From NCBI RefSeq assembly GCF_000190595.1, contig NC_015167.1, positions 3,022,501 through 3,086,500 on the forward strand: a stretch of 64,000 nt of DNA. Direction: 5' to 3'. The translations under genes and the position numbers were made by a program. The DNA comes from Cellulophaga lytica DSM 7489. GTDB lineage: Bacteria; Bacteroidota; Bacteroidia; Flavobacteriales; Flavobacteriaceae. A model generated the notes under the pieces. That model made no database searches and was not told the DNA's origin. It worked only from the letters and a program-made list of their open reading frames with translations. Below, piece by piece: positions 1 through 64,000 of the stretch (the stretch's first letter is position 1; each line of letters begins with the position of its first letter).

Positions 1-2
1 TT

Positions 3-848
3 TTAGGAGATACCAATTCTTGTTTATGTGCAATACCTGCTAAAAAAAGAAAAATACCAGTATTTCATATGGAAGCTGGTAATAGGTGTTTTGATCAGCG
101 CGTGCCAGAAGAAACCAACCGTAAAATAGTAGACCACGTAGCAGATGTTAATTTAACATATAGTGATATTGCTAGAGAGTACTTATTAAAAGAAGGTTTA
201 CCTGCAGACAGAATAATAAAAACAGGTAGTCCAATGTTTGAGGTTTTAGATCAATTTAGATCAAAAATTGAAGCTTCAAATGTATTAGAAAAGTTAAGTT
301 TAGAGAAACAAAAATATTTTGTAGTTTCTTCTCATAGAGAAGAAAACATTAGTAACCCTAAAAATTTTGAAGGTTTAATTACTTCTTTGAACCTAATAGC
401 AGAAAAATATGACTATCCTATTATTGTATCTACACACCCTAGGACAAGAAATATGTTAGATGCAAAAAAAATGGAAACTCATAAAAATATTCAGTTCTTA
501 AAACCGTTGGGTTTTTCAGACTATAACGCATTACAATACAACTCATTTGCTGTTTTATCTGATAGTGGAACGATATCTGAAGAGTCTTCTATATTAAATT
601 TTAATGCTTTAAATATAAGAGAAGCTCATGAAAGACCAGAAGCTATGGAAGAAGCTTCAGTAATGATGGTAGGCTTAAACCCAGAGCGTATTTTACAAGG
701 GTTGGAAGCACTAGAGGTTCAGAAAAGAAATCCTGAACGTAATTTTAGACAAGTGGCAGATTATTCTATGCCAAACGTTAGTGAAAAGGTAGTGCGTATA
801 ATTATATCTTACGTAGATTATATTAACAGAGTAGTTTGGCGTAAATAA
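3..848 (+). CDS. UDP-N-acetylglucosamine 2-epimerase family protein, FnlC/WbjD-like (5' truncated by window)
   Basis: The reading frame is open from base 3, so the gene starts before the window; 281 residues remain. The fragment has the non-hydrolysing epimerase signature HMEAGNRCFDQRVPEE followed by NRK and D residues, and later the SHREEN and SDSGTISEESS motifs that bind the UDP-sugar. The 'EAGNRCFD' form is the one I associate with FnlC/WbjD/CapG enzymes, which make the last step to UDP-N-acetyl-L-fucosamine, rather than with plain WecB. The next gene, 6 bases on, resembles the WbuB fucosamine transferase, which fits this. The family assignment is strong; the exact substrate is inferred. 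FnlA and FnlB would be expected just upstream, outside the window. Confidence 0.88.
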   Translation, partial: LGDTNSCLCAIPAKKRKIPVFHMEAGNRCFDQRVPEETNRKIVDHVADVNLTYSDIAREYLLKEGLPADRIIKTGSPMFEVLDQFRSKIEASNVLEKLSLEKQKYFVVSSHREENISNPKNFEGLITSLNLIAEKYDYPIIVSTHPRTRNMLDAKKMETHKNIQFLKPLGFSDYNALQYNSFAVLSDSGTISEESSILNFNALNIREAHERPEAMEEASVMMVGLNPERILQGLEALEVQKRNPERNFRQVADYSMPNVSEKVVRIIISYVDYINRVVWRK

Positions 849-854
849 GCAAAA

Positions 855-2054
855 ATGAAGAAAATTATTTTTCTAGCACTTGGTTTTCCAGATGCATCAA
901 AATCTACAAATATTTACACAGATCTTATTTATGAATTTCATAAAAACGGTCATGAGGTGTTAGTGTTGGCCCCAGCAGTTAATAAAGAAGATATAGGTTT
1001 AAGAAAAGAGGCAGGAGTAAGTGTTTTAAGAGTAAAAACTTTACCCCTTTTTAATGTTGGAGCAATAAAGAAAGGTATTGCTAACTTGTTGTTAGCCAGG
1101 CAATATAAAAAAGCACTTTTAAATAATAATATAGAATTAGATTTTGATCTTATTTTGATGCCAACCCCACCCATAACTTTAACTTCAGTAGCAGCATGGT
1201 TAAAGAGTAAGACTGGCGGCAAACTGTATTTAATATTAAGAGATATTTTTCCTCAAAATGCTGTTGATTTAAGAATGATGAAGGATAAAGGTCTTTTACA
1301 TAATTATTTTAGAAAAAAAGAAGAAGCACTTTATACTGTTTCTGACGCTATTGGGTGTATGTCTCCTGCAAATGTAAATTATGTAAAGGAACATAATCCA
1401 AATATGGATTTCTCAAAACTTCATTTATTACCTAATTGGGAAAATTTACCAGTATATAAGGAAGAAATTCAATTGGATTCATTGGTAAATAAATATGGTT
1501 TAAAAGATAAGTTTATTTTAATTTTTGGAGGTAACATAGGAAAACCACAAAAATTAGAGAATATAGTAAACTTAGCAAAGAACTGTTTAGATTACCCAGA
1601 AATAGTCTTTTTTATTATAGGGACAGGAACTGAAAAAGAGCGAATATTTAATATGGCTAAAGAACTAAAGTTACCAAATGTAATTTTAGAAAATAAATTA
1701 CCTAAAGCAGATTATAATAATTTATTACGAATAGCAGATGTTGGATTAATATCCTTAAGTGAGGATTTTACAATTCCGAATTTTCCATCTAAAGTATTAT
1801 CTTATTATGGTAATAAAATTCCAGTTTTGGCTTCAGTTGATCTACAAACTGATTTTGGAACTATCTTAGAAGAAATAAATTCTGGATTATGGGCTGAGGC
1901 AGGAAAAACGGGAGAGCTTAAAGATAAATTATTGTTGCTATATAACAATCCTGATTTAAGAAGGACTATGGGGCAACATGGTTATGATTATATGAAAAAT
2001 AATTTGTTGCCTGATAATGCTTACAATACAATATTAGAAAAGACTATAAGTTAA
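855..2054 (+). CDS. Glycosyltransferase family 4, WbuB-like
   Basis: A 399-residue GT-B glycosyltransferase that probably adds an amino sugar to the growing lipid-linked polysaccharide repeat at the cytoplasmic face of the inner membrane. The N-terminal half has the usual GT4 donor/acceptor start (GFPD, then a Y and GHEV near residues 9-35). The C-terminal half shows the FGGNIGKPQ and IIGTGTEKER strands and the PNFPSKVLSYYGNKIPVLA nucleotide-sugar loop. It follows the FnlC-like epimerase by 6 bases, so the two are co-transcribed, and WbuB proteins normally accompany fnlABC. L-FucNAc is therefore the likely donor sugar, but this is inference from context. Its stop codon lies inside a strong terminator hairpin. 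Confidence 0.85.
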   Translation: MKKIIFLALGFPDASKSTNIYTDLIYEFHKNGHEVLVLAPAVNKEDIGLRKEAGVSVLRVKTLPLFNVGAIKKGIANLLLARQYKKALLNNNIELDFDLILMPTPPITLTSVAAWLKSKTGGKLYLILRDIFPQNAVDLRMMKDKGLLHNYFRKKEEALYTVSDAIGCMSPANVNYVKEHNPNMDFSKLHLLPNWENLPVYKEEIQLDSLVNKYGLKDKFILIFGGNIGKPQKLENIVNLAKNCLDYPEIVFFIIGTGTEKERIFNMAKELKLPNVILENKLPKADYNNLLRIADVGLISLSEDFTIPNFPSKVLSYYGNKIPVLASVDLQTDFGTILEEINSGLWAEAGKTGELKDKLLLLYNNPDLRRTMGQHGYDYMKNNLLPDNAYNTILEKTIS

Positions 2055-2070
2055 AAACTTATAGTCTTTT
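2038..2070. terminator. Bidirectional terminator between convergent polysaccharide genes
   Basis: A perfect 15-bp stem (2038-2052 with 2056-2070) and AAA loop, with A-rich and T-rich flanks. It contains the stop codon of the glycosyltransferase and abuts the stop codon of the leftward dehydrogenase, so it can end both transcripts. Confidence 0.85.
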
Positions 2071-3333
2071 ATTTACATTCTTTTTTAATTGACCTTTTAC
2101 ATCGTAAATTATACCATCCTTATTTTTAAGTTTTTCTATGTCTAAAGTTAAAAATTCCTTGTGAGCTACAGTTAGCACTATAGCATCATAAGTTTTGTTA
2201 GGTATTTCTTGTGTTGTGTTAAGATTGTATTCTTTTAGAACTTCTTCAGGTGATGCCCAAGGGTCGTAAATGTCTAAATTAGCATTATAAGATGTTAAAT
2301 TTCTTATGACATCAACAACTTTTGTATTACGTACATCTGGACAGTTTTCTTTAAAAGTAACTCCAAGAATTAATATGTTGGCTCCTTTTATTTTAATGTC
2401 ATTCTGAATCATAAGTTTTACAATTTCAGAAGCAATGTAATTACCCATACCATCATTTAGGCGTCGTCCGGCTAATATTATTTCTGGATGATAGCCATAT
2501 TCTTGAGCCTTTTGAGCTAAGTAGTATGGATCTACACCAATACAATGACCACCAACTAAACCAGGTTTAAAGGGTAGAAAATTCCATTTAGTTCCAGCAG
2601 CTTTCAGTACATCATTTGTGTCAATATTCATTAAATTGAAGATTTTAGCTAACTCATTAACAAAGGCAATATTAATATCACGTTGAGAGTTCTCTATTAC
2701 CTTAGCTGCTTCAGCAACTTTAATGGTTGGTGCTAAATGTGTACCAGCTGTAATAACAGATTTGTATAGGTTATCTATTTTTTTTCCAGCATCAGGAGTA
2801 GAACCAGATGTAACTTTTAATATTTTATCTACAGTATGTTCTTTATCTCCAGGATTTATTCGCTCTGGAGAATAGCCTACAAAGAAGTCTACATTAAATT
2901 TTAAACCACTAAACTTTTCTAAAATAGGTACACATTCATCTTCTGTTACCCCAGGGTATACCGTAGACTCATAAATTACCGTGTCTCCCTTTTTTAAAAC
3001 TTTACCTACTGTTTCACTGGATTTATATAAGGGTGTTAATATAGGTCTATTGTTTTTGTCTACAGGAGTAGGAACTGTTACTATATAGTAATTACAGTCT
3101 TCAATATCTTTTTTATTATCACTACAAAATAAACCTGTTTTCATATTAATATTCTCTGAGAGCACTTTTTTTAAAGTAGAATTATCAACTTCTAAAGTGC
3201 TATCAACTCCAGATTTTAACTCTGCAACTCTAGTTTTATTAATATCAAAACCAATTACTGGATACTTTACAGCAAATAAACGGGCTAGAGGTAAACCTAC
3301 ATAACCTAGACCTATGATTGCAATTTTTTGCAT
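2059..3333 (-). CDS. Nucleotide-sugar 6-dehydrogenase, TviB/WbpO type (UDP-HexNAc dehydrogenase)
   Basis: A 424-residue UDP-sugar dehydrogenase that oxidises C6 of a UDP-N-acetylhexosamine to the uronic acid with two NAD+. The Rossmann motif GLGYVG is at residues 8-13. The catalytic cysteine is Cys264 in [11 protein letters not shown], and the conserved ESTVYPG and [11 protein letters not shown] segments are present. The opening with 'GFDI' and 'SGVDSTLEV' is typical of the TviB/WbpO group, which acts on UDP-GalNAc/GlcNAc, not of UDP-glucose dehydrogenases. It is the last gene of a leftward operon after ugd and the 4-epimerase. Together the 4-epimerase and this enzyme could make UDP-N-acetyl-D-galactosaminuronic acid, as in Vi-antigen synthesis. 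The substrate is inferred. Confidence 0.87.
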
Positions 3334-3348
3334 AATTATTTTTCGTAA

Positions 3349-4683
3349 TTAAATTGTCTTTTTTCCTATTTGGTAATATTCAAACCCTCTACCCTTCATT
3401 AGTTCATCATTGTATTGATTTCTACCATCAAAAATTATAGGCTCTTTTAGTTGTAGTTTTAATTCTTCAAAATCTGGAGATCTAAACTCTTTCCACTCTG
3501 TCAAAAGAATCATAGCATCAGAGTTTTTTAGAGTCTCATATTTAGAGCTAAAATATTCTATGTTTTTCACATCTTTAAGGTAAAAGTGTTTAGCTTCATC
3601 CATTGCTTTTGGATCATATGCATGAATTTTTGCTCCCATTTCCGTAAGTTTTTTTATAATATAAATAGCTGGTGCTTCTCGCATATCATCGGTTCCAGGT
3701 TTAAAAGATAAACCCCATATAGCAAATGTTTTTCCCTTTAAATCTGTACCGTATTTTTCAATTATTTTGTTAGCAATAACAAGTTTTTGTTTGTCATTTA
3801 CTTCTTCAACAGCTTCAATTAACTTTGGTGAATATCCATGTTCTTGAGCTGTTCTCTGTAAAGCTTTTACATCTTTAGGGAAGCAAGATCCTCCATAACC
3901 GCTTCCAGGATAAATAAAGCTATAACCTATTCTACTATCAGACCCAATTCCTATTCTTACTTTATTAACATCTGCACCTATTATTTCGCAAATATTAGCT
4001 ATCTCATTCATAAAAGATATTTTTGTAGCAAGCATAGCGTTAGCAACATACTTGGTCATTTCAGCAGACCTTACATCCATAGCAATAACTCTATCTGTAG
4101 TTACTCGGAAAAAAGGCTTATATAACTGACGCATTATTTTTGTTGCTTCTTCTGAATTTGATCCTATAACAACTCTATCGGGTTTCATAAAATCACTTAT
4201 AGCGTCTCCTTCTTTTAAAAACTCTGGGTTAGAAACTACATCAAAACTTAAGTCAATATTTCTGTTATCTAATTCTTTTTGTATTGTAGCTTTTACCTTG
4301 TCTGCAGTGCCTACAGGAACGGTAGATTTGTCTACTACAATTAAAGAACTTGTCATATATTCACCAATTTCTTTGGCTACTTGTAAAACATATTTTAAAT
4401 CTGCAGAACCATCTTGCCCCATTGGTGTGCCTACGGCAATAAATGCTATATCACATTTTTTTAAACTATCTTTTAGGTCGGTGCTAAAGTGTAGTGTTTT
4501 GTTTTTAATATTTTGTTTTACAATGGATTCCAACCCTGGTTCATATATTGGTATAATACCATTTTTTAAACCTTCAATTTTTTTTGAGTCAATATCAATA
4601 CAGGTAACATTGTTACCCATTTCTGCGAAACATGTTCCGCTAACTAAACCAACGTACCCAGTTCCTATAATTGTTAAATTCAT
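3349..4683 (-). CDS. ugd: UDP-glucose 6-dehydrogenase
   Basis: A 444-residue enzyme that converts UDP-glucose to UDP-glucuronate, a precursor of acidic exopolysaccharide. It shows GTGYVG at residues 7-12, the YEPGL motif, DKSTVPVGT, NPEFLKEGDAI and the catalytic Cys267 in GYGGSCFPKD, all standard for Ugd. The second dehydrogenase downstream (16-base gap) belongs to a different substrate group, so they are not simple duplicates. The preceding 4-epimerase gene ends 4 bases upstream, so all three leftward genes are probably one operon. Alternative names in the family are tuaD and rkpK. Confidence 0.92.
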   Translation of the reverse strand: MNLTIIGTGYVGLVSGTCFAEMGNNVTCIDIDSKKIEGLKNGIIPIYEPGLESIVKQNIKNKTLHFSTDLKDSLKKCDIAFIAVGTPMGQDGSADLKYVLQVAKEIGEYMTSSLIVVDKSTVPVGTADKVKATIQKELDNRNIDLSFDVVSNPEFLKEGDAISDFMKPDRVVIGSNSEEATKIMRQLYKPFFRVTTDRVIAMDVRSAEMTKYVANAMLATKISFMNEIANICEIIGADVNKVRIGIGSDSRIGYSFIYPGSGYGGSCFPKDVKALQRTAQEHGYSPKLIEAVEEVNDKQKLVIANKIIEKYGTDLKGKTFAIWGLSFKPGTDDMREAPAIYIIKKLTEMGAKIHAYDPKAMDEAKHFYLKDVKNIEYFSSKYETLKNSDAMILLTEWKEFRSPDFEELKLQLKEPIIFDGRNQYNDELMKGRGFEYYQIGKKTI

Positions 4684-4687
4684 TTTA

Positions 4688-5686
4688 CTATTTTAAATTA
4701 TTCCAATACCAAGTTACAGCTTCTTTTAATCCTTTTTTTATGTCAAATTGTGGATTGTAACCTAATAGATTTTTTGCTTTTTCTATTGACGCTAAAGAGT
4801 GTGGTACATCTCCTTGTCTTGTTGCGCCATATTCAATTTTTATGTCCTTAATTTTTGGATCAAACTCACTTAAGTTATCTCTTAATAAGTTAACTAACTC
4901 ATTTAAATTTGTTCGTTCTCCATAAGCTACATTGTATATTGTATTAAGGGCTTTTTTATTATTTGTTGTTAGTGCTCTAACGTTCATTTCAATTACATTA
5001 TCTATATACGTAAAATCTCTAGAAAAAGATCCATCTCCATTTATGGTTGGAGATTTATGAGACATAAATTGCATTACAAATTTTGGAATTACTGCCGCAT
5101 AAGCCCCGTTTGGATCTTGTTTTCTTCCAAAAACATTGAAGTAACGCAAGCCTATAGTTTCCATACCATAAGTTTTTGAAAATACATCTGCATATAATTC
5201 ATTAACATATTTAGTAATTGCATAGGGAGATAAAGGTTTACCTATTACATTTTCTATTTTAGGTAAATCTGTAGAATCTCCATAAGTAGATGAGCTGGCA
5301 GCAAAAACAAATCTTTTTACTTTTGCATCACGGGCTGCAACTAACATATTTAAAAAGCCAGATACGTTTACATCATTACTAGTTATAGGATCATTTATGG
5401 ATCTTGGAACAGAACCAAGGGCTGCTTGATGTAATATAAAATCTACACTTTTACAAGCTACTTTACAATCATTTATATTACGAATATCACCGGTTATTAA
5501 ACTAAAATTTTTATGCTTTAGTAGGTGAGATATGTTTTCTTTTTTTCCTGTAGCAAAATTATCTAGACAGGTTACTCTGTTACCGTTAGCTAATAATGAC
5601 TCACAGATGTTTGAGCCAATAAAACCAGCGCCTCCAGTGACTAATATATGTAAGTTAGAATCTAAATTTAATGATTTTATGTTCAT
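4688..5686 (-). CDS. NAD-dependent sugar-nucleotide epimerase, WbpP/TviC-like UDP-GlcNAc 4-epimerase
   Basis: A 332-residue extended short-chain dehydrogenase. The NAD-binding motif GGAGFIG is at residues 18-24, the serine/threonine stretch before the active site is at 131-134, and the catalytic pair is Tyr155 and Lys159 (YAITK). The motifs SVPRSI, GLRYFNVFG and SRDFTYIDN are typical of the WbpP/TviC/Gne group that interconverts UDP-GlcNAc and UDP-GalNAc. It is the first gene of the leftward three-gene operon. It faces the forward aminotransferase operon across 331 bases, so both promoters should lie there. The epimerase family is secure; the N-acetyl preference is inferred from similarity. 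Confidence 0.87.
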   Translation of the reverse strand: MNIKSLNLDSNLHILVTGGAGFIGSNICESLLANGNRVTCLDNFATGKKENISHLLKHKNFSLITGDIRNINDCKVACKSVDFILHQAALGSVPRSINDPITSNDVNVSGFLNMLVAARDAKVKRFVFAASSSTYGDSTDLPKIENVIGKPLSPYAITKYVNELYADVFSKTYGMETIGLRYFNVFGRKQDPNGAYAAVIPKFVMQFMSHKSPTINGDGSFSRDFTYIDNVIEMNVRALTTNNKKALNTIYNVAYGERTNLNELVNLLRDNLSEFDPKIKDIKIEYGATRQGDVPHSLASIEKAKNLLGYNPQFDIKKGLKEAVTWYWNNLK

Positions 5687-6017
5687 TTGATTTTTTGAAG
5701 AATGAATAAATGGTTAAAGAATACGAAGAAACTATTTTTTTGTTTAAAAAATGATATTTTCCGATGAATTGTTAAATTATACTGTTGTCTTCGTAACAGA
5801 AACTACTAATTTTAAAATTGAAAAATATTGGTTTTTTTATTAATTTATTTTATTGAAGATTATGATACTTTTTCTAATGCCTCAAATAAGTATTTAATCG
5901 ATTTAAATACATGTTTACCGAATTAATACTATAGTTATGCAATGTTGAGTAAAATTGCAATAAATTTGATTTTGATGTTTAGTTTTTAAATTACATTAAT
6001 ACTAGCTAATAAACACT
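5687..6017. other. Divergent AT-rich intergenic region between two polysaccharide operons
   Basis: 331 bases with no open frame of useful size. It must carry the start signals for the leftward epimerase operon and the forward aminotransferase operon. One -7-like element is noted separately; no clear promoter for the leftward operon, riboswitch or long inverted repeat was seen. Confidence 0.6.
5945..5968 (+). promoter_or_regulatory. Possible promoter for the aminotransferase-wzc operon
   Basis: TAAATTTG at 5961-5968 matches the Bacteroidota -7 box TAnnTTTG. A TTG lies at 5945-5947, but the 13-base spacer is shorter than usual. A start near 5975 would give a leader of about 43 bases. Confidence 0.35.
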
Positions 6018-7145
6018 ATGCCAGAACAAAGTAAAATATGGTTGTCTTCTCCTCATATGGGAGGAAAAGAGCAAGAATTTGTAAAAGAAGCTTTTGATAC
6101 CAATTGGATAGCTCCACTTGGACCTAACGTAACATTTTTTGAAAATGCTATTTCTAGTTATGTTAATCAAGATGTTTATGTAGCTGCTTTAAGCTCTGGT
6201 ACTGGAGCCATTCATTTGGCATTAGAAATATTAGGTGTTACTACTGGTGATAATGTAATTTGTCAAACTTTTACTTTTTCTGGTTCTGCAAATCCTATTA
6301 AGTATTTGGGAGCTAACCCTGTTTTTGTAGATAGTGAAAAGGATACGTGGAATATTTCTCCTGCTTTACTTGAAAAGGCCATTAAAGATGGTATTGAGAA
6401 GGGAAAGAAACCAAAAGCTATAATTGCTGTTCATTTATATGGAATGCCTTACAAGGTAAAAGAAATCAAAGAAGTAGCAGATAAGTATATGGTACCTGTA
6501 ATAGAAGATAGTGCAGAGGCTCTTGGAAGTTCTGTAAATGATATTAAATGTGGAGGTTTTGGTACAATTGGAATTTTTTCTTTTAATGGGAATAAAATTA
6601 TAACAACCTCAGGAGGTGGAGCATTAGTAGCACATTCAGAGGAAATTAAAAGTAAGGTAATTTTTTTGGCAACTCAGGCTAGAGAAGATGCGCCGCATTA
6701 CCAGCATAATGTAGTGGGATACAATTATAGAATGAGTAATGTATTAGCTGGAATTGGTCGTGGACAAATGTTAGTTTTGGACGATAGAGTAGCAGCTAGA
6801 AGAGCTAATTATCAATTTTATTATGATAATTTAAATTCAATAGAAGAAATCGAATTTTTAAATGAACCAAATGGTTTTTACTCAAACAGGTGGTTAAGTT
6901 GTATTTTAACACCTTCGTTTGAAGTTAGAGAGAAAATTAGATTAGCTTTATTGGAAGAAAATATAGAATCTCGTCCATTATGGAAACCTATGCATTTACA
7001 ACCTGTTTTTTCAGATTGTGAAAGTTTTATGGATGGGACTTCAGAAAACCTTTTTCAAAGAGGACTTTGTTTACCTAGCGGGTCTAATTTAGAGAAAAAG
7101 GATTTACATCGAGTAGTAGATAAAATTAAGTCTCAGTTTTTATGA
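6018..7145 (+). CDS. DegT/DnrJ/EryC1 aminotransferase (PglE-like UDP-4-keto-sugar aminotransferase)
   Basis: A 375-residue PLP enzyme predicted to transfer an amino group to C4 of a UDP-4-keto-6-deoxy-GlcNAc, giving the UDP-bacillosamine precursor. The family features are SSGTGAIHLAL (phosphate binding, about 59-69), EDSAEALGS (about 163-171) and the PLP lysine Lys193 in the FSFNGNKIITT motif. Its last codons overlap the start of the PglF/WbpM-type dehydratase (ATG within 7142-7145), which makes the keto substrate, so the two act in sequence. No PglD acetyltransferase or PglC transferase gene is in the window; they would have to lie upstream or elsewhere. The enzyme class is secure; the sugar is inferred. 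Confidence 0.88.
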   Translation: MPEQSKIWLSSPHMGGKEQEFVKEAFDTNWIAPLGPNVTFFENAISSYVNQDVYVAALSSGTGAIHLALEILGVTTGDNVICQTFTFSGSANPIKYLGANPVFVDSEKDTWNISPALLEKAIKDGIEKGKKPKAIIAVHLYGMPYKVKEIKEVADKYMVPVIEDSAEALGSSVNDIKCGGFGTIGIFSFNGNKIITTSGGGALVAHSEEIKSKVIFLATQAREDAPHYQHNVVGYNYRMSNVLAGIGRGQMLVLDDRVAARRANYQFYYDNLNSIEEIEFLNEPNGFYSNRWLSCILTPSFEVREKIRLALLEENIESRPLWKPMHLQPVFSDCESFMDGTSENLFQRGLCLPSGSNLEKKDLHRVVDKIKSQFL

Positions 7146-9073
7146 TTAAGAATTACTTAAATAATAATGTTACTAGATATGCCTCAAAATGGCTAGTTCT
7201 AGCAATTGATATTGTAATTATGGTAGTTGCTTTTATTCTATCATATTTAATAAGATATAACTTAACATTAGAATTTGATGTGGCTCAGTTGCCATATCAA
7301 ATTCCGATTGTAGCAGTGGTTGCAGCATTAGCTTTTTTAATTACAGGATCTTATAAGGGGGTTGTTAGACATACAGGTGTTAAGGATGTCTATAATATTT
7401 TTAATGCAATATGTTTATCTAGTATACTAATGATTTTAATGGTTTTGGCAAACAAAAAACTAGATTTGTTTAGCTGGACAACCATACCATTACAAATTAT
7501 TATAGTACACAGTTTAATTGCTTTTTTAGCATTATCTGCATCTAGATACCTTTTTAAGTCTTTATACAATAGTATTGTAAATAAGAGCTTGCACAACACA
7601 AAAAGAGTTTTAATATATGGAGCTGGTGAATCTGGTATTATTACGCACAGTGCTATTACAAACCACTCTAAATCTAATGTTAAGGTTGTAGGTTATGTAG
7701 ATAATAATAGTAAAAAGGTTGGTAAAAGTATAAACGGAGTTAATGTTTATGCTAAAGATGATTTAAACGAAGAATTTTTAGTAAATAATGGTATTTCTGA
7801 AGTTATTTTTTCAATTCAGAATATTAATCCAACTGCACTTAGGGAGCTTGTAGAAAGTATGGTTGACTTTCCTGTAAAAGTTAAAATTGTACCACCTGTA
7901 GAAGATTGGATAAACGGTGAACTTAAATTCTCACAAATAAAGCAAGTTCAAATTGAAGATTTACTAGATAGAGCACCAATTAACATTGAAAACTCTAAAA
8001 TATCTGGTGAATTAAAAGACAAAGTGGTAGTTGTAACCGGAGGGGCTGGATCTATAGGGAGTGAGTTAGTAAGGCAAATATGTAAATACAATTACAAATC
8101 ATTAATAGTTATAGACCAGGCAGAGTCTGCACTTTATGATTTACAGCAAGAATTAAAACAAAATGGATATCATAATTTTTTTCCAATAGTAGGTGATATT
8201 AGGGATAAAAACAGGTTGAATTATCTTTTTAATGAGTATAAGCCTAATATTGTGTTTCATGCTGCTGCTTATAAACATGTTCCTTTAATGGAGTATAATT
8301 CTTATGAAGCTATAAAAATTAATGTTGCAGGAACCAAAGTTCTTGCAGATTTATCTATACAGCACAATGTTGATAAGTTTGTGTTTGTTTCTACAGATAA
8401 GGCTGTTAACCCTACAAATGTTATGGGTGGTACTAAACGTATAGCAGAGATGTATATTAGTTGTATGCAGCAAGAAAACAAAACAAAGTTTATTACTACA
8501 AGGTTTGGAAATGTTTTGGGGTCTAACGGTTCTGTAATTCCACTATTTAAAAAACAAATTGATAAAGGAGGGCCTTTAACAGTAACTCATAAAGATGTGA
8601 CTCGTTTTTTTATGACAATTCCAGAAGCGTCTCAATTAGTTTTAGAGGCTGGAGCAATGGGAGAAGGAGGAGAGATTTTTATATTTGATATGGGGAAATC
8701 TGTTAAGATATTTGATCTTGCTAAAAATATGATTAAACTTTGTGGTTTAAAATATCCTGAAGAAATGGATATTAAAATCACAGGTTTAAGACCAGGAGAA
8801 AAGTTATATGAGGAGCTTTTAGCTAATGGAGAAAATACAATGCCTACATATCATAAAAAAATTATGATTAGCAAAGTAAGAGAGTTAGATTATGTTAAAA
8901 CTCGCTCATTGATAGATGAGTTGTGTGTAAATAATATGTTTTTTAAATCTAATACCATAAGCTTAATGAAGGATATTGTTCCTGAATTTATTTCTAGTAA
9001 TTCAGATTTATGCAAAATAGATATTGAAAAACAAAAAGAGGAAGAAAAAAATATACTAACAAACATTAACTAA
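7142..9073 (+). CDS. Membrane UDP-GlcNAc 4,6-dehydratase, PglF/WbpM/CapD family
   Basis: A 643-residue inner-membrane enzyme that dehydrates UDP-GlcNAc to the 4-keto-6-deoxy sugar. Four hydrophobic segments fill roughly residues 15-40, 55-72, 88-104 and 112-132. A first nucleotide-binding fold begins with YGAGESG (159-165). The catalytic SDR domain begins with TGGAGSIG (299-306), followed by AAAYKHVPLME and STDKAVNPTNVMG, the altered active-site signature of this family. Length and layout match full-size WbpM/PglF. It overlaps the aminotransferase gene by 4 bases and is 8 bases from the export lipoprotein gene, so it belongs to the operon. Confidence 0.92.
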   Translation: MIKNYLNNNVTRYASKWLVLAIDIVIMVVAFILSYLIRYNLTLEFDVAQLPYQIPIVAVVAALAFLITGSYKGVVRHTGVKDVYNIFNAICLSSILMILMVLANKKLDLFSWTTIPLQIIIVHSLIAFLALSASRYLFKSLYNSIVNKSLHNTKRVLIYGAGESGIITHSAITNHSKSNVKVVGYVDNNSKKVGKSINGVNVYAKDDLNEEFLVNNGISEVIFSIQNINPTALRELVESMVDFPVKVKIVPPVEDWINGELKFSQIKQVQIEDLLDRAPINIENSKISGELKDKVVVVTGGAGSIGSELVRQICKYNYKSLIVIDQAESALYDLQQELKQNGYHNFFPIVGDIRDKNRLNYLFNEYKPNIVFHAAAYKHVPLMEYNSYEAIKINVAGTKVLADLSIQHNVDKFVFVSTDKAVNPTNVMGGTKRIAEMYISCMQQENKTKFITTRFGNVLGSNGSVIPLFKKQIDKGGPLTVTHKDVTRFFMTIPEASQLVLEAGAMGEGGEIFIFDMGKSVKIFDLAKNMIKLCGLKYPEEMDIKITGLRPGEKLYEELLANGENTMPTYHKKIMISKVRELDYVKTRSLIDELCVNNMFFKSNTISLMKDIVPEFISSNSDLCKIDIEKQKEEEKNILTNIN

Positions 9074-9081
9074 GTACAATT

Positions 9082-9855
9082 ATGAAAATCACTAGGCTTA
9101 TACCAACAAAAATAGTTGCAATTTTTATTGTGATGATGACAATATCATGTGCATCAAAAAAAGACATTGTTTATTTTCAGGATGCATTAAATTACGAAAC
9201 TATTGTAAACGAAGATGTTTTTGTTACTAAATTTAAGGTAGATGATTTAATTGGTATTTTTGTCTCAGGAAAAACACCAGAGGCAGGAAGACCATTCAAT
9301 TTATACAGAGGAGCTCAAGAAGGGGGAATAGCAGCAGAACAGGTAGATTATTTGGTAGATTTAGATGGAATGATTGATTTTCCAATCTTAGGAAGAATAA
9401 AAGTTGCAGGTTTATCTCCTAATGAATTAAGAAATGAATTAAGAGAAAAGTTAACGGTATACATTAAGGATCCTATAATCAACATACGCTTAAAAAACTT
9501 TGAAGTAACAATTAACGGAGAGGTTAATAGACCAGGTACATATAAAGTTAATGGAGAACGTATTAATATAATGGAGGCTCTTGGTTTAGCAGGAGATTTA
9601 AAAATTAAAGGACGTAGAGATAATATTTTAGTAATGCGTGATTTTAATGGTGTACGTAATTATATGAGAATTGACTTAACGTCTAAAAATGCGGTTAATT
9701 CACCTGCGTATTATTTAACTCAGAATGATGTAGTTTATGTAGAGCCAAATAAATCAGCAATAAATTCTTCTAATCAGGATAGTAGAGCAGGAATTATTGT
9801 ATCTATAGCGTCTGTTTTAATAACATCTACTGTTTTATTAATAACACGTAATTAA
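9082..9855 (+). CDS. Polysaccharide export outer-membrane lipoprotein, Wza family
   Basis: A 257-residue lipoprotein with a signal peptide ending in TISC (Cys23). It has a polysaccharide-export (Poly_export) domain starting near FQDALNYE and continuing through VDYLVDLDGMIDFPILGRIKVAGLS, then an SLBB domain (ITINGEVNRPGTY to about residue 225). A C-terminal hydrophobic stretch (about 238-253) could be the membrane-spanning helix seen in Wza-type pores. It would form the outer-membrane channel that works with the Wzc-like protein encoded 15 bases downstream. It is shorter than E. coli Wza (about 380 residues), with one SLBB domain, as is common in Bacteroidota. Confidence 0.92.
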   Translation: MKITRLIPTKIVAIFIVMMTISCASKKDIVYFQDALNYETIVNEDVFVTKFKVDDLIGIFVSGKTPEAGRPFNLYRGAQEGGIAAEQVDYLVDLDGMIDFPILGRIKVAGLSPNELRNELREKLTVYIKDPIINIRLKNFEVTINGEVNRPGTYKVNGERINIMEALGLAGDLKIKGRRDNILVMRDFNGVRNYMRIDLTSKNAVNSPAYYLTQNDVVYVEPNKSAINSSNQDSRAGIIVSIASVLITSTVLLITRN

Positions 9856-9870
9856 AATTATTGTAGCTTA

Positions 9871-12240
9871 ATGGAGAACAACTTTAAAATGAATACGGAT
9901 AATAAAATGGACCTTAAATTAATTATTAATTCGTATCTCAAACATTGGAAATGGTTTGCTGTAGCAATTATAATAGCTACAGTATTAGCTTTTTTTAAGA
10001 TTAGATACTCCATCCCTGAGTATAATGCCACAGCTAAAATTAAAATTGTAGAAGATAACACGAAATCTTCTGAGTTAAGTGCTTTTCAGGATTTAGATAT
10101 TTTATCTGGCGGAAAGAATAACGTTGAAGATGAAATTGAGTCTATTGTATCCAGATCAAATTTTATGCAGGTTGTAAAAAGACTTGGTTTAAATATAAAA
10201 ATAGAAACCATTGGAAATGTTATTGATACAGAAGTTTATCAATCGCCTTACCCTTTTTCATTAGAGTTTAAAAGTTTAGATTCGGTTCTTTATAAACAAA
10301 AGGGTAGTTTTTTAATAAAAATAGTATCTGATACTAAAATTGGATTTACAGAATCTGAAGATGAACCATCAAAGACAATAGAACTTGATACTACCATTCA
10401 TACAGAAATTGGAGATATAGTTATTTCACCTAAAAAAGATATTATTAACAATTATATAGGTACAAAGTATAGAGTTACTGTACTACCTATTGAGGATGTG
10501 GCTGGTATTTATAAAAAGAAAGTAAATATTAATCAAATAGGTAAAAAATCTAGCATACTTAACTTAAGTATTAATAGTACTAATCCTGAGAAGGGAAGAG
10601 ATATATTAAATACGTTGATTATGACGTATAATGATAATGCAATTGCAAATCAAAAATATTTAGCAGATAAAACTTCCGAATTTATAAATAATAGAATCTC
10701 TAAAATATATTCTAGTTTAACAGAGATAGATTCTACTGCAGAAAACTTTATGGAAGGAAGAGGAATTACAGATATTGCTTCTCAGTCTAATCTAAATATG
10801 AATATCAGTGCACAAAGCGAACAAGAATTACAAGCAACCACTGTTCAGTTAAATATTGCTGAATCTATGGTGAATTCTATATCTAATGAATCTGGATATG
10901 GTTTAATTGTTTCAAATTTAGATAATAATGCTGTACAAGGTACTGTTGGTAGTTATAATCAATTGGCTATGCAACGTAAAAGGTTGTTGGAGAGTACAGG
11001 AGAATCTCACCCAGATGTTATTCAGCTTACACAACAAATGAATAGTATGAAAAGCAACATTGTATCTAATTTAAAAAGTGTTGTAAGTAATTATAGTGTT
11101 AGAGCAAATAACTTGAGTAAGCAATTGGCAAAATCTAATTCAAGATTGTATTCTACAGCAGGAAATTCTAGAGCATTAAATGAAATTTCTAGAGATCAAG
11201 ATAATATGGCTGCTTTGTATCAGTACTTGATTAGAAAAAGAGAAGAAGCGCAAATTAAAGCGGCATCTACAAGCCCTAAATGTGAGATTATTGATGCGGC
11301 TTATAATCCTACAAAATTTCCTGTTTCGCCTAAAAAACCTGTAATTTTATTAGCTTTTTTAATAATAGGGATGCTAGTGCCATTTTCAGTTATTTATGCT
11401 AAAGATTTATTAGATAACAAAATTCATAATAAATTAGATTTAGAAAAGTTAGTAGGTTCTACCCCTGTTTTGGCAGAAATACCAAGTATGGGTAAAAATG
11501 CATCATTAGTAAAGAAAAATGATAGATCAGTTTTAGCAGAATCTTTTAGAATTCTAAGAACCAATATAGACTATCTTATTCAGTCAAAAACTAATGGGAA
11601 GAAAAATAATGTAATTTATGTTACATCTAGTGTATCTGGAGAAGGTAAAACTTTTTTAGCATCTAACTTAGCACTAATATTTGCTAATACGGGTAAAAAA
11701 GTATTGTTGGTAGGTGCAGATATTAGAAACCCCAAATTATATACATTTTTTGATGCTTCAGAAGAAAAAGGAAATAAACGTACTAAAAATACAGGTTTAA
11801 CAGAGTACCTTACTTCTGATATTAAAATAAAGGATATTGTAAAGTCAACAGTTTATGGTGAAACTGAATTAGATATTATTTACTCTGGTAAAATTCCACC
11901 TAACCCAGCAGAATTATTGATGAGCAGTAAAATGGAATCATTATTAAAAGAAGTATCTGAAACTTATGATTACGTAATTGTAGATACTGCTCCTATGGTT
12001 GTAGTTACAGATACATTATTGATAAGTAAGTATGCAGATCAGTTGCTATATGTTACCAGAGCTGGTTCTACAGAAAATAAGGTTATTCAGCACCCTATAC
12101 ACTTAAAAGAAGAAGGTAAAATTAGTAATCTAAGCTTTATAGTTAATGATGTGCCAGAAGCAGATTTAGGCTATGGAGGTAAGTATGGCTATGGTTATGG
12201 AGTAAATAAAAAACGTTGGTGGCATTTATTTAAAAAATAA
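9871..12240 (+). CDS. Wzc-like polysaccharide co-polymerase and tyrosine autokinase (BY-kinase)
   Basis: A 789-residue inner-membrane protein that controls chain length and export. The N-terminal Wzz domain is bounded by membrane helices at about residues 28-46 and 488-508, with a long periplasmic coiled region between them. The cytoplasmic BY-kinase domain has Walker A SGEGKT (589-594), Walker A' with Asp617 in VGADIRNP, and Walker B in VIVDTAP. The tail is a tyrosine cluster (Tyr768, 772, 774, 776) in the pattern YGGKYGYGYG, the usual autophosphorylation site. The kinase is fused to the Wzz part, as in Gram-negative bacteria, not split as in Firmicutes. The convergent neighbour is a matching tyrosine phosphatase. 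Confidence 0.94.
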   Translation: MENNFKMNTDNKMDLKLIINSYLKHWKWFAVAIIIATVLAFFKIRYSIPEYNATAKIKIVEDNTKSSELSAFQDLDILSGGKNNVEDEIESIVSRSNFMQVVKRLGLNIKIETIGNVIDTEVYQSPYPFSLEFKSLDSVLYKQKGSFLIKIVSDTKIGFTESEDEPSKTIELDTTIHTEIGDIVISPKKDIINNYIGTKYRVTVLPIEDVAGIYKKKVNINQIGKKSSILNLSINSTNPEKGRDILNTLIMTYNDNAIANQKYLADKTSEFINNRISKIYSSLTEIDSTAENFMEGRGITDIASQSNLNMNISAQSEQELQATTVQLNIAESMVNSISNESGYGLIVSNLDNNAVQGTVGSYNQLAMQRKRLLESTGESHPDVIQLTQQMNSMKSNIVSNLKSVVSNYSVRANNLSKQLAKSNSRLYSTAGNSRALNEISRDQDNMAALYQYLIRKREEAQIKAASTSPKCEIIDAAYNPTKFPVSPKKPVILLAFLIIGMLVPFSVIYAKDLLDNKIHNKLDLEKLVGSTPVLAEIPSMGKNASLVKKNDRSVLAESFRILRTNIDYLIQSKTNGKKNNVIYVTSSVSGEGKTFLASNLALIFANTGKKVLLVGADIRNPKLYTFFDASEEKGNKRTKNTGLTEYLTSDIKIKDIVKSTVYGETELDIIYSGKIPPNPAELLMSSKMESLLKEVSETYDYVIVDTAPMVVVTDTLLISKYADQLLYVTRAGSTENKVIQHPIHLKEEGKISNLSFIVNDVPEADLGYGGKYGYGYGVNKKRWWHLFKK

Positions 12241-12261
12241 TGTTACCAAGAATATTAAATT

Positions 12262-12292
12262 AAAAAGTCCTAGTGAAAAACTGGGACTTTTT
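12262..12292. terminator. Bidirectional terminator between the tyrosine kinase and phosphatase genes
   Basis: A 13-bp stem (12262-12274 with 12280-12292, one G-T pair), loop GAAAA, flanked by A and T runs. It can stop the forward wzc operon and the leftward phosphatase transcript. Confidence 0.88.
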
Positions 12293-12293
12293 T

Positions 12294-13034
12294 TTAACCA
12301 AAATTGTAATTGGTATTTTCTATAATAGGTTTTAGTAACTCTATTGTTTTATGCGGGAGCTTGATTTCTTTTAAGACTTTTAATTGTCTTATGTTATGTA
12401 CATCAGACCCTATAAAGTTATACATTTTATTGTCTAGTAGTTTTAAAGCTGCTTTGTGCACATCTGGACCGTAATAATTACATAAAGACAATAGGTTTAA
12501 TTGAAAAAAAGTACCAAGCTCTTTATAATAGTTATAATCTTTAAATTTATTATGTGCAAACGCATAGCGTTCTGGGTGAGCTAAAATAGGGGATAAAGGT
12601 AGTTTATTTAACTTCTGAACAGCTTGTTTTAAATTAATTGACTCTTGTAGAAAAGACATTTCAATTAAAATATAGTCATTATTTAAAGACATATACTCTT
12701 TAGAGTCTATAAGCTCTTCAAAATAGGGGTCTACCATATGCTCCGCAGCAATATCTATTGTAAAGTCGTTTATGTTTTTAGTTTTTAGTTCTTTTTGTAA
12801 TGTAGCTAAAGAGGTTGTTATACTTTTTGAAGTATTTGGGTAGTAACCACTCATAATATGCGGTGTACATATAAATTTAGTTACACCAAAATCTTTAAAA
12901 CCACTTAAAATTTCTAATGATTCTTCTGGTGTTTTTGCACCATCATCTATGCCAGGTAATATATGATTGTGTATATCTGTATACCCTTCTAGATAATCAA
13001 CTAAAAAATATTTTTTACTAAAAAAATGAAACAT
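12294..13034 (-). CDS. PHP-type protein tyrosine phosphatase, CpsB/YwqE family
   Basis: A 246-residue metal-dependent phosphatase of the polymerase-histidinol-phosphatase fold, expected to dephosphorylate the tyrosine tail of the Wzc-like kinase. The metal ligands are visible as DIHNHILPGIDDG (His22, His24), the CTPHIMSG segment, AHPERY, and the closing SDVHN. Its place directly beside the autokinase, pointing toward it, supports the pairing. E. coli uses the unrelated low-molecular-weight Wzb; the PHP type is common in Firmicutes and Bacteroidota. Confidence 0.9.
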   Translation of the reverse strand: MFHFFSKKYFLVDYLEGYTDIHNHILPGIDDGAKTPEESLEILSGFKDFGVTKFICTPHIMSGYYPNTSKSITTSLATLQKELKTKNINDFTIDIAAEHMVDPYFEELIDSKEYMSLNNDYILIEMSFLQESINLKQAVQKLNKLPLSPILAHPERYAFAHNKFKDYNYYKELGTFFQLNLLSLCNYYGPDVHKAALKLLDNKMYNFIGSDVHNIRQLKVLKEIKLPHKTIELLKPIIENTNYNFG

Positions 13035-13065
13035 AGTAATTTTACTTTTTTTTGTATTGCTAAAA

Positions 13066-13644
13066 TTATATTTTTTTAACGTACTTGGTAATAATTACAA
13101 TTTGTTGTCCGTCTACTTTGCCCTCTATATATTCTGCATTTTCATGATCTAAAGATACTCTACGTACAGCAGTTCCTCTTTTTGCCACCATACTAGAGCC
13201 TTTTACGGGTAAATCTTTAATTAATACAACACTATCGCCGGCGTTAATTATAACACCATTACTATCTCTGTGTACAATTTTATCTTCAGGATCTTCTCCT
13301 TCTCCAGTAGCTTTAGCCCATTCTAAATTATCTTCGTCTAAATACATCATATCTAGCAGGTCTTGTGGCCATCCTTCACTACGTAACCTACTTAGCATAC
13401 GCCAAGCAATAATTTGTACAGGTATATGCTCACTCCACATACTATCATTTAAACATCTCCAGTGATTTGGTTCTGTTTGTTCTGGGTCTTCTATTTGAGT
13501 AATACAGGTACTGCAGGCTAGTATATTGTCTTGTAAATCACTATTTTTTGCAGGTAAAACTTGGTAAGGACTTAAGTTTTCTTCATTGGAGCAAAGTTCA
13601 CATTTGTTTTGGCTTCTTTTTTTTAATTCTCTTTCGATGCTCAT
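13066..13644 (-). CDS. yjdM: YjdM/PhnA family zinc-ribbon protein
   Basis: A 192-residue protein of the family once named PhnA ('alkylphosphonate utilization') although it has no proven role there. The N-terminal zinc ribbon uses Cys15, Cys18, Cys44 and Cys47. The C-terminal PhnA domain (about residues 125-190) has the DSNGVIINAGDSVVLIKDLPVKGSS signature region and an SH3-like fold. A central segment with several Trp residues is seen in the longer Bacteroidota versions. A TATTTTTG -7-like box sits on the minus strand at 13677-13670, giving a short leader. It stands alone, 31 bases upstream of the phosphatase gene. Confidence 0.85.
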   Translation of the reverse strand: MSIERELKKRSQNKCELCSNEENLSPYQVLPAKNSDLQDNILACSTCITQIEDPEQTEPNHWRCLNDSMWSEHIPVQIIAWRMLSRLRSEGWPQDLLDMMYLDEDNLEWAKATGEGEDPEDKIVHRDSNGVIINAGDSVVLIKDLPVKGSSMVAKRGTAVRRVSLDHENAEYIEGKVDGQQIVIITKYVKKI

Positions 13645-13756
13645 AAGGTATTTTATTATTAATTAGCGCCAAAAATACGTATAATGTTTGTTCTAAGCTT
13701 ACTAAGTTTATAAGTTTAATTTAGACTTATTTTTATTTTATATCTACTGCCTATTT

Positions 13757-13790
13757 TTGCCTTTAGATCTTGTTTTTATTCTTAAATTTG
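13757..13790 (+). promoter_or_regulatory. Putative pcm promoter
   Basis: TAAATTTG at 13783-13790 fits the TAnnTTTG -7 box; a TTG at 13757-13759 is 23 bases upstream. Predicted start is about 20 bases before the TTG start codon. Confidence 0.45.
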
Positions 13791-13817
13791 TAACCTAAAC
13801 CAAACCCATTTTTACTC

Positions 13818-14459
13818 TTGAAAGACACCTTAAAACATCGTGGTAAACGTAATCTTTTGGCTAACATTTTAATAGAAAAAGGTATTGAAGATACCAAAGT
13901 TATTGAAGCTATTAAAAAGGTTCCAAGACACTTGTTTTTGGATAGTAGTTTTGAAGATCATGCATACCAAGATAAAGCTTTTCCTATTGGTGCAGAGCAA
14001 ACCATTTCTCAGCCTTATACTGTTGCTTTTCAGTCTCAATTGTTAGAAGTTAAGCAAAATGATGTAATACTAGAAATAGGTACAGGGAGCGGATACCAAA
14101 CTGCAGTATTATTGCAATTAGGAGCTAGAGTTTATACTATTGAAAGACAATCTCAGTTGTTTAAAAAGAATAAATTATTTTTTCCTAAAATGGGGATTAG
14201 ACCCAAAAAAGCAATTTTAGGAGATGGCTACAAAGGATATCCAGAGGAAGCTCCTTTTGATGGTATAATAGTTACAGCTGGCGCGCCTATAGTGCCAAAA
14301 CCGTTACTTGCACAACTTAAAATAGGAGGTAGGTTAGTTATACCAGTTGGTGTAGAAGATCAAATAATGACGTTGTTTGTACGTAAATCTGAGCTAGAGT
14401 TTGAGAAACAAGAATTTGGATCTTTTAAATTTGTACCGCTTTTAGAAAATAAAAACTAG
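13818..14459 (+). CDS. pcm: Protein-L-isoaspartate O-methyltransferase
   Basis: A 213-residue S-adenosylmethionine-dependent repair enzyme that methylates damaged isoaspartyl residues. Motifs are QTISQPYTVA for substrate binding, EIGTGSGYQTAVL for SAM motif I and ITIV-type strands later, with VPKPLLAQLKIGGRLVIPVG near the C-terminus. The start is a TTG codon: no ATG or GTG precedes the conserved region in frame, and the next methionine is far inside the fold. Length is normal for the family. Its stop overlaps the stop of the convergent smpB by 4 bases, and no terminator separates them. Confidence 0.93.
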   Translation: MKDTLKHRGKRNLLANILIEKGIEDTKVIEAIKKVPRHLFLDSSFEDHAYQDKAFPIGAEQTISQPYTVAFQSQLLEVKQNDVILEIGTGSGYQTAVLLQLGARVYTIERQSQLFKKNKLFFPKMGIRPKKAILGDGYKGYPEEAPFDGIIVTAGAPIVPKPLLAQLKIGGRLVIPVGVEDQIMTLFVRKSELEFEKQEFGSFKFVPLLENKN

Positions 14460-14920
14460 TTATTAAAACTCTTTTTTATTCTATCTAAATTTCTCTTGTT
14501 GTCTCTATCTTTAATAGAGTCTCTTTTATCATGTAGTTTTTTACCTTTAGCTAAAGCAATGTTTATTTTTGCTAAACCTTTATCATTTAAAAACATATTT
14601 AACGGTACAATTGTTAAACCAGTATTTTTAACTTCTTTCTCTAGTTTTTTAAGCTCTCCTCTGTTAAGTAGTAATTTACGAGATGCTTTTGGTTGGTGGT
14701 TGTAATGAGATCCGTGAGAGTATTCATCTACTTGCATATTAATTATAAAAAGTTCGTTTCTGTCATTAAATTCACAAAAACTTTCTGTTATAGAGGCTTT
14801 ACCTTCTCTTATAGATTTTATTTCTGTACCAGACAAAACTAAGCCAGCTGTATAAGTATCAATTAGTTCATACTCAAACCTAGCTCTTTTATTTTTAATA
14901 TTGATTTTTTTCTGCATCAT
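14456..14920 (-). CDS. smpB: SsrA-binding protein SmpB
   Basis: The tmRNA partner for rescue of stalled ribosomes. The family signatures are NKRARFEYELIDTYTAGLVL, LSGTEIKSIREGKASI, YSHGSHYNHQPKASRKLLL and the basic C-terminal tail (KGKKLHDKRDSIKDRDNKR) that enters the ribosomal A site. I place the start at the ATG at 14920 (153-154 residues, with a second ATG next to it). A longer TTG start at 14929 would put coding sequence on top of a perfect -7 box. The tmRNA gene itself is not in this window. Confidence 0.95.
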   Translation of the reverse strand: MMQKKINIKNKRARFEYELIDTYTAGLVLSGTEIKSIREGKASITESFCEFNDRNELFIINMQVDEYSHGSHYNHQPKASRKLLLNRGELKKLEKEVKNTGLTIVPLNMFLNDKGLAKINIALAKGKKLHDKRDSIKDRDNKRNLDRIKKSFNN

Positions 14921-14926
14921 AGAGTG

Positions 14927-14934
14927 CAAAAATA
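14927..14934 (-). promoter_or_regulatory. smpB -7 box implying a leaderless or near-leaderless transcript
   Basis: On the minus strand 14934-14927 reads TATTTTTG, a perfect TAnnTTTG. Transcription should begin about 6 bases on, at or next to the ATG at 14920. The only nearby TTG (14950-14948) has a 13-base spacer, so the -33 element is uncertain. Confidence 0.45.
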
Positions 14935-15002
14935 GAATATTTTAAACCAACTTTGTAAAGATTTTAAAAGCATTACAACTAATGCACAAAAGATTTTATT
15001 TT

Positions 15003-15740
15003 ATGATTAAAAAAAGTATGTTTTTCTTATTACTGATTGCTTTTGCAGCGTGTAAGAATGAAAAAAAAGTAGCAATTAGCGCACAAAGTATTGTAGATAA
15101 CGCCATAGCCGTTTCTGGAGATAGCTTGTATAAAACTAAAAAGATGTCTTTTGATTTTAGAAATAAAAAGTATGTTTTATTGCAAGAAAATGGCAAGCGT
15201 ATAATGAAACGTATTTTTAAACAAGATTCTACAATTGTTACAGATGTAAAGGCTGCTAAGTTTACACGTTTAGTAAACGATAGTGTTGTTGCAGTTGCAG
15301 ATTCTACTGCTCGTAAATATGATAATGCTATTAATTCAGTTTTTTACTTTGCTCTTTTACCTTATGGTTTAAATGATGCCGCTGTTAAAAAAGAATATTT
15401 AGGAGAAGTTACAATTAAAAGTAAGCAGTACTATAAAGTTAAAGTTACTTTTAGTGAGGCAAATGGTGGTGATGATTTTGAGGATACTTATTTGTATTGG
15501 TTTAATAAGGAAACAGCAAAACCAGATTATTTAGCGTATAAGTTTTTTGTAAATGATGGTGGTATGCGTTTTAGAGTAGCTTATAATGAGCGTTATGTAA
15601 ACGGAATTAGGTTTGTAGATTATGAAAACTACAAACCTAAATCTGAATCTATGAATATTTTACAGATAGATAAAATGTTCCAGAATAATGAGTTGGAATT
15701 GTTATCTAAAATAGAGTTAGATAATATTATTGTCTACTAA
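15003..15740 (+). CDS. DUF6503-like lipoprotein of unknown function
   Basis: A 245-residue predicted lipoprotein; the signal peptide ends in FAAC (Cys17 counting from the start I chose). An earlier ATG at 14982 is in frame, but the later one gives a normal lipoprotein signal. The mature part is a beta-rich domain resembling a small lipid-carrier or LolA-like barrel, with repeated 'Y-Y-K-V' and 'D-T-Y-L-Y-W-F' strands. It resembles the DUF6503 family of Bacteroidota. No catalytic motif is visible. The 3' end overlaps the convergent phosphatase lipoprotein by 14 bases. Confidence 0.7.
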   Translation: MIKKSMFFLLLIAFAACKNEKKVAISAQSIVDNAIAVSGDSLYKTKKMSFDFRNKKYVLLQENGKRIMKRIFKQDSTIVTDVKAAKFTRLVNDSVVAVADSTARKYDNAINSVFYFALLPYGLNDAAVKKEYLGEVTIKSKQYYKVKVTFSEANGGDDFEDTYLYWFNKETAKPDYLAYKFFVNDGGMRFRVAYNERYVNGIRFVDYENYKPKSESMNILQIDKMFQNNELELLSKIELDNIIVY

Positions 15741-16272
15741 TATCTAAATTAAGTTTAATAGCAGTGGCTTGTGTGCCAATTATTGTTACTACAAATAAGC
15801 CACTGTTATCATAGTCATCAATTTGTTCAAATTTTTCTTCGCCAATTATAGCATTTACAAATTTAGGAATAGTATTACTGTGGCCTACAACTAAAACTTT
15901 TTTACCATAATTATCTGTTACAAATTGCTGTGGTTCTATAGTAGTTGGGTCATAACTGGTAACAGAAATTCCTTTTTGTACAGATGTAGGGGCAGCTGTC
16001 ATTTGTGTTCTTTGGTAATCTGTAGAGTAAATAGCTTCTAATGCAACAGGCTCAAAAACCTTTGCCCAAAATATAGATCTACCTAAGCCTTCTTGAGATA
16101 ATTCTGGATCTTGATTTTCAGAATTTGATCTATCCTTTTCTGCGTGCCTAATAAAATAAAAAGTAGAGACAGTATTGTTTATTTCTTCATCTGTGGCATT
16201 ATTTTTATCGTTTTTACACGCTAGTGTTACAGTAAAAAGTAAGACTAAAAGAATAGGTTTTAAAAATTTCAT
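15727..16272 (-). CDS. Histidine phosphatase (SixA/phosphoglycerate mutase superfamily) lipoprotein
   Basis: A 181-residue protein with a lipoprotein signal ending TLAC (Cys19). The histidine phosphatase core has the RHAEKD motif (catalytic His43 with Arg42), STDYQRTQMTA for the second arginine and VVGHSNTIPKF for the second histidine. It is short, like SixA, and should face the periplasm or cell surface, so a cytosolic substrate is unlikely. The physiological substrate cannot be told. It overlaps the preceding convergent gene by 14 bases. Confidence 0.8.
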   Translation of the reverse strand: MKFLKPILLVLLFTVTLACKNDKNNATDEEINNTVSTFYFIRHAEKDRSNSENQDPELSQEGLGRSIFWAKVFEPVALEAIYSTDYQRTQMTAAPTSVQKGISVTSYDPTTIEPQQFVTDNYGKKVLVVGHSNTIPKFVNAIIGEEKFEQIDDYDNSGLFVVTIIGTQATAIKLNLDISRQ

Positions 16273-16392
16273 CTGTGTACTAATTTATTTTGATGTTGTT
16301 GTATATAATATAACTTACTTTTTGTAAAAAAAGTATACAATAATGGTATTTGTAATGCCTTTTATTTTACTAAAAATAGTAGTTTATAAGTA

Positions 16393-16989
16393 TTATAGTT
16401 TAACCTCTTTTTCTATAAGATGATTAATGTAGTTTACAGTGTTTAAAAGATACTTTCGGTCTTGTGTTATTGTTGCCATTGCAACAGAACCTTGTAGCAT
16501 TGTATACAGTTGCTTAGCAAATTGTAATGGAGTTACAGGTAGCTTTAATTCGTTATTATTAACACCCGTTTCTAAAACAGCAGCAATTTTACCTTCTATA
16601 GTGCGTACAATTTCTTTAGCGGCACTAGAAAGTGTTTTGTTGTTGTATTCTGCGTCTACACCAACATTTATTATTGGGCAACCTCCCATATCTAATGTAA
16701 AAACAGCATATTGTCTATAAAAACTAGTAAGGTTGTATATTTTGTCTAAAGATGTTCCTTCTATATTTAGGCGTTCATCAATTTTATTTAAAAGTTTAGT
16801 AGTGTTATAGTTAAAAGCGGCTAAAGCAATTTCTTCTTTATTTTTAAAATTACCATATAAAGCGCCTTTTGTTAGGCCTGTTGCATTTGTAATATCACTC
16901 ATACTTGTACCAACATAGCCTTGTTTGCTAAATATTGGCGCAGAAGTTTTAATGATAAATTCTTTGGTTTTTTCTGCCTTGGTGGACAT
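16393..16989 (-). CDS. TetR/AcrR family transcriptional regulator
   Basis: A 198-residue repressor-type protein. The N-terminal helix-turn-helix (about residues 10-55) includes FSKQGYVGTSMSDITNATGLTKGALYGNFKNKEE, the usual TetR pattern. The C-terminal ligand domain contains DMGGCPIINVGVDAEY, a feature of the subgroup often found beside thiol/aldehyde or efflux genes. No target operon is adjacent: the next gene on this strand is 120 bases downstream and unrelated. A 12-base stretch upstream, TATATATTCGTA, also occurs upstream of leuA. Confidence 0.85.
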   Translation of the reverse strand: MSTKAEKTKEFIIKTSAPIFSKQGYVGTSMSDITNATGLTKGALYGNFKNKEEIALAAFNYNTTKLLNKIDERLNIEGTSLDKIYNLTSFYRQYAVFTLDMGGCPIINVGVDAEYNNKTLSSAAKEIVRTIEGKIAAVLETGVNNNELKLPVTPLQFAKQLYTMLQGSVAMATITQDRKYLLNTVNYINHLIEKEVKL

Positions 16990-17040
16990 ATGCTATTTGT
17001 TGTTTCTACGAATATATAAAATCTATAAAATAGAACCATA

Positions 17041-17069
17041 AAAAAAGCTTCCATAAAGGAAGCTTTTTT
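17041..17069 (-). terminator. clpB terminator
   Basis: A perfect 12-bp stem (17041-17052 with 17058-17069), loop ATAAA, followed on the minus strand by a T run. It lies 21 bases after the clpB stop and separates clpB from the tetR gene. Confidence 0.9.
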
Positions 17070-17089
17070 GCTTTTATTATTAAATTATA

Positions 17090-19678
17090 TTAATTATTGT
17101 TTCTAAATACCAATTTATCATCAAAACTATCTATTAAAACAATGCTATCTGTGGTAATATTGCCAGATAATATTTCTTTAGATAAATTATTAAGTACTTC
17201 TTTTTGTATTATACGTTTTACAGGTCTTGCACCATATTGCGGATCATAGCCTTTTAATGCTAAAAAGCCAACAGCCTCATCTGTAGCATCTATTGTAATA
17301 TTTTGCTCGGCAACAAGTTTTTTAAGCGCGTTTAATTGTAAACGTACAATTTTTTTAATGTTATCCTTAGATAACGGTGTAAACATAACAATGTCATCAA
17401 TTCTGTTTAAAAACTCTGGTCTAATACTTGCTTTTAGCAAGCCTAATACATCTGTTTTAGCTGCTTCAGTAGCTATTGTAGCATCTTTATGTGTGTTAAA
17501 ACTTTCTTGTATTATACTGCTTCCCATATTACTTGTCATAATAATAATGGTGTTTTTAAAATCTGCAACACGACCCTTGTTGTCTGTTAATCTACCTTCA
17601 TCTAAAACCTGTAGTAAAATATTAAAAGTATCTGGATGTGCCTTTTCAATTTCATCTAATAAAATAACAGAGTAAGGTCTACGTCTTACAGCTTCTGTTA
17701 ATTGTCCGCCTTCATCATAACCAACATACCCAGGAGGTGCACCAACCAATCTGCTTACAGAGTGGCGTTCTTGGTACTCACTCATATCAATTCTGGTTAA
17801 AGCATTTTCATCATCAAACAAGTAGGAAGCAAGTGTTTTAGCAAGTTCTGTTTTACCTACACCTGTTGTTCCTAAAAATAAGAATGAGCCTATTGGACGC
17901 TTAGCATCTTGTAAACCAGATCTACTTCTTCTAATAGCATTAGCTACAGCCTCTATAGCTTCTTCTTGCCCTACTACACGCTTGTGTAATACAGACTCTA
18001 AGTCTAATAGTTTTTCTCTTTCACTTTGTAGCATTTTTGTTACCGGTATACCGGTCCATTTAGCAACAACATCTGCAATGTCTTCATAGGTAACTTCTTC
18101 TTGTATTAAAGTACCATTACTTTGTTGCTCTGCAAGTGTGTTTTGTAGTTTTTCTAATGCTTCTTGGGCTTCTTTAATTTTACCGTATCTAATTTCAGCA
18201 ACTTTACCATAATCACCGTTACGTTCTGCGCGTTCTGCCTCTAACTTATAATTTTCTATATCTTGTTTTACTTGTTGTATATTATCTACAACTGTTTTTT
18301 CACTATCCCATTTTGCAAAAATTTCATTACGTTCTTCTTTAATATTAGCAAGATCTACGTTTAAAATTTTTAGCTTATCCTTATCATTTTCTCTTTTAAT
18401 AGCTTCAATTTCAATTTCTAATTGCATTATTTTACGGTCAAGAACGTCTAATTCTTCTGGCTTAGAATTAATTTCCATACGTAATTTTGCAGCAGCTTCA
18501 TCCATTAAGTCAATAGCCTTATCCGGTAAAAATCTGTTTGTTATATAGCGTTGCGATAATTCTACGGCACCAATAACAGCTTCATCCTTAATGCGTACTT
18601 TGTGGTGTGCTTCGTATTTTTCTTTTATTCCTCTTAATATAGAAATAGAACTTTCTGTACTTGGTTCATCTACTATTACTTTTTGAAATCTACGCTCTAA
18701 GGCCTTGTCTTTCTCAAAATACTTTTGGTATTCGTCTAAAGTTGTAGCACCTATAGCACGTAATTCTCCACGTGCTAATGCAGGTTTAAGTATGTTTGCT
18801 GCATCCATAGCACCATCTCCGCCACCAGCACCAACTAGTGTATGTATTTCGTCAATAAATAATACAATTTCGCCATCTGCAGAGGTTACTTCTTTAATAA
18901 CCGACTTTAAACGTTCTTCAAATTCACCTTTATATTTTGCACCAGCAATTAAGGCACCCATATCTAATGAGTATATAATTTTACCTTTTAAGTTTTCAGG
19001 AATATCTCCTTGAATAATACGGTGTGCAATACCTTCTGCAATTGCTGTTTTACCTACACCAGGCTCACCAACTAACATTGGATTGTTTTTTGTTCTACGA
19101 GATAAAATTTGCAAAACTCTTCGTATTTCTTCATCTCTCCCAATTACAGGGTCTAGTTTGCCTTCATCTGCTAATCTGTTTAAATTTTTAGCATATTTTT
19201 CAAGTGAATTGTAATTTTCTTCTGCACTTTGTGATGTAACATTGTTACCGTTTCTTAACTCTGCTATAGCTGCGTTTAAATCTTTTTCTGTTACCCCTTG
19301 ATCTTTTAAGATCTGAGAAATTTTACTTTTAGATTTAAAAATAGCCAATAACAAATGTTCTGTAGACACGTATTCATCATTCATTTTTTTAGCTACTATT
19401 ATAGCTTCGTTAACTGTTTTACCTGCTTCACGAGACATCATTATATCTGCGCCTGTTACTTTTGGTAAACTTTGCAATTCTTTGTCTACAATTTGTGTTA
19501 ATAACGCAACATTTACATTTAGCTTTTTTAATATAAAAGGCATTACATTTTCATCTACTTTAATTAATGCTTTAAATAAATGTTCGTTTTCTATTTGTTG
19601 ATTGCCAAGCTCCTGAGCTAGCAGTTGGGCTTGCTGCAAGGACTCTTGAGATTTTATTGTGAAATTATTAATGTTCAT
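17090..19678 (-). CDS. clpB: ATP-dependent disaggregase ClpB
   Basis: A full-length 862-residue Hsp100 chaperone that pulls apart protein aggregates with DnaK. The N-domain covers about 1-145. The first AAA+ domain has [13 protein letters not shown] and the Walker [16 protein letters not shown]. The long coiled-coil middle domain (about 400-520), which marks ClpB rather than ClpA/C, is rich in E, K and R. The second AAA+ domain has [14 protein letters not shown] and [12 protein letters not shown], then [12 protein letters not shown]. The upstream region shares a 13-base motif with the dnaK upstream region (see findings). Confidence 0.97.
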
Positions 19679-19751
19679 ATATGTTGTATATTTTATAGTA
19701 TTAGTATTTTTACGGAGTTAAAAACAATTACCTTACCAAAACAGTAATGCA

Positions 19752-19764
19752 GACAAAATGACTG
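19752..19764 (-). promoter_or_regulatory. Candidate heat-shock control motif upstream of clpB
   Basis: Minus strand reads CAGTCATTTTGTC, which matches CTGCCACCTTGTC upstream of dnaK at 9 of 13 positions, all differences but one being pyrimidine changes. Role inferred from the two chaperone contexts. Confidence 0.35.
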
Positions 19765-19846
19765 TTTTTACGGGGTTTTGCAGGACATTTAGTCAGTTGT
19801 AAGGTTGTGTTTTTAGATCGACTTAACTATAAAATTAATATTTATA

Positions 19847-20239
19847 ATGGGAATATTTACAGGTTTATTTGGTGGTAAGGAAGAAAATAAAAAAGAGGAA
19901 AAAGATTTACCTTGGATACCCTTAACTACTGTTGCGCAATTGCAGGATATTGAAGAAAAATCTAAAACAAAAACGCAGTTTATTTTTAAGCATTCTACCA
20001 CTTGTGGTATTAGCCGTATGGTTATAAAAATGTTTAGAGATACATACAATTTTACAGAAGACCAAGCAGATTTATACTACTTAGATTTGTTGCAATACAG
20101 AGAAGTTTCTAATGAAACAGGGTATAAGTTTCAGGTAATTCATCAATCACCACAATTGTTGGTTGTAAAAAATGGAGTTGCGGTTGCTGATGCTTCTCAC
20201 GGTTCTATAACAGACTTAGATTTAGAAAAATATTCATAA
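19847..20239 (+). CDS. ytxJ: Bacillithiol system redox-active protein YtxJ
   Basis: A 130-residue thioredoxin-fold protein. The single active cysteine is Cys53 in KHSTTCGIS, and the strand IHQSPQLLVVKNG follows, both typical of YtxJ (DUF2847), a monothiol bacilliredoxin-like protein. It would remove bacillithiol from mixed disulfides in the cytoplasm; no signal peptide is present. The opening residues (GLFGGKEENKKEEK) are a charged, low-complexity lead. It lies alone, divergent from clpB, and ends in a strong hairpin. Confidence 0.85.
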   Translation: MGIFTGLFGGKEENKKEEKDLPWIPLTTVAQLQDIEEKSKTKTQFIFKHSTTCGISRMVIKMFRDTYNFTEDQADLYYLDLLQYREVSNETGYKFQVIHQSPQLLVVKNGVAVADASHGSITDLDLEKYS

Positions 20240-20241
20240 AT

Positions 20242-20273
20242 AAAAACGCCCTTGCATTTGCAAGGGCGTTTTT
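20242..20273. terminator. Terminator after ytxJ
   Basis: A perfect 14-bp GC-rich stem (20242-20255 with 20260-20273), loop ATTT, flanked by A and T runs. It lies between convergent genes and can serve both strands. Confidence 0.92.
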
Positions 20274-20287
20274 ATAATTACTTATTA

Positions 20288-21472
20288 TTAGAACTTATGT
20301 CTTATAATAATGTTTTTTAAATTGGCCTTTAAACTTTCACCAGCATCATAAACCATTTGCTCGTTGGTAGGGAACTCCACAGATTTTAAGCTTAACATAG
20401 AAATTAAATCACTTGTTAAAGCTCTTTTATCACCTCTATAATTTGCGTAGTTGTGTTCAAAAACAAACTGACTAGCTAAAGGGTATGTATTTACTTGTTG
20501 CCTTGTATTTAAATCTATAAAGCTTACAACACCAGTTACTTGCGCAGACTTAGATTGTGTAAATTGGTAAAAATTACACCTTACAGTTTTAAATTTATCT
20601 GTTTTTACTTTGTTGCCATCTTCATCTACAACAACTTCACCATCTTTATCTAGTACATATTTGTAACCATCTTTAATTTGAGACTCTTTTACAAGTTCTT
20701 TTTCTCTAATCTGTTCTGGTGAAATATTTATTTCTCTAAAGTCTACTTCCATTTCATAATCATACTTAACAGTACTCATTGGTTGTGCGTGGTACTCTGT
20801 CCATAAATCATTTAAGCCATAGGTATTAAAGTTTAGTAAATCATCTTCTAAACGTACCGGAATAATTTTATCTGTACTATTTATAAGCTTTACTCTAACA
20901 TAATCTATTCCTTTGTTGTGTGCTTCTTCAATTTTTATTCTGCTGTCTTCATAATTAGGACTCAACTCGTTTAGATAATTAAAATCATCATATGCTCTTC
21001 TGTAATCATCTTTGCTCACTGCGTTAGCAAGTAAATTACTAGCGTTACTATATAAATAGTCTGCTAACTGTTTTTTAGAAGACAATATTTTATCATTATA
21101 ATTAACAATATTAAAATCTGCATTTCTGTTTTCATCTACTATCCTTAATGGTAGTAATGGCTTAATTTGTTCTTGTATATTTTTAAGTCGTGTGTAGGCA
21201 TTAAAAATATTTTCGTAGTTAGCAGCGTTGCCGTCTTTCTTTAAAAAGGCAATATTACTTAATTCTCTTTCTGTATTTTTTTTAAATGCATCTTCTAATA
21301 ATGAGATATATGGTTGGTTGCTTTTTTTAGTTTTATTAGAAGCTAAATTTTTAATAGAAGTTTGTATTACAGATAAATAGTTACCTGTATTTATTGCTTC
21401 TTGAGTCTTTTTAACTCCACTACAGGAGGCTAAAAAAATTGATACTGCGGTTAATAGTAAAATTTTTTTCAT
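20288..21472 (-). CDS. Conserved lipoprotein of unknown function
   Basis: A 394-residue predicted lipoprotein whose signal peptide ends FLASC (Cys17). A longer in-frame start exists at 21526, but the ATG at 21472 begins a normal signal sequence. The first half (about 20-200) is helical and TPR-like, with motifs such as YDDFNYLNELSPNYEDS. The second half is beta-rich and includes KDGEVVVDEDGNKVKTDKF. I do not recognise a named family; similar proteins seem common in Flavobacteria. No enzymatic motif is visible. It is a single-gene unit convergent with ytxJ. Confidence 0.65.
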   Translation of the reverse strand: MKKILLLTAVSIFLASCSGVKKTQEAINTGNYLSVIQTSIKNLASNKTKKSNQPYISLLEDAFKKNTERELSNIAFLKKDGNAANYENIFNAYTRLKNIQEQIKPLLPLRIVDENRNADFNIVNYNDKILSSKKQLADYLYSNASNLLANAVSKDDYRRAYDDFNYLNELSPNYEDSRIKIEEAHNKGIDYVRVKLINSTDKIIPVRLEDDLLNFNTYGLNDLWTEYHAQPMSTVKYDYEMEVDFREINISPEQIREKELVKESQIKDGYKYVLDKDGEVVVDEDGNKVKTDKFKTVRCNFYQFTQSKSAQVTGVVSFIDLNTRQQVNTYPLASQFVFEHNYANYRGDKRALTSDLISMLSLKSVEFPTNEQMVYDAGESLKANLKNIIIRHKF

Positions 21473-21646
21473 AACATCTAAATTTAATATTGTAGGTATG
21501 TTTTCAATAGTCGTGCCAACATACAAAAGAGAAAACGCTTACAGTGGTTAAATAGTATATTTTACAAGGGGTAATAGCGTAATATTTTTTTTGTTAGAAT
21601 ATAATTATGGTCTAATATTTTGATTAATAGTATAATTATTGAGCAA

Positions 21647-21675
21647 AAAAAATTCCCTTTAAAAGGGAATTTTTT
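21647..21675 (-). terminator. fahA terminator
   Basis: Stem 21647-21659 with 21663-21675 around a three-base loop, AT-rich with a CCC/GGG core, followed by a T run on the minus strand. It begins 16 bases past the fahA stop. Confidence 0.82.
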
Positions 21676-21690
21676 AAATGTATATGTAAA

Positions 21691-22974
21691 TTATTTAATG
21701 GATATTGCAGGTAGTAATTTAGTAGAAACTTCTCCAAAACCAATACGCACACCGTCTTTTTTACAATAACCTCTTAAGGTAACAGTGTCATTATCTTGTA
21801 TAAATTTTCTGGTTTCTCCGTTAGATAATTCTACTGGTTTAGTTCCTTGCCAAGACAACTCTAGCATAGATCCGTAAGAGTCTGGAGTTGGACCAGATAT
21901 GGTTCCGCTTCCCATCATATCACCACTATTAACCTTGCAACCATTTATGGTGTGGTGTGCAAGTTGTTGAGCCATTGTCCAGTACATGTATTTAAAATTA
22001 GATTTAGAAACAGTAGTAGGTTCTCCATTTTCTGGTGTAATATCTACTTCTAAATTAATATCAAAAGATTTATCTCCTGTTTGTTGTAAATAGGGTAGTG
22101 GTTTAGGTTCTTGTGCAGGGCTCGCTGTTCTAAAAGGTTCTAAAGCATCTAATGTAACTATCCACGGAGAAATTGAAGAAGCAAAGTTTTTAGCTAAAAA
22201 CGGGCCTAGAGGTACATATTCCCATTTTTGAATATCTCTGGCACTCCAATCATTAAATACTACCATGCCAAAAATATAATCTTCGGCTTCATCAACAGGT
22301 ATAGGTTCACCTAATAGGTTAGCGTCTGTAGTAATAAAAGCAGTCTCTAGTTCAAAATCTACTAATTTTGATGGGCCAAATACAGGAGTTTCTTCACCCT
22401 TAGGTAATGTTTGTCCGTTTGGTCTATGTACAGGAGTGCCACTTGGTATAATTGTAGAGCTTCTGCCGTGGTAACCAACAGGTATATGCAACCAATTTGG
22501 TAATAAAGCATTGTTAGGGTCTCTAAACATTGTACCAACATTAGTAGCATGTTCCTTACTAGAGTAAAAATCTGTGTAATCACCAATTTGTACAGGTAAT
22601 TGCATTTCTACCTCATTCATAGTAAAAAGTACAATTTTTTTGTGCTCTTCATTATTTTGTAATGCAGGATTGTTAATATCAAAAATTTCGCTAATTCTGT
22701 TACGAACCAAGCGCCATGTTTTTTTACCGTCTGATATAAAATCATTTAAAGAATCTTGTAAAAAAATATCATCTGTTAACGGTATACCATCAAAATACCC
22801 TAATTGGTGCAGAGCACCTAAATCTATTGCATAGTCTCCTATACGAGTACCTATGGTAATAATATCGTCCCTGGTTAAAAATACACCAAAAGGAATATTC
22901 TGAATTGGAAAGTCTGAAGTAGAATCAACAGAAATCCAAGATTTTTTTGAAGGATCGTTAGTTTTTATAGGCAT
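21691..22974 (-). CDS. fahA: Fumarylacetoacetase
   Basis: A 427-residue hydrolase that splits fumarylacetoacetate to fumarate and acetoacetate, the last step of tyrosine and phenylalanine breakdown. Seen motifs are NIPFGVFLTRDD near the N-terminus, FRDPNNALLPNWLHIPVGYHGRSS with the catalytic His, VDFELETAFI, VVFNDWSARDIQKWEYVPLGPFLAKNFASSISPWI, and the SGTISGP oxyanion region. Length matches the eukaryote-like FAH rather than the short bacterial FAH-family hydrolases. The other genes of the pathway are not nearby. It is divergent from glyA. Confidence 0.95.
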   Translation of the reverse strand: MPIKTNDPSKKSWISVDSTSDFPIQNIPFGVFLTRDDIITIGTRIGDYAIDLGALHQLGYFDGIPLTDDIFLQDSLNDFISDGKKTWRLVRNRISEIFDINNPALQNNEEHKKIVLFTMNEVEMQLPVQIGDYTDFYSSKEHATNVGTMFRDPNNALLPNWLHIPVGYHGRSSTIIPSGTPVHRPNGQTLPKGEETPVFGPSKLVDFELETAFITTDANLLGEPIPVDEAEDYIFGMVVFNDWSARDIQKWEYVPLGPFLAKNFASSISPWIVTLDALEPFRTASPAQEPKPLPYLQQTGDKSFDINLEVDITPENGEPTTVSKSNFKYMYWTMAQQLAHHTINGCKVNSGDMMGSGTISGPTPDSYGSMLELSWQGTKPVELSNGETRKFIQDNDTVTLRGYCKKDGVRIGFGEVSTKLLPAISIK

Positions 22975-23011
22975 ATTGTACGTGTTAATTTTTTTTTGAT
23001 AAATTTCTTTT

Positions 23012-23019
23012 CAAATATA
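23012..23019 (-). promoter_or_regulatory. Putative fahA -7 box
   Basis: Minus strand reads TATATTTG (23019-23012), 37 bases before the start codon. The nearest TTG on that strand (23047-23045) gives a long 25-base spacer. Confidence 0.4.
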
Positions 23020-23085
23020 TTATTTTCTTCTGATTAAAGAATCTCAATTTGTATTTTTACACTTTATTAACGCAATAAAATATCT

Positions 23086-24357
23086 ATGCAACGCGATAAC
23101 CAAATTTTTGATTTAATTAATGACGAAAAACAACGTCAATTAGAAGGAATAGAATTAATAGCTTCAGAGAATTTTACAAGTCCACAAGTTATGGAGGCAG
23201 CAGGTTCTGTGCTTACCAATAAATATGCAGAAGGTTATCCTGGAAAGCGTTATTATGGTGGTTGTGAGGTTGTTGATGAAATTGAGCAATTAGCAATAGA
23301 TAGAGCAAAAGAGCTTTTTGGAGCAGAATATGTAAACGTGCAGCCACACTCGGGGTCACAGGCAAATGCATCTGTATATCATGCGTGCTTAAAGCCTGGA
23401 GATACTATTTTAGGTTTTGATTTATCTCATGGAGGGCATTTAACTCACGGATCTCCTGTAAACTTTTCTGGGCGTTTGTATAATCCGGTTTTTTATGGAG
23501 TAGAAGAAGAAACAGGAGTTTTAAACTATGATAAAATACAAGAAATAGCAACTAAAGAAAAGCCTAAAATGATTATTGCAGGTGCTTCTGCTTACTCTAG
23601 AGATATAGATTTTGAGCGTTTTAGAGTTATTGCAGATAGTGTTGGTGCTTTATTGTTAGCAGATATTTCGCATCCGGCAGGTTTAATTGCAAAGGGTATA
23701 TTAAATGACCCAATGCCACATTGCCACATTGTTACTACTACTACGCACAAAACATTACGTGGTCCTAGAGGAGGAATGATTATGATGGGGAAAGATTTTG
23801 AAAATCCTTTTGGGATAAAACTTAAAAATGGAAATTTACGTAAGATGTCTGCTTTATTAGATTTAGCAGTTTTTCCTGGTAACCAAGGCGGACCATTAGA
23901 GCATATTATTGCAGCCAAAGCTGTAGCTTTTGGAGAAGCTTTAACAGATGAGTATTTGCATTATATGATTCAGGTTAAGAAAAACGCAGCAGCTATGGCA
24001 GCAGCTTTTGTTAAAAAAGATTATAAAATAATTTCTGGAGGTACAGATAACCATATGATGCTTATTGACCTAAGAAATAAAAATATAACAGGTAAGGACG
24101 CAGAAAATGCTTTAGTTAAAGCAGATATTACAGCAAATAAAAATATGGTTCCTTTTGATGATAAATCTCCTTTTGTAACTTCAGGAATCCGTTTTGGAAC
24201 TGCGGCTATTACAACACGTGGTTTAAAAGAAGATGATATGCAAACTATTGTAGATTTTGTAGATGCTGTAATTAATAGCCCAGAAGATGAAGAGGTTATT
24301 TTAAATGTTAGAGAAAAAGTAAATGCTCTAATGGAAGGTAGAGCATTGTTTAATTAA
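23086..24357 (+). CDS. glyA: Serine hydroxymethyltransferase
   Basis: A 423-residue PLP enzyme that interconverts serine and glycine and charges tetrahydrofolate with a one-carbon unit. Seen are [19 protein letters not shown], the [17 protein letters not shown] loop, [23 protein letters not shown] and the PLP lysine Lys222 in [14 protein letters not shown]. Length and motifs are standard. It ends in a strong hairpin shared with the next, leftward gene. No glycine riboswitch was seen upstream. Confidence 0.97.
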
Positions 24358-24380
24358 TAGTAAACTTATAATAACCGTTA

Positions 24381-24416
24381 AAAAAATGGAAAACCTATAC
24401 AGGTTTTCCATTTTTT
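24381..24416. terminator. Bidirectional terminator after glyA
   Basis: A perfect 16-bp stem (24381-24396 with 24401-24416), loop ATAC, with A and T runs at either end. Its right arm overlaps the stop codon of the leftward unknown gene. Confidence 0.92.
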
Positions 24417-25059
24417 ATATATGATCTATCATAAACAGATCACCTCTATTAGTGCTGTTGTTGCGCACATCATAAATAACGGCATCTTCTTCAGACTCAT
24501 AATAAAGTCCCCAGAATCCAAAGTAAGATTTTTCAGTTATATTGGTTAAGCTTATATTATCTTCAGATAAAATTGGCAAATGTATTTCTGTAGGTAATTC
24601 TAAATTTTCAGTCATTAAACATTCTACATTAGTAACTAACGTATCTAAAATGGCATCTAAGCTATTAACTATACTATTGTTGCATACTTTACTTATAATT
24701 ACAGATGTATCTGCTAAATAAATAGCACATTCAGCTATATCTACAAATTGTTCTGTATTACACCTTAACTTTTCTAAACTTTTGTAAAATTGCTCTAATC
24801 TAGATGAGTTTACATCTAATTTATCTTTTAACCAATTAGAGTTGTTGTAAAAACACACACCTTCTGATAGCCAAAAGTTAGATTGGAACTCAATACCTAT
24901 TTCAAAAGCATCTGGTTTATTGTTTAAGATCCTAATAAGAACTCTAGAAAAATATGCTTTTTCTAGTTCGTTTCTAAAAATTTCTAGTTGTTCTAATATA
25001 CACTCTGGGACATTATTAGAATAACGTATATCATTGTATTGCGATGGGTTAGACATCAT
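24415..25059 (-). CDS. Hypothetical protein, unknown function
   Basis: A 214-residue acidic, probably cytoplasmic protein with no signal peptide or membrane segment. The middle (about 85-150) is helical, with the stretch EQFVDIAECAIYLADTSVIIS. The C-terminal part carries Phe/Tyr-rich FGFWGLYYESEEDAVIYDV. I do not recognise the family. It lies 153 bases downstream of the NarL-type regulator gene, on the same strand, and is the last gene of the leftward signalling island, so it could be a target or accessory of that system. Its stop codon sits in the terminator shared with glyA. Confidence 0.5.
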   Translation of the reverse strand: MMSNPSQYNDIRYSNNVPECILEQLEIFRNELEKAYFSRVLIRILNNKPDAFEIGIEFQSNFWLSEGVCFYNNSNWLKDKLDVNSSRLEQFYKSLEKLRCNTEQFVDIAECAIYLADTSVIISKVCNNSIVNSLDAILDTLVTNVECLMTENLELPTEIHLPILSEDNISLTNITEKSYFGFWGLYYESEEDAVIYDVRNNSTNRGDLFMIDHI

Positions 25060-25212
25060 AGTATCAATTGTAGGTGGTTATACTTACTACAAAGCTATGA
25101 TGATTTTTTGAGTTTGGATTATACGTAAACCTTGGATTTTTTGAGGTTATTATCTTAAATGGGCAAAAAAATGTTAAAGTTTTTAACAGCGTAAGTTGCT
25201 ACTTACATTCTT

Positions 25213-25878
25213 TTAAATAAAGCCCCTCCTTTTTGCCTCGTTAATTAAGGCAAGGTCATTTTCGTTTTCAATATCAAAAATAAATTTAAGTTTACGCTTT
25301 CTGGTTTCTATACCTGTTACAGATAAATTAACGTAATCTACTAAGTCTTTTGTTTTAATTCCTAATGATAAACGATATAGTATTTCTTTATCATCTTCAT
25401 TAATCATTATATTGTTAGTCATTGTTTTTCTAAAAACATCAATGGCAGATTTAGAATAGTATGTACTATCATTTAAAACATTATCTAACGCTTTTTCAAT
25501 CACTTCTTCATTAACTTCTGTTTTAACAATGTAGCCATCTGGGTTTACAGAAGAAAATATATTACTAATTCGCAAACTGTCGCTAAATGAAGATTGAAAT
25601 ATTATTTTTGTTTTAGGAGATATCTCTCTTAAAAGCATTCCTAAATGTTCTCCAGTTTTGTTTCCATCAATATTTTCTTTGTCTGGTTTTTCAATTTGTA
25701 TGTCTAAAAATGCAACATCAAAAATATTACTTTCAATTATTTTTTTAGCCTCTTGGTAGCTATTTGCGGTGGTTAAGTTAATATTATATTTAGCTGGGTT
25801 TATATCTGCAAATGTATACTGGTATCCTTTTAGTATAAGTTGATGATCATCAACAGCTAATATTTTTAGGGTTCGCAT
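25213..25878 (-). CDS. NarL/LuxR-like response regulator
   Basis: A 221-residue two-component regulator. The receiver has the acidic pair Asp10/Asp11, the phospho-acceptor Asp59 in VAFLDI, and the conserved lysine in GYIVKTE. An insertion just after Asp59 (PDKENIDGNKTGEH) is unusual. The C-terminal domain (about 155-221) is a LuxR-like helix-turn-helix with NLSVTGIETRKRKLKFIF, lacking the common 'GxSnkeIA' wording but with the same spacing. It is 23 bases downstream of the histidine kinase gene, which is its obvious partner. Confidence 0.85.
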   Translation of the reverse strand: MRTLKILAVDDHQLILKGYQYTFADINPAKYNINLTTANSYQEAKKIIESNIFDVAFLDIQIEKPDKENIDGNKTGEHLGMLLREISPKTKIIFQSSFSDSLRISNIFSSVNPDGYIVKTEVNEEVIEKALDNVLNDSTYYSKSAIDVFRKTMTNNIMINEDDKEILYRLSLGIKTKDLVDYVNLSVTGIETRKRKLKFIFDIENENDLALINEAKRRGFI

Positions 25879-25901
25879 ATTTTGTTAAACTTTGATCTGG
25901 T

Positions 25902-27881
25902 TTATGAATTAAATACTTTTTTATCTTCTACAGGTATGGTAATGTAGATTTTTGTTCCTTCACCAATTTTACTCTCTATATTAACGTTTGCATTAATTTT
26001 ATTAGCTCTAGAGTAAATATTTTTAAGTCCAATACCTCTTTTTTTCTTTTGGAGGTTAAAACCTACACCATCATCAGATAAAATTACTGATAAATTTGAA
26101 TTCTTCATACTTAAATCTAATAAAATGTTTTCTGCTTTAGAATATTTTACACAGTTTTGTACACCTTCTTGTATTATTCTATATAGGTTAATTTTAATTT
26201 CTGCATTTAAGTAATCCCAATCTATTTTTTTATCAAACGTAAAGCTTGTTTTTATATTTGATGCTTTACTGGTATTGTGTAAAAGTTCTATAATAGAATT
26301 TGTAAAGTTTTGCATTTTTTTGGATGATGCAGCACTTAATGTATGTGATATTGTTCTAATTTCTTCTGCTGTTTCTTGTAATTGCTTTATAAGATCTAAA
26401 CGCTCTGCAATTGCTTCTTCATCTGCTCTTTTATTTGTGGCTTTTAAAATTAAACCTATACCAGTTAAGCTGCCAAGTACACCATCATGTAACTCCTGAG
26501 ATATGCGTAGTTGCTCTTCTTGTTTGGCTTGTGCAAGTTTTCCTTTTTGATCTAACATTAAGTTAAATGTTTCTAAGTTGGTTTCTTGCTGTTCTTGTTC
26601 AAATTTTAATTTCTGATTTTTTATATACTGACTACCAATTATAAAAATAGCAAAAGCCAATAGGAGGGCACCAATTACAAAAGATATTAGAATTTGTTTT
26701 TGTTCTTCTAATTCTTCTTTTTCTTCAATTACCTCGTCAGTTTCATATTTAATACGAGTAAATTTATCTTGTATCATACGCTCCTCTGCAATTAAGCTAT
26801 CATTTAAAACAATATATTTATGAGCATAGTTACTTGCATTTATGGGGTCTATAGATGTTAAAATGTCATATGCTTGTAATAATCGTTTATTGTTTTTGTT
26901 TGCTAAGGAATACTCTTCAGATTTTTTAGCGTTTTCTAACGCTTTAGAAGTATCCTTTTTTAAAATGTAAAACTCCGCTAAATTATAATGACTAATAGCT
27001 AATCCTGTGTTGTCTCCTAAGCTATCTCTAATTTGTAAGGCGCGTATTAATTGTTTTTCTACATTAATTGTATCTTTAATTTTTAACTTAGTATAGGCTA
27101 GGTTGTCTAAAACTTTAGCGTAGAATAATGCTTTTTTTTCATACAAACTGTCTACGGCTAACACTTTTTCATAGTTTTCTATTGCATTATCATAATCTTC
27201 TTTATCTCTATATACATTAGCAATATTGTTTACTAAGGTTGTATTTATTTTACTTTTAGGTTTAATCTTTTTGTAATATTCTAGTGCTTTATTATAGTAC
27301 TCTAAAGCTCTATCATGTTCTTTTAGTGCATTAGTAACTGATCCTAAATTGTTGTATGAACTATATAGTTCTAAATCTGAGTCTTCAACATCATCAAATA
27401 ATTCAATAGCTTTTATGGTAGATATTTCACTACCTCTATAATCTTTTACATGTGATTGTAAAATAGAGAGTGATTGAAGAACTGTACCTTCTTTTTTCTT
27501 CTTTTTTTGAAGAGCAAAAATGTTTTGTGCTTTTAAGTAGTAAACGTAACTACTGTCTACTTTTAATTTTTCGTGGAAAAAATATCCCAGATCCCAATAA
27601 GCATAAGCTAATAATGTAGAGTCTTTTTGTTTTAGAGATAACTCCATTACTTTTTTATTGGTTTCTCTAAAATTTAAGGAGTCGTCTTGTGTTAAATAAG
27701 TGTATGCAAGTGAGTGTAGTTGTCTTCTGTAAACAGAATCCTTTTTATGTTGCAAAAGGTTTGTAGTATCTTTTGTTTTTTGTTGATGCTTTGTAACTTC
27801 TACAAGCTGTTGCTTCTCCTTTTTTTGATTACAAGAAAATAGTAATACCGTAATAATAAGTAGCGTATATAATTTTTGCAC
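25902..27881 (-). CDS. TPR-containing sensor histidine kinase with lipoprotein signal (NarX/DesK-like HisKA_3)
   Basis: A 659-residue sensor. The signal peptide ends LLFSC (Cys17), so the N-terminus may be lipid-anchored outside the inner membrane. TPR repeats fill roughly residues 50-360, with clear units such as YNNLGSVTNALKEHDRALEYY. A membrane helix lies at about 397-420, then a coiled coil, then the HisKA_3 dimerisation domain with His465 in QELHDGVLGSL. The ATPase domain has EGVQNCVKYS (N box) and SDDGVGFNL (G1). This is the standard Bacteroidota TPR kinase design. It is followed by its NarL-type regulator. Confidence 0.9.
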   Translation of the reverse strand: MQKLYTLLIITVLLFSCNQKKEKQQLVEVTKHQQKTKDTTNLLQHKKDSVYRRQLHSLAYTYLTQDDSLNFRETNKKVMELSLKQKDSTLLAYAYWDLGYFFHEKLKVDSSYVYYLKAQNIFALQKKKKKEGTVLQSLSILQSHVKDYRGSEISTIKAIELFDDVEDSDLELYSSYNNLGSVTNALKEHDRALEYYNKALEYYKKIKPKSKINTTLVNNIANVYRDKEDYDNAIENYEKVLAVDSLYEKKALFYAKVLDNLAYTKLKIKDTINVEKQLIRALQIRDSLGDNTGLAISHYNLAEFYILKKDTSKALENAKKSEEYSLANKNNKRLLQAYDILTSIDPINASNYAHKYIVLNDSLIAEERMIQDKFTRIKYETDEVIEEKEELEEQKQILISFVIGALLLAFAIFIIGSQYIKNQKLKFEQEQQETNLETFNLMLDQKGKLAQAKQEEQLRISQELHDGVLGSLTGIGLILKATNKRADEEAIAERLDLIKQLQETAEEIRTISHTLSAASSKKMQNFTNSIIELLHNTSKASNIKTSFTFDKKIDWDYLNAEIKINLYRIIQEGVQNCVKYSKAENILLDLSMKNSNLSVILSDDGVGFNLQKKKRGIGLKNIYSRANKINANVNIESKIGEGTKIYITIPVEDKKVFNS

Positions 27882-27916
27882 GTAGATTGGGTTTTTAAAT
27901 ACCCCAAGGTATAAAA

Positions 27917-27945
27917 AAAGCCTTAAATGTTAAATTTAAGGCTTT
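27917..27945 (-). terminator. Terminator after the repeat lipoprotein gene
   Basis: A perfect 12-bp stem (27917-27928 with 27934-27945), loop GTTAA, followed by a T7 run on the minus strand. It separates the repeat lipoprotein transcript from the kinase gene. Confidence 0.82.
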
Positions 27946-27972
27946 AAAATATTTTTATTTTTTTTAAAGTTT

Positions 27973-28344
27973 TTAGTCTACTGCACCACCACTACCTTTT
28001 GGCAATTCAACTTCATCGTCATCAGTACTAACTTCACCACCACTACCTTTTGGCAATTCAACTTCATCATCATCAGTACCAACTTCACCGCCGCTACCTT
28101 TTGGAAATTCAACTTCATCATCATCAGTACTAACTTCACCGCCGCTACCTTTTGGCAATTCAACTTCATCGTCATCAGTACCAACTTCACCGCCACTACC
28201 TTTTGGAAATTCAACTTCATCATCATCAGTAGCATTAATATTTTCATATAAAGCGTCATCAGATGCACTGTCTACATCACAAGAGAATAATAATAGGCTA
28301 AAGATAAATAATACAAGTAGGTTAATTAAATTTTTCATAATCAT
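27973..28344 (-). CDS. Small lipoprotein built of five 17-residue acidic/glycine repeats
   Basis: A 123-residue protein (121 if the second ATG at 28338 is used). The lipoprotein signal ends LLFSC; the mature protein begins CDVDSASDD, an acidic lead like the surface-export signals described for Bacteroidota lipoproteins. From residue 39 to the end it is five head-to-tail repeats of TDDDEVE(F/L)PKGSGGEV(G/S), alternating F...G and L...S forms. The function is unknown; the pattern suggests a flexible, calcium-binding or surface-exposed tail. It lies between a LytTR regulator gene (132 bases upstream) and a sensor kinase gene (downstream beyond a terminator). Confidence 0.75.
   Translation of the reverse strand: MIMKNLINLLVLFIFSLLLFSCDVDSASDDALYENINATDDDEVEFPKGSGGEVGTDDDEVELPKGSGGEVSTDDDEVEFPKGSGGEVGTDDDEVELPKGSGGEVSTDDDEVELPKGSGGAVD
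27976..28230 (-). repeat. Five tandem 51-bp coding repeats
   Basis: The DNA behind the five 17-residue protein repeats. Copies differ by only a few bases, mostly third-position changes plus the F/L and G/S swaps. The F-G/L-S alternation suggests that a two-unit (102-bp) block was itself duplicated. Confidence 0.9.
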
Positions 28345-28476
28345 TTTTTTTGGTTAAATATATTTTTATTGCTTTGCTAAAGTATAATTATTTACTGTCT
28401 GTATAAGTAAGAAATTATATCTATTAGTGTAAGTCATATATCTGTTAGTGTTTGGGGTGGTTTTGTTAGTTTTTGT

Positions 28477-29208
28477 TCAATTCTGAGTAGAAATTGTATT
28501 TTTGCTTATCTTATTTTTAATAATATCTATTTTTTGTTTGTATGATTTTGAGAATGGTAGTTTAACATCGCTCTTTTTAATAACGCAGACATTTTTACCA
28601 TAATTAATGCCAGATACATATGTGCTATTTATAATGTAACTTTGATGAATTCTTATAAAGTTTTCAGGTAGTTTGTTTTCAAAAGTCTTAAGAGTTTTAA
28701 AGGCGCTTACTTTTTTACCACTATTAAGGTATATATCTGTAGCATTATTGTCTGCTTTAAGGTATAATATATCTGATGTTTCTATGTATTGGTAATCTTT
28801 ATATGATTGAAGGCATAATGTTGGTGAAGTTTCTTTTTTGGGAGTTTGCTTTCTAATTTTAAAAACAGCTTTTCTAATATCAAACTCATTATATGGTAGC
28901 AACCAATAATCAAAAAAACCATTTTTGATTGCCTCATACGCATATTCTTTATTTTTGCTTACACCTATAATTAAAGGAATTTGATTTATGTATTGATGTA
29001 AATCTGAAACCATTTGAAAATACTCTAAAGCATTTTTTTGAAGATCTATAAAAATGATGTCGGGACCATACTTAAGTATACTGTTTAATGCAGTATTAGA
29101 ATTTTCTGAAATATTTACGCACATAAAATCCTTGTACTCTTCTAAATAATACTGAAGCTGTAAATTAGAAGAAGCAGAGTTTCCTATAATTGTATATGAA
29201 TAATTCAT
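28477..29208 (-). CDS. LytTR-domain regulator with a degenerate receiver
   Basis: A 243-residue protein with an N-terminal receiver-like domain (about 1-115) and a C-terminal LytTR DNA-binding domain (about 138-238; YLKADNNATDIYL, FIRIHQSYIIN). The receiver keeps Asp55 in IIFIDL, but the acidic pair near residue 10 is missing (IIGNSAS in place of IxxVDDE). The conserved lysine before Pro is replaced: DYWLLPY instead of DYLxKPF. It is therefore probably not phosphorylated in the usual way. It lies upstream of the repeat lipoprotein gene on the same strand and may control it. No kinase gene is directly adjacent. Confidence 0.8.
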   Translation of the reverse strand: MNYSYTIIGNSASSNLQLQYYLEEYKDFMCVNISENSNTALNSILKYGPDIIFIDLQKNALEYFQMVSDLHQYINQIPLIIGVSKNKEYAYEAIKNGFFDYWLLPYNEFDIRKAVFKIRKQTPKKETSPTLCLQSYKDYQYIETSDILYLKADNNATDIYLNSGKKVSAFKTLKTFENKLPENFIRIHQSYIINSTYVSGINYGKNVCVIKKSDVKLPFSKSYKQKIDIIKNKISKNTISTQN

Positions 29209-29668
29209 TGCAAATGTTCTCTTGTATAAAATTACATATACATAAGCAATATTGATTATAGGTAAACCTCTAATTTTTTGTGGTTTTAAGTGTTAAAATG
29301 TTCGTTTTCTTGCTAATTAGATGTATTATCTTACAAACAGAAAAGAAAATGAATTAGCTTATTGTTTTATCTGTATTTCTAACCTCTATTATTTGTAGTT
29401 TATATATAAGATTAGTTTTGATGTGTTTTTAAGGATAGCTGTAGAAGTAAATTAGAAACTAAATTTACATGTAAGTAGTTTAGAGGGTACTTTTTTATAT
29501 TATCCTTATACGTGTAATTACTTAGTAAGTTATGAGAGCTTTTGTATATAAAGCTGATGTGTATACTTATGAATAAAAAAAAAGGTATCATATTATTTTG
29601 TTACTTATTTAAGTTAATAAATAAGGCCATATATAATAAGGTATAAAAGTTGCTAAAATAATAGCATA
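29209..29668. other. 460-base AT-rich gap without a recognised gene
   Basis: No convincing open frame, tRNA or known RNA was seen. It contains a short perfect palindrome TTACATGTAA at 29465-29474 and should hold the promoter of the LytTR regulator gene. Nothing else could be assigned. Confidence 0.5.
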
Positions 29669-30061
29669 TTAGTCAATAAAAATATTCTTTATTTTTTCAG
29701 ATACACGAATAGGGCGTAAGCTTTTAGAGTTTAAGAGGCACCATTCTGTTTTAGATTTTAGTATAAGTTTATTGGTTTTTGCATTTTTCATTTCTACAAT
29801 ACGTATAGATATGGCTCCCTCTGATTTTTTTATATAGGTTTTTAATTCAATAACATCATTTAATACCGCAGCAGATTTGTATTCTAAATAGTGAGTGCTA
29901 ACTACCCACATATGGTTGTCTTGGACCTCTTTACTTGCAGAGGCTTGCCAATGTTCTTTAGATATATCTTGTACCCATTGCAAATACCTGACATTATTAA
30001 CGTGATTTAAATCATCTAAATCATCCTTAGTTACGGTAATAGTTTTGTGATATACTTTCAA
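29669..30061 (-). CDS. Acyl-CoA thioesterase, 4HBT/YbgC hotdog family
   Basis: A 130-residue hotdog-fold hydrolase. The catalytic segment DDLDDLNHVNNVRYLQWVQD has the 4HBT pattern of an acidic residue and Asn/His near the N-terminus. The rest (DVIELKTYIKKSEGAISIRIVEM, then KTEWCLLN) follows the usual strand order. It hydrolyses some acyl-CoA in the cytoplasm; the chain is unknown. It begins 3 bases after the stop of the glutaminyl cyclase gene, so the two are co-transcribed, although no functional link is evident. Confidence 0.85.
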   Translation of the reverse strand: MKVYHKTITVTKDDLDDLNHVNNVRYLQWVQDISKEHWQASASKEVQDNHMWVVSTHYLEYKSAAVLNDVIELKTYIKKSEGAISIRIVEMKNAKTNKLILKSKTEWCLLNSKSLRPIRVSEKIKNIFID

Positions 30062-30064
30062 ACG

Positions 30065-31117
30065 TTATTTTTTTATAAGGGCAACTTCAAACATTTTATC
30101 CCAGTTTTTACCAGTAACAAAAAACGTTTTTGTTGTAGGGTTGTAAGCAATACCATTTAAAACATCTACATTATCAGTTTTGGTAACTTTATCCTTTAAA
30201 CCGTTAAAGTTAATTATGCCTTCTACTATACCACTGTTTGGATTTATTATAACTGCTACATCTTGCCCAGATTGCCAAGTATTAGCATAAATTTTTCCAT
30301 CTACATATTCTAGCTCATTAATTTTAATTAGTTTTTTACTATTTGTGTACACTTCAATAGCACTTTCCTCTATTAAAGTTTCTGCATTTAGTGTCCAAAT
30401 TTTTTCAGAACCATCACTCTTATATAGTTTTTCACCATCATTACAAAATCCCCAGCCTTCTTTACTTTTTCCGTATGTAAATTGATCTATTTCTTTAAAA
30501 GTATCTGCGTTGTAAACAAAACCAATATTACTTTGCCATGTTAAATGGTATATTTTGTTGTCTAAAATAGTAATGCCTTCTCCAAACTGAGTATCCTTTA
30601 ATTTGTGCTCTTTAAAAATAGTACCAGTTTTATAATCTAACTTTACTAAAACAGATTTTCCTCTTTTACCAGTACTTTCATACAAGGTGTCTTTATAAAA
30701 CTCCAGACCCTGTGTAAAGTAGTTTGGGTTATGCGGATATTCATTTAAAATTTCATAAGTGTATATACTAGGAGCGGTACTTGCAAACACGGTTATTTTT
30801 TTTGAAACTTCTACAACGGTATCATCATCATAGGTAATTTCTGCTGTAACAGTTTTTTTTCCAACTTTTTCTGTTTTTAAGACTAATTTATTGTCTTTAA
30901 CATCAACTTTTTCACCATCTAAAGTATACGAAACGGCATTAATAGTTTTGTTTTTTTTGTTTTTTACAGTAATATCTACAGTTTCATTTTGATGAAATTT
31001 TGCTTTTTTACCGGTTATTTGTATTTCAAATAACTTAGAAGCAGGTGTATTTGCTCCTCCACAAGAAATTAATAATATTGTTATTGCGCTGTAAGTTAAA
31101 AACTTAAGTGTTTTCAT
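30065..31117 (-). CDS. Glutaminyl-peptide cyclotransferase lipoprotein
   Basis: A 350-residue lipoprotein (signal ending LLISC, Cys19). An Ig-like domain occupies about residues 30-95, followed by a five-bladed beta-propeller glutamine cyclotransferase domain (from IYTYEILNEYPHNPNYFTQGLEFY). It converts N-terminal glutamine to pyroglutamate on secreted proteins. The start is the ATG at 31117. A longer in-frame start near 31324 would read straight through the SRP RNA gene on the opposite strand and add an unlikely N-terminus, so I reject it. The family motifs EGWGFC, DGSEKIWTLN, LEYVDGKIYANTWQS and VLNGIAYN are all visible. Confidence 0.9.
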   Translation of the reverse strand: MKTLKFLTYSAITILLISCGGANTPASKLFEIQITGKKAKFHQNETVDITVKNKKNKTINAVSYTLDGEKVDVKDNKLVLKTEKVGKKTVTAEITYDDDTVVEVSKKITVFASTAPSIYTYEILNEYPHNPNYFTQGLEFYKDTLYESTGKRGKSVLVKLDYKTGTIFKEHKLKDTQFGEGITILDNKIYHLTWQSNIGFVYNADTFKEIDQFTYGKSKEGWGFCNDGEKLYKSDGSEKIWTLNAETLIEESAIEVYTNSKKLIKINELEYVDGKIYANTWQSGQDVAVIINPNSGIVEGIINFNGLKDKVTKTDNVDVLNGIAYNPTTKTFFVTGKNWDKMFEVALIKK

Positions 31118-31171
31118 AATAATGGTATTAGTATTAGCAAGGTATTTAATTAAAATTAGAATGAAAAATGA

Positions 31172-31201
31172 TTGCGAAAAATTTAAAAGATTGTATATTT
31201 G
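31172..31201 (+). promoter_or_regulatory. SRP RNA promoter
   Basis: TTG at 31172-31174, a 19-base spacer and TATATTTG at 31194-31201: a textbook Bacteroidota housekeeping promoter. The predicted start, about 6 bases on, coincides with the 5' end of the SRP RNA. Confidence 0.85.
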
Positions 31202-31206
31202 CACCC

Positions 31207-31306
31207 GGCAAGTCCTACACGACCAGCTCCTGCTTAATCCCCCAGGGTGGGAACGCAGCAAGGGTACGCGGTTGAGCGGTGCGATGTAGGTAGCTTGCCT
31301 TTTTTT
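31207..31306 (+). ncRNA. ffs: Bacterial small signal recognition particle RNA (4.5S type)
   Basis: About 95 bases. The ends pair (GGCAAG at 31207-31212 with CTTGCC at 31294-31299), CCTAC pairs with GTAGG inside them, and the apical domain carries the hallmark GTGGGAACGCAGCAAGGGTA for Ffh binding with its GGAA loop. A T run at 31299-31306 ends it. The gene is far more GC-rich than its surroundings, as expected for a structured RNA. It has its own promoter and lies between the glutaminyl cyclase and SDR genes. Confidence 0.95.
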
Positions 31307-31385
31307 ATGCGCTAAATTTAGCAAAGCATAATTTCCACTATCCTTTATTTATTTGTTAATTTGCACTCGTAATTATTTTAATAAT

Positions 31386-32195
31386 ATGAGTAATAAAGTA
31401 GTCTTAATAACAGGCGGTTCTTCAGGTATAGGTAAATCTATAGGTATTTTTTTAACTGCTAAAGGCTATACTGTGTATGGTACTACACGTGACAAAGCTA
31501 AATATCCAAACTTTAATCATTTTAACTTAGTTAACCTAGACGTAAGAAATACAGAAACTATTAATGAAGCTGTATCTTATGTTATAGAGCAAGAAGGTCG
31601 TTTAGATGTTTTGGTTAATAATGCTGGTGTTGGTATTACTGGCCCAATAGAAGAAACTCCTAATCAAGAAATTATTAATGCTTTTGACGTTAATTTAAAT
31701 GGCCCTATTCATGTCATGAAGGCTGTGTTACCGCAGATGAGAAAACAAAAAAACGGACTAATTATAAATATTACCTCTATTGCGGGTTATATGGGCTTGC
31801 CTTACAGAGGAATTTACTCTGCAAGTAAAGGAGCTCTGGAGCTTGTTGTAGAGGCAATGCGTATGGAGGTAAAAGATTTTGGTGTGCATATAACAACAGT
31901 GGCTCCAGGAGATTTTGCAACAAATATTGCTTCAGGTAGGTATCATGCCCCTCTTTTAGATTCTTCTCCTTATAAAAAACCATATGGTAATACATTAAAT
32001 GTAATGAACGAGCACGTAGACTCTGGTAATGATCCAATACAGGTTGCAGAAATGGTTTTTAAAATTATGAATACTAAAAAACCTAAAGTGCATTACAGAG
32101 TAGGGGCTTTTATGCAGAAATTTTCATTGTTTTTAAAGAAAATTTTACCAGATAAAACATATGAAAAATTATTATTGAATCATTACAAATTGTAG
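31386..32195 (+). CDS. Short-chain dehydrogenase/reductase
   Basis: A 269-residue classical SDR. The cofactor motif TGGSSGIG (9-16) is followed by the NNAG strand, the catalytic Ser131 and the Tyr144/Lys148 pair (YSASK). The substrate cannot be told from sequence. I start at the ATG at 31386, since the upstream in-frame TTG would place the first codons within a likely promoter (TTAATTTG near 31356). The tail has a hydrophobic stretch and basic end resembling other Bacteroidota SDRs. It precedes the transaldolase gene by 77 bases. Confidence 0.85.
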   Translation: MSNKVVLITGGSSGIGKSIGIFLTAKGYTVYGTTRDKAKYPNFNHFNLVNLDVRNTETINEAVSYVIEQEGRLDVLVNNAGVGITGPIEETPNQEIINAFDVNLNGPIHVMKAVLPQMRKQKNGLIINITSIAGYMGLPYRGIYSASKGALELVVEAMRMEVKDFGVHITTVAPGDFATNIASGRYHAPLLDSSPYKKPYGNTLNVMNEHVDSGNDPIQVAEMVFKIMNTKKPKVHYRVGAFMQKFSLFLKKILPDKTYEKLLLNHYKL

Positions 32196-32272
32196 TTTTG
32201 TAACAATTGTAAAATAGCAGATTAACTGTAAAACCATATTTACTTAAAACATAATTTTTAAAATAACAAAAG

Positions 32273-32926
32273 ATGAAATTTTTTATTGACACAGCAAATT
32301 TGGCACAAATAAAAGAAGCACAAGAATTAGGTGTTTTGGACGGTGTAACAACTAACCCTTCTTTAATGGCCAAAGAGGGCATTACTGGTAAAGACAATAT
32401 TTTAAAACATTATGTTGATATCTGTAACATTGTAGATGGTGATGTTTCTGCAGAAGTTATTGCTACAGAGTATGAAGCAATGATTAAAGAAGGTACGGAG
32501 CTGGCTGAATTGCACGAGCAAATTGTTGTAAAATTACCAATGATTAAAGACGGTGTAAAAGCGTGTAAGTATTTCTCTGATAAAGGAATAAGAACTAATG
32601 TAACACTAGTTTTTTCTGCAGGTCAAGCTTTATTAGCAGCTAAGGCAGGTGCAACTTATGTATCTCCTTTTATTGGAAGGTTAGATGATATTTCTACAGA
32701 CGGTTTAAACTTAATTGCTGAGATTAGACATATATATGATAACTATGCATTTTCTACAGAGATTTTAGCAGCATCTGTTAGACATACAATGCACGTTATA
32801 GATTGTGCTAAAATTGGAGCAGATGTAATGACTGGTCCTTTATCTTCTATTGAAGGTTTATTAAAGCACCCTTTAACTGATAGTGGCTTAGCTAAATTTT
32901 TAGAAGATTACAAAAAAGGAAACTAG
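32273..32926 (+). CDS. Transaldolase, short fructose-6-phosphate aldolase-like type
   Basis: A 217-residue single-domain class I aldolase. The motif [14 protein letters not shown] opens it, [11 protein letters not shown] follows, and the Schiff-base lysine is Lys87 in VVKLPM. The closing segments are [12 protein letters not shown] and [10 protein letters not shown]. This short type (TalC/MipB) is the usual transaldolase of the pentose phosphate pathway in Bacteroidota; fructose-6-phosphate aldolase activity is the alternative. It ends in a clear hairpin terminator. Confidence 0.92.
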
Positions 32927-32947
32927 TTTCTAAAATTTTTAAGTATA

Positions 32948-32982
32948 AAAAAATCCCCTAAAATTATCTTAGGGGATTTTTA
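32948..32982 (+). terminator. Transaldolase terminator
   Basis: A 14-bp stem (32948-32961 with 32969-32982) with a CCCC/GGGG core and T-rich tail, between convergent genes, so possibly bidirectional. Confidence 0.88.
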
Positions 32983-33009
32983 TTTTTCATACAAGAGCTA
33001 TATTAACGG

Positions 33010-34404
33010 TTAAAACTCACCATACATATTAGCAAAAGCATTTTTAATTTTGCCTTCTTTAGTAACAATTGCCCTGTTTAGTTTACCGTTAATTATTAAG
33101 GCATTATTTATAGTTTTAAGATTTTTTGCTCTGTACTGTGTATCTTGGTCTAAATTGTTAGACTTAATAATGTTTTCCCAACTTTGTTTGTCTGTTCTTA
33201 AACTTATACCAATAAATGTATTTTTATTATTAGGATTACTTTTTAATGTATTTACACGATTAATAATGTTTTTAAAATGCTTACTATTTTCTCCCATCCA
33301 AAAGTAAAAAACAACATTTTTTTGGTCTTCACTAATAGCTTTTAATGTTTTTTCTTTTCCGTTAAAACCTTCTAAGCTAATAGCTGGTAAGCTATTGTTT
33401 GGCTGTAAACGCTCTATATTTACAAATAATGAGTCTATTTCTGCTATATGTTTATTTTTACCTGCAATTTTATGTAAGCCGGTCATAAACAATTTATTAT
33501 TCTCGTATGTGTCATCAGAACGTAAAAGGTAATTTAAAGCAACGTTTCTTATTAAGTTGTCTTTTAAGTTCTTTTCACCAACCATACTATCTATTAGTTT
33601 TAGTTGGTGCTCACTAAAATGTAGCTGATTTACATAATAACTTCCGTTTATTTCACAACCTTCTTTACAATTTATATAAGACATACCACCAAAGTGTTGC
33701 TTCATAAAATTATAATATGGAGTAATATAAGTGTAGTTAGAGTTATTATATGTTAAGTCTTTACGGTAAGCATAAAAATCTTCAGGTGGCTGTTTTAATG
33801 ATTTTTCTTTTAAAGCTCTTCTATGTTTAAAAGGGTACTTTTCTTTGTATAAATATGTAGTGTAATCTATACCTGTTTTTGCTATTGTAACGGCATCATC
33901 AGACAAATTTGCATCAACCTTTAAATTATTTAATGCATTTATTTTTATGTCGTGTAAAGAATCTACTTTTTTACTAAACTCATTAGGTTCTAAAATGTAC
34001 ATTTTGTCTAAAATGTTCAATTCTTCATTTTCATGAGTTAAAAACATTTCAAGTAAAAAGTTGTTTATTTCTTGTCCAATACCATCAAAAACTAGAGATT
34101 CATCAAAATCTACAGTATTAACTCTAATTAATAAACTATCTCCTTTTTCTAGATAAATGTATTGTACTTCTTTGTGACCAAAATGGTATAGACCCTCTTC
34201 AGCCGAAGAATCTAATTCAAAAGCAAACCTGTTATTGTTGTCTAATTTACTAGAGCAAACCTTACGATCATCTTTGTAAAGAACAACACTATCGTTTTTA
34301 GGGTTTACAATTTCACCAGCAAAGTATATGTAGGGGGAGTTTTTTTGTTTCTCGCCGCAACTTATTAGTAAAGAAATGGAAAGAAAGAGTAAAAATTTAT
34401 TCAT
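33010..34404 (-). CDS. Thioredoxin-fold lipoprotein lacking the CxxC motif
   Basis: A 464-residue lipoprotein (signal ending LLISC, Cys16). The N-terminal part (about 25-110) resembles the DUF4369 domain that precedes TlpA-type domains in Bacteroidota. A helical middle domain follows, and the last 150 residues have the thioredoxin-fold pattern PAISLEGFNGKEKTL ... NVVFYFWMGEN. At the active-site position, where WCxxC is normal, the sequence is FWMGENSKH, so no redox cysteines are present. The protein is probably a structural or binding relative and not a thiol oxidoreductase. A few residues upstream of 34404 are in frame, but the lipoprotein start is better. Confidence 0.75.
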   Translation of the reverse strand: MNKFLLFLSISLLISCGEKQKNSPYIYFAGEIVNPKNDSVVLYKDDRKVCSSKLDNNNRFAFELDSSAEEGLYHFGHKEVQYIYLEKGDSLLIRVNTVDFDESLVFDGIGQEINNFLLEMFLTHENEELNILDKMYILEPNEFSKKVDSLHDIKINALNNLKVDANLSDDAVTIAKTGIDYTTYLYKEKYPFKHRRALKEKSLKQPPEDFYAYRKDLTYNNSNYTYITPYYNFMKQHFGGMSYINCKEGCEINGSYYVNQLHFSEHQLKLIDSMVGEKNLKDNLIRNVALNYLLRSDDTYENNKLFMTGLHKIAGKNKHIAEIDSLFVNIERLQPNNSLPAISLEGFNGKEKTLKAISEDQKNVVFYFWMGENSKHFKNIINRVNTLKSNPNNKNTFIGISLRTDKQSWENIIKSNNLDQDTQYRAKNLKTINNALIINGKLNRAIVTKEGKIKNAFANMYGEF

Positions 34405-34520
34405 ATAGTAATAGCTAACGTTACACACAAATTTAATGAACCTTAAGGTGTACTATTGTTAATGTGTCGTTAAAAAAAATATTAGAAAGATGAAATACAC
34501 GGTTTATTGGTTAAAATGTA

Positions 34521-34552
34521 TTGGCATTAGGGGTTTAAATTCACTATTTTTG
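34521..34552 (+). promoter_or_regulatory. Promoter of the ABC-F gene
   Basis: TTG at 34521-34523, a 21-base spacer and TATTTTTG at 34545-34552. The predicted start is about 16 bases before the ATG. Confidence 0.7.
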
Positions 34553-34573
34553 CACAAATTTTAAAATAAAAAT

Positions 34574-36196
34574 ATGCTATCAGTATCTAATTTATCTGTT
34601 CAATTTGGAAAAAGAGTCCTTTTTGATGATGTAAACGTAACTTTTACTCAAGGAAATTGTTATGGTATAATTGGTGCCAATGGTGCTGGTAAATCTACCT
34701 TTTTAAAAGTGTTATCTGGACAAATAGACCCTACTTCTGGACACGTGCATTTAGAAGCGGGTAAAAGAATGTCTATTTTAGAACAAAACCACAATGCTTA
34801 TGATGAGTATACGGTACAAGAAACAGTGGTTATGGGTAACAAACCATTGTATAAAATTAAAAAGGAAATTGATGCACTTTATGCAGATTATAATGATGAA
34901 AATGCAGACAGAATAGGAGAGTTACAGGTGCTTTTTGAAGAAATGGATGGTTGGAATGCAGATAGTGCTGCAGCTACAATGTTATCTAACTTAGGTATAT
35001 CAGAGGAGTTTCATTTCTCTTCAATGGCAGATTTAGATTCTAAACTAAAAGTACGTGTTTTATTGGCTCAGGCATTATTTGGTAGTCCAGATGTTTTAAT
35101 TATGGATGAGCCTACCAACGACTTGGATTATGAAACTATTAACTGGCTAGAGCGCTTTTTAGCAGGTTATGATAATACAGTTATTGTAGTATCGCATGAT
35201 AGACACTTTTTAGATGCAGTTTGTACTTCTATAGGTGATATAGATTTTGGTAAAATAAACTTGTACTCTGGTAACTATACTTTTTGGTATGAGAGTAGTC
35301 AACTTGCAGCAAGACAAAGAGCTCAGCAAAATAAAAAGGCAGAAGAAAAAGCAAAAGAACTACAAGAGTTTATTATGCGTTTTAGTGCCAATGTTGCTAA
35401 AAGTAAACAGGCTACTTCTAGAAAAAAAATGCTTTCTAAATTAAAGATTGATGACATTAAGCCATCTAGTAGAAGATATCCTGCAATAATTTTTGAAAGA
35501 GAAAGAGAGGCGGGAGATCAAATTTTAAATGTAGAAAACCTTTCGGCAACATCTGAAGATGGAGATTTACTATTTAAAAATGTAAATATTAATTTGGCAA
35601 AAGGAGATAAGGTTGCTATAATATCTAAAGATTCTAGGGCTAGTACTGCTTTTTATGAAATTATAAATAATAATAAACAAGCTGCTTCTGGTGAGTTTAA
35701 ATGGGGTGTTACAACATCGCAGTCATATTTACCGGCAGACAACTCAGAATTTTTTAATAAACCAATAAACCTAGTAGATTGGTTGCGCCAATGGGCAAAA
35801 ACAGAGGAAGAAAGAGAAGAAGTACATATTAGAGGGTTTTTAGGGAAAATGCTTTTTAGTGGAGAAGAAGGACTTAAAAAATGTACTGTATTATCTGGAG
35901 GAGAAAAAGTACGTTGTATGTTAAGTAGAATGATGATGCTAAGAGCTAATGTAGTAATGTTAGATGAGCCTACAAACCACTTAGATTTAGAAAGTATTAC
36001 AGCTTTTAATAACTCTTTAAAAAACTTTAAAGGAACAGTTTTGTTTACAACACACGATCATGAGTTTGCTAACACTGTTGCTAACAGAATTATAGAGTTA
36101 ACGCCTAATGGAGCTATAGATAGGTACTTAACGTTTGATGAGTATATGTCTGATAAGTCTATAAAAGAACAAAGAGCAAAGTTATACCAATCTTAA
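34574..36196 (+). CDS. ABC-F family ATPase, YbiT-like, with one degenerate ATP site
   Basis: A 540-residue soluble protein with two ABC ATPase domains joined by a charged linker (about 240-310) and no membrane segment, the ABC-F layout of ribosome-associated factors. NBD1 has Walker A GANGAGKS (34-41) and Walker B LIMDEPTNDLD, but its signature is DLDSKLKVR (153-161) instead of LSGGxxxR. NBD2 has a normal signature LSGGEKVR (440-447) and DEPTNHLD, but its Walker A is SKDSRASTA (351-359), without glycine or lysine. Because each ATP site uses Walker A of one half and the signature of the other, one site is intact and the other lost. The role in translation is inferred. Confidence 0.9.
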   Translation: MLSVSNLSVQFGKRVLFDDVNVTFTQGNCYGIIGANGAGKSTFLKVLSGQIDPTSGHVHLEAGKRMSILEQNHNAYDEYTVQETVVMGNKPLYKIKKEIDALYADYNDENADRIGELQVLFEEMDGWNADSAAATMLSNLGISEEFHFSSMADLDSKLKVRVLLAQALFGSPDVLIMDEPTNDLDYETINWLERFLAGYDNTVIVVSHDRHFLDAVCTSIGDIDFGKINLYSGNYTFWYESSQLAARQRAQQNKKAEEKAKELQEFIMRFSANVAKSKQATSRKKMLSKLKIDDIKPSSRRYPAIIFEREREAGDQILNVENLSATSEDGDLLFKNVNINLAKGDKVAIISKDSRASTAFYEIINNNKQAASGEFKWGVTTSQSYLPADNSEFFNKPINLVDWLRQWAKTEEEREEVHIRGFLGKMLFSGEEGLKKCTVLSGGEKVRCMLSRMMMLRANVVMLDEPTNHLDLESITAFNNSLKNFKGTVLFTTHDHEFANTVANRIIELTPNGAIDRYLTFDEYMSDKSIKEQRAKLYQS

Positions 36197-36259
36197 TAAA
36201 TTGTTACTTTACCGATAAAATGCACATTTTATAGTTGTATAGTAATGTAAAAGTTGTAT

Positions 36260-36292
36260 ATTGTCGGTGAACTTAAGCCGTTCACCGACAAT
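36260..36292. repeat. Perfect 13-bp inverted repeat with 7-base loop
   Basis: ATTGTCGGTGAAC pairs with GTTCACCGACAAT around TTAAGCC. It lies after the ABC-F gene and 28 bases before the fasciclin gene. It lacks a T run, so it may be an operator or leader hairpin rather than a simple terminator. Confidence 0.8.
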
Positions 36293-36319
36293 TAAAATGA
36301 TATTTACTTTTACATTCGT

Positions 36320-36874
36320 ATGAAATTCCCCCTAATTCATCTAGTAATAGCTATGCTATCTGCAGGCTATTTATCAGCTCAAAACACTTCTGCAACTATT
36401 AATAACCAAGGGATGAACCCTAATTTTTCTATTGTAGAAAATACACAGCAGTCACAAACACACAAAACTTTATTAGCGGCTATGCAAGGATCAGATTTAG
36501 AAGATTTGTTACGTAACGATGGCCCTTTTACTGTATTTGCACCTAGTGATAAGGCATTTAGTAAAATGTCTTCTGAGAAATTAACTGAGTTGTTAAAAAG
36601 TGAAAATAAAAAGGACTTAACCTCTTTGCTTACATACCATATTATTGCCGGAAAAATATCTGCTTCTAAAATTTTAAAAGCAATGTGCCAAGGAAATGGA
36701 GTAGCAACTTACACTACCATACAGGGTAAAAAAATTGTTGCAACTATGAAGGGTACAGATATAATACTTACAGATGCATTAGGGCACTCTGCTAAAATTA
36801 CAGCTGCAGATGCAGAACAATGTAATGGTGTTATGCATCTTATAGACAGCGTAATTTTACCAAAGCAGATTTAA
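36320..36874 (+). CDS. Secreted fasciclin (FAS1) domain protein
   Basis: A 184-residue protein with a signal peptide (hydrophobic to about residue 18, cleaved near LSAQ) and a single FAS1 domain. The two FAS1 boxes are visible: DGPFTVFAPSDKAFSKM (H1) and NGVMHLIDSVILP (H2), with LLTYHIIAGKI between. Such proteins mediate cell-surface adhesion. The perfect inverted repeat just upstream may influence its expression. It is convergent with pheT, 13 bases apart. Confidence 0.9.
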   Translation: MKFPLIHLVIAMLSAGYLSAQNTSATINNQGMNPNFSIVENTQQSQTHKTLLAAMQGSDLEDLLRNDGPFTVFAPSDKAFSKMSSEKLTELLKSENKKDLTSLLTYHIIAGKISASKILKAMCQGNGVATYTTIQGKKIVATMKGTDIILTDALGHSAKITAADAEQCNGVMHLIDSVILPKQI

Positions 36875-36887
36875 TTACGTTAATACA

Positions 36888-39314
36888 TTAACGTAATTCT
36901 GCTCCTAATTTTTTCTCGTAGTTATTTCTAAGTTTAGACATAATTTTGTCTATTTGTTTGTCTTTTAGCGTGTCTTTATCATCAGATAATGTAAAGCTTA
37001 CAGCGTAAGATTTTTTACCTTTTGGTAACTTGTCACCAGTGTAAACATCAAACAAGTTTACTTCTTTTAAAAATTTCTTTTCAGTTTCAAAAGCAATGTC
37101 ATAAAGATCTTTAAAGTTTACTTTTGTATCTAATAGTAACGCAAAATCTCTTTTAACACTTGGGTACTTGCTAATTTCTTTAAAAACAATTGTGTTTTGC
37201 TTGGCTAATTTTATAATATTATCCCAGTTAAAATCGGCAAATAAAACCTCTTGCTTAATGTCAAAATCTGCTGTTATAGATGGTTTAATAACACCAAACT
37301 CTACCACAGCTAATTTATTTGCTTTTAGAGATAAACCTTCTTGAAAAACATCGTTCTCTACAGGAGAAGAACTTGTTTTACGAATACCAAGTTTGCTAAA
37401 CACAGTTTCTATACAAGACTTTAAATAAAAGAAATCTGATTTGTTTTGAGTTGCGTACCAGTTTTCATCTTCTTGTTTACCTGTTAAAAACAGAGACAAG
37501 TGTTTGTTCTCTATTCTTTTGTCTAAGTAGTTGTGGTAAGTTTTACCAAATTCAAAAAACTTAAGGTTTAACTTTTTTCTATTAATGTTGTGTGATATTG
37601 CCTCTAAACCACTAAATAACATAGACTGTCTTAGTACAGATAAGTCTGAGCTAAGTGGATTAAGCATTGCTACAGAATTACTATCTTTTAAGTTTTCTGA
37701 GTGTTTATTGTAATCTATAGTGGTTAAACTATTAGCCATAATCTCGTAAAAACCTTGGCTAGCTAATTGGTTCCCTATTACATTTTGCAATTTGTAATCT
37801 TCAAACCTAGATGTTGTAGCTATAGATGCATTAAGTTTTGTTGTAAAGTTTATGTTGTTGTAACCATAAACTCTAAGTATTTCTTCAATAACATCTACTT
37901 GCCTTTGTACATCTACACGGTAAAAAGGAATAGCAAGTCCCATTCCAGATTCAGAAACATTCTTAACTTTAATATCTAAAGATGTTAAAATAGATTTTAT
38001 GGTTTCTCCGGGTATGTTTTGTCCTATTAATTTGTTTATTTTTTCATAGGTTAAAAACACTTCGTGGTCTTCAACTCTTTTTGGATAAAGCTCTACAATG
38101 TCAGATGTTATGTCACCCCCTGCAATTTCTTTAATTAATGATGCAGCTCTGCGTAGCGCATACTCAACATTTTGTATATCTATACCTCTTTCAAACCTAA
38201 AAGAAGCATCAGTATTTAAACCGTGTCTTTTTGCAGTTTTACGTACAGACACCGGATTAAAGTAAGCACTTTCTAAAAATATTGCTGTAGTATTTTCTGT
38301 AACACCAGAATCTTTTCCTCCTAAAATACCAGCTATACATAGTGGTTTTTCTTCGTCACAAATCATTAAGTCTTCTTCGTGTAGTTCTCTTTCTACATCA
38401 TCTAAAGTTGTAAACTTAGTGCCAGCAGCAACTGTTTTAACTTCTATTTTGTGACCTTTAATTTTATTAGCATCAAAAGCATGTAGTGGTTGCCCTAATT
38501 CATGTAAAACATAATTTGTAGCATCTACAACATTGTTTTTAGGTGTTAATCCTATAGAGCGTAATCTATTTTTTAACCAATCTGGAGAATCTTTAATCTC
38601 TAAATTACTAATTGTAACACCGCAATACCTTGGTGCTAGTTCGTTATTATCTACATCTACAGTAACTTTTAATGATCTATTTTCTACATTAAAGTTTGTT
38701 ACAGGAGGTGTAATTAATTCTTTTTTAATTTCTTGTTGAATTAAACCGGCTCTTAAATCTCTTGCAACACCAAAATGGCTCATTGCATCTGCACGGTTAG
38801 GAGTTAAGCCTATTTCAAAAACAGTATCTAACTCAACCTCAAATATATCTGCACAAGGTGTGCCAGGTGTTAAGTCATCTGCTAAAACCATAATGCCTTC
38901 ATGGCTTTGTCCTAAACCAAGTTCATCCTCGGCGCAAATCATTCCGTGACTTTCTTCACCACGTATTTTTCCTTTTTTTATTTTCCAGGCTTCACCCTCA
39001 GCAGTATATAAAGTAGTGCCAATAGTTGCTACTGGTACTTTTTGCCCTTTGTCTACGTTAGGAGCACCACAAACTATTTGTACAGGAGCATCTGCTCCAA
39101 TATCTACAGTTGTTAATTTAAGTTTATCTGCGTTAGGGTGTTTTACACAAGTTAATACGTGCCCAACCACAATACCTTTTAGTCCGCCTTTAACACTTTC
39201 AAATTCAGAAATGCCTTCTACTTCTAAACCTAAATCTGTTAATAATTCTGCTGTTTTATCAGCTTCCCAATCAATATGTAAAAACTGTTTTAACCAGTTG
39301 TAAGATATTTTCAT
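36888..39314 (-). CDS. pheT: Phenylalanyl-tRNA synthetase beta subunit
   Basis: An 808-residue subunit. The order is a short N-terminal segment, the tRNA-binding OB domain (VVGHVLTCVKHPNADKLKLTTVDIG), the B3/B4 editing domain, B5, the core and a C-terminal ferredoxin-like anticodon-binding domain (SKYPSVKRDFALLLDTKV onward). Length fits the full bacterial form. The alpha subunit gene pheS is not adjacent, as is usual in Bacteroidota. A good promoter lies directly upstream. Confidence 0.96.
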   Translation of the reverse strand: MKISYNWLKQFLHIDWEADKTAELLTDLGLEVEGISEFESVKGGLKGIVVGHVLTCVKHPNADKLKLTTVDIGADAPVQIVCGAPNVDKGQKVPVATIGTTLYTAEGEAWKIKKGKIRGEESHGMICAEDELGLGQSHEGIMVLADDLTPGTPCADIFEVELDTVFEIGLTPNRADAMSHFGVARDLRAGLIQQEIKKELITPPVTNFNVENRSLKVTVDVDNNELAPRYCGVTISNLEIKDSPDWLKNRLRSIGLTPKNNVVDATNYVLHELGQPLHAFDANKIKGHKIEVKTVAAGTKFTTLDDVERELHEEDLMICDEEKPLCIAGILGGKDSGVTENTTAIFLESAYFNPVSVRKTAKRHGLNTDASFRFERGIDIQNVEYALRRAASLIKEIAGGDITSDIVELYPKRVEDHEVFLTYEKINKLIGQNIPGETIKSILTSLDIKVKNVSESGMGLAIPFYRVDVQRQVDVIEEILRVYGYNNINFTTKLNASIATTSRFEDYKLQNVIGNQLASQGFYEIMANSLTTIDYNKHSENLKDSNSVAMLNPLSSDLSVLRQSMLFSGLEAISHNINRKKLNLKFFEFGKTYHNYLDKRIENKHLSLFLTGKQEDENWYATQNKSDFFYLKSCIETVFSKLGIRKTSSSPVENDVFQEGLSLKANKLAVVEFGVIKPSITADFDIKQEVLFADFNWDNIIKLAKQNTIVFKEISKYPSVKRDFALLLDTKVNFKDLYDIAFETEKKFLKEVNLFDVYTGDKLPKGKKSYAVSFTLSDDKDTLKDKQIDKIMSKLRNNYEKKLGAELR

Positions 39315-39332
39315 TTTAAAAATTTAAAACCC

Positions 39333-39363
39333 CAAAGATAGGACAATGAATATAGACATTCAA
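39333..39363 (-). promoter_or_regulatory. pheT promoter
   Basis: Minus strand: TTG at 39363-39361, a 20-base spacer and TATCTTTG at 39340-39333. The predicted start is about 13 bases before the ATG. Confidence 0.65.
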
Positions 39364-39440
39364 CACATATTTACATCAATTGCCTTTTTTTATTGTAAGC
39401 TTTTCAATTATATTACGATTTTTACAAAAACCGCTTTATT

Positions 39441-40682
39441 ATGAAGAAATTAGGAATTTTATTTATTATTTCAATTTTTGTTATTTCTTGTTCAGAACCC
39501 AAAAAAATAACACTGCAAAAGGGCAATTGGTTAGCAAAATTGCAAGTACAAGATAATAAAGACCTACCTTTTTCTTTTTTTATAGATTATAATGACCAGA
39601 ACGAAATTGAAATACAGGTTTTTAATGCTGAAGAAGTAATTACTGTAGATGAAATTGTAGTAAAAAATGACTCTATAACTATTAAAATGCCTGTTTTTGA
39701 AGGATATTTAAAGGGGAAATTTACACCTCATAAAATTACAGGCAATTTTGTAAAAGAAAGTTTAGATAGGGTAGTGCCCTTTACAGCTATATATACTAAT
39801 AATATTTTAGAACGATTTGCAACCACCAATTCTCCAAAAGTAAATGTAACAGGTATATGGGAAACTGTTTTTAGTCCTAATACAAATGAGAGTTACATAG
39901 CTAAAGGTATTTTTAAGCAGGTTGATGCTAAGGTAACAGGTACTTTTAGAACTACAACAGGAGATTATAGGTATTTAGAAGGTGTAGTAGATGGCGATTC
40001 TTTAAAGCTTTCTACTTTTGATGGTGCACACGCATTTTTATTTACAGCTAAAGCTACAGATTCTGTTTTAGAAGGGACTTTTTATTCTGGTAATCATTTT
40101 AAAGAGCCTTTTATTGCAAAAAGAAATAAAAGTTATGAATTGCCTGCGGATACTTCACTTACATATTTAAATGAGGGATATAAAAAATTAGATTTTTCAT
40201 TTCCTGATGAAAATAATAATTTAATTTCTTTAACAGATGCAGCGTATAAAAACAAAGTGGTAATTGTACAAATTATGGGTACTTGGTGTCCTAATTGTTT
40301 AGATGAAACAAAATTTTTAACCGAGTTTTTAACTGAGCACAAGAATAAAGATTTAGAGATAATTTCTTTAGCTTTTGAGTATGCTAAAACTAAGGAAAGT
40401 GCTTTTAACAAAATAAGAAGGTTAAAAGAAAAAGTAAATGTGCCTTACCCAATTTTACTTGCTCAATATGGGAACTCTAGCAAGCAGCAAGCGCAGCAAA
40501 AATTACCTATGTTAAACCATATTTTATCGTACCCAACAACCATATTAATAGATAGAAATGGAGATGTGCGTAAAATACATACAGGTTTTAACGGTCCTGC
40601 TACAGGAGAAAAGTATAAAGAATTTAAAACCGATTTTACAAATACAATAAATAGACTATTAAAAGAAAAATCTACTAAATAA
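39441..40682 (+). CDS. TlpA-like thiol-disulfide oxidoreductase lipoprotein
   Basis: A 413-residue lipoprotein (signal ending FVISC, Cys17). The N-terminal half is a beta-rich domain of the DUF4369-like or lipocalin-like sort, with KVTGTFRTTTGDYRYLEGVVDGD. The C-terminal TlpA/thioredoxin domain (from about residue 255) carries the redox pair Cys283 and Cys286 in GTWCPNC, followed by LISLAFEYA and YPTTILIDRNGDVRKIHTGF. It should act in the periplasm or at the outer membrane, in contrast with the cysteine-free relative at 33010-34404. Its end overlaps leuB by 8 bases. Confidence 0.9.
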   Translation: MKKLGILFIISIFVISCSEPKKITLQKGNWLAKLQVQDNKDLPFSFFIDYNDQNEIEIQVFNAEEVITVDEIVVKNDSITIKMPVFEGYLKGKFTPHKITGNFVKESLDRVVPFTAIYTNNILERFATTNSPKVNVTGIWETVFSPNTNESYIAKGIFKQVDAKVTGTFRTTTGDYRYLEGVVDGDSLKLSTFDGAHAFLFTAKATDSVLEGTFYSGNHFKEPFIAKRNKSYELPADTSLTYLNEGYKKLDFSFPDENNNLISLTDAAYKNKVVIVQIMGTWCPNCLDETKFLTEFLTEHKNKDLEIISLAFEYAKTKESAFNKIRRLKEKVNVPYPILLAQYGNSSKQQAQQKLPMLNHILSYPTTILIDRNGDVRKIHTGFNGPATGEKYKEFKTDFTNTINRLLKEKSTK

Positions 40683-41793
40683 TAGTAGATTTTCCTAAGC
40701 CTATGTTTTCATTGTTTAAATGTAAATACTCATCTGTATCTACAATGCTATTAGCAATATAGTCACCCACATAATCTGTTCCTAAAGTGCTGTCTGCATT
40801 TAAATCTGGTGTAACTACGTTGTTTAGTATTGCGTTTTCTACAGCCATATGTATAGCTTGTGCCTCTTCAATTAAACCGTGATGTTCTAGCAACATTGCA
40901 GCAGACAAAATTGCTGCTATAGGGTTAGCAATATCTAAACCGGTTGCTTGCGGAAAAGACCCGTGTATAGGTTCAAACATTGCGTTGTCTGCGCCTACAG
41001 ATGCAGAAGCAAGTAAACCAATAGAACCTGTAATAACACTAGCCTCATCAGAAATAATGTCACCAAACATATTATTGGTTAAAATAACATCAAACTGTGA
41101 TGGGTTTAAAATCATTTGCATAGCAGCATTATCAACAAATAGAAAGTCTAACTCTATTTCTGGGTAACTTTCACCTATTCTTGTAACTACTTTGCGCCAT
41201 AATCTAGATGACTCCAAAACATTTGCTTTGTCTACAAGTGTTACTTTTTTTCTTCTGCTTTTAGCAGCTTTAAATGCTAAATGTGCAATTCTGCTTATTT
41301 CCTTTTCAGAATACTCACATAGGTCAGAAGCTACTGTTCCTTTTTCATTTATTTTTTTCTCTCCAAAATAAATGCCGCCAGTTAACTCTCTGTAAATAGT
41401 AAAATCTACTCCAGAAACAATTTCTTTTTTTAGTGGAGACCTATCTATTAAGCTTTGGTATACACGTACAGGTCTAATGTTGCTAAATAAACCTAATTCT
41501 TTTCTAAGTTTAAGTAAGCCTTGCTCTGGACGTACTTTAGCATTAGGATCATTGTCGTATTTTGGGTCGCCAATAGCGCCAAATAAAACAGCATCAGAAT
41601 TTTTACAAAGTTCCAAGGTTTCATCTGGTAATGGGGTACCAGTTTGGTCTATGGCAGTAGCACCAACTAAAGCAGGGGAAAAGGTGAAATGGTGATTAAA
41701 AGTAGTCTCTACAGATTGTAGACATTTAACTGCTTGTGCAAGAACCTCTGGTCCTATACCATCACCGCTAAGAAGAGCTATTTTTAAGTTCAT
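40675..41793 (-). CDS. leuB: 3-isopropylmalate dehydrogenase
   Basis: A 372-residue NAD-dependent beta-decarboxylating dehydrogenase of leucine synthesis. Motifs are LLSGDGIGPEV at the N-terminus, VLFGAIGDPKYD, LRKELGLFSNIRPV, YRELTGGIYFG, and VDNAAMQMILNPSQFDVILTNNMFGDIISDEAS with the cofactor and metal residues. It follows leuA after 2 bases. Its 3' end overlaps the convergent TlpA-like gene by 8 bases. leuC and leuD are not in the window. Confidence 0.95.
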   Translation of the reverse strand: MNLKIALLSGDGIGPEVLAQAVKCLQSVETTFNHHFTFSPALVGATAIDQTGTPLPDETLELCKNSDAVLFGAIGDPKYDNDPNAKVRPEQGLLKLRKELGLFSNIRPVRVYQSLIDRSPLKKEIVSGVDFTIYRELTGGIYFGEKKINEKGTVASDLCEYSEKEISRIAHLAFKAAKSRRKKVTLVDKANVLESSRLWRKVVTRIGESYPEIELDFLFVDNAAMQMILNPSQFDVILTNNMFGDIISDEASVITGSIGLLASASVGADNAMFEPIHGSFPQATGLDIANPIAAILSAAMLLEHHGLIEEAQAIHMAVENAILNNVVTPDLNADSTLGTDYVGDYIANSIVDTDEYLHLNNENIGLGKSTII

Positions 41794-41795
41794 AA

Positions 41796-42968
41796 TTATA
41801 CCGTTGTTTCTATTTCTATTTTACAGACACTTATTATTTCGTGTATGTCTTCATCAACTACTTCTTTCTTTCTATCAGCATAGTTTAAAAACTCAGTATA
41901 AACAACATCTAATTGTGTTTTAGTAAGTTCATAACCTATATTTTTTGCTCTATATGCTAAAGCAGCTCTACCGCTACGTGCAGTAAGTACTATAGAAGAT
42001 TCATTAACACCAACATCTGCGGGATCTATAATTTCGTACGTTTCTCTATTTTTAATTACTCCGTCTTGGTGTATACCAGAACTATGAGCAAAAGCATTTG
42101 CACCAACAATAGCTTTGTTAGGTTGTACAGGCATTCCCATTTTGTTAGAAACCATTAAACTGGTGTCATACAATAACTTGCTGTTAATGTCTGTATCTAA
42201 GTTAAGGTTAGGGTGTTGTCTTAAAATCATAACAACTTCTTCTAAAGAAGTGTTACCGGCACGTTCTCCAATGCCGTTTATTGTACATTCTATTTGCCTT
42301 GCACCATTCATAACACCGGCAATAGAGTTGGCAGTGGCTAAGCCTAAATCGTTATGGCAATGGCAAGATAAAATAGCCTTGTGTATACCTTCTACATTTT
42401 CGTATAAGTATTTCATTTTTGCACCATATTCTTCAGGTAAACAATATCCTGTGGTGTCTGGTATATTTAATACAGTTGCACCAGCTTTTACAACAGCAGA
42501 GCATACTTTTGCTAAAAACTCATTGTCTGTTCTACCAGCATCTTCTGCATAAAACTCTACATCTTCTACAAATGTTTTTGCATATTTTACAGCTGCTACA
42601 GCTCGTTCTATAATTTGCTCTTTATTAGAGTTAAATTTGTGTTTAATATGAGATTCAGATGTGCCAATCCCTGTATGTATTCTTGGTCTTTTAGCATATT
42701 TTACAGCTTCAGCAGCAACTTCTATATCTTTTTTCACTGCCCTTGTTAATCCACAAACTGTTGCATTTTTAACTAATTTAGATATTTCCATTACAGAATT
42801 AAAATCTCCTGGACTAGATATAGGGAAACCAGCTTCAATAACATCTACTCCCAATAAGTCTAAACGCTCTGCTATTATTAGCTTTTGCTTAGCGTCTAAC
42901 TTACATCCTGGGACTTGCTCTCCGTCTCTTAACGTGGTGTCAAATATTTGAACTTTATCTTTACTCAT
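41796..42968 (-). CDS. leuA: 2-isopropylmalate synthase, short form without regulatory domain
   Basis: A 390-residue enzyme that condenses acetyl-CoA with 2-oxoisovalerate. The TIM barrel shows [44 protein letters not shown] and [15 protein letters not shown], all standard. It ends near residue 390, whereas the full bacterial type is about 510 residues. The C-terminal leucine-binding domain is missing, so feedback inhibition by that route is not expected. Short LeuA proteins are common in Bacteroidota. It is the first gene of a two-gene leuA-leuB unit. Confidence 0.9.
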
Positions 42969-43114
42969 TTTATTTATTTAATTTTGGGCTGCTATACGAA
43001 TATATAGTCCTTTATTATTAATATTGAATCAACAAAAAAACATTTACAACGTTTAAGTGGTTTTTGTAAATATTAATTATTTGATAATCAGTTATTTAAA
43101 TTGAATTTTTTACG

Positions 43115-44659
43115 ATGACAACTCCTCATAAAGATGCCTTGTTTGTATTGGTAAAGTCGCTTTCTAAGTCAGAAAAGCGACAGTTTAAGTTGTATGTAGG
43201 TCGCTTAGGAGTTAACACAGATGCAAAATTTTTGTCTCTTTTTAATCTTTTAGATAAGGCTAAAACATATAATGAAAAAGTAATTTTAGATAGTGGTATA
43301 GTTAAAAAAGCACAACTATCTAACCTTAAAGCACACCTTTACAAACAAATTTTAGTTAGTTTAAGGTTAAACCCTGTAAACCAAAATATACGTGTACAAA
43401 TTAGAGAGCAACTAGATTTTGCAACTATTTTATATCAAAAAGGGCTGTATAAGCAAAGCTTAAAGCTTTTAGATAAAGTAAAAGGCATAGCAATAGAAAA
43501 CGAAGAAAAAAATATTGCTTATGAAATTGTTGAGTTAGAAAAAATTATAGAAACTCAATACATAACGCGTAGTATACCAGACAGGGCTAATGAGCTTGCT
43601 ATACAAGCTAAAGAATTATCTGCACATAATGTAATGACAAGTAAACTTAGTAACTTGTCTCTGCAGTTGTACGGTATGATGTTAAAAGTGGGTTATGTAC
43701 GTAGTGATGAAGATTTAAAGAAAGTGAAAACATACTTTAATGATCATTTACCTATTTACAATATTGAAGATTTAGGTTTTAGAGAAAAACTGTGGTTATA
43801 CAAGGCTTATTTGTGGTACAGTTTTTTAACACAAGATTTTTTATCTTGTTACAAATATGCTAACAAATGGGTAGATCTTTTTTATGACAATAAAGAAATG
43901 ATTTACCTAAATCCTGTTTTCTTTCTAAAGGGAAATCATTACTTATTAGAGTCATTATTTTATGTAAAATACAGCACTCAATTTAAAGCTACATTAACAA
44001 AAATGGAAGCTATGATAGAGAGTAAGAGCTTTCCAAAAAACGATAATATTTCTTCGTTAGCATTTTTGTATTTGAATTCAAATAAATTAAATCAGCACTT
44101 TTTAGAGGGTACTTTTGAAAAAGGCTTGTATTTGGTGCGTATTGTGGAGTACGGTATAAATAAGCATAAAGACCGTATAGACCAGCATCATATTATGCTT
44201 TTATACTACAAATGCGCTTGTTTGTATTTTGGTATAGGAGATAATAAAATGTGTATACAATACTTGAAAAAGATAATTAATAACAAAAATTTAAAAATGA
44301 GAGAAGATTTAATGTGCTTTTCTCGAGTATTAAGTTTAGTTGCGCATTATGAAGCAGGTATGGATTACCATTTAGAAGTACAACTTAAAAGCACCTATAA
44401 GTTTTTAATTAAAATGAATGATATGCACGCTGTGCAAAAGGAGATGATAAAATTTCTTAGAAACTTACGAGATATTTATCCTACAGATTTGCGCAACGAA
44501 TTTAAAAAATTGCATACCGAGCTAAAGAAGTATGAAAATCATCCATACGAAAAAAGAGCCTTTTTGTATTTAGATATTATTTCTTGGTTAGAGAGTCATT
44601 TATATAACAAACCAGTTGGAGAAATTGTACGAGAAAAAGCTAAAAAATTAACACGATAA
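43115..44659 (+). CDS. Conserved alpha-solenoid protein, unknown function
   Basis: A 514-residue, apparently cytoplasmic, almost wholly helical protein. TPR-like units are visible at about 110-200 and 330-430 (LYQKGLYKQSLKLLDKVK is the clearest). The opening MTTPHKDALFVLVKSLSKSEKRQFKLYVGRLG seems conserved in Flavobacteria. I do not recognise a named family or a catalytic motif. It is a single-gene unit, divergent from leuA and ending against the pseudouridine synthase gene with 1 base between. Confidence 0.65.
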   Translation: MTTPHKDALFVLVKSLSKSEKRQFKLYVGRLGVNTDAKFLSLFNLLDKAKTYNEKVILDSGIVKKAQLSNLKAHLYKQILVSLRLNPVNQNIRVQIREQLDFATILYQKGLYKQSLKLLDKVKGIAIENEEKNIAYEIVELEKIIETQYITRSIPDRANELAIQAKELSAHNVMTSKLSNLSLQLYGMMLKVGYVRSDEDLKKVKTYFNDHLPIYNIEDLGFREKLWLYKAYLWYSFLTQDFLSCYKYANKWVDLFYDNKEMIYLNPVFFLKGNHYLLESLFYVKYSTQFKATLTKMEAMIESKSFPKNDNISSLAFLYLNSNKLNQHFLEGTFEKGLYLVRIVEYGINKHKDRIDQHHIMLLYYKCACLYFGIGDNKMCIQYLKKIINNKNLKMREDLMCFSRVLSLVAHYEAGMDYHLEVQLKSTYKFLIKMNDMHAVQKEMIKFLRNLRDIYPTDLRNEFKKLHTELKKYENHPYEKRAFLYLDIISWLESHLYNKPVGEIVREKAKKLTR

Positions 44660-44660
44660 A

Positions 44661-45359
44661 TTAAGAGCAAGCATCCCAAATAGGATCTTTAGGTAAAGGA
44701 GCTGTGATTTCTAATGGCTCCTTTTTTACAGGGTGAATAAAAGAAAGTTTACGAGCGTGTAAATGTATACCACCATCAGTATTACTACGATTAAATCCGT
44801 ATTTTAAATCGCCTTTAATTGGGCATCCTATACCAGATAATTGTGATCTAATTTGATGATGTCTTCCTGTTTGTAAATTTATTTCTAGCAAGTAATAATT
44901 ATCTAACTTTTTAAGTATTGTATAGTCTAAAATAGCTTTTTTACTGTCTGGTACTTCTTTTATGTTAGCGTAAGACTTGTTTTGTTTGGTGTTACGTTTT
45001 AGGTAATGTACAAGAGTTTCATTATTTTTTTTGGGCTGCTGTTTTACTACAGCCCAATATGTTTTTTTAGCATCTTTTTCTGCAAATAGTTTATTTAAAC
45101 GTGGTAATGCTTTAGATGTTTTTGCAAAAACTACAATACCTGTAGTGGGCCTATCTAACCTATGTGCAACGCCAAGGTATACATTGCCCGGTTTATTGTA
45201 TTTTTCTTTTATATACGCTTTTACAATATCACTTAGTGGGGCATCACCCGTTTTGTCTCCTTGTACAATGTCTCCAACACGCTTATTAATAGCAATAATG
45301 TGGTTGTCTTCATACAATACCTGAAGATTTTGAGGAGTAGAAACTTCTTTTTTTTGCAA
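44661..45359 (-). CDS. RluA-family pseudouridine synthase without S4 domain
   Basis: A 232-residue enzyme that isomerises uridine in RNA. The catalytic aspartate is Asp69 in HRLDRPTTGIVVFAKT. Further motifs are KTYWAVV, LQTGRHHQIRSQLSGIGCPIKGDLKYG and HLHARKLSFIHPV. It lacks the N-terminal S4 domain of RluC/RluD, so it could be an rRNA or tRNA enzyme of another subgroup; the target is not predictable. It follows panB after 40 bases. Confidence 0.9.
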   Translation of the reverse strand: MQKKEVSTPQNLQVLYEDNHIIAINKRVGDIVQGDKTGDAPLSDIVKAYIKEKYNKPGNVYLGVAHRLDRPTTGIVVFAKTSKALPRLNKLFAEKDAKKTYWAVVKQQPKKNNETLVHYLKRNTKQNKSYANIKEVPDSKKAILDYTILKKLDNYYLLEINLQTGRHHQIRSQLSGIGCPIKGDLKYGFNRSNTDGGIHLHARKLSFIHPVKKEPLEITAPLPKDPIWDACS

Positions 45360-45399
45360 AATAGATTGTTATTTAAAAAAATGTAAGAGCAAAAACTTT

Positions 45400-46218
45400 T
45401 TAGTATTGCTCCTCTTCATTAGGGAAGTCTTTAGTTTTTACATCATCTACGTATTGCGAAATTGCAGAACCCATTTCTTCATACAAATTCATATAACGCC
45501 TTAAAAAACGAGGGTTAAATTCCTTTGTCATACCCAAAAGATCATGTATAACTAATACTTGCCCATCTACATCACCACCAGCACCAATACCAATTACAGG
45601 TATAGTTAAACTTTCTGCAACTTCTTTAGCAAGTGTAGCTGGTATTTTTTCTAAAACAATAGCAAAACACCCTAATTTTTGAAGTAATAAAGCATCTTCT
45701 TTAAGCTTTTTAGCTTCTGCTTCTTCTTTAGCTCTTACTGTATATGTGCCAAATTTGTATATAGATTGTGGTGTTAACCCTAAATGTCCCATAACAGGTA
45801 TGCCAGCGTTAAGTATACGTTTTACAGAATCTTTAATTTCTATACCTCCTTCTACTTTTATAGCGTGTGCACCACTTTCTTTCATAATACGTATTGCAGA
45901 ACGCAGAGCTTCTTTTGGGTCACTCTGGTAACTACCAAAAGGAATATCAACAACAACTAAACATCTGTTAATAGCTCTTATTACAGAAGAAGCGTGGTAT
46001 ATCATTTGGTCTAATGTAATAGGTAAAGTAGTTTCATGACCAGCCATAACATTACTGGCAGAATCACCAACTAAAATTACATCTACATTAGCGTCATCTA
46101 TAATTTTAGCCATAGAGTAATCATAGGCAGTAAGCATAGAAATGCGTTCTCCGTTTTTCTTCATATCTACGAGCGACTTAACGGTTACTCGTTTGTATTC
46201 TTTTTTGGCAACTGACAT
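45400..46218 (-). CDS. panB: 3-methyl-2-oxobutanoate hydroxymethyltransferase
   Basis: A 272-residue enzyme that makes ketopantoate for coenzyme A synthesis. It has the conserved stretches [63 protein letters not shown] and the ending [23 protein letters not shown]. Length is standard. It probably forms an operon with the downstream pseudouridine synthase gene. panC and panD are not nearby. Confidence 0.96.
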
Positions 46219-46330
46219 TGTAAGTTTTATTTAGTTTAGATGGGTTAAAATTATGAAAAAAGATTAAGAATTACTGTGTTTATCAAACTTAAGAATGTGA
46301 TATATTTTTTATAAATTAATAAAAATTAAT

Positions 46331-46786
46331 ATGATGAAAAATATTTTACTCACATTTGCAATCTTATTTAGTGCTTTTGTATCTGCACAAGCTAACGAAG
46401 TTGATGTTAAAAATACAATAAACTTGTTTTTTGACGCTTTTCATAAGCAAGATTCGGTGCAATTAAAAGCGGTAGCTACTAACACTGTTATATTACAAAC
46501 TATAGGAGCAGATAAAGATGGTAATACAGTTGTAAAAACAGAGAGTTATTCAGATTTTATAAAAAACATTGTAAGTATACCTGAAGAAGTAAATTTTAAA
46601 GAAAAGTTAACTTCATATACCATTAAGATAGATGGAGATATGGCCAATGCTTGGACAGAGTATGAATTTTGGCTAAATGGAAAATTTAGTCACTGTGGTG
46701 TAAATTCTTTTCAGTTATTTAAGGATAATGGTGAGTGGAAAATTATTTATTTAATAGATACAAGACGTAAAAAAGGGTGTAATTAA
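46331..46786 (+). CDS. Secreted NTF2/SnoaL-like protein
   Basis: A 151-residue protein with a signal peptide (cleavage near VSAQA) and an NTF2-like fold: the helix NTINLFFDAFHKQDSVQLKAV is followed by beta strands ending in FQLFKDNGEWKIIYLIDTRRKKG. This matches the DUF4440/SnoaL-like group of small periplasmic proteins. The catalytic role is unknown and two cysteines could form a disulfide. Single gene; 2 bases separate it from the convergent membrane protein gene. Confidence 0.8.
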   Translation: MMKNILLTFAILFSAFVSAQANEVDVKNTINLFFDAFHKQDSVQLKAVATNTVILQTIGADKDGNTVVKTESYSDFIKNIVSIPEEVNFKEKLTSYTIKIDGDMANAWTEYEFWLNGKFSHCGVNSFQLFKDNGEWKIIYLIDTRRKKGCN

Positions 46787-46788
46787 TG

Positions 46789-47280
46789 TTAAGTTATTAC
46801 ATCATTTTCTCTTTTAAACTGTTCTCTTTGTTCTCCCTTAAGTTGTAACTGTTGTTCTATTTTATTTTTTGTTGGTCTTAAAAATAAAAAGTAAACAATA
46901 ATAGCTACGGTAATGGCTAGGTAAAGTAAGTTGCTTTTAAATAAAGAAAATAGTAAACAAATAAAAGCTGCACCTTCTATAAAAGCGTATTTAAACAATA
47001 GAGCAGATTGGTAAACGTCTAGTTTTTGTTTTAATGATTTTTTATTTAAAACAGGTTCTATCTTCTTTTTAAAAACATAGTTGCCTAAAAAAATACCTGT
47101 AATAGCTACAAGCGGTACTAGTACAATATAAATACTGTTGGTTGGTATGTTAAATTCCCATTTTTGTTGTTGATAATACATAACAGCTGTAAAAAATATT
47201 AAACCAACAGAAAAGGCAATGTGCATTACAGACATTACCTTTAAAAATCCTTTAAATGTTAGTGAGTTTCTGTCCTCCAT
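46789..47280 (-). CDS. Small integral membrane protein, unknown function
   Basis: A 163-residue protein with four hydrophobic helices at about residues 12-31, 43-63, 90-110 and 115-133, and a charged C-terminal tail (KIEQQLQLKGEQREQFKRENDV). I do not recognise the family. It starts 3 bases after the stop of the peptidase gene, so it belongs to the sdaA-peptidase transcript, but no joint role is clear. Confidence 0.7.
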   Translation of the reverse strand: MEDRNSLTFKGFLKVMSVMHIAFSVGLIFFTAVMYYQQQKWEFNIPTNSIYIVLVPLVAITGIFLGNYVFKKKIEPVLNKKSLKQKLDVYQSALLFKYAFIEGAAFICLLFSLFKSNLLYLAITVAIIVYFLFLRPTKNKIEQQLQLKGEQREQFKRENDVIT

Positions 47281-47283
47281 AGT

Positions 47284-49128
47284 TTATTTTACTGCCTTTT
47301 TATATGCTTCTTGTCCGCCAACAATTGGTAAAGTTATTTTTGTAGCATTAGTGTCTACAGTTAGTTCTGTTCCAGGTTTTGGTAAAATAGTAAATTGGTT
47401 ATCACTAGAAAAAATAACTAAGCCTATTTGCTGACCAGCTTTTATAATTTGGTCATCTGGTTGTAAATTAAACGTCATAGTATAAAATTTACCAGGCTTT
47501 AATGGCTTGCTTTTAGATATAGATTTGTGGTTTTGAGGATCTGCCCAACCGCGAGTAATAATATTGTCTGTAATAACAGTGCCTTCAGTTGTGTTCCAAG
47601 GTAAAGAAACCAAAGCAACAGATAAATTTGCAGCTGGTTTACTACTAGCAATTTTTACAGTAATAGATGCTATACCAGATATGTGAATGTCCTTTGTTAA
47701 CGTAGGGGTAGTAAACACCAATCTGTTTTTTGATGATGTAGCTTGCGCCAATTCTTCCATAGATATGTTGTGGTCATCAACTAAGGTTTCTGGAGCTTGC
47801 TTTTTTAGAGGATTTAATACTAATTTTCCTTGTTTAGGTGCTCCGTTTTTTAAATATAAAGTAACGTTAAATGCATTAGGGTTTGGGTATGCATCATAAG
47901 GAGTTGGGTTATTTGGACTATCATTTTCACGAACAATCCACGCTTTTTTATCGTTCTCAACACCATTTTTTACTCCGTGTAAATAACGAGTAAACCAACG
48001 GTTCATAATTTTAATAGGTGGCGGACCTCCGTGTCCGTTTTGGTGGTAATATATTTGTGTTGGTAATCCTTTTTCTTTAGCAGCTTTGTAAATACGGTAG
48101 CTATGTTCAGGCATAACATTCCAGTCGTTAAAGCCGTGAGACATTAATAAAGCTGCTTTCATAGGTCCCATTTTGTTAAGGTAATCACGTCCTGCCCAAA
48201 ATTCATTGTAATCTCCGGTCTCCCTGTCTAAACCGTTTTTTAGCTCGGTATCTCTAATAGTTTTATTGTTATAAGCACGTTTGGCAGGGTCTCCACTGTG
48301 TATAAAATCATATAATACATCTATATCTTCACCTAAATAACCTCCAGGACTCCTAACCAAACCGTTAGAGCGGTAGTAGTGGTATGATGATGTATTTGGA
48401 GCAATAGGTATGATAGCTTCTAAACCATCTACACCAGTAGTGGCAGCAGCAAGTGGAATTGTACCGTTGTATGATGTTCCCGTCATACCTACTTTTCCGG
48501 TAGACCAAAATGCTTTTACTTCTTCATTGTTATCAGGAGAGGTGTATCCTTTAGCGCGTCCGCAAAGCCAATCTATAACAGCTTTTGGAGCAAGAGCTTC
48601 GTTTGGACCACCAACTGTAGGCGCACCTTGAGAGAATCCTGTTCCTGGAGCAGATGTATGTACTACAATGTATCCTCTAGGAACCCATTTTTTTATATGT
48701 GAGTTAGATATTATTGGGCGTTTGCCTTTACGTACTACCTCTGGGTGAGAACGTTCTGGAGCTTTTTTACCAAGTTCATGCTTTACATTCCAAAATAAAC
48801 CTTCTTCAGCGCCAGTAGCTGTGCCTGCGTAATACGGACTAGAACATAAGATAATAGGAAGTTTTAGGTCTTCCGTTTCAGTTTGCTCTGGTCTTGTAAC
48901 ACTAACATGCATACGGTCTAATTTGCCGTCGCCATCAGTATCAAAAGTAGTTTCTACAAATAGATCATGACGTATCCATTTATCAGGATTATTAAAACCT
49001 TCTACAATTTGTGCTTCACCATCTTTAAAAACAGGAGTAGTTTTTTGGGTTTGTGCAATACCAACAATCGATATTAAAAAAAATAAAAAATTAAAAATAT
49101 TGCGTACGCTAGGTTGTCTTTTATTCAT
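47284..49128 (-). CDS. Secreted Xaa-Pro dipeptidyl-peptidase-like hydrolase (S15/CocE-NonD family)
   Basis: A 614-residue alpha/beta hydrolase with a signal peptide (hydrophobic about 10-24). The nucleophile is Ser219 in GMTGTSYNGTIPLAA; the other triad residues fit SHGFNDWNVMPEHS (Asp) and NGHGGPPPIK (His). The C-terminal beta-jelly-roll domain of S15 enzymes (from about residue 410) is present. A DTDGDGKLDRM stretch at about 63-73 resembles a calcium-binding loop and is common in this group. It should remove Xaa-Pro dipeptides from extracellular peptides. It follows sdaA after 25 bases. Confidence 0.88.
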   Translation of the reverse strand: MNKRQPSVRNIFNFLFFLISIVGIAQTQKTTPVFKDGEAQIVEGFNNPDKWIRHDLFVETTFDTDGDGKLDRMHVSVTRPEQTETEDLKLPIILCSSPYYAGTATGAEEGLFWNVKHELGKKAPERSHPEVVRKGKRPIISNSHIKKWVPRGYIVVHTSAPGTGFSQGAPTVGGPNEALAPKAVIDWLCGRAKGYTSPDNNEEVKAFWSTGKVGMTGTSYNGTIPLAAATTGVDGLEAIIPIAPNTSSYHYYRSNGLVRSPGGYLGEDIDVLYDFIHSGDPAKRAYNNKTIRDTELKNGLDRETGDYNEFWAGRDYLNKMGPMKAALLMSHGFNDWNVMPEHSYRIYKAAKEKGLPTQIYYHQNGHGGPPPIKIMNRWFTRYLHGVKNGVENDKKAWIVRENDSPNNPTPYDAYPNPNAFNVTLYLKNGAPKQGKLVLNPLKKQAPETLVDDHNISMEELAQATSSKNRLVFTTPTLTKDIHISGIASITVKIASSKPAANLSVALVSLPWNTTEGTVITDNIITRGWADPQNHKSISKSKPLKPGKFYTMTFNLQPDDQIIKAGQQIGLVIFSSDNQFTILPKPGTELTVDTNATKITLPIVGGQEAYKKAVK

Positions 49129-49153
49129 AATAAATATTTTGCATTACAAGTGT

Positions 49154-50578
49154 TTAACAATCACTTAAAAATACACCAACAGCTAAACCACCTGTAGATG
49201 TTTCTTTGTATTTAGAGTTCATATCTTTTGCAGTTTCCCACATTGTATTAATTACTTTATCTATAGGTACTTTTACATTTGCAGGATCTGTGTCTAAGGC
49301 AAGTTCTGCAGCGTTAATTGCTTTTATGGCTCCCATAGAGTTACGTTCTATACAAGGTACCTGTACCAAACCACCTATAGGGTCACAAGTTAAGCCTAAG
49401 TGGTGTTCCATGGCTATTTCTGCAGCCATTAAAACTTGTTCTGGTGTACCGCCTAGTAATTCTGTTAGTGCACCAGCTGCCATTGCAGATGACACGCCAA
49501 TTTCTGCTTGGCAACCACCCATAGCGGCAGATATTGTAGCTCCTTTTTTAAATAAACTACCAATTTCTCCGGCTACCAATAAAAACTTTTTTATGTGACT
49601 AAAATTTGCATTATGGTTTTCAATAACCATATAATACATTAAAACGGCAGGTATTACACCAGCACTACCATTAGTAGGTGCGGTAACTACTCTTCCTAAA
49701 GAGGCATTAACCTCGTTAACACTTAGTGCAAAACAGCTAACCCATTTAAGTATTTGTCTAAACTTAACTTCAGTTTTACGTATAGTTTGCAGCCATTCTT
49801 CAGGAGAGTTGTAACTAAGGTCTCCTTTTAGTTTTTCATGCATATCAAAAGCACGTCTACGAACATTTAAACCACCAGGTAAAGTACCTTGTGTGTGGCA
49901 GCCAATATGCATACACTCTAGCATAGTATCCCAAACAGCTTTTAAGTCGGTATCTACTTGTTCTGGTGTACGTAAAGATAGTTCGTTCTCTAAAACTATG
50001 TCAGAGATAGATTTATTACCCTCATTACAGTGTTCTAAAAGAGCAACTCCAGAATTTATAGGATGCGGAAAAGTTTTAAATACTTGTATATTTTCTTTGG
50101 CGTGTACTCTTTCTTCTTTAACAACAAAACCGCCACCAATAGAATAAAAAGTATCCTCGTAAATGGTACCGTTGTCTAAAGTGGCAGAAAACTTAATACC
50201 GTTTGCATGAAATGGCAAAGAAGTTTTTAAAAACACAATATGCTCTGTAGTATTATATGTAATGGCATATTTACCAAGTAATAATAATTGGTTATTTTTT
50301 TTTATGGTGTCTATAATAATACCAATATTTTGTACTTGCATAGTTACAGGATCTTCACCAGAGAGTCCTAACATAACTGCAAGGTCTGTGGCGTGCCCTT
50401 TACCAGTTAAAGATAATGAGCCATACAATTCTGTATGTATAGTTTTTACACTATTTATAGGGTGCTTCTCTTGTAATTCCTGCAAAAATCGCTCTGCAGC
50501 TCTCCAAGGTCCTAGAGTGTGTGAGCTAGATGGCCCCACACCAATTTTAAGCATATCAAAAACACTGATACATTCCAT
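49154..50578 (-). CDS. sdaA: L-serine ammonia-lyase (iron-sulfur dependent)
   Basis: A 474-residue single-chain L-serine dehydratase that deaminates serine to pyruvate. The beta domain starts the protein (DMLKIGVGPSSSHTLGPW), the alpha domain follows with APTNGSAGVIPAVLMYY, and the Fe-S ligands are in SAAMGGCQAEIG and LTCDPIGGLVQVPCIERN. The chain ends in a cysteine (FLSDC), as in enzymes where the C-terminal Cys occupies the active-site cluster. It may balance glyA-derived serine. A TATATTTG box lies upstream. Confidence 0.95.
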   Translation of the reverse strand: MECISVFDMLKIGVGPSSSHTLGPWRAAERFLQELQEKHPINSVKTIHTELYGSLSLTGKGHATDLAVMLGLSGEDPVTMQVQNIGIIIDTIKKNNQLLLLGKYAITYNTTEHIVFLKTSLPFHANGIKFSATLDNGTIYEDTFYSIGGGFVVKEERVHAKENIQVFKTFPHPINSGVALLEHCNEGNKSISDIVLENELSLRTPEQVDTDLKAVWDTMLECMHIGCHTQGTLPGGLNVRRRAFDMHEKLKGDLSYNSPEEWLQTIRKTEVKFRQILKWVSCFALSVNEVNASLGRVVTAPTNGSAGVIPAVLMYYMVIENHNANFSHIKKFLLVAGEIGSLFKKGATISAAMGGCQAEIGVSSAMAAGALTELLGGTPEQVLMAAEIAMEHHLGLTCDPIGGLVQVPCIERNSMGAIKAINAAELALDTDPANVKVPIDKVINTMWETAKDMNSKYKETSTGGLAVGVFLSDC

Positions 50579-50604
50579 TTACGAAAACGTTTTATTACTG
50601 TGGA

Positions 50605-50612
50605 CAAATATA
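50605..50612 (-). promoter_or_regulatory. Putative sdaA -7 box
   Basis: Minus strand reads TATATTTG (50612-50605), predicting a start about 21 bases before the ATG. No TTG was found at the usual upstream distance. Confidence 0.4.
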
Positions 50613-50712
50613 CATTTTGGAATCATATATTATACCTTTTTATAGTTTTTGTTTGTTTACAGTTATAATGTGGTCTTTGGTTAAATATACTTAGAATTTT
50701 AAAAAAATAGAA

Positions 50713-50760
50713 GTGGCACTGCCACCTTGTCATATTTTGTTTGCTTGGCATATTGTTTGT
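50713..50760 (+). promoter_or_regulatory. dnaK control region: palindrome, heat-shock-like motif and sigma54-like box
   Basis: GTGGC-ACT-GCCAC palindrome at 50713-50725 overlaps CTGCCACCTTGTC (50719-50731), which resembles a site upstream of clpB. TGGCATATTGTTTGT at 50746-50760 resembles a sigma54 -24/-12 promoter but ends TTGT, not TTGC. The leader to the dnaK ATG would be about 45 bases. Confidence 0.4.
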
Positions 50761-50813
50761 CTATCTAAAAGCAAAATATAAATATAAACGCTAATTTATT
50801 TAAGTAATATAAT

Positions 50814-52718
50814 ATGAGTAAAATTATTGGTATAGATTTAGGTACAACCAATTCTTGTGTTTCTGTAATGGAAGGGAATGAAGCGGTTGTTATTCCAAAT
50901 GCAGAAGGGAAAAGAACAACGCCATCTGTAATTGCATTTGTAGAAGGAGGAGAAATTAAGGTTGGTGACCCTGCTAAAAGACAAGCGGTTACAAATCCTA
51001 ATAAAACCATATATTCTATAAAACGTTTTATGGGGAACAAATACTCTGAGTCTAGCAAAGAAGCAGATAGAGTACCTTATAAAGTGGTAAAAGGAGATAA
51101 CGATACGCCTAGAGTTGATATAGATGGACGTTTATACTCTCCACAAGAGTTGTCTGCAATGATTCTTCAAAAAATGAAGAAAACTGCAGAAGATTATTTA
51201 GGACAAGATGTTTCTAGAGCTGTAATTACAGTTCCTGCATATTTTAATGATGCGCAAAGACAAGCTACTAAAGAAGCTGGTGAAATTGCTGGTTTAACAG
51301 TAGAGCGTATTATTAACGAGCCAACTGCTGCTTCTTTAGCATACGGTATGGACAAAAAAGATACTGACCAAAAAATAGTAGTTTTTGATTTTGGTGGTGG
51401 TACACATGATGTATCTATATTAGAATTAGGAGATGGTGTTTTTGAAGTATTATCTACAGACGGAGATACACACTTAGGTGGTGATGATGTTGATCAAAAA
51501 ATTATAGATTGGTTAGCTGATGAATTCAAGAGTGAAGAAAGCATAGATTTACGTCAAGATGCAATGGCTTTACAACGTTTACGTGAAGCTGCTGAAAAAG
51601 CTAAAATTGAATTGTCTTCTTCTGCACAAACAGAAATTAACTTACCATACGTAACTGCTACAGCTTCTGGGCCAAAGCACTTAGTACGTACATTAACTTT
51701 AGCTAAATTTAATCAGTTAATTGATGATTTAGTAAAAAGAACAATAGCACCTTGTGAGTCTGCTTTAAAATCAGCAGGTTTATCTAAGAGTGATATTGAT
51801 GAGATAATTTTAGTTGGTGGTTCTACACGTATCCCAGCAGTACAAGAAGCAGTAGAAAAATTCTTTGGTAAAAAACCATCAAAAGGTGTTAACCCAGATG
51901 AGGTTGTTGCAGTAGGTGCAGCTATACAAGGTGGTGTTTTAACTGGTGATGTTAAAGATGTATTATTATTAGATGTTACACCATTATCTTTAGGTATTGA
52001 AACTATGGGTAGTGTAATGACTAAGTTAATTGAGGCTAACACTACAATACCAACTAAAAAATCGCAGGTATTCTCTACAGCAGCAGATAATCAGCCATCT
52101 GTAGAAATACACGTTTTACAAGGAGAGCGTCCAATGGCTAATGACAACAAAACAATTGGTCGTTTTCATTTAGATGGTATTCCACCAGCACAAAGAGGTG
52201 TTCCGCAAATTGAGGTAACTTTTGATATTGATGCAAACGGTATTATAAAAGTATCTGCAACAGATAAAGCTACAGGTAAATCTCAAGACATTAGAATTGA
52301 AGCTTCTTCTGGTTTAACTGAAGAAGAAATCAAGAAAATGAAAGCTGAAGCTGAAGCTAATGCAGAAGCAGATAAAAAAGCTAAAGAAACTGCAGATAAG
52401 TTAAATGAAGCAGATGGAATGATTTTTCAAACAGAAAAGCAATTAAAAGAGTTTGGAGATAAAATATCTGATGCTAATAAAAAACCAGTAGAAGAAGCTT
52501 TAGAAGAGTTAAAGAAAGCTTATGAAACAAAAGACTTAGCAGTTATTGCTCCTGCTTTAGATAAAATTAATGAAGCTTGGAAAGGTGCTTCTGAGGAAAT
52601 GTACAAAGCTCAAGCAGAAGCTCAGGGTGGTGCAGCTCCAGGACCAGATGCAGCTGCAGGTGCAGAAGCAAAAGAAGGAGATGACGTAGAAGATGTTGAT
52701 TTTGAAGAAGTAAAATAA
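50814..52718 (+). CDS. dnaK: Molecular chaperone DnaK (Hsp70)
   Basis: A 634-residue Hsp70. The ATPase domain begins [18 protein letters not shown] and contains [49 protein letters not shown] and [11 protein letters not shown]. The substrate domain includes [13 protein letters not shown]. The tail is acidic and Ala/Gly-rich, ending [12 protein letters not shown], the usual DnaJ-contact motif. dnaJ and grpE are not adjacent, as is common in Flavobacteria. It works with ClpB, which is also in this window, and the two share an upstream motif. Confidence 0.98.
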
Positions 52719-52737
52719 CATTTTTTATAACTATATT

Positions 52738-52769
52738 AAAACCCACTAAATTAATTTTTAGTGGGTTTT
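52738..52769 (+). terminator. dnaK terminator
   Basis: A perfect 13-bp stem (52738-52750 with 52757-52769), loop TTAATT, followed by T residues. Confidence 0.9.
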
Positions 52770-52829
52770 TTAGTACATATAACTACAATTTTTACGTTGC
52801 ATTTTATTTTTTATGAGTAATAAATAACC

Positions 52830-52837
52830 TAATTTTG
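52830..52837 (+). promoter_or_regulatory. -7 box before the secreted hypothetical protein
   Basis: TAATTTTG fits TAnnTTTG; the predicted start near 52844 falls after the first ATG (52842) and supports the second ATG at 52854. No TTG at normal spacing. Confidence 0.4.
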
Positions 52838-52853
52838 GAGTATGACTTTAACC

Positions 52854-53786
52854 ATGCGAAACCTATACTTACTAACCATTCTTATGCTGCCATTTTTAAC
52901 AATGGCACAAGAACTGCGTATTTTTACTAAAGCAGATTTTAACTTAATTGGCAATGTTAAAAAAAGTACTGTAATTACAAATTACGGTAAAGAAGAGTTT
53001 TACTTTAATAAAGATGGGAAATTAACAAAATCTATAACTCGCTATACAGATAAAGATTATAGTATAACTTACTACAAATACAAAAACAATCAAATATTAG
53101 AAAAACGATTAGAAAACTATAGAGATGGTGCCTTTGATAAAAGTACATCTATAGCGCATATTTTTTCTATTGATACTACAGGTAATAAACATATAACAGA
53201 AAAAATACTTACATACAGTAAAAAGTTTTTAGACCAATATGAGTATGAGTTTGATGAGCAGGGTAAATTAAAGGTTATTAAACGTATTAATAATGAAGAG
53301 GTAGATGAAACAACTATAACTTATACAACTACTGATACAGAAAAAGAACAAACATTTTACTTAAACGGAAAAATACAAAAGTCCATACGCGAGTCTTACA
53401 AAACAAATGCAAAAAAAGAAAAATTAAAAATAACTTTAACGAAACAGTTTTTAGATGGCAAACCTTTAAAGGCAGAAGAAGTAGTTACTAAAGAAGATGG
53501 AACAATAGTTTATAAAGATTATTTTGTTGCAGACGCTACAGGAAATAAGTTTATGTTAGATAAAAAGGAAATATATACTTATAAAAATGATATCAAAGTT
53601 GTAGATAAAATAACCGTTAAAAAAGAAAAAACTACTTATGATATAACCTATATGCATCAATTTGATGGGGATAAAGGAAATTGGATAAAACAAGTTATAT
53701 CACCAGATAACACCTATACTACACGTAAAATAGAATATTACCCAGAAGAAGAAATACCTGCTGAAGAGAAAACTGTTAAGCAATAA
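52854..53786 (+). CDS. Secreted beta-repeat protein, unknown function
   Basis: A 310-residue protein with a signal peptide cleaved near FLTMAQ. The mature part is a run of short beta strands of the form 'EFYFNKDGKLTKSITRYTDKDYSITYYKY' and 'YEYEFDEQGKLKVIKRINNEE', a weak YD/RHS-like or MORN-like repeat of about 25-30 residues. The C-terminus is acidic and lysine-rich. No enzymatic motif is visible and the family is not known to me. An in-frame ATG four codons upstream (52842) is possible. Confidence 0.65.
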   Translation: MRNLYLLTILMLPFLTMAQELRIFTKADFNLIGNVKKSTVITNYGKEEFYFNKDGKLTKSITRYTDKDYSITYYKYKNNQILEKRLENYRDGAFDKSTSIAHIFSIDTTGNKHITEKILTYSKKFLDQYEYEFDEQGKLKVIKRINNEEVDETTITYTTTDTEKEQTFYLNGKIQKSIRESYKTNAKKEKLKITLTKQFLDGKPLKAEEVVTKEDGTIVYKDYFVADATGNKFMLDKKEIYTYKNDIKVVDKITVKKEKTTYDITYMHQFDGDKGNWIKQVISPDNTYTTRKIEYYPEEEIPAEEKTVKQ

Positions 53787-53789
53787 TTT

Positions 53790-54356
53790 TTATGTATTAA
53801 AAAACTGTTGCTTTATTATTGCCCATTCTTCTTTTAATATACCGTAGCAGCAGGAGTTTCTTTTAATGTTATTTTTAGTAATAACATTTTGTCTTAATAT
53901 ACCTTCTAAGGATGCTCCAAGTTTTTCTACGGCTTTTCTAGATTTAATGTTTCTTTCATCTATGCGAAATTCAACTTTGTTAAAATTTAAATTTTCAAAA
54001 GCATAGGTAAGCATAAGGTATTTCATTTTGTGGTTTAATCCGGTACCTTGAGTTTTAGGAGAAATCCACGTCCAACCTATATGTAAAACTTTATTTTTAT
54101 CATCTATATTACCAAATCGGGTAGAACCTACGTAAGCAGATGTTCTCATATCAAATACAGCAAAAGGAATACTGTTTTTGTCTTCTATTGCTGTATGTAT
54201 ATAATTAGTTAGTTTTTTTAGTGTAGATATGTCATTAGAACCATATTTGTGTACATCAATTTGTTGTGCAATTGGCCATAACAGATCTATATGTTTTTCT
54301 TTTAAAGGAATTAGTTGTACAACGTTGTCCTTTAAATTGTCTACATTGTGTATCAT
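53790..54356 (-). CDS. GNAT acetyltransferase, RimJ/RimL-like
   Basis: A 188-residue N-acetyltransferase. The acetyl-CoA binding region is WTWISPKTQGTGLNHKMKYLML, where the Q/RxxGxG loop is QGTGLN, and the later VEFRIDERNIKSRKAVEKLGASLEG matches the RimJ/RimL (Acetyltransf_3) group. The target could be a protein N-terminus or a small molecule; not predictable. It overlaps the upstream esterase gene by 4 bases (ATGA), so they are translationally coupled. Confidence 0.88.
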   Translation of the reverse strand: MIHNVDNLKDNVVQLIPLKEKHIDLLWPIAQQIDVHKYGSNDISTLKKLTNYIHTAIEDKNSIPFAVFDMRTSAYVGSTRFGNIDDKNKVLHIGWTWISPKTQGTGLNHKMKYLMLTYAFENLNFNKVEFRIDERNIKSRKAVEKLGASLEGILRQNVITKNNIKRNSCCYGILKEEWAIIKQQFFNT

Positions 54357-55000
54357 TCTACTAAAGAGTTTATTATTTCCTTTTTAACCTCATGTGCACC
54401 TTTAAAGGTTATAAAATTGGTGTTTGGGTCTATAATGTTTTTAATTCTTATTTTTTCTGCTTTCTTTCGGTCTTCATCAAAAAAGGCATCTTCATCACCA
54501 ACTATATGAGTTGTTTTGGTTTTATTGTTGTTTAAATATGTAAAGTCTGTTTTAGAGAGTTCATTAGGCACAGTGCCAGCATATAAAACAATGTGGCTGC
54601 ATTCAATTTTTTCTTGAGCTAGCCATCTTGTTACCACAGATACCCCTTGAGAATATCCTAAAACAATAAAATTGCAATGTTCAGGAATATTTTCTGCAAG
54701 GTATACTTTGTTTAAATAGGCAATAACGTTTTTAGTTTCTGTAACTGTATTTTCTCTAGTAAGCCAACTAGCTCCAATATGAGTATACTTATTATTTAAA
54801 TAGTATTTTGAAGGAGCTTGTGGAGCAATTATATAATTTTCTTTACTATTTAGTTCGTTAAAATAGCGTAAAAAATATCTGCTTAAATAGCCTATGCCGT
54901 GGCATACAAGCCAAATATTTTTAGTGTCTTTGGTTAGGGAGTTAAGTGTAGCATAAGAGTTGGTAGTTGTGTATGTTACTTCTTTTTCTGTAGGCTGCAT
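54353..55000 (-). CDS. Carboxylesterase/phospholipase-like alpha/beta hydrolase
   Basis: A 215-residue cytoplasmic alpha/beta hydrolase of the small esterase (YpfH/Abhydrolase_2) type. The nucleophile is Ser117 in LGYSQGVSVV, the acid fits THIVGDEDAFFDE, and the histidine fits FKGAHEV. No signal peptide is present. The substrate is unknown. It is the first gene of a two-gene unit with the acetyltransferase. Confidence 0.82.
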   Translation of the reverse strand: MQPTEKEVTYTTTNSYATLNSLTKDTKNIWLVCHGIGYLSRYFLRYFNELNSKENYIIAPQAPSKYYLNNKYTHIGASWLTRENTVTETKNVIAYLNKVYLAENIPEHCNFIVLGYSQGVSVVTRWLAQEKIECSHIVLYAGTVPNELSKTDFTYLNNNKTKTTHIVGDEDAFFDEDRKKAEKIRIKNIIDPNTNFITFKGAHEVKKEIINSLVE

Positions 55001-55092
55001 AAAACAGTAGTTTCAAATGTGTAAAAAAATCAAAATTTAAAGTTATAGCTTTTGTTGTATTTGGATTGATTATTTTTACAAAAAAATATGAG

Positions 55093-55518
55093 ATGAACGA
55101 ATTTCAAGAAAAAATACTACGTATTTGTAATGAAAACTCTAAAAATACGCTAATGGAAACATTAGATATAGAGTATGTAGAAGTAGGAGAGAATTTTTTA
55201 GTTGCAAAAATGCCAGTAACACCAAAGGTATACCAACCAGACGGAATTTTACACGGAGGAGCAACAGCAGCATTAGCAGAGAGTGTTGGTAGTGCAGCGT
55301 CTTATATTTTTTTAGACGGACAAGAATATTTTGTACGCGGATTAGAAATTACCGCAAACCACGTTAAGAGTGTTAAAGATGGTAATGTGTATGCTAAAGC
55401 CAGCATTATGCATAAAGGAAGAACTACGCAGCTTTGGCAAATTAGAATTACTAATGATGCTGGAGAGTTGGTGTCTTTATGTAAACTAACAACTATTTCT
55501 TTACCAAGAAAAAAGTAA
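55093..55518 (+). CDS. menI: Hotdog thioesterase, MenI/PaaI-like (likely DHNA-CoA thioesterase)
   Basis: A 141-residue hotdog-fold enzyme. The motif YQPDGILHGGATAALAESVGSAAS matches the catalytic region of the PaaI/EntH/MenI group, with the HGG turn and the glutamate. I start at the ATG at 55093 (an in-frame upstream ATT/ATA-rich stretch from 55066 looks like leader). It lies 4 bases before menF and near menD, which supports a role in releasing 1,4-dihydroxy-2-naphthoate from its CoA ester. The hotdog family is secure; the menaquinone role is context-based. Confidence 0.8.
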   Translation: MNEFQEKILRICNENSKNTLMETLDIEYVEVGENFLVAKMPVTPKVYQPDGILHGGATAALAESVGSAASYIFLDGQEYFVRGLEITANHVKSVKDGNVYAKASIMHKGRTTQLWQIRITNDAGELVSLCKLTTISLPRKK

Positions 55519-55522
55519 TTTA

Positions 55523-56632
55523 ATGAATCAATTTTTTGATCAACTACAAGAGCAACTTAATGCACAAAAACCTTTTGTAGTGTACAGAAAACCTAATGAA
55601 GATGTAGTTACTGCTGTGTTGCAAGAAGATGCTGTTTTACACTATGTAAAAGATTATCAGGAGTCTGGCTTTGTATTTGCTCCTTTTGATAGTAATTCTG
55701 CATCAATTTTAATTCCAAATAAAACTATAATAACAACAAATTATAGTGCAGAAGAACAAACAAAATCTACTGCAGATGCTAGTACTGTTAATACATCAAT
55801 CCAAGCAGAAAAAGAGGCACATATAGCACTTGTAAAGAATGGTGTTAGTGCTATTTCTAAAGGGCTGTTAACAAAGGTTGTTTTATCACGTAGTATAGAA
55901 AAAATAACCCAAAAGGAACCTTTAGCATTGTTTAAGGAGTTGTTGGCTACTTACAAAACCGCTTTTTGTTATTTGTGGTACCACCCTAAAGTAGGGATGT
56001 GGTTGGGGGCTACACCAGAAGTATTGCTAAAAACTACAAACCAACGTATAGAGACTTCTTCATTGGCAGGTACACAAGTTTACAAAGAAGGCGAGGAGCC
56101 TGTTTGGGGAGAAAAAGAGTATAATGAGCAAGATGTAGTTACGCAGTTTATTAAAAATGAGCTAGCAGATAAGGTTGTTAATTTAAAGGCAGGTAGTGTA
56201 GCATCTGTAAGAGCAGGTAAACTTTGGCACTTGCGCACAAAAATAACGGGAGTAATGCATAACAATTTAAAAGAGATTTTAACAGCACTACACCCAACAC
56301 CAGCTACTTGTGGATTTCCAAAACTTGCTGCAAAGGAGTTTATACTAGCACATGAAAATTACAACAGAAGTTTTTATACAGGCTTTTTGGGAGAACTAAA
56401 TTTTAGTAAAGAGCAGTTTAGGGCTAAAACTAAAAGAAATATAGAAAATAGAGCTTATACAGCCATAACAAAAGTTAGTAACTTATATGTTAATCTACGC
56501 TGCGCAGAGTTAACCCAAGATGTAGTAAAAGTATATGTGGGTGGCGGTATAACCATTGGGTCTAACCCAGAAAAAGAATGGGAAGAAACTGTAGCCAAAA
56601 GTGGTACTATGTTGCGTATTATTTTAAAATAA
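55523..56632 (+). CDS. menF: Isochorismate synthase (menaquinone pathway)
   Basis: A 369-residue chorismate-utilising enzyme. The N-terminal part is variable. The C-terminal catalytic domain carries GLLTKVVLSRS, YLWYHPKVGMWLGATPEVLL, ETSSLAGTQ, ELADKV, HLRTKITG, LHPTPATCGFPK and FYTGFLGEL, all standard for MenF/EntC. It is 4 bases after menI and 65 bases before menD, with a separate promoter candidate in that gap. It makes isochorismate, the substrate of MenD. Confidence 0.93.
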   Translation: MNQFFDQLQEQLNAQKPFVVYRKPNEDVVTAVLQEDAVLHYVKDYQESGFVFAPFDSNSASILIPNKTIITTNYSAEEQTKSTADASTVNTSIQAEKEAHIALVKNGVSAISKGLLTKVVLSRSIEKITQKEPLALFKELLATYKTAFCYLWYHPKVGMWLGATPEVLLKTTNQRIETSSLAGTQVYKEGEEPVWGEKEYNEQDVVTQFIKNELADKVVNLKAGSVASVRAGKLWHLRTKITGVMHNNLKEILTALHPTPATCGFPKLAAKEFILAHENYNRSFYTGFLGELNFSKEQFRAKTKRNIENRAYTAITKVSNLYVNLRCAELTQDVVKVYVGGGITIGSNPEKEWEETVAKSGTMLRIILK

Positions 56633-56664
56633 TTGGGTAAACAACGGTTTACGCAGTACTTTTG
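56633..56664 (+). promoter_or_regulatory. Internal promoter before menD
   Basis: TTG at 56633-56635, a 21-base spacer and TACTTTTG at 56657-56664. The predicted start is about 28 bases before the menD TTG codon, so menD can be expressed apart from menF. Confidence 0.6.
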
Positions 56665-56697
56665 CACTAGTTATTTACTAATAAATATTCTTATAAT

Positions 56698-58455
56698 TTG
56701 AGATACTCTAGCATACCTACTGCCCAATCTGTAATATTACACTGTAAGGCAAAAGGGGTAAAAGATATAGTAATATCACCAGGTTCTAGAAACGCACCAT
56801 TAACCATTGGTTTTACAGAAGACCCATATTTTAAATGTTATAGCGTAGTTGATGAACGTTGTGCTGCATTTTTTGCATTAGGTATTGCACAAAATACAGG
56901 TAAAATAGTTGCCGTTGTATGTACATCTGGTAGTGCTATGTTAAACTACTACCCAGCAGTTGCAGAGGCTTTTTATAGTGATATTCCTTTATTGGTTATT
57001 TCTGCAGACAGGCCAAGTTACAGAATAGATATTGGAGACGGACAAACTATTAGACAAGAAAACGTTTTTAAAAACCATATAGGCTACCAAGCTAATTTAA
57101 AACAAGATGTCTCTCATGCAACAACTACTATACAAAAATTTGGAGAACAACTTTTATCTGCAAAAAAAACAGTAGAAGAGCAGCAAAAAGACATTAATAC
57201 ATTTAATAGCGCAGAGCTACAAAATGCAATAGACTATGCTGTAAATGAGTATGCGCCAGTACATATTAATGTACCTTTAGAAGAGCCGTTGTACAATACA
57301 GAAGAGTATAGTTGTGTATACCCGACGGTTAAAGAAGAGGAGGAGACTATACCAGAAAGTTGCTCTAAATTAGATGATTTTGCTTCAATTTGGAATACGT
57401 CTACCAGAAAAATGATTTTAGTAGGAGTTAATAAGCCTAATGTTGTAGAACAGCAATTTTTAGATGAGGTTGCAGAAGATGAATCTGTTATTGTTTTTAC
57501 AGAGACAACATCTAACATACATCACTCTACTTTTTTTAATAGTATAGATAGCATTTTAGCACCTATTGAAAAATCTGAAAACAAAGAAGAATTATTTACA
57601 GCCTTAAAGCCAGATGTTTTACTAACCTTTGGAGGTTTAATAGTATCAAAAAAAATAAAACATTTTTTACGTACGTACAAGCCAAAACATCACTGGCATA
57701 TAGATGGTAAAAAAGCATACAATACATTTTATAGCTTATCTCATCATTTTAAAGTAGATACAAATACTTTTTTTAATGCTTTTTTAGATAAAACAAAATT
57801 TGTAGATAGTACATACTACGCTAAATGGTCTAAGGTTAAATTAAATTATGAAGAAAAAAGAGAAGCATATTTAAAAACTATTCCGTTTTCAGATATGTTG
57901 GCTTTTTCTCAAATACTACCAAGTATCCCAGATGGTTACCAAGTACACTTGTCTAACAGTTCTACGGTAAGGTATGCACAGTTATTTCCCTTAAAAAATA
58001 CTTTAAAAGTGTATTGTAATCGCGGAACCAGTGGTATAGATGGTAGTACTTCTACAGCAGTGGGTGCATCAATATATAATAAAAAGCCAACCCTTTTAGT
58101 TACAGGAGATTTAAGTTTTTTATATGATAGTAATGCACTTTGGAACAACTATGTAAAACCAAATTTTAGGATAATAGTAATAAATAACAGTGGAGGTGGT
58201 ATTTTTAGAATTTTACCAGGACAAGAAGAAACCGAAAACTATAAAACCTATTTTGAAACGGCACACAATTTAGAAATAGAAAACTTGTGTAATATGTATA
58301 ATGTTGATTATAAGTTGGCTAATGATGAAAATACATTAAACCAACATTTAGAAGATTTTTATAAAGAATCTGACAAGGCAATTTTATTGGAGGTAAAAAC
58401 CCCTAGAATTATAAACAATAAAATTTTGCTTAGTTATTTTGATTTTATATCTTAG
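56698..58455 (+). CDS. menD: SEPHCHC synthase MenD
   Basis: A 585-residue thiamine-diphosphate enzyme that joins 2-oxoglutarate to isochorismate. The N-terminal part has IVISPGSRNAPLTIGF and VCTSGSAMLNYYPAVAEAFYSDIPLLVISADRP; the cofactor domain has GTSGIDGSTSTAVG and the GDLSFLYDSNALWN motif with NNSGGGIFRILPG. The start codon is TTG: the first residues RYSSIPTAQ match the usual beginning and no ATG fits. Length is standard. Confidence 0.95.
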   Translation: MRYSSIPTAQSVILHCKAKGVKDIVISPGSRNAPLTIGFTEDPYFKCYSVVDERCAAFFALGIAQNTGKIVAVVCTSGSAMLNYYPAVAEAFYSDIPLLVISADRPSYRIDIGDGQTIRQENVFKNHIGYQANLKQDVSHATTTIQKFGEQLLSAKKTVEEQQKDINTFNSAELQNAIDYAVNEYAPVHINVPLEEPLYNTEEYSCVYPTVKEEEETIPESCSKLDDFASIWNTSTRKMILVGVNKPNVVEQQFLDEVAEDESVIVFTETTSNIHHSTFFNSIDSILAPIEKSENKEELFTALKPDVLLTFGGLIVSKKIKHFLRTYKPKHHWHIDGKKAYNTFYSLSHHFKVDTNTFFNAFLDKTKFVDSTYYAKWSKVKLNYEEKREAYLKTIPFSDMLAFSQILPSIPDGYQVHLSNSSTVRYAQLFPLKNTLKVYCNRGTSGIDGSTSTAVGASIYNKKPTLLVTGDLSFLYDSNALWNNYVKPNFRIIVINNSGGGIFRILPGQEETENYKTYFETAHNLEIENLCNMYNVDYKLANDENTLNQHLEDFYKESDKAILLEVKTPRIINNKILLSYFDFIS

Positions 58456-58496
58456 AAGCATTATTAACATTAACTATACAAAAGAATATTAAAATT

Positions 58497-58841
58497 ATGA
58501 GCCAAAGAGATGATTTAATTGCAAAGTACGCTGCCGATTTAAAAGATAAATTTGGAGAAACGGCAGATATGGATTTATTAACAAAGGTTACTATTGGATT
58601 AGGTCCTTCTATTTATAATAAAGACTCTTCTAAAGTATCTGGTTCTGATGAGAAAGAATTAGAAACAGTTAAGAAAAACTTCTTAATGAAAAAATTAGGA
58701 ATGAGTGATGACCCAAAATTAATGGAGGGTATTAAAACTGTTATGGACAAATACGGATCATCTAACAAAAATAAGCATAGAGCTGTAGTTTATTATAAAT
58801 TAGCTCAGCACTTTAAAAAGGAGTCTGTTTACGATAAATAG
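58497..58841 (+). CDS. DUF2853 family protein
   Basis: A 114-residue soluble protein matching DUF2853 (MSQRDDLIAKYAADLKDKFG start, GLGPSIYNKDSSKVSG, FLMKKLGM, and the ending AVVYYKLAQHFKKES). The family is helical and of unknown function. It is 41 bases after menD and ends in a strong hairpin, so it may ride on the menD transcript. No tie to menaquinone synthesis is known to me. Confidence 0.85.
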   Translation: MSQRDDLIAKYAADLKDKFGETADMDLLTKVTIGLGPSIYNKDSSKVSGSDEKELETVKKNFLMKKLGMSDDPKLMEGIKTVMDKYGSSNKNKHRAVVYYKLAQHFKKESVYDK

Positions 58842-58859
58842 AATTTTAAAGAATTATGT

Positions 58860-58893
58860 AAAAGAGGCTACCTTAAACAAGGTAGCCTCTTTT
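58860..58893 (+). terminator. Terminator after the DUF2853 gene
   Basis: A perfect 15-bp stem (58860-58874 with 58879-58893), loop AAAC, and a T run. A TACTTTTG -7-like box for the next gene begins 8 bases later. Confidence 0.93.
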
Positions 58894-58928
58894 TTTTACT
58901 GTACTTTTGCAAGCATACAATAGTTAAA

Positions 58929-59756
58929 ATGGAATTAGGAAAATATAACACTTTAGAAATATTAAGAGACACCAGTGTTGGGTTGTTTTTAGGAGATACA
59001 GATGGTAATGATGTTTTATTGCCAAATAAGTATGTACCAGAGAATTTTGAAATAGGTGATATGCTTACTGTATTTTGCTATTTAGATTATGATGAAAGAC
59101 CTATTGCTACAACCTTAAAACCCTATATTATACGTAACGATTTTCATTTGTTACGTGTAGCTGAGGTTAATAATTTTGGTGCGTTTATGGAATGGGGTTT
59201 AGAAAAACATTTGTTAGTGCCTTTTAGAGAACAACGTACAAAAATGGTAGACGGCCAATGGTATATTGTTTATTGTTATTTAGATGAACAAACAGATAGG
59301 TTGGTAGCATCTAACAAATTAGATAAGTTTTTATCTAATGAAGAGTTAACCGTAGATAATAATGATGAGGTTAATATTTTGTTTACTCGAAAAACAGACC
59401 TTGGTTGGGAGGTAATAATTAACAACTTACATAAAGGATTAGTTTACGCTAATGAGGTTTTTAAAGATATTGCCATTGGAGATAAACAAATAGGGTATAT
59501 AAAAAATATTAGACCAGATAATAAAATTGATGTTTCATTACAGCCATTAGGTCATTTAATTTTAGAACCAGTAGCTAATGCTATTTACGAAAAATTAAAA
59601 GAAAATGGAGGCTTTTTAGGTTTACATGATAAATCTGACCCAGAAGATATTAAAAGAGAGTTAGAGCTAAGTAAAAAAGCATTTAAAAAAGGAATAGGAA
59701 CATTATACAGAGAACGAAAAATAGAAATTAAGTCAGACGGAATATATTTGAGTTAA
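58929..59756 (+). CDS. CvfB/YitL-like S1 RNA-binding protein
   Basis: A 275-residue protein with S1-like beta-barrel domains (about 5-65, 70-135, 145-215; e.g. LRVAEVNNFGAFMEWGLEKHLLVPFREQ and GYIKNIRPDNKIDVSLQP) and a C-terminal winged helix (LELSKKAFKKGIGTLYRERKIEI). This is the CvfB layout; CvfB affects virulence gene expression through RNA in Staphylococcus. It sits in the menaquinone region but has its own start signals after a strong terminator. Confidence 0.9.
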   Translation: MELGKYNTLEILRDTSVGLFLGDTDGNDVLLPNKYVPENFEIGDMLTVFCYLDYDERPIATTLKPYIIRNDFHLLRVAEVNNFGAFMEWGLEKHLLVPFREQRTKMVDGQWYIVYCYLDEQTDRLVASNKLDKFLSNEELTVDNNDEVNILFTRKTDLGWEVIINNLHKGLVYANEVFKDIAIGDKQIGYIKNIRPDNKIDVSLQPLGHLILEPVANAIYEKLKENGGFLGLHDKSDPEDIKRELELSKKAFKKGIGTLYRERKIEIKSDGIYLS

Positions 59757-59905
59757 ATAATTAGCGTTATTTTGTAAAATAAAACCTACAGCGCTATTTT
59801 TGTTATATAAATTAAGTTATTCATTATTTTATTTTAGTGTAAAAAACGTTAAATTGCATATACCATAACTATAAGCAAACATTAACCAACCTGTAAATTA
59901 AGAAT

Positions 59906-60514
59906 ATGCCATTTATAGAAGAAGTAGATTTATTAGAACTACACAAGGATATAGATAAGGCTCAATTAATGAACGAGCGTTTATTAGATCAAATAAAATA
60001 TAAAAACAAAGAGTTAAAACGAAAAAAAAGGCAGCGTAATGTGCTGGGTGTAATAGCAGCTGTTTTTTTCTTAGGAACATTAGTTTTTACCTCTTTTTCT
60101 GCCGGCTTATCTACAAGGGCAAGAGCTTTTAACTCTGCAGAAAATAATAATATACTAGTATCTATAGACAGTTTAGACGTAATTAAATCACGTATTAATA
60201 ACTTAAAAGAGCAAAACGAAGAACTTAATTTTGTAAACGACTTTTACTTAGCACGTAACATTTTAGAGAAAAAAGTAATATACTCTGTACAAGTTAAAAC
60301 GTTTGTAGATAATAATGTAACCTTAGTATCTAACTCATTAGCAAACACGTTATTTGTAAAAAATAACCCTTTTTATACATATTCTATTGGAAATTTTGAG
60401 ACTATTGAAGAAGCTAGAACTTTTAGGTTACAGCTTGTAAAAATGGGTTTTGAAGATGCCTTTGTTGCTTCATATAAAAATGGCAAAAGATTAAAAATAG
60501 AGAATCCTAATTAA
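59906..60514 (+). CDS. Membrane-anchored SPOR-like protein
   Basis: A 202-residue protein. The N-terminus is a charged coiled-coil (about 5-43), then a single membrane helix (about 46-65), a second coiled coil (about 85-110) and a C-terminal SPOR-like domain: IYSVQVKTF ... FYTYSIGNFETIEEARTFRLQLVKMGFEDAFVASYKNGKRL. SPOR domains bind peptidoglycan lacking stem peptides at division sites. Its start is 1 base from menA (stop at 60514), so it is co-transcribed with menA. No gene name is known to me. Confidence 0.8.
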   Translation: MPFIEEVDLLELHKDIDKAQLMNERLLDQIKYKNKELKRKKRQRNVLGVIAAVFFLGTLVFTSFSAGLSTRARAFNSAENNNILVSIDSLDVIKSRINNLKEQNEELNFVNDFYLARNILEKKVIYSVQVKTFVDNNVTLVSNSLANTLFVKNNPFYTYSIGNFETIEEARTFRLQLVKMGFEDAFVASYKNGKRLKIENPN

Positions 60515-60515
60515 A

Positions 60516-61430
60516 ATGAAATTAAAAGCTTGGGTAAATGCAGCCAGGTTAAGAACCTTACCTTTATCTATATCCGGAATTATTGTAGGCTATGCTTTGG
60601 CTAGTTTATATGGTTTTAACAACAGTACAATTTTTATACTAGCACTTTTAACTACAGTAGCACTGCAAGTAACGTCTAACTTTGCTAATGATTATGGAGA
60701 TGGTGTAAAAGGTACAGATAATGATGACAGAATAGGTCCAAAACGTGCTTTGCAAAGTGGTATATTAACCCGTAAAGAACTTAAAAAAGGAATTATAGTA
60801 GCTATTGTATTATGCTTGCTGCTAATAGCAGGTTTAATATTTACAGCATTTACAGCATTTACAGCAGATAGTATTATATACATAGCATTGTTTTTTATAC
60901 TTGGTTTTTGTGCTGTTTGGGCATCAATAAAATACACTGTAGGTAAATCTGCTTACGGCTACAGAGGTTTAGGAGATGTTTTTGTATTTATCTTTTTTGG
61001 CTTAGTAAGTGTATTAGGCGCAATGTTTTTACTAACAAAAACACTTTTTACAATGGCTTTTTTACCAGCTATTACAATAGGCTTGTTAAGTGTAGCTGTC
61101 TTAAATCTTAATAATTTAAGAGATATTATATCTGATAAAAACTCAGGAAAAAACACTATAGTTGTTAAAATGGGTTTTTTAAACGGAAAAAAGTACCATT
61201 ATTCAATACTTATAACTAGTTTTATAAGTGTATTAATTTTTACAATATATAATTATACTAACGTACTAAATTTTATGTGGTTGTTAGCTTATATTCCTAT
61301 AGCTAAACACTTTATAAAAGTATTAAAAATGAAGGATTCTTTAACAATGGACCCAGAACTAAAAGTAGTGGCTTTAAGTAGTTTTTTATTCGCTATTTTG
61401 TTTTATTTTAGTTTTAATAATTTTTTGTAA
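60516..61430 (+). CDS. menA: 1,4-dihydroxy-2-naphthoate polyprenyltransferase
   Basis: A 304-residue UbiA-family enzyme that adds the prenyl tail in menaquinone synthesis. About eight hydrophobic helices are visible. The first aspartate-rich motif is NFANDYGDGVKGTDNDD and the second is in NLNNLRDIISDKNSGKNT. The start is 1 base after the SPOR-like gene. Three perfect copies of TTTACAGCA lie at 60840-60866 and encode FTA-FTA-FTA in a membrane helix. Confidence 0.93.
   Translation: MKLKAWVNAARLRTLPLSISGIIVGYALASLYGFNNSTIFILALLTTVALQVTSNFANDYGDGVKGTDNDDRIGPKRALQSGILTRKELKKGIIVAIVLCLLLIAGLIFTAFTAFTADSIIYIALFFILGFCAVWASIKYTVGKSAYGYRGLGDVFVFIFFGLVSVLGAMFLLTKTLFTMAFLPAITIGLLSVAVLNLNNLRDIISDKNSGKNTIVVKMGFLNGKKYHYSILITSFISVLIFTIYNYTNVLNFMWLLAYIPIAKHFIKVLKMKDSLTMDPELKVVALSSFLFAILFYFSFNNFL
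60840..60866 (+). repeat. Three perfect 9-bp direct repeats inside menA
   Basis: TTTACAGCA three times in a row, in frame, coding FTA. A change in copy number would add or remove three residues without a frameshift. Confidence 0.9.
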
Positions 61431-61466
61431 ATTAGCATAGATTAAGTCCATAAAAAACCAACTGAA

Positions 61467-62213
61467 TTGGAAAAACCCATTAAAATTTTAATTGTAGAAG
61501 ATAACGTTATTATAGCAGATGATATGCAATCTATGCTAGAAGAAATTGGCTATGAAATAGTTGGTAATGTTATTGTTTACGAGCAAGCAGAAGAAGTATT
61601 AAGAACTACAGAAGTAGATTTGGTACTTATAGATATTATACTAGCGTCAGACAAAACAGGTATAGATTTAGGAAAGCATATTAGAGATAACTACAATATA
61701 CCTTTTATTTTTGTTACATCTAACTCTGACAGAGCTACAGTAGAAAAAGCAAAAATTGTTAAGCCTAACGGTTATTTAGTTAAACCATTTGAGCAACAAG
61801 ATTTATACACATCAATAGAAATTGCATTATCTAACTTTAACTACTTAGATAAACAAGGTTTAACAGAAGATGATGTAGAAAAACCAATGTCTAATTCGGT
61901 TTTAAAAGATTCTATTTTTGTTAAAAAACAACATTTATATTACAGAATAAACTTTACAGATATTCAGTTTATAAAGGCAGATAATGTTTACCTAGAGGTT
62001 AATACAGTAGATAAAAAGTTCTTGGTTAGATCTCCTTTAAAAGATTATTTAGAAAAATTACCTAAAGATAAGTTTTATAGAGCTCATAAATCATACATTG
62101 TAAATGTAGATCATATTGGAGCGGTAAATTCTAAAGATGTTATGATTAATGATAAATTAATTCCAATATCTAAAGAGTTTAAAGAATTTATTATTTCTTC
62201 TATGAATTCATAA
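61467..62213 (+). CDS. LytTR-family response regulator
   Basis: A 248-residue two-component regulator. The receiver is canonical: acidic residues Glu11/Asp12 (VEDN), phospho-acceptor Asp in LVLIDIIL and lysine in NGYLVKPF. The C-terminal LytTR domain (about 145-245) shows IQFIKADNVYLEV and FYRAHKSYIVNVDHI. The start codon is TTG at 61467, needed to keep EKPIKILIVEDN. It is 36 bases after menA but probably regulated separately, and it precedes a TPR sensor gene that could be its partner. Confidence 0.92.
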   Translation: MEKPIKILIVEDNVIIADDMQSMLEEIGYEIVGNVIVYEQAEEVLRTTEVDLVLIDIILASDKTGIDLGKHIRDNYNIPFIFVTSNSDRATVEKAKIVKPNGYLVKPFEQQDLYTSIEIALSNFNYLDKQGLTEDDVEKPMSNSVLKDSIFVKKQHLYYRINFTDIQFIKADNVYLEVNTVDKKFLVRSPLKDYLEKLPKDKFYRAHKSYIVNVDHIGAVNSKDVMINDKLIPISKEFKEFIISSMNS

Positions 62214-62238
62214 AATAATACAGCAACTACAAACGTGT

Positions 62239-62267
62239 AAAGCCTTACTATAATTTAGTAAGGCTTT
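62239..62267 (+). terminator. Terminator after the LytTR regulator gene
   Basis: A perfect 12-bp stem (62239-62250 with 62256-62267), loop TAATT, followed by a T8 run. Confidence 0.93.
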
Positions 62268-62508
62268 TTTTTATATCACATTGCAAAAAATAATATTCTT
62301 TTGCTATTAATTAGAATCATTTTTTTGTAATATTTTAATTTACCAGCAATTAAACAGAGTAAATAAATTATTTATTTTAATATTAAACTTGCTAAGTATA
62401 ATTAGAATGGTGCAATTCTTACATAACTATAGTTCTTTTATACATTTTAAGAGGTTTTGCCTTATTATTTTTACTATTTTCAGCTTATAATTATTAAGAA
62501 AATCATAA

Positions 62509-62598
62509 CTTGCCCTAGAGTTTAACAAAAACTTAAGAAAAAGGAGTGTTTTGGGGCACTACGCTCTTTTACTTATACCCAAGTAAGGCAAGAATTTT
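62509..62598 (+). promoter_or_regulatory. Possible structured leader RNA upstream of the TPR sensor gene
   Basis: CTTGCC (62509-62514) can pair with GGCAAG (62587-62592), enclosing an imperfect hairpin (AGTG/CACT core, 62540-62570) and a perfect TTACTT/AAGTAA hairpin (62570-62585), followed by AATTTTTT. No riboswitch class was recognised. Confidence 0.35.
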
Positions 62599-62616
62599 TT
62601 ATAACAGACCCGTAAT

Positions 62617-64000
62617 ATGATTACAAAAATTGCTAAATTTTTAAGCAACAATAAAAATACACAGTACACTTTAAAAACAAACAACAGCATATTTTCTTTT
62701 AAAACATATATTGCTGTATTCTTTTTTTCGTTTGTTTTTATTAATCTGTCTAATGCGCAAGAAATACAATTACAGCAAACTGTTTTAGACAGTTTTGTTA
62801 AAATACCGTCTGCTAAAGATAAGTTTGCCTACTTTTATAAAACACCAAATAGATATAAAGAAAACTCTAGCTATGAGTGGTTAGAGCGTATAGACTCTAT
62901 GTTAACTAAGGCCAGAAATGCTCAGGATGATGGCTCTGTAGAATACTATAGAATTTTGCAAGCACACATACATCAAGACTTGGTGCAGTATGATAAAAGT
63001 ATTGCTATTACCAATGAGTTATATATAGATAAAACAAAGCTTAGTGACACCCTTAAAAGTGCATTGTTAGATATTATGGATGAGAATTATTCTCAGCTTA
63101 AACTATATGAAAAACAAATTGCAATACGTAAGGAAAAGAAAGAACTAGGTTTAGCAGACAATATTTCATTTTATGATATTTATGCAGACCAAGGCCTATA
63201 CCAAAAAGCCAGAAGCGAATACATAAGAGAAAAAAGCAATGTTGTTAGTAGTGATGATTATTACGGACAAGCTGTTTATAATAATAAAATAGGAGATTTT
63301 TTAAGGTTAGATAAATCTTCACAAGTTGCCTTAGAAAAATATCAAGAAGCACGCAAATACATAAATACATATTTAGATACTATTGCCAGACCAAAAACTG
63401 AAGATGAGTTGGCAAAAGGAGCTCTTTTAAAAGGTGTTATAGAGGGCAATATAGGTAAATGCTATATGCTTTTAAAAAGGTATGAAGAGGCTATACCATT
63501 GTTAGACTCTAGTTTGGTTAAAATTAGAGAATTTAACGTAGAAGTATATTCGCAAGACGCGGTAGAAAACACCTTAGACTTAGCTAATTGCTATTTACAG
63601 ACTAATAAATTAGATAAGGTTTTAGAGCTTATTAATGATGACTTACGTGCAATAAAAGTATCTAACGTATTACGCAAAAATCAATTGTTGGCTGTTTATT
63701 ATCAAAAAATGAACGATTACAAAAAAGCCAACTACTATTTAAATAACAATATAAAAATTAACGATTCTATTAGAGTTAATGAAACGCTTAAAAAGCATCA
63801 GCAAATTGCAACTGTTTTTGAAAAAGAATTAGAAAATTCTGAAGACAGATTAGATGAAAAGAAAATAGAATTAGAAAATGCAAAAATAGAGGCACAGGCT
63901 AGTGATGAGCGTATGAGTCTTATTTTAATATCGTTAATATTTACATTATTAGGCTTAGGTGGTTTGGTATTTGCTTACATCAAAAGTATAAAAAACCAAC
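62617..64000 (+). CDS. TPR-containing sensor protein, probably a histidine kinase (3' truncated by window)
   Basis: The frame is open from the ATG at 62617 to the window end (461 codons). A long N-terminal lead is followed by a signal-anchor or signal peptide (about 30-50, cleavage possible at SNAQE). TPR-like helical repeats cover about 80-410, a coiled coil follows, and a membrane helix (ILISLIFTLLGLGGLVFAYI) is at about 434-455. This is the layout of Bacteroidota TPR sensor kinases, whose kinase domain would lie beyond base 64000. Partnership with the preceding LytTR regulator is inferred from position. Confidence 0.75.
   Translation, partial: MITKIAKFLSNNKNTQYTLKTNNSIFSFKTYIAVFFFSFVFINLSNAQEIQLQQTVLDSFVKIPSAKDKFAYFYKTPNRYKENSSYEWLERIDSMLTKARNAQDDGSVEYYRILQAHIHQDLVQYDKSIAITNELYIDKTKLSDTLKSALLDIMDENYSQLKLYEKQIAIRKEKKELGLADNISFYDIYADQGLYQKARSEYIREKSNVVSSDDYYGQAVYNNKIGDFLRLDKSSQVALEKYQEARKYINTYLDTIARPKTEDELAKGALLKGVIEGNIGKCYMLLKRYEEAIPLLDSSLVKIREFNVEVYSQDAVENTLDLANCYLQTNKLDKVLELINDDLRAIKVSNVLRKNQLLAVYYQKMNDYKKANYYLNNNIKINDSIRVNETLKKHQQIATVFEKELENSEDRLDEKKIELENAKIEAQASDERMSLILISLIFTLLGLGGLVFAYIKSIKNQ

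Follow-up and report, generated by a model that had tools for sequence, protein, structure and literature searches.

Comparison of protein sequences and gene neighbourhoods places a small repeat lipoprotein of Cellulophaga lytica DSM 7489 in a large peptide family whose members are linked to kinases and mostly carry a single unit. We propose that this protein, as a peptide in multiple copies, acts on the TPR histidine kinase encoded beside it as a ligand or modulator, a reading that we regard as fairly probable. Only tentatively do we extend it to an undescribed peptide-signalling system of many Flavobacteriaceae genera, in which a lipidated or secreted precursor would show or release up to ten short acidic peptides to the exported TPR part of a histidine kinase, under autoregulation by a LytTR protein. 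The gene lies in a 64,000-nucleotide stretch of contig NC_015167.1 (positions 3,022,501 to 3,086,500), referred to below as the window. The conserved gene order comprises a LytTR gene, direct repeats with a spacing of 21 bp, the peptide gene, a terminator-like hairpin, the TPR kinase gene and a response regulator gene. The corresponding features of the window are listed in Table 1.

Table 1. Features of the peptide-kinase locus in the window, in window coordinates
Feature	Position	Strand	Basis
LytTR regulator, 243 aa, proposed regulator of the peptide gene	28477..29208	-	Pfam LytTR 1.7e-17
Direct repeat AAACTAACAAAA, operator-like copy 1	28461..28472	-	matrix search
Direct repeat ACACTAACAGAT, operator-like copy 2	28440..28451	-	offset test and matrix search
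Direct repeat ACACTAATAGAT, operator-like copy 3, 21 bp from copy 2	28419..28430	-	offset test and matrix search
Exported lipoprotein, 123 aa, proposed multi-copy peptide ligand	27973..28344	-	ORF and translation; orthologues in the genus
Signal peptide and lipobox to Cys22, start possibly Met3	28279..28344	-	MIMKNLINLLVLFIFSLLLFSC, by eye
Lead DVDSASDDALYENINA	28231..28278	-	alignment of 23 sequences
Unit 1 TDDDEVEFPKGSGGEVG	28180..28230	-	unit comparison
Unit 2 TDDDEVELPKGSGGEVS	28129..28179	-	unit comparison
Unit 3 TDDDEVEFPKGSGGEVG	28078..28128	-	unit comparison
Unit 4 TDDDEVELPKGSGGEVS	28027..28077	-	unit comparison
Unit 5 TDDDEVELPKGSGGAVD	27976..28026	-	unit comparison
Terminator-like hairpin between peptide and kinase genes, then T run	27917..27945	-	12-bp stem
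TPR sensor histidine kinase, 659 aa, GTG start	25902..27881	-	TPR, HisKA_3 and HATPase by Pfam
Response regulator, downstream of kinase	25213..25878	-	Pfam Response_reg 8e-09
Conserved protein of no known family, downstream of regulator, possible further part	24415..25059	-	61/61 full-length loci

The window protein and its repeat array

ORF, translation and TRF agreed on a small lipoprotein with five units of 17 residues (51 bp), as a preliminary description of the sequence had reported. TRF placed the array at 27980-28231 with a period of 51, 4.9 copies, 93% matches and a score of 427; the remaining three rows for the 64-kb window scored only 50-56. By eye, the lipobox reads LLFSC. The lead that follows is acidic and has 16 residues, and in the alignment of 23 sequences Asp30 is invariant across the family and Tyr33 nearly invariant. 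The F-G/L-S alternation described earlier was found in units 1-4 and breaks off at unit 5, which ends in GGAVD. Similarly, the units are near-identical, as had been stated, at the protein level, but they are less alike at the DNA level, with 26 synonymous versus 20 amino-acid pairwise differences among them and a pS of 0.24. Recent duplication as the sole cause of identical units was ruled out, since many synonymous sites differ between them. The array does not look like an assembly artefact either, because synonymous changes distinguish its units, the source genome is one contig of 3,765,936 bases with 99.99% completeness, and complete arrays of like kind are present in four other Cellulophaga species (3, 4, 5 and 6 units).

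Linkage of the peptide gene to a TPR histidine kinase

Within Cellulophaga, the window protein was matched at E 0.1 or better in 15 of 18 genomes. The matches were of two kinds, long repeated proteins and short ones of about 50-60 residues, which have in common a lipobox, a D.LY-like lead and, in most cases, an acidic tail. Orthologues of the window TPR kinase were present in 18 of 18 genomes, and in all 18 a member of the peptide family stands directly upstream of the TPR kinase and the response regulator, a count that includes two genomes (G005, G014) in which the array is divided between contig ends, its head on one contig and its tail on another, and was taken as one gene, and one (G013) in which the tail region is masked by N. 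The tail is single in ten of these genomes, for example CTSEASQDEDQLYVNSPVACDDCGEVVTKGN, repeated in seven and masked in one. In place, the five-unit tail of the window corresponds to the single C-terminal tail of those ten. Copy number varies among the related species from 3 to 6 units in complete arrays: those with 17-residue units have 3, 4, 5, 5 and 6, one broken array has about 5, and one array is made of 11-residue units (TDNDQIKPVGF).

Further TPR kinases of the genus, paralogues of this one, are each accompanied by a short peptide as well, often with a tail like ATEGDDGDI. The kinase search in the genus gave 72 matches, and at the loci examined, which were most of these, other kinase subfamilies had no such peptide. 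A peptide profile likewise found no member in 24 loci of other subfamilies (one without a detectable kinase); these loci were grouped after the absence had already been noticed, and the result is a confirmation, not a blind control. In two Cellulophaga (L060:1-6401 and L061:1-6301) a second kinase paralogue is accompanied by a different lipoprotein of 79-80 residues, the end of which overlaps the kinase frame.

Beyond this set, named loci were chosen by alignment of the response regulator, not of the peptide, as the best 80 of 171 relatives, with Cellulophaga contributing 10 of the 80. Six loci that end inside or at the kinase (L110, L116, L127, L159, L160, L165) were uninformative. A small exported ORF or an array end was found upstream of the kinase in 73 of the 74 informative loci among these best 80 of 171, with the N-terminus in view in 66 and the array end alone in 7 (L089, L092, L109, L119, L139, L146, L154). 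The single exception, Sediminicola luteus (L137:4985-6660), has a kinase frame without the TPR part, no peptide and no LytTR gene. Here the proposed input half was apparently lost naturally; since peptide, TPR part and LytTR gene disappeared in one apparent contiguous deletion, this locus does not count as independent support.

The linkage was also seen in the reverse direction. At 30 of 40 loci found with the peptide profile, a TPR-kinase open frame on the same strand starts within 140 bp; these 40 were the best small-ORF matches and five weaker ones from 149 genomes, and some of their species overlap with the regulator-fetched set. The ten loci without a kinase comprise one that is cut short by a contig end (L219), three good matches with full flanks and no TPR kinase found alongside (L206, L224, L227), which are possible orphan peptides after kinase loss, and six weak matches. 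Four of these six (L232, L234, L235, L236) are of another kind and have a conserved place of their own. At L234:4497-5650 (G038:C1, about 3188496-3189649) six nearly identical genes for 49-residue lipoproteins with SDIKVP tails are arranged in tandem, about 200 bp apart, and flanked by TsaE-like and alanine-dehydrogenase-like genes (names by eye). L232, L235 and L236 have single genes with IDK.DI tails at the same place, and the lipoproteins of all four loci form a related-looking class without kinase.

A phylum-wide profile search gave matches at E 1e-5 in 9 of 296 genomes, of which 7 are from the same family and 2 match the first 31 positions only. The peptide family therefore looks largely confined to Flavobacteriaceae, although divergent members could escape so short a profile. 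The family-level search, with 96 of 149 genomes at E 0.01, contained many signal-peptide-only matches and is unusable as a count.

Amplification of the units and selection on them

Two or more units are present in 30 of the 73 peptide-bearing loci. Unit lengths of 11, 12, 13, 14, 17, 28 and 42 residues occur across the lineages. In Zobellia the units have 14 residues and are present in 5, 7, 10 and 6 copies, with one Z. uliginosa genome being single-unit, and in Arenibacter they have 28 residues, with 4 to 7 copies in eight uninterrupted arrays and a looser pair of units in A. nanhaiticus. Units of 42 residues are found in a Maribacter, of 13 in strain D16 and of 12 in CP2B and a Croceivirga; the repeats of Zeaxanthinibacter are imperfect. 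Because unit lengths differ between lineages, these sequences point to separate origins of the arrays. At least 7 changes of repeat state, gains or losses, were counted with unknown rows excluded on an 83-row quick tree of the C-terminal part of the kinase and the regulator, in which 21 of 80 inner branches are open; parsimony counts on a tree with such open forks cannot tell gains from losses.

Comparison of the units within 20 arrays gave a pS of 0.400 versus a pN of 0.057, both from pairwise counts, which are not independent. The pN/pS ratio of individual arrays ranged from 0 to 0.27, except for 0.47 in L130, where the first unit is out of register with the others and inflates pN (0.25). 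Three arrays showed zero amino-acid differences together with 83, 73 and 20 synonymous pairwise differences, the first of them being the seven-unit array of Zobellia russellii. Since synonymous sites differ and amino-acid sites hardly do, every unit is, as judged from these counts, maintained by selection on the protein. The arrays are therefore a clean case of units kept alike by protein selection and not only by recent DNA copying, and tandem units that are each under purifying selection are what would be expected of a multi-unit precursor. A role as a spacer, suggested in the preliminary description, is unsupported, because a spacer explains neither the amino-acid constraint on every unit nor the fixed place before the TPR kinase. 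Its alternative suggestion, a peptide source, is the option favoured overall, with processing as a possible step.

The constraint is not uniform along the unit. In the eight Arenibacter arrays, with the last unit of each excluded, 16 of 1185 residue comparisons differed in the core, that is, the first 15 residues, such as ATDGDNVPKDRRDPP (1.4%), and 94 of 1027 in the linker (9.2%). As the core varies less than the linker, it looks like the functional part of the unit.

The kinase and its sensor part

Inspection of the kinase by eye revealed an export signal of its own with a lipobox; a single hydrophobic helix precedes the kinase part, and the TPR part should therefore be located outside the cytoplasm. 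A model of the sensor (58 sequences) is a TPR superhelix with a pLDDT of 89.9 and a pTM of 0.82. Foldseek returned designed TPR proteins as best matches; after them came peptide complexes of LGN with its partners, of kinesin light chain with its cargo and of phage Rap with its pheromone. The modelled fold is consistent with peptide binding; this result is generic, because the ligands of TPR folds are diverse and designed TPRs led the matches. The adjacent residues Asn204 and Asn205 are invariant in the 58 sensors. Accelerated evolution of the sensor, considered as a sign of ligand-receptor coevolution, was not found: its divergence relative to the kinase part was not above that in two peptide-free kinase groups (1.43 versus 1.76 and 1.27 versus 1.48; 15 genome pairs each, with one row of the second control group, L077, only about 25% identical to the others and possibly not an orthologue). 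Since the sensor is not more divergent than the controls, there is no sign of a ligand-receptor arms race.

Kinase genes of the Cellulophaga clade with repeats (27881 in the window; L029, L032, L033, L034) have no ATG at the likely start, and by eye GTG seems to be used, which perhaps keeps the kinase level low. The conserved protein encoded downstream of the regulator (24415-25059) matched no family in Pfam or NCBIfam. When five window proteins were searched against anti-phage families, the sole match was the receiver part of the regulator, at 16.7 bits.

Regulation of the peptide gene

A relative of the LytTR gene is present upstream in 60 of 61 full-length loci. The receiver domain of the window LytTR protein scores 23.8 bits where Pfam requires 30.2, and by eye the usual N-terminal acidic pair is absent. 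With so weak a receiver and without this pair, the protein may not be phosphorylated. In several congeners (for example L029:4166-5680) a gene for a 504-residue lipoprotein lies between the thioesterase-like gene and the LytTR gene; the window is without it and has a 460-base gap with no listed ORF instead.

The distance from the LytTR stop to the peptide start is 128-155 bp in 66 loci. In these 66 promoter regions, 10-bp self-matches at an offset of 21 had a mean of 7.67 versus 5.6-6.6 at the other offsets between 11 and 44, and 12 regions reached at least 9 matches at offset 21 versus at most 2 at other offsets. The refined operator matrix reads roughly ATACTCACARAA. For the ranking it was trained without the window sequence but with its congeners, and the window promoter copies (28419-28472) came first in the 64 kb with pair scores of 19.8 and 18.8; the runner-up 21-bp pair scored 8.2 and the best 20- or 22-bp pair elsewhere 13.8. 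The spacing count obtained with the matrix, 51 of 66, is partly circular, since 21-bp pairs were used for training. LytTR operators are summarized in PMC6193735 as two 9-bp repeats that are mostly separated by 12 bp, and therefore have a 21-bp period. The direct repeats before the peptide gene show this geometry and are operator-like; we take them as a putative LytTR operator.

A hairpin and a T run follow the peptide stop codon in 63 of 71 loci (one genome being counted twice, L049 = L108) versus 4.6% of shuffles. With the operator-like repeats before it and the hairpin after it, the peptide gene appears to be regulated as a separate unit; the kinase would then be expressed via read-through or from its own promoter. 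The -7 promoter box of Bacteroidota, TAnnTTTG, was found exactly in 8 of the 66 promoter regions versus a shuffle mean of 2.3, which was too weak to use.

These features also suit a protein that is an output of the circuit and not its input, namely a regulated surface product such as an acidic coat or tail under control of the LytTR protein or the kinase, whose adjacency to the kinase reflects co-regulation. An operator indeed shows that the peptide gene is regulated, not that its product acts as an input; in addition, the hairpin before the kinase gene suggests a separate, abundant transcript, and the short tails have a median net charge of 8 negative (n=47). A coat that depends on charge alone should, however, tolerate drift, whereas the unit core is constrained and the Arenibacter linker freer, and the peptide is found beside TPR kinases from two distinct subfamilies. 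We consider an output role unlikely.

Export and lipidation

RcsF and NlpE are lipoproteins that act as envelope-stress reporters. If the window protein belonged to this type, a breakdown of outer-membrane or lipoprotein traffic would make it activate the kinase, and both the adjoining exported TPR sensor and the lipobox, found in the window protein as well as in 44 of 66 named-locus orthologues with the N-terminus in view (43 by script, L151 by eye), agree with such a role. The lipobox Cys is missing, however, from the other 22, all from Arenibacter or Maribacter, which retain a signal-like hydrophobic start, the tail unit and the linkage. Lipid anchoring is on this pattern not essential for the role of the family, and a lipidated input in the manner of RcsF and NlpE is not a family-wide property. 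Moreover, no folded domain is apparent and the amplification of the units would be left unexplained, which makes a stress reporter improbable.

Lipoprotein export signals are given in PMC5080379 as K-(D/E)2 or Q-A-(D/E)2 for Capnocytophaga and as SDDFE for Flavobacterium johnsoniae. A classical signal of this sort is not evident in DVDSASDD. Among the neighbouring genes read by eye no modifying enzyme was recognized, leaving RiPP-like maturation unsupported, nor was a dedicated protease or exporter.

Family and metal-binding searches

The window protein reached the cutoff of no family in Pfam or NCBIfam, the sole Pfam match having an E of 2.8 and the NCBIfam matches lying far below their cutoffs, in line with the earlier remark that no family of this kind was known. 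A calcium-binding tail had also been considered; EF-hand, RTX, dockerin and TSP_3 gave no Pfam match at E up to 10 in seven proteins, which speaks against it. A relative from Maribacter, which carries three CxxC motifs, passes PyrI_C, a metal-binding domain family, with a sum of 32.7 bits over three stretches versus a cutoff of 23.4; its zinc-ribbon matches, several in number, are below cutoff. An Arenibacter relative reached 19.1 against a cutoff of 19 for aSelB_III, a match taken as chance in a repeat protein. Both passes are probably motif or repeat effects. Binding of calcium, zinc or another metal by the acidic units or by the CxxC tails of relatives would fit the Asp clusters, the CxxC motif in 20 of 47 short tails and the matches of the Maribacter relative, but the window protein belongs to no metal family in these searches, and CxxC and TDGD/TDDD tails interchange in the same syntenic gene, so that we regard it as very improbable; for the relatives with CxxC tails a metal role is conceivable.

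Discussion

For the peptide-ligand reading we propose the following sequence of events. The LytTR protein would bind the direct repeats and drive the peptide gene, and the hairpin would let the peptide mRNA exceed the kinase mRNA. The exported acidic units, either lipid-tethered or proteolytically released, would bind, outside the cytoplasm, in the groove on the concave side of the TPR superhelix, upon which the kinase would alter the phosphorylation of its response regulator. Repetition of the unit would raise the dose of the ligand or its avidity per precursor, and the signal might either pass between cells or report only on the cell's own envelope. Binding, processing, release of the units, the direction of signalling and cell-to-cell transfer are what we infer from the sequences. 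A common ligand chemistry is not evident across the family, because tails range from TDGD to CxxC types.

The locus can be compared with several known systems. In RRNPP systems (Rap-Phr, NprR, PlcR, Rgg, ComR), a small propeptide gene adjoins the gene of a TPR receptor (PMC10075063), and here too a small exported peptide gene adjoins that of a TPR protein. RRNPP receptors are cytoplasmic and answer an imported peptide, whereas the TPR part here is apparently exported and fused to a histidine kinase (TPR, HisKA_3, HATPase) in place of an HTH or phosphatase receptor. The likeness extends to the groove of the Rap TPR, which binds a linear peptide in the Rap-pheromone structures found among the Foldseek matches; a further difference is that the organisms here are Gram-negative and the peptide is in many cases a lipoprotein.

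AgrBDCA and ComCDE are peptide two-component systems, and AgrC and ComD have polytopic membrane sensors. As in these systems, a peptide gene, a histidine kinase and a LytTR regulator share the locus, and the 9+12 bp direct-repeat geometry outlined in PMC6193735 is found before the regulated gene as a putative operator. In contrast to them, a TPR sensor takes the place of the polytopic membrane sensor, and there is a second regulator, downstream of the kinase, without a LytTR domain. No AgrB-like or ComAB-like maturation gene was recognized by eye beside the kinase; the family searches covered five window proteins.

Yeast alpha-factor and multi-core RiPP precursors carry many near-identical units per precursor. 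The present units resemble them in being alike within a species and different between species, and differ in that processing sites or modifying enzymes were not identified and that the signal is that of a lipoprotein. The signal-peptide part of a single-unit orthologue matched the PG1828 family lipoprotein (NF050142) at E 4.7e-6 and 27.2 bits, but this is below the 50-bit cutoff and covers residues 1-28 only. In the open-licence literature, no such peptide-kinase pair for Bacteroidota was found in the titles and the starts of abstracts among the matches listed, and the peptide family is apparently undescribed.

The group is known for the degradation of marine polysaccharides. As proposed here, the locus works like peptide two-component and RRNPP systems and fits neither definition fully. 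One conserved locus supplies a peptide sequence, a candidate receptor, a candidate regulator and a putative operator, which makes the idea directly testable. An extracytoplasmic TPR receptor paired with a small exported peptide would join the RRNPP theme of Gram-positive bacteria to two-component signalling.
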